From NCBI GenBank assembly GCA_023053545.1, contig JAKZAN010000002.1, positions 2,464,375-2,528,374 of the forward strand: a DNA stretch of 64,000 bases, in the 5' to 3' direction. The translations under genes and the position numbers were made by a program. Position 1 is the stretch's first letter. Each line of letters starts with the position of its first letter. The notes under the pieces were generated by a model that did no database searches, was not told the DNA's origin, and worked only from the letters and a program-made list of their open reading frames with translations. Below, in pieces: positions 1 to 64,000 of the stretch. This stretch comes from Lepidurus packardi (lineage: Eukaryota > Arthropoda > Branchiopoda > Notostraca > Triopsidae).

Positions 1-97
1 TGTTTTTCTTGTTTTGTCTTCTCGTGACTAACTCATTTATTTGTTCTTTCAATACGAATTAACAGTTTATAACTAGTTTTAACCTTTGATTTCCTAG

Positions 98-3000
98 ATG
101 AAGTTTCCCTTGGACTCAAAAGCGAAACATCGTCAGAGAAATCCGCGAAAGATCAAGTGAGTAATTTAATTTTCTAATTTAATTTTCCTTTAATTTTCTA
201 AAATTGTGTTATTTTCTATTATTTATTTATTTCAACAATTACTTATTTATTCTGGGATTGTCTTTTCTTTCAATGTGCTTATTTTTCAAGAGTCTATTTA
301 TCGAAGATTTATTTATTTTGCAATGGTTATCTATTTTTAGAGGGTTTGTTATTATTTGAGGTTTTGTTTGTGTTTTGATCTTTGAGTTTGGTTCATATTT
401 GATTTTGTTTATTATTTTTGATTTCTTTATATTTTGATTATGTTTACGTTGATATTTATACAAATTTGGCAGATTAATTCAGTTGGGAATATTTTGTTTA
501 GAAGACGCACAGTTTACTGTATCGGGATAGTTCAACAGAATCTGGGGAAGATGCAATTTACGAACGGGTGAAACCCATGGCTAAAATCATTGCTGCCGAA
601 CAAAAGCCGCAAGCTGGAGCCCGGGAGGCTCTGCCTATGGAAGCCATTTACTCTGTCGTGGTGAAGAAGCCCAAAGCAGTTGAAGTTATGGAGAAGCAGG
701 AGGAAGCGGTTCCGATTCCGGTGAAAACCCTTGATCGAGTCCAAAATGGGAAGATTGAAGCCCTGGAAGCTCCAAAAGAGCCCGAAAAGCTACCGCTGGA
801 AGAAGATATTGCGTGGGAGTACAAGCTACCAGATCCGCCCACTCCCTTCCAAGACGCGCCCCTGTTAGCCATCCCCGATCCTGTGGATTCCGTGTCGGAG
901 ACATTGAGTCGTTCATTGAGCTCTGCGAGCGAGTCAGATAGAGCCACGAGTCCGGTTTTGGAAGCTAAAGAAGTCCTCGATTCAGTCCAAGATTTGCGAT
1001 GGCAGGCAGGCGAAACCCGCACCGAAGCTGAGGAAGTCGAAGAAGAAGTCATTGTACCTGTAAAAGTCCAAAAAGCACCTTCTTTAGTCGTAAACGGGAT
1101 GAAAGATGAGAATATACTTGTCTTGACTGAGAAAATCAATGAAGAATCACAAACCGATGACCTAGCTTTGGAAACCCAAGTCGAACATCAAGAAACCATC
1201 AGGCTGGTGCAAGATGAAGCTGTTCAATGCCCAGATGAGCTTGCAATAACTCCGAAAGAAAGACTCGTAGAGGTCCAAGTTGAATTACACGTCGCAGAAG
1301 AGAAAACTGAAGAAGAATTCAAGACAAAAGTGGCGCCGAGCGTTGAAAAGACGGAAAAATCGCAGGAATATCAAGCCGAGGTTGAAAAGTCGAAAGAAAT
1401 TAAACGAAGAGAGGAACATGAAGAAGAAGCGGCAGCTATAGAAGAACTAGAACTCACTTTACAGGACTATGAAGACTCGCCAGCATCTTTTCCACCGATC
1501 ACCATGGAAATACACCAAATCCCTTCGGAATCGTCGAGCACAACCTTGGGAAGTTGCACAAGCAGTATTTCCTCTCACACAGACGTCGAAGTTCATATTG
1601 TACCTGCTCTTCAACCCACAGCTCCTTCTCCTATCCTTCGCCAATCGAATAGCTCTGCTCTTTTCACTATTTCTTCCATGAAAACGGAGCTGGAGTTCGA
1701 TTTGACCGATAATCAAAGCTTGGACAGTTTCGACAAGGAAGTGAAACGGAATTCCTTGTCCAGTCTGCAGAAATCCGAGTCCATGGCCCTGCCTATCAAA
1801 CCCAAGCTCTTGAAACGTCAATCCAGCTTTGGTGATGGAGACCAAGAACCATCCACAGTCAAAGAAACGCCCATAAATGCCCCGCCCGTGTCTTTAGATG
1901 CGGCGCAAACGAGTTCTCCAGTCAATGTAGAGCTTTTTATGCAAGCACAACAGCTGTTCTCTAAAGCGGCAGAGAATATGGGCAACCAACAACTCCAAGA
2001 AGAGTTTATTCGACTCCAACAACAATTCATCACCTGGCAGCAACAATTGCTGGCCAATCAGCAAGTGATACAAACTAAATTGACGCATTCCATGCAAGCC
2101 GACGCGCCAGCGCCCCTTATACTACAAAATGAGGACGAAAAAGGAACAATTATTGAAGAAAACTCGGAAAGAAAGGTTCAACTTGCTGAAGATGTCGAAA
2201 GAAAGGTTGAAGTCGTTCCAAATGTAGAAAGGGCGGTTGAAATAATTAATTTAGAGCCAGATAAGAAGGTAGAAATCATTAAAGAACAACCCAAACACAT
2301 CCAGCAAGCAAAGTCAGACCCAGAAGTCGTAGAAGAGCCTCCAACAATGGAAACCAACAGTGAAATTCAAGTTGAAGTACCTGGAACTGTACGTGTCATT
2401 GAGAATCCTGTCGATGACGTCACTTCTGCACGGCAAATAGACACATTCCCAGAAGACATTCCAAAAGAACCGGTGTACCGGTACCAAGGCCCACCCACTA
2501 TTAAGCTCGAACCTTGGCGGCCGGGTCGTCCCCGGTCGGAGATCATTGATTTTAGTCGGGATTCCAGCTTCTTTCTCCCGGATCAACTGTCGCAACCTTT
2601 GGAGCCTCGTAAAAGTGTCCGAGAACTGGCTCAGCGAAGCAAACTGGAGCAGCTAATCAAACCTATCACTTTCCCCAAACCTTCCGACGCCAAAAAGATA
2701 GCAGTATTGTCCCAGAATCCTTCTCCCGAGCCCCAAGTCGAGGTGGTTAATAAGGAAGAAGTGGAGAAGCGAGATATGAAGCCGCTTTTGACCAAACAAG
2801 TCACTTTACCCGCCACTGTTTTGGTTTCAACCAAGACCAACGACGTCCCTAGTCCTCTTCCAGCAAATTTCACAGATTTCGCCGCTTCCAACGTAGTTTC
2901 CACCCAATCAAGCGCGCCCTATAGACCTACGTTGGTCCGGAGAGCTTCCATTGGCACGCCCAGACCTTTTGAACTGAAACAAGCGCCTTTACGTAAGATT

Positions 3001-3378
3001 CAATTTCCCATCAGAGTACCGGAAGTACGAGGCTTTGCGCCGTTGAAGCCAGATGTCTTGCTGAGCCAAAGCCAAGCTCCAGTCAATCCCAAACCGACCA
3101 ATCAGATGCGAGATAAGCTGATTGTGTCGGCAAGGAGACCCTCAGCAGAGCTAAAACCGTTGGAAATGGAAGAACTGGCTAAATTGGGCACGAAAACAAC
3201 CATTTCACCTTCAGAACCAACTATTCCTCCTCCGCCTCCTCTCAGCTTACCTACCTTACGCCCCGCCCACTTACGCAAGCCATTACTGCCCGCGAAGAGC
3301 ATGTTGGACCCTCGGGAAGAGTTAATGATCGCGATTCGGAGTTTCGGGGCCAGTGGAGGTCTACGCAAAGTAATTTGA
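98..3378 (+). CDS. Large disordered protein with C-terminal poly-Pro and WH2-like motif (5' end outside window)
   Basis: Two exons are readable: 98-156 (acceptor before it, donor GTGAGT after it) and 502-3378, which join in phase and run open to the TGA at 3376-3378. More exons must lie upstream, so the start is not in the window. Most of the roughly 980 residues are low-complexity, rich in Glu, Lys, Pro, Ser and Val. A Gln-rich coiled coil is encoded at about 1918-2085 (core QLQEEFIRLQQQF). Near the end come a proline stretch (PTIPPPPPLSLP, about 3217-3250) and then LMIAIRSFG...GLRKV at 3325-3372. That matches the WH2 pattern of an amphipathic helix followed by LRKV/LKKT, as in cordon-bleu-type actin nucleators. 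Poly-Pro next to WH2 is a known profilin-actin arrangement. The role in actin binding is inferred; the family is not firmly identified. It converges on the KCNH gene. Confidence 0.75.
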
Positions 3379-4979
3379 ACTAAATCTTACATATTCAAAA
3401 GTTGCTCATATCGTATTTTGGAATTTTCCGTAGAATGAGAAGCCGTTGTGGAACGGCCAGTAATAGTTGTGAAGTGAAAACGCTAAAATTATTAGAGTGG
3501 AAATGCTAACGGATTACTTAAGAGCCTTTTGCTTCCCCTTGTTTATAGAACTCTTGTCCCTTTTTTGTCTTAAAAGAGATTAATTCTTGCCTTATACGGA
3601 GAGATTCGCTTGGCCATGTTTGTTGGACCATGTATGTATGATGTTCTATATACCTGTTAATGTAAGATGTATTTAACTTTAAGAAATTCCATGGAAAGTG
3701 TATCTGTTTCACCTTGTTTTGTTGTTTAACCTGGTTGTGAGTTTAACCCCCACCCCAAATTCAATTTTCATCCTCATTCGGTAATTTGTTGCTACAAGTG
3801 GGCGTTTCTTTGTATTCCGACCAGCGTGAAAGGAAAAAAATTGGTTTACAAAATTCATGATCCTAGCGTGACGCATAATAACTTTCATTGAGGTTTTGCA
3901 AATATGATACAACGTTTTTCTTCCCCTTTTTTTGCGATCGACTTGAAAGTGGATAGCATGGTGGAACATTCTGTAACTCATTAGAAAAGTTGAACGCCTC
4001 CATGGGTTGAGAAATGTAGGGGAATTTTGGTTTGAATTTTCAAAAATTGAAAATAAGGGGCGTGTCCCTGCAGAAATTAAGACCGTAAAATTCATACAAG
4101 ATAACACTGGTTTCCTTTTTTTCTTCTCTAGCTATATACAAAACTTGAGTTTGAAACCCATGCTCAGCGTTTGTGTGTAAAATTAAAAAATTATAATGCA
4201 CCGGTTGTTTTGTTTCATTTTTTCTCTTGATTTTCCATTTGTATCCAGGACTATGCTTCATATTTATACCATGTTCGATTCTCCAAGTTCTCACATATGG
4301 CTTTGCACTGAAAATGATATATAGACGTGACCCGTACCCAATCTTCGTTAGTCATTTTTGGGGGGAAAAAGGGAAGGAAAGTCGAAGAAGAGGATAGAAA
4401 GAGAGTGAGAGAAAAAGCTTGGGAGGAAAAGCAAGTATAAGTAAGGTAAAAGTAGTTTTTGTTTGCTTCGGCTAGGACTAATCAGCTAAACCTTTTTCTT
4501 TTCCCTACAAGACTTATTTCTAAGAGGATATAGTTGGAGACAAACTAACAAGAAGATGCGGTGGGCGGCAGCGAGTCTTTTGTCCAAGGCAATTCTTCTC
4601 TACAGGCTAGGAGGCATAATGGCAATTGGCAAATGGCAGAGAGGCTAAATTTATTTGGACTAGCTTTTTGACTAGGACTTTCTAAGTAAAGAGGAAAAAT
4701 GCGTACTCTTTAAAGGTTAGTATACTAAGTTATAAGATACGCTAAACTTTATAGAGTTTGTCTGGTAGGCTAACAGAAGTGCCTCTCTACATTCTACAAG
4801 TGTGGAATCTTTATGAATTCAGTACAAGAAGTTTAAAAGTGGGCGTAGCCGCCGTGCGAAAAAATCTTCGAAGGAAAGAAAATTTCTGAAGGCGCTAGTA
4901 CATTTTTTAGTTATTTAAGTTTTGTCGCGGAAGTCGAGTCCGATTAATTTTTGGATAGGCCACAATCAGGGGGACAGGA
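3379..4979. other. Convergent intergenic / 3' UTR region
   Basis: This holds the 3' ends of the WH2-like gene (+) and the KCNH gene (-). I see no coding signal. It is AT-rich with purine-rich runs near 4360-4440. Confidence 0.5.
4650..4655 (-). terminator. Possible poly(A) signal for the KCNH gene
   Basis: AATAAA on the minus strand, about 325 nt downstream of the predicted KCNH stop at 4980-4982. A hexamer like this is common by chance in AT-rich DNA. Confidence 0.3.
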
Positions 4980-42190
<37,211 letters not shown>

Positions 42191-43360
42191 TTTGGCTTGT
42201 AAAAAACAATTCCGCGGTTATAGGGAAAATTCCTTGAAAGCAAATTGTATCACTAGTCACTGTTGTCGTCGTTTCACAACCAAATTTGGGCTATAAGATC
42301 TCACATTGATAATGTGACATGTTTTCCCCTCCCACTTGAGATTTATTCACACCACTTCTATGAAGCTCGCGTTAGGTTTCGTTAGCATCAAGTCCATATT
42401 GCGAGTGCGGTGCTGCACGCGAAGAAATAGAAGTAGAACTGAGTAAATCTACCACTACTAGTTTCGGTTGTTTGAACATGTTTATTATTCCGTCACTGCA
42501 TTGGCAAAGATTGGGTAAAGAGAGTCAGGGAACTGTTGTGAAAGCTTCATTTGCAGGAAGCAGAAGCGTAAATATGCGTGTGGCTTCAGTTCCCACGAAC
42601 TCCACGACACCGAGGACAGCGAGCGCAAGAAATAGAACGACGGTATAAGGCCGACTCCTCTGCGAACACTGCTTTGAGCTGCCCGGGGTCTTCCTCCCTT
42701 GTAGGAGATGGAAGATGTAATATTAGGGCGCTTTAGTCGTACACAAAATACGTAAGAACCGCGCCTTGGTTCTCACATGCGCCATAGACTTTGTGTGCGA
42801 CCGGGGGGAAAACGGAAGGCGAGAGAATGTGTAATGGTGCAACATGTGGGTCCTTTTGGCACTCCTTAGCCTTATGGATTCGATTCTGTCCCCAATCAAG
42901 TGATGGATGAATCCCACCATCCACAAAGTCACCTAGACAACAGCATCGTTAACCGCCTCAACGAAAAGGCGGTGCAACTACGGAAGATTAAATGAAAGAA
43001 AAAGCAGAAAAAGGGACAATAAGAAGGCAAAAAACCTAGGAGACAGATCAGCCACTGAGGGTGTTGTCATCAAAGGCGTGGTGTTGGCAGACCAACTACG
43101 CTTTATTGATTTGTTAGCATAGTACACTTGATTGCCCTCATCTAAGGATCGGTTGCTTGAAGCGCTTTTCTACGGCAGTGCTTTTTTTTCTTGGTTCGTA
43201 CCCCCTCAACCTTGCGTTGGTAGAAATACTGTGACACTGTGGTAAGGCGACATAGGGCCGACTCGACAATAGGTTTACGGAACCCCCGACAAAAGGACTT
43301 CGATTATATAATCTTTCAAGGGACCAATAGCATTTCGAGTCCGAAAAAGTCTCTCTTATT

Positions 43361-43464
43361 GGTTAGGGTAGGACTAGGTTAAGTTAGGTTAGGTTAAGTC
43401 AGGCTAGGTTAGGTTAGGTTAAGTCAGGTTAGGTTAGGTTAAGTCAGGTTAGGTTAGGTTAGGG
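43361..43464. repeat. Degenerate TTAGG-type array with a 20-bp higher-order unit
   Basis: The block is built from GGTTA units. Within it the 20-mer AAGTCAGGTTAGGTTAGGTT occurs exactly at 43421-43440 and 43441-43460, with an imperfect copy before. TTAGG is the common arthropod telomere repeat, so this looks like an interstitial, diverged relative. Confidence 0.85.
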
Positions 43465-43662
43465 GTTTGCAGTCCTTAAGTCGTGGTCTTTTAATCTTGT
43501 TGGAGCTTAAAGGCGGAGTAAGGTTTCAAAATGAAAAATTATATGTTATAGAAGAGACCAAACTGCATGTTCTGGCTGAAGAACCCCTATGTCAATTATC
43601 CATGTTAACCGAGTAATTAATTATTTAGCGGTTTAAGCTCCGCCCCTTTCTGCCAAATTTCA

Positions 43663-43914
43663 AATTTACAAGCTCGATCACAAAATATTGTCTTTTTCTT
43701 CGCGCGATCGCCATAGCTGCCTGGCGGAGACCCGCTCCTGAGAGCCTTTGGGCAAGTTTTGGGTCGGCTTTGCACTCGAGAGTCATCCCCTGGCGATGGG
43801 ACCGCACAAGGCGGTTCCGACTATGCGGGTACCGCTCGTTGCATGCCGTTCAGCGGAGCCAGCAAGTCGTGGCGCTAAGAAAAAGTCACTTTGTTGTGAT
43901 CGAGCTTGTAAATT
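43663..43914. mobile_element. MITE-like element with 21-bp perfect terminal inverted repeats
   Basis: AATTTACAAGCTCGATCACA(A) at 43663-43683 is the exact reverse complement of 43894-43914. Pairing resumes inside with a CTTTTTCTT/AAGAAAAAG block. The 252-bp interior is clearly more GC-rich than its flanks. I see no transposase and no convincing target-site duplication. Confidence 0.6.
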
Positions 43915-44826
43915 AACCAAAGAATCTAGAGACTTGTTTTAGCAGTCAAAAGAAAGGTAATAGCGCCGACCCTATGAATCGAAGGTTCGATTTTGATGCT
44001 GAGTAAGCTTAAATTCCATTTTGTTTTTGAGTAGTAATTGGATTGATAAGTGATACATGACATAAAAGGTCAACTTCTACGCGAAAACCTTTTCGAGAGC
44101 AACGGGTTCAAGTTTTGAATCCAACATACGAACCAGAGCCAAGATTCTTTCAAGATAAGAATCTCTATTCTAATAAAAGTAAAGGTTCTATGTCGGTATT
44201 TAAGAACAAAAAATAACTTTGTATTTTAGAGCCACAATTTTGTGTCGCTCTGAAATAGAAATGTACTTTTATCAGTGTAGGAACCTTTAATCTGGTGTTT
44301 TTAATCTGCCTTGCTTCGCGTCGGATGTTCTTTGAATTTAGCGCGCTCTTGGTGGCGCTAGCGGTGTTGATGTTGGGCAGGCATGAGGCATTTCGTTCAG
44401 TTCACCATCGCGCGCCAAGCCGAGCAGAATTGCACAAGAATGCACTTTTCTGGGAATTGTATCTTATTTTGAATAAGTTTTCGTTCAGAAGAAAGTTAAA
44501 CTTGGTCTGATTTAAAAGTCCTGAATCAGTATCTGAGTGAAACATTGCTTTTGGAAAGGATGTCAGCGAATTATCGTTGTCATTGAAATTAAAATTGAGA
44601 TATTACCAATGTAAATTTTCTTATCAAAATCGTGACAAACTTTTTCTATGCTTATGATGTCTTTTTACTGTGGAAAGGAGAGGAGGCGAGCTCTGGCTAG
44701 TCGGACCGTTTCTTGTTTACATCAAAACCAGGAACTCATAAAAGCGAGTTCAATCATGTTAGTGGGGGGGGGGGGGCGCCTTGCCATCCGTAGCAAACCG
44801 TACCCGAGCCTTCAGGCGGGTTGTTT

Positions 44827-44856
44827 TAGGTTAGGTTAAGTCAGGTTAGATTAGGA
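44827..44856. repeat. Short second TTAGG-like tract
   Basis: Reads GGTTAGGTTAAGTCAGGTTA and continues briefly, the same mixed units as the 43.4-kb array. Confidence 0.75.
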
Positions 44857-47275
44857 TGCTTAGACGCCTCTTAAAACCTGGCTGAATCCGCTTATACGGT
44901 TTGCTGCTTTTAAGACACCTCCTACGGCATGCCTCAAGCCGCTTTTATAAGTTGCTGCTTTTGTAAACGGGCAGGCTAGCTTATCGTAGGAGCATTTTTG
45001 CGAGAGATGATGTAACAAGCATGTTGGGGCACATCACATCGAAGCCGCGTGGCGAACAAGCGTGTGTGGGTGTAAACACTGTTTAAGCACTTTTCTCATC
45101 TCTGTTATTTTCTAGACTTGGCTGCCATCGGCGGTGATTTGAAGAATATATTAAACTAAGACTCCCTAAGTGTCATAATTCAGGAGTGATTACTTTATTT
45201 GTTACTTTTGTTTAGAGAGATATTGATTTAACTGCGAATATCTTGTCATGCCATGTTCAGATGCGCACAGCAAGATAGTACAGAACATCAAATTACGACC
45301 TTCAACTAATTTGAAGCCTTTGTCTAGGTTATCTGCTATATCTTGGATAATTTAATTAAGGTAACTAAGTAAGTTAGAAATTTAATTAGTAATTAATTTG
45401 TCTTTTCTTACTTTCTTTGAGGTATAGGCTTTGATTTGTCGAGTTTAGTGTTAAAAAAGCAGCAAGCTGAGGTTGAACAAGCTGTAAAACGTTATAAATG
45501 TATTTTTTTTCAGATCTTGTATTTTATCTTAGCGTGCTGTAAACTTCAATGCCTTACTGGTTCGAAGCCTCAGTTGGGAAACCCTAAGTTGGTGTTCCAG
45601 TCAAGATTTCTGGCAGGTCTTTAGATATAATTGGATGTTTTTGGCTGGGTCTGAAGCAATCATGGATCCTTGGGTGGACCTCGATAGTTCTGCAATGCAA
45701 TGACAAGCCTGAATTCTGTGTATTATTGCATAGTTTTCGTAGCCTTCAATAAGACATGCATTATGTGTTGCTGAGTCAAGTTTCGAGGGACTAGCGTGTA
45801 ATTTCAAACAAGGATATGTAAACTTACTGGAACTTTGTCGATTTGGGCCGTAAGTTGGATAGCGGAACTGGAATTTGCCATCCACTTCGGTGGATTTCCA
45901 TCGGTAAGATGGAAGAGGATTGTCTCTATTTTAATAATACTTTTTGTCCCATGCAGTAGCTCAGCTACTGACGATTTAATTCGCGGAATGCGTTATATTC
46001 GTAACGTAGAGGCGTTCTCCCTGTCAGTTATGACTAGCCTGGAGAGGTTTCTCACCACCTGCAGAAGAGATCAAATGGCCCTGGTTGTTTCAAGAAAAAC
46101 CTTTGACAGTTACGTTCTTCCTGACGAACCTGCGTTCTTTTGGGTTATCCTAGTTCTGCAGTCAAGTTAAGCGTGCAACTGCCGCGTTTTCATCTCGACA
46201 GGTTGATTCTCTTTTCGATTTTTAGTTCTAAGCCGTTTCATAGCCCCAAGAAAATTAGTTAAAAAATAATGGAAACAGGTATTTTAGCTCGCTGTAATTT
46301 TCTTGACACCAATTTTGTTTCATGCTTTTTCGGTAATTTCATGTGCTTAAAAAAATTCTCCATGAAATCTAGTTTCTAAAAATTTCTCGTTTTTGCTAAA
46401 CAACTTTATGTATTTTTAAATGAAAAACAAAAATCCTGGAATTTTTTAATGATTTTTGTAAAAATCCTCGTAACGGAGGTGTGGCCTCTGTAAAAGAACA
46501 ATTCTTATTAGTGAATACGGTAAAAAGGGGGCGTGGTTCCTTTTCGTGCTGGAAAGGCTATTCAGGGCTTTTTCCCCTTCAAAATCTTGAAAAAGGAGAG
46601 CGTCCCGCCCCTTTCTCTGTGCCCAACTCACCTAAATTAGCGCTCGTGTGCCAAGCGTCACAGTTGCAAATTTCGTGCATTGGAAAAGATCCAGAGAAAG
46701 GGAGCCATTTAATAATTCGTTCTTTAAACGAAATAAAGTGCTCGTCGGCGTCTCCCAGATTTGCGCCCAATCCATTTAGTCAAACGACTATGTGCAAATC
46801 GCGCCTAAGCTTTATATATATATTGAATACATGACCAGAATAAGAAATAGCCAGGTGAGCGTGGTGAAACGTGTGTATGTGTAATGATACGCGTGAGTTG
46901 TATATTGATAAAAGGTAATATGTAGAGACTAGGGTATACGTATACGTGTCTAGGAAAGGCTAGATACGTTTCCTTATTTTCTCGCAATGGGAACGCGCTT
47001 TTCTGCAGATTTTTGGGACTTGAAATAAAAAAAAATAAAGTAAAGCAAGCAAAATCTTACTAAAAAATGTACTGAACCAAGTATTGATGTCCGAGGTGGA
47101 TATATCTTCACATTTGTTTAAATAAATCTGCTGTCAAATAAGATTGTTTTTTGTTTTTTGCTAATTGAAAGTTACTAAACGCACTTTTGATTCAAGAAAT
47201 ACAATTCACTTTTAGCTTAGTAAAATGTATTCTGCCTCCCAAGTCAATACAAGCACAAATCCTGGCATCAATAAC

Positions 47276-47281
47276 TTTATT
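47276..47281 (-). terminator. Possible poly(A) signal for RPB1
   Basis: AATAAA on the minus strand about 180 nt past the RPB1 stop codon. Not confirmed by anything else. Confidence 0.35.
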
Positions 47282-47458
47282 ACGTTCAATTGTCTTTTTA
47301 ACCTCTGACATGTCGTTGGTTTCATCGCAACGCTCCTTAACGTTAAAAAACCTATAATGCCTTCTACCAAAATTCCAAATACAAGTTAAGAGTTCAATCA
47401 AGAAAAGTCCCAAACCCATGAAAAATAAATTTGGGCTAACACTCTTAACCTAACACTT

Positions 47459-54225
<6,767 letters not shown>

Positions 54226-54900
54226 ATCTAGGCCTGTCGATAGCTCACTTAGCTACCAAGCCTGCAACAAGTACAAATGACTAAGTGAATCAGTAGTCTG
54301 CATCACACTGAGTAAGTAACAACAAAAAAGTGGTACCGACTCCTGATTGACGAAAGTGAGCCAAAGAAAGCTCTGTACGTACTAATAAACCAAATGACAT
54401 TGGCCTAGTTTACCAATATCATTCTAGTTTTAGCAACAATAAAAAAACATCGTAGAATTTATTTGAATTAGTTCTACATACTTGCCACGTATTTATTTTA
54501 ACGTAATCCTGTAAAATGGAGCTTGTTTGTGTACGAAATATATGAAATTACACGTCACTTACACACACAACTGCATACTACTCTGGTGACCAAAGCCAAG
54601 ATGGCCACCAACACGACTGAAAGCGGGGAACCGGAGAAGCGCACAAAGTGGCGGTGCGGGTCACTTGTGTCCTCATCATGGTATATACATGTTGATCACT
54701 AGGTGGCTCTGAAAGACGAAATTTTCTAAGAATTGCATTGCAAAACTCGAACAAAAATTCCGTACACGGTATTGTACACATTGTATGTTAAATTACAATT
54801 TCCTAGCTTTCATGTTGAAAAGAAATGTACAAAAAATAAGTGAAAGGTAATACGTAGGAATTAAGTTAAAGATAAACATTAAGTTAAAGGTAAATATTAA

Positions 54901-55078
54901 CAGTTAAATGATAAGAATCGAATGTGTATATACGAACTTGAAAGTTAGAGAGGACCGCAGCCAGAACAAAATTATAGTAGGTCTCAGTTTCCTGGAAGCC
55001 TAAGGCTACGCAACACAACGATATGTTATTTGGTCAACTTTGATTAGTTTAATTCTCCTTAAAAAATAGAGATGTAAA
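54901..55078. repeat. Direct repeat, copy 1, upstream of lysA
   Basis: Matches 55666-55835 closely by eye over about 165 bp, including ATTAGAGAGGACCGCAGCC-like and GGAAGCCTAAGGCTACGCAA blocks. Weaker similarity continues at 55378-55546, matching 55905-56043. Confidence 0.85.
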
Positions 55079-55665
55079 AAAAGAAATGTAAAAAAAAATA
55101 AGTGAAAGGTAACACGTATTAATTAAGATAAGCTTTAATCTATTGAAACTTTGGAAGCTTGAAGGATGTCATGTTATAAACAGCTTTTCTATACATATCG
55201 GGGAACAACGCTACAATGTTCCATTGTCTTGCGTGACCGAAACTGCGCAACATTCTAAGAAAATTTCTTCAGTAATTAAATATTCATTTTGCGTACCAGC
55301 AGTTGTTCTTTTCTAACTACTTAGAACATTTTAGTTCCGTGTGTGACTAGATTGCGAATTTTTTTTTCCCCAATTTAGAAAACGGGGTAAGTTTCCTTTT
55401 AATCGACTAACCGTCCATATACGATATTTAGTCTATAGGTGTTAGAAAGATCTACGGGGTTATGCGGGTTTTCTTCGCTTTGTTGTGTATATAATGCACC
55501 GTATTATCCCGATATTAAACATGTCACTCACAAAATCACAGGTTTTCAATTAGTGTTACAAGGAATATTAGTTTCATTTTAATGTATAGAAATAATAGAA
55601 ATAACTTATGTTCACTGAGGCTTGTAGATAGCCATTGGGACTTCTCCTTCCCCCTTAACGGTGGG

Positions 55666-55835
55666 CAGTTAAAAGATAAGAATCGAATGTCTATATACGA
55701 ACTTGAAAATTAGAGAGGACCGCAGCCAGAACAAAATTATAGTAGGTTTCAATTTCCTGGAAGCCTAAGGCTACGCAACATAAAGATATGTTATTTGGTC
55801 AACTTCGATTAGTTTAATTCTGCTTAAAATATAGC
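55666..55835. repeat. Direct repeat, copy 2, upstream of lysA
   Basis: Second copy, with about 765 bp between copy starts. The segment between the two conserved parts is shorter here (about 70 bp against about 300 bp in copy 1). Confidence 0.85.
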
Positions 55836-56109
55836 GTTTGTTCTCCAAAACGTTAAAAAATCTTATTTACATGTGAATGTATTGTTATTTTTTTACTCAT
55901 ATTTGAAAACGAGACAAGTGCTCTATATAAGGCGATTAATGAAATTACCTGGCCCGTAGAAAGAGCTACGGGGTCCTCCGGATTTTCTTCACTTGCTTGT
56001 GTATAAGTCGCCTTAATATCGTGAGATTAAACGTGTCGCTCAAGAACGCTTGTTTATATGTTCTGTACAGCAACAGCGTCAAAGCGGGAAGGTGAAGGAA
56101 AATTTTATT

Positions 56110-57749
56110 ATGGCATTCTTCATAAAAAAGGGAAAAATTTGCTGTGAGGAAATTGCGCTACCAAATTTATGCGAGACGGCGACCCAAACACCGTTTATCG
56201 TTTACAGTAAAGCTCAGCTGCTCAACAATGTTCAAGTAAAGCTTGCTTACGGAATAAATCACTTGTTGAAGAAGCATGCCAGATTTCGTTTCTTCATAGA
56301 GCTACAAAAAGGCATTGCAGGATGAAGGAGTTGAGGGTAAAACGAACTTGGGCTGCTCCATCAAGGCGAATAACAACTTAACCCTCTTACGATTACTGCA
56401 AGAGCAGGGTTGCTATGCCATCACCGTAAGCGGCTTCGAAATCCAAACAGCGTTAGAAGCTGGCTTCCAGAACCGTATTATGTTCAACGGCAATGGCAAA
56501 CAATTATGGGAGATCGATTTAGCAATAAAGAACAACTGCCTACTTAACGTAGACTCACTATTTGACGCCCACAACATCGTCCAAGTAGCGAAAAAATTCC
56601 CGAATATCATTCAAGTCTTACTTCGCATAAACCCAGCATTGAATGGGATAGAAACTGAGCATGCTTACAATACAACTGGTTTACCACAATCCAAATTTGG
56701 TATCGAACTTCAACTTCTAGATACAGTGCGTATTACTATACAAAAATCTATTCGGACCTATATATGATTACTACAAAATCGTTAGGTAGTTACTTGCCTA
56801 AGCAAAGGAAACGTGTCCGTTATAGGCTTGCATTGCCACATCGGAAGCACTGTCACTGAAGTCTCGATATACACACAAATGACTCAACTTCTCGTCATTT
56901 TGGCTCGTAAAGTATATAATCTTAACCGAAATTTCTCACTTTTTCATGCAAATTTTCAATAGTATCGAGCTCAAGGCTTACCAATAAACGTGATAAACAT
57001 TGGAGGAGGTCTTGGGATTCCATATCTTCCCAATGCAAAGCTTCCAAGCCCTCGTGATTTGATTCAGGTACATAAATTGATAAAGAGATGAGAATTCGGT
57101 ACTAAAGTCAAACAAAATTAGGCGGTAGTACCACATTTGCCCTGTGATTTGAAGCTCATTCTTGAACCTGGGCGTTCAATTTTTGCAAATACGGGTAAAC
57201 GCTGCATTTACGTCAAAGAACATCTTTTTAAGAGATATTTCTGTTATATTTAATTTGTAAATGTGTCATATGTACAGCGGCTCTAATAACGCGCGTTTTG
57301 GGCTCGAAAATAGCTGGCGGAAAAAAGTATTTGGTTGTTGACGCTGCCATGAACGACCTTATCCGTCCTAGCTTGTACAACGCCTATCACCACATTACCC
57401 CTTTAGATGTGCCGGTAAAAAAAACAGCTATTACAAAGAAACGAAACTCTCGGCCAAAGGCGGTTTTTTAACGTTTTTAAAGGAAAGCTGTCTTGAAGAA
57501 ATCTACGATGTAGTCGGACCAGTTTGCGAGTCGGGAGATTTTCTGGGCAAAGACCGTAAACTGCCAGTACTAGACGAGGGCGCAACATTGGCTGTTCTAG
57601 ACGTTGGAGCTTACGGCATGTCCATGTCCAGTAATTATAACATGCGGCCTCGGATGACAGAAATCTTGATCAATGGTGAACAATGGCGAGTAATAAGGCG
57701 AAGAGAGACATGGAATGACTTGGTGCGTACAATGAAGGGGCTTAACTGA
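56110..57749 (+). CDS. lysA: Diaminopimelate decarboxylase (LysA), probable horizontally acquired gene
   Basis: PLP enzyme (fold III, alanine racemase-type barrel) that decarboxylates meso-diaminopimelate to L-lysine, the last step of bacterial and plant lysine synthesis. Seven exons: 56110-56235, 56300-56729, 56790-56911, 56963-57067, 57122-57194, 57278-57414 and 57483-57749; introns 51-83 bp, all GT-AG. The sum is 1260 nt, 419 aa plus stop, the normal LysA length. Motifs in order: [15 protein letters not shown], the PLP lysine in SIKANNN (K64), [28 protein letters not shown] (about 199-206), [10 protein letters not shown] (about 238), [26 protein letters not shown] with the catalytic Cys (about 346), and [13 protein letters not shown]. 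Apparent frame breaks near 56310 and 57420 are explained by introns. Residue 61, before the PLP lysine, is Cys where Tyr is usual. Convergent with ATG4, 37 bp between stop codons. Confidence 0.93.
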
Positions 57750-57786
57750 ACAGAAAGAATTGGGCAACAATTTTTTCTTGCCTGTT

Positions 57787-59282
57787 CTAGCCAATAATTT
57801 CAAACTCCTCTCCTTCTTCCTCTCCTGCAGTACCTATTAGATCCAATACATATCAATGAGTCAGCACAGAAATGAAACACCAAACAAGACTTACTAACTG
57901 ACGCAACTTGAAAGCTTTCCAAGTCTTGCTCGTGCCATTCAGGGGGTCTTTCCGAGCACATTTCGAATAAGGGTCTGCCTTCGATCAATACTTGCTTCTC
58001 AATAGCTTCGCATAAGGACCGGAAATCCGCTTGTGTACGACAGAAGAAACCCTAGGAAACACAGTGTTATTACAATACTAAAAAGTCACACATTGCAAGT
58101 CCTCAAAAAAGGCCAATACCAACCAGAGCTATAGAAGGATCTAAAGATTTGATTGGCAGCCTGCCTGCGTAGTTGCAGTGATACGTTGCGTCAATACTCG
58201 GGTCGCTCTTGGACTCTTCTAGATCATGGTAAGGTTGAGTTACGTGCGGATCCAGGAAAACTAACTCGTCACCTAGAATCGCATACATAATTAGTTGCTA
58301 TGAATGAGAACCCTTATGAAGTCATGAATGTACCCATGTAACCAACGAAATACAAGGCGTGTGTAGGTTTTCCTCCAATAATGCCTACGCAGTACGGTAG
58401 TCGGAAACAAGCCTACAAGCTAGGTATAAAAAGTCACGTTCCCATTCTTTTAATGCATTCTTGGTATACCTTGATGGGTTCAATGTAAATGGGATTGATT
58501 TCTGAGAGACCCAAACGTAAGGGCACAAACAAGAGCAAAGGCTTCCAACCTTGAGGTCTGGAGCATTTAGACTCGATGTCTTTCGTGATTAAAGTGTTGT
58601 CTAGCGCAACATGTACTTCTATATTGCTCCAGACGTCGTAGGTAGCCAACTTTCTAAAACGTAAAGCAATGAATAGAGAGCTGACAATAATAAAAGCCAT
58701 CGTTTTCGTACTTGATAGCTTGAGCTACTGTATTGGGTCCAAACCAGTCTCCAACAGCTTTGCCCTCAGACACGCCCATTAAGGCAATCTGATGTATAGA
58801 AAAGGGTGCTGAACGTTTGTCCTCAAATAAAGCCAGTAAACGCCGATAGATTTCGTTGTGATTGGTTTTACTTGGCGTCCATCTCCAATCAGGACCTTAA
58901 AACAAAACTATATGCTATACAATTACTGTCTAAGGGATAACAAAGAGTATACCGAGATGAAGAATCGTTAATCCTTCTGCTAAAACCATCTGTCCACATC
59001 GCAGCATGCATCCCCAACCTTTATCTGAAGTTATTCCTGTTTCTCCAATAGGTACGAAGTTCTTCCGGTAAGTAAACCATAATTTCGACGAGATAACGCT
59101 CTTCAATTCTGCCAATTCTAGGATACACACAATAAGCTTTAATGTTCACCAAACCAGTATTATACAAGATTAATTTCATTACCTGTTGTTCTTGTTGTGT
59201 TGTACCGTCTACCCAGAATCCAAACAGGCTCGTCAGATTCGGGGAAATCTTGAGTTTCCAGAGACCCAACCTCGTAGGTCAT
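57787..59282 (-). CDS. Atg4: ATG4 cysteine protease (autophagy)
   Basis: Cytosolic C54 peptidase that cleaves the C-terminus of ATG8/LC3-family proteins and later delipidates them. Eight exons: 59282-59183, 59117-58953, 58895-58712, 58653-58470, 58412-58334, 58272-58124, 58051-57895 and 57833-57787, totalling 1065 nt, 354 aa plus stop, all phases matching. Seen: start region [15 protein letters not shown], catalytic Cys in [14 protein letters not shown] (C70), [37 protein letters not shown], and the Asp/His pair in [12 protein letters not shown] (about 245 and 247). The tail is acidic and ends EEFEIIG, in the position of the ATG8-binding FEIL motif of human ATG4B. Somewhat shorter than human ATG4B (393 aa). 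It resembles ATG4A/B rather than the longer C/D type. Confidence 0.96.
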
Positions 59283-60633
59283 ACAAGCTTCAAACATATC
59301 TCTTTGCACTGTTTACGAAAGTATTTTCGATGAACAACTATTGTTCAAAAGACTACTTCGTGCCCACAGAATTAGTCTTGTTGTTTACTCACCAGAACTA
59401 CGTCATTTTTTTTTAATACAAATCACGTAAGCCGACACCACCTTGTGAGCGAAACCTAAAATAGTAACAAATCTTGTGCGCGGTCAAAGTCACGAGGTTT
59501 CCTTGTTCTGAGTTCAGAAATATGCTCCTTACGACGCTTCAAAATGACAAGAATAAACTGCCTTTGTGTTCATGGAATCCTTGTATTGGGCGCCCTGGAC
59601 CCATGGCCTGACAATGCAATTACAAAATCACGTTCTTTGCGGACACAAAAAGGAGAAATAATTGAAAGAAAAATCTGGAAATAAAGTACATTCTTATCGG
59701 CTTCGTCTTCTTTCTTTTATCTTTTCTGTTGTTCTGTTTTGCCACTTATCAGTTATCAAATACCTACTCAACTTCACCCATGAAAAGTTGGAACAATACT
59801 TGTCGCTGGGGTCATACACTAAGCAAACAAACTGTTCACTTCACATGCAAGTTTAGGTGAACCAAAAAGAAGCGAATTGGAGGCTTTGTAAGCAGGGCGT
59901 AGTTCCTTTTTAATAACACCAATTTGTATGGCCAGGATTTGGGTACGGGTTCCCCAAGAAAAGAACAAAGAATGAAGACAGTAAAAAAAAATTTATCAAG
60001 AAGGCAAGGCAACAAAACGAAGCAATAATTTAGGCTGGAAACTAAAGCGAAACCCTTCCCTCACGAATCCTTCGAGAAAGTGTCAGGAAAACCAGCTTTC
60101 ACCAGGATTGAATAGTGTTTTCCTTTTCTGCGCTGGAAAAAGTTCTTTACTAATGAAGGATAGTTGTTTTCCTATGTGACGTAAATTTGCTTACTGGTAC
60201 AGAACTTGCGAATAGAACGATAGACAGATAAGATAATGAGACCAAGAAAAAAAATCAAACAATAAGGAAATTTTTTTCTGAAAACCGCTAGAATTGCGTA
60301 GGGACCTCTCTGCAGACTAGACAAGCCCTGCCCTTTTGCCACGCCGATGCAGAATGATGATCCCTTTTCGATTTCTTGGGGGGTTAATTTCTGCCTCCAT
60401 CTTATAACCACACATAAGGAAAGGGAAAAAAGGCGTCTTACTCTCCAATCATTTAAAAAAATCGCAATTTTGATCCAAATCCCCCCTTGCCCCCTCCCAT
60501 TCGATGAACTTAAAGGCAGCACAAAACATAAGAGGGCAAACTGGGCTGCACGCAAGCCTAAAGACGAGACAAAGAAACTGTTAACTTTGCATGAAACGTT
60601 ATTTCTGCTGGAAGGATTTTTTTACCTAGATTT
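59283..60633. other. Intergenic region upstream of ATG4 and downstream of profilin
   Basis: Contains the ATG4 5' region and the profilin 3' UTR. Open frames such as 59662-59856 (+) and 60347-60637 (+) look random. No repeat recognised. Confidence 0.5.
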
Positions 60634-62122
60634 CTAATATCCATGGGACATTAGGTATTCACCCAATTTCTCGACGACGGAGGCGGCTTGCTGAGGTGTG
60701 GTTGGCTCTTCATAAATGGAAACGACAACGGCCTTCTCCGTACGCATACAATGCAATCCTTGCTTGTTTTTCTTGGCCCTCAAGACACGATCTGTCCCGG
60801 ATAAGAAGATGAACCGTGTGCCGCCTAACGTGATGCCATTAGCTTGGAAAAACTCTGGAGAACTGTAGTGGCTAGCGAAGGTGGTTAATTCTTCTGCACT
60901 GACCTGCAAAACGAGAGAAAAAGCAACAAATCCTCATTAATATACAAACATTCAAACACTTGAAAATTCAAACAAAATGACAGCTTCGTTTGGGCTTGCA
61001 TATCACGTGTTTATCTAACCTTGTCTACGTTCTGGGTTACAGGGTTAGCATTAACCATACAAGAGATCTTATTTCAATAAAAAGTAAAGGACGAAGATGA
61101 GCATGACGAGTCAGCAAATACCTCAAGAAATCACCAAGATTCCCAACATTCCCGAGTAACAGAAAACTTTGTGGCGTTTATATAGCGAAGGTGTTTTGAG
61201 TTAGCTGGGTTCTAGTTAGCGTGCAGGTATGCGACACGGTTGAGGGAAAAAGTCTGACGTAGGGCACAGTTTCTACGCATGAGAAGTATGTACACAACTA
61301 CTAAGCCCGATGAGCTGGGGCAGTTAATATTTGTCATCCCAGGTCTGTCATGGAACAACTCGGACTAATTATTCACCATCTGCATACGGTCGCTAAACTG
61401 AGCCCGGCGAGCATAAAAGTAGGGCGTGGTGGAGGGATGTGGGGGGAGGAAAGGGGGTACAGTCCATTCTCTCTCTCTCTCTTTTCACCAAGTCAAAAGC
61501 AAGGCAGAGAGAGCCTTCCTTTAGTGGCTTTACTCATACGATCGTCTCGTCGGACATGTAGACCAGCAATATATAGAAAAGGAAAGACTCTCCCGGAGCG
61601 AGACCAAGAGAAAGGAAAGGGGAGCTTGCAGCTACAAAAACCGCCATGCTTGCGTACCGAGAAACTTGTGGGGGATAGATACTGATTCACACACATACAC
61701 ATAGAACATACAACGCCCAAGTAAGGAGCTTCGCCGGCCATTTCAGATTCTCAATTTTTTCCAATGTTTGCTTTGTGGCAAGTTTGACTTGATTTTTCTT
61801 TTTTCCTTTGTAATGAAGGGAACATAAATGAAACGAAAAAAAATCCACTCGCAGCCTTATCGAGCGCATTAGTTCACGTTATGTCATGCAATAAAGCGGC
61901 CCAAATGAAAAGTTTTCTTCTAACGGCTGTGGGTTTGGGATGGGGAGCTTTTAAGTAGCATGAAACGTGGAAAGGTAGTTAGAAATGCGTTACGTGAGTC
62001 AGAGTACTTACGTTAAAGTTGGCGGATTTGGCCCAGAGAGATCCATCCGTGCCAATAATGGCGGCTTGGTTGACGAATCCCGATGCCAACAATTGCTTGT
62101 CTACGTAATCTTGCCAGCTCAT
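60634..62122 (-). CDS. chic: Profilin
   Basis: Small cytosolic actin-monomer-binding protein that also binds poly-proline and phosphoinositides. Exon 1 is 62122-62012 (37 codons, [20 protein letters not shown]...) and exon 2 is 60903-60634 (89 codons plus stop), joined in phase 0 across a 1.1-kb intron. The product is 126 aa, the same length as Drosophila Chickadee. The N-terminal [11 protein letters not shown] with its conserved Trp and Tyr, the [10 protein letters not shown] strand, and the C-terminal helix ending [12 protein letters not shown] are classic profilin; the N- and C-terminal helices form the poly-proline site. Donor GTAAGT and a TTTTGCAG acceptor are strong. Confidence 0.97.
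60904..62011. other. Profilin intron
   Basis: Contains a CT-rich microsatellite at about 61465-61487. No other feature seen. Confidence 0.8.
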
Positions 62123-63470
62123 GATGCTGATATGGGAGAAGTTGTGTAAATCCTAAACAATATGAGAAGATACAGTAAAGAACTGCAAATCTGCTCCGCA
62201 CTGCACACGCTAGAACCAGAACCACAGACCGGAGAAACCCAGGCAGAAAGACACGAGAGAAGTCGCACGAAAAGAGGAACGGCACACGGCCTCGCCCGCA
62301 GCTGCTCGTTTCAGTCCCAAACCGTCAGCCGACGCTTGCCAGACGGTTAGAAACCGCACATGCATTAGCTTATGGCCTTCACAGTGTGCGCTAAGCCGCC
62401 CGCTCTTTGCGGGTTGCGGCAAGGATGTACTGCTACGCGCAGCAGCCAATCACTGCTCAACATTTGTAGAAGATGCGGTCTTGACCGGGACTTTCGAACG
62501 TTTGATGACTCACCAATCAAATAACCATGATGAAATAATCGCAATTGCACTAAATATTTGTTATAACTTTCTCTTCGCTTGCGAAATTTAGGTAAAAAAA
62601 AGTAGCAAGCATGAAACCTACAAATTATATGAAGGTATGGCTATTTCCCATATTTGGCATTTTTCACTTTCCATGTACTCCAAACTAACTCTCGTAGTGA
62701 AAAAAGTAACTGAAAATGCGCTACGCAGCTGCATAACATTAATCAATCCAGCCGCAACGACAATTTTTTGCAGTAAGTATCCTGATCCTTTAATGCCCAG
62801 ACGCTTTTTAAATAGCAACACAGTTTACAAGATGGGACGCAAAGGAAGGCGTCCAAAGTTATAACCATATGTGGACTTCGGTCTTGAGGGCGACACTAAG
62901 CAACCGGTTAGCTCGTTCCTTAGGCTCTTGTTGAAAACAAGTAAAAAGCAAGAGGTTTTAAAATGGCTCGGAAGGAACCCCCTCGCCAAACGTTTGTTTT
63001 CTTAACCTAGTTTGCCCATGTATGTAACAAAAGCGACAGCCATTTTAGTAACGAACTGGATAGTCGCCTGCCAAAGCATTGCAAAATATGTTTTCGAGCG
63101 GATATCCGCCAATGCCCCACAGCCGCTCCAATCCTTATCGGTTAGCCAAACGATACGTAAAATGTGGCTAGATTAAAGTTCCAAGTCGAGCTGCAATGAA
63201 ACCACACTTTCCGTTCTCGCATTAAAAAAAAATTATCTGAATCCAAAGTCCGCTACTTCCTCACGCACATTAGGATTGACATGAACAACGCCGTTGTGTA
63301 CTTCCGCTTCATTTGACACAAACACTTAAAAAAAAATCCCTGGCAAACATTTTGGGGAAGTAGGAGGGTATATAAGTTCATGCTACTGGGCTCCAAGCGT
63401 TGTAAATTTCCCAAATGGAACAGAATTCAAAAGGGTTAATGTCTGGGCTGGCCAGACGCCAGAACTGTCA
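62123..63470. other. Intergenic region between profilin and the RS-domain gene
   Basis: Should contain the profilin promoter and the 3' UTR of the RS-domain gene. No recognisable coding sequence; short frames here look random. Confidence 0.5.
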
Positions 63471-64000
63471 TCAACGCCTTGATCTTTTCGATTTGTGATG
63501 CCTTTTAGGTGACCTAGACCGCGAGCGACTCCGAGTACGAGAGCGCTTGGGTTTCCTCGAAGTTGGGCTCTTGGATCTTCTATCGTCTTCACTCCGGCCA
63601 CCACTCTTATGACGTCTAGACCTATCAAAATTCGCGCATAATGCCGTTAATATCAAGTACAAATATATAAAAATAATAATAATATTGAATGGAAAGAAAA
63701 CCTTTTGGGCGTTGGGGATTTCGAGCGTGAACTGGAACGCGAGCTAGATCCGGAACTCGACGTGGTTGAAGGCGAACGACGTCGACGGTGCCGTTCTTCC
63801 GGCGAAGAACTGTCCCGTCTGCTGCGCCGCTCCCTGGACTTTTTGTCACGACCTCGATCGCTTTCTTTGTCTTCCTCGTAATCGAAATCCAGATTTCGAC
63901 CGTGTTCGGCTCGTCGCAGTAACTTCTCCCTATATCGCTGGACTTCCTGAGAAACACTACGCCCCCCGCGCAAGGATTTCGGATTGGATTCCAATTCGTC
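63471..64000 (-). CDS. Arginine/serine-rich (RS domain) protein, C-terminal part; 5' end outside window
   Basis: Two exons, 64000-63702 and 63621-63471, join in phase (donor AAAAG|GTTTTC, acceptor GATAG) and end at TGA. The frame is open to the window edge, so the start lies beyond it. The first readable part (ESNPKSLRGGRSVSQEVQRY, then REKLLRRAEHGRNLDFDYEE) is charged and helical. It is followed by acidic-basic runs and a long RS/RD-rich tail ending KRHHKSKRSRR. RS tails of this kind are typical of nuclear pre-mRNA splicing factors and their partners. I do not recognise the specific family, so nuclear RNA processing is inferred from composition alone. Confidence 0.72.

Follow-up and report, generated by a model that had tools for sequence, protein, structure and literature searches.

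Lysine ranks among the amino acids regarded as essential in animals; what, then, is a complete, intron-bearing lysA gene doing in a crustacean genome, how old is it there, and what could it be used for? We analysed a 64,000-nucleotide stretch of DNA (hereafter the window), which corresponds to positions 2464375-2528374 of C2, a contig of 13,522,901 bp in an assembly of 108,557,554 bases and 344 contigs. The gene occupies 56110-57749 of the window on the plus strand, and a first, sequence-only reading had its coordinates, length and intron count right. Exon 1 (56110-56235) opens with the start codon at 56110 and is followed by intron 1 (56236-56299); exon 2 (56300-56725; intron 2, 56726-56785) holds the PLP lysine K64 in the motif CSIKANNN; exon 3 (56786-56911; intron 3, 56912-56962) holds HCHIGST, exon 4 (56963-57067; intron 4, 57068-57121) GGGLGI, exon 5 (57122-57194; intron 5, 57195-57277) EPGR and exon 6 (57278-57414; intron 6, 57415-57482) an 11-residue motif; exon 7 (57483-57749) carries a 10-residue motif, the GAY..NYN motif and the stop codon. 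Joined, the seven plus-strand exons form a coding sequence of 1,260 nt, encoding 419 amino acids and a stop, with zero internal stops. The introns measure 64, 60, 51, 54, 83 and 68 bp with phases 0,0,0,0,1,0, and GT..AG boundaries are found in all six at splice sites predicted from the genomic sequence, in keeping with the earlier count of six short introns.

The gene had been described as lying between two native animal genes, and Pfam domains confirm both. Its 5' neighbour, on the minus strand at approximately 47459-54081, encodes RPB1, the largest subunit of RNA polymerase II (PF04997, PF00623, PF04983, PF04998 and PF04990, with YSPTSPS repeats); this span covers the recognisable exons, and the gene may begin with an N-terminal exon beyond it. 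The 3' neighbour, also on the minus strand at approximately 57800-59312, encodes an ATG4-type cysteine peptidase, with PF03416 detected in two ORFs out of three examined. Several other features of the window were observed along the way. Upstream of lysA, a 169-bp direct repeat (54901-55069 and 55666-55834, 94% identical) has its two copies here as the sole places found in the assembly, and two shorter repeat families occupy the same stretch; between RPB1 and lysA, a short ATG frame on the plus strand (MATNTTESGEPEKRTKWRCGSLVSSS.., 54601-54680) ends before GTATAT and is perhaps the first exon of some unrecognised gene. Further off, a 958-aa open frame (502-3378, plus strand) has no Pfam match at E 0.001, and exons with PAS and cyclic-nucleotide-binding domains at about 7700-36000 on the minus strand probably belong, as we take it, to one KCNH-type potassium channel gene.

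That the host looked like a crustacean is borne out by a COX1 sequence on the 10.7-Mb contig C6, which is, judged by its broken frame, apparently a nuclear copy of mitochondrial DNA; its identity is 97-98% with Lepidurus, compared with 95-96% for Triops and 92-93% for clam shrimps, which identifies the animal as a tadpole shrimp (Notostraca) close to Lepidurus. Many further COX1 pieces with TGA codons and broken frames occur on C1, C2, C4, C5, C6, C21 and C38, i.e., what appear to be abundant nuclear copies of mitochondrial DNA, mostly on large contigs. The assembly also includes eleven contigs, 50-396 kb long, that look bacterial in the stretches examined (C42, C43, C44, C52, C53, C55, C67, C95, C214, C324 and C344), with at least two GC classes of about 0.36-0.41 and 0.61-0.67. 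When the assembly is searched with the protein itself, the window gene is the single host copy and a second host lysA is absent; C53 carries a bacterial-looking lysA-like gene, 37% identical to Lepidurus LysA, matches on C178 and C208 reach 24-27% identity, and a weak match on C3 is taken as the animal's probable ornithine decarboxylase. Of the C178 and C208 loci, the former (L003, C178:42833-46525) matches pyridoxal-dependent decarboxylases with a 388-aa open frame, and the latter (L004, C208:70134-73823) matches the same family with in-frame stops, mostly TAG.

By family, fold and checked motif residues the product is a diaminopimelate (DAP) decarboxylase, its catalysis being predicted. It scores 396.1 bits against the NCBIfam lysA model TIGR01048 (cut-off 297.9), above the family threshold, and contains Pfam PF02784 and PF00278. 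Among enzymes of solved structure, those nearest in sequence are the Arabidopsis DAP decarboxylases DAPDC1/2 (PDB 6n2a/6n2f; 329.7 and 328.8 bits), which resemble Lepidurus LysA in fold, length and checked motif residues at 42-43% identity and from which it differs as an animal gene with introns whose upstream DAP pathway was not found on large contigs; the diatom LYSA in the PDB (7jpj) reaches 69.5 bits, versus 329.7 for the plant enzyme. An AlphaFold model built from a 17-row alignment has a mean pLDDT of 87.3 and a pTM of 0.88, with 270 of the 419 residues at pLDDT >=90 and seven below 50, including residues 316-318 beside the R315/Y319 motif. Foldseek places this barrel with its C-terminal sheet closest to the Arabidopsis enzyme 6n2f (TM-score 0.92), and ranks 1-16 among its PDB matches are all DAP decarboxylases. 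The sequence-only reading had all main motifs present, and indeed the 14 checked residues, which we take to represent the PLP-binding lysine and the GGG, EPGR, R...Y and CE motifs, are identical in 17 of 17 aligned rows, the window protein included.

The relatives of the protein point away from a private acquisition. Among the best 120 of 8000 scored matches, the closest is a Daphnia pulicaria protein named 'diaminopimelate decarboxylase-like' (P0001; 50% identity over 93%), which at 460 aa has a longer N-terminus than the 419-aa Lepidurus protein. The same 120 include Branchiostoma belcheri, Mactra antiquata, Mytilus edulis, Dreissena polymorpha, Owenia fusiformis, Haliotis cracherodii, Pecten maximus, Mya arenaria and Saccoglossus kowalevskii, as well as Adineta vaga, two Rotaria and Em0021g403a, presumably from an Ephydatia sponge by its id; a second list, likewise the best 120, brings in Lingula anatina, Saccostrea echinata, Didymodactylos carnosus, Brachionus plicatilis and B. 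calyciflorus. We count the named animal relatives as spanning seven bilaterian phyla. Among the matches listed, 19 named animal relatives lie on contigs of 1-75 Mb (13 of them) or 7-390 kb (6), and all ten relatives tested (eight named animals, Em0021g403a and P0003) exceed the TIGR01048 cut-off. No insects, nematodes or vertebrates appear among the named rows of the two best-120 lists, which suggests, but does not show, that lysA is absent from these groups. The best-scoring prokaryotes (80 loci of 586) are Candidatus Poribacteria at 43-44% identity, and a few other prokaryotes among the matches listed reach 45% at lower scores (e.g., P0037). Two relatives, P0002 and P0003, are each encoded full-length in one unbroken frame on a short contig (up to 2,973 and 4,086 bases), as would fit spliced transcripts. 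In a Didymodactylos carnosus model (P0244, 815 aa, partial) LysA is fused to SH3 domains, which may be a gene-model error.

How old this lineage is depends on the trees. FastTree on 231 rows (183 relatives, 46 of the 80 prokaryote loci, the window protein and one Arabidopsis chain) joins the window protein to Daphnia and P0002, with the warning that long branches meet at that join, so long-branch error could affect its deep placement in either direction. Maximum likelihood with IQ-TREE on 73 rows hand-picked from the 231 and rooted with the prokaryote outgroup recovers the window protein, Daphnia and P0002 at 97/87, inside a 51-row clade (100/99) in which animals are joined by plants, Poribacteria and rows without an organism name. 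This clade stands apart from 22 rows counted as prokaryote, of which P0063 likewise lacks an organism name. On this evidence the lineage appears to predate the split of tadpole shrimps and water fleas. AU tests, on groups chosen after earlier trees had been inspected, reject with moderate strength a placement of the window protein with the 22 prokaryote rows (p 0.027) or of the branchiopods with them (p 0.046). Em0021g403a groups with plant rows in the tree, and a tree that unites it with the bilaterians is not rejected either (p 0.253). Poribacterial lysA (L024-L027, three of the four loci being in the trees) groups with Arabidopsis, the sponge and some other LysA, away from the remaining bacteria; this suggests that a eukaryote and these bacteria exchanged the gene in one direction or the other.

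Whether the branchiopod gene shares its origin with that of other animals is where the main rival to our reading enters: the arthropod (branchiopod) line may have gained lysA early and independently of other animals, the source being of eukaryote type or unsampled, giving the same enzyme with perhaps the same use. With the prokaryote outgroup, branchiopods and P0003 do fall outside plants and the other animals (96/98 in the 73-row tree), and the window protein lies outside in all three quick trees built on stricter columns (all rows, minus three odd rows, and minus Daphnia), in which its join to Daphnia is weak, P0003 being the first neighbour in one and support being 9 in another. However, in a tree without P0265 and the 22 distant rows, the 35 bilaterian-side rows, 17 of which lack an organism name and are classed as bilaterian by tree position alone, form one side of a branch at 95/89, a split present in 96% of 200 bootstrap trees, and a single clade of these rows is not rejected by the AU test (p 0.218). 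The reduced tree further recovers molluscs (96/84; 12 rows, 5 by position), rotifers (98/98; 10 rows, 5 by position), and branchiopods with P0003 (100/99; 97/90 without it), and the long branches at the join with Daphnia leave the deep placement prone to error in either direction. We consider a separate arthropod acquisition rather unlikely, if a serious contender. The lysA lineage was most likely already present in the bilaterian ancestor, and one bilaterian origin is favoured, not proven, because branchiopods fall outside plants and other animals with the outgroup. The sequence-only reading had treated a position inside an ancestral animal clade as the result that would speak against horizontal transfer; the animal best matches, the join with Daphnia and the rejected prokaryote grouping go that way, and the outgroup-rooted position of the branchiopods does not. 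The lineage itself may have begun with an ancient transfer or through vertical inheritance.

If the enzyme is old, what would supply it? A whole-assembly search found no dapA, dapB, dapF or asd on large contigs, with matches only on contigs of 102-382 kb: DapF on C95 and C43, DapB (DapB_C) on C55 and C67, a full DHDPS on C53, and asd on C44, a contig whose sequence was viewed around its NlpC/P60 match only. The stretches around the DapF, DapB and DHDPS matches show long uninterrupted frames at a GC of 0.36-0.40 or 0.67. A lone DHDPS-family exon on the 12.5-Mb contig C5 was considered as a dapA candidate and rejected, its best match being human 4-hydroxy-2-oxoglutarate aldolase (HOGA1-like). 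The search reads the assembly exon by exon, and a short-exon gene may escape it; it did recover the exons of the intron-bearing lysA and of i-type lysozyme, and is therefore not blind to host genes. With these four genes matched solely on 102-382 kb, mostly bacterial-looking contigs, it seems that the animal lost, or never had, the remaining DAP pathway, and so would have kept an orphan last step.

We are moderately confident in the joint reading that an old LysA of plant/animal type has been kept as an orphan last step that turns meso-DAP from bacterial walls into lysine. In this proposal, bacteria would be eaten by the animal; wall peptides would be freed by host lysozymes, for which i-type exons are present on C6 and C2, by peptidases or by gut microbes; meso-DAP would be taken into cells; and LysA with PLP would remove the carboxylate at the D-centre of meso-DAP to yield L-lysine, to our knowledge an amino acid otherwise beyond the synthetic capacity of animals. 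The substrate of LysA is meso-DAP, the form found in Gram-negative walls, and an epimerase would thus be unnecessary. The named animals with lysA are, as far as we can judge, mostly filter, deposit or biofilm feeders. We infer the expression, activity, cell location, substrate source and nutritional role of the product. The assembly search found no PGRP amidase or NlpC/P60 peptidase on large contigs; these domains were found solely on four contigs (C42, C44, C324 and C344), which are 50-396 kb long with long open frames in the stretches examined, so no dedicated cutter of wall peptides is evident and the salvage idea is not helped. There is a microbial precedent for the chemistry, in that marine bacteria are described as using environmental DAP through LysA (PMC9602339). 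According to the same source, Km values of four bacterial LysA enzymes are 0.72-1.90 mM and free DAP in seawater is 0.61-0.96 uM (PMC9602339), and DAP would therefore have to be concentrated.

It is possible that the enzyme has instead changed its function, acting on another amino acid (e.g., D-lysine or D-ornithine), removing microbial DAP or moonlighting. A source of DAP in the host genome was not found in the assembly search, D-ornithine/D-lysine decarboxylase shares the fold of the LysA model in the Foldseek comparison, and residue 61, just before the PLP lysine, is C in Lepidurus where all 16 other aligned rows have Y or F. Against this, the checked motif residues are unaltered and the DokD model scores the product at 163.5 bits (cut-off 700), versus 396.1 for the lysA model; we regard a changed function as improbable.

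The sequence-only reading had proposed a crustacean transfer of its own, comparable with those in whiteflies and mealybugs, and this is not supported by the comparison with other animals: the best matches listed are animals, and the gene joins Daphnia. A recent, symbiosis-linked transfer from bacteria is largely refuted and seems to us very improbable, even though such transfers into sap feeders have been published (PMC4607527) and bacterial-looking contigs sit in the same assembly. The join of Lepidurus with Daphnia at 97/87, in a tree without whitefly, mealybug or Planctomycetes rows, argues against it, as do the rejected grouping with the 22 prokaryote rows, the placement with plants of the best-scoring prokaryotes (Poribacteria), and the lack of a dapB or dapF partner on large contigs. 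Transfer from the bacteria in the assembly itself was considered and rejected, the C53 gene being just 37% identical. Contamination or a chimeric assembly, which the bacterial-looking contigs might bring to mind, is in practice refuted by the six GT-AG introns and the flanking RPB1 and ATG4 genes, to which the sequence-only reading had already pointed, and by the 13.5-Mb contig and the relatives in many other animals, which likewise lie on large contigs.

Having set these alternatives aside, we return to an old LysA kept for wall-derived meso-DAP, which differs from the animal cases that we found described. The whitefly and mealybug genes likewise place LysA in an arthropod nucleus, but they are described as bacterial transfers that complement symbiont pathways, the whitefly gene lying near Planctomycetes and the mealybug gene being an independent transfer (PMC4607527); Lepidurus lysA is placed among animal and plant genes and stands on its own, a distinction drawn from the published description. 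An anthozoan DAP decarboxylase also belongs to an animal gene set and is ascribed to another eukaryotic source, chlorophyll-c algae, again as judged by its description (PMC4878875), and in the octocoral Heliopora the enzyme is reported in symbiont transcripts and not in host transcripts (PMC5976621). Among choanoflagellates, dapF is given as a transfer, while asd and lysAC were flagged and failed a later filter (PMC7971027). According to a survey, bacteria, plants and algae are where the DAP pathway occurs (PMC3287585). A crab transcript called LYSA, which bears a Bacteroides-like name (PMC12070891), was left out of our analysis. In the available portions of the literature searched, with subscription papers and preprints outside the search, we found no description of a bilaterian lysA lineage or of DAP salvage by animals. 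What remains is an orphan, conserved and putatively lysine-making step in several animal phyla, its activity predicted from the gene.

The old lineage corrects the tempting story of a private horizontal transfer. More broadly, and more tentatively than for the reading of the Lepidurus gene itself, many invertebrates that feed on microbes, among them tadpole shrimps and water fleas, may have kept an ancestral LysA, may turn wall meso-DAP into lysine, and may not depend strictly on dietary lysine. If this is true, some animals across several phyla could obtain an essential amino acid by recycling the walls of bacteria, which would matter for aquatic nutrition, for interpreting amino-acid isotopes in food webs, and for how we understand the loss of amino-acid pathways in animals.
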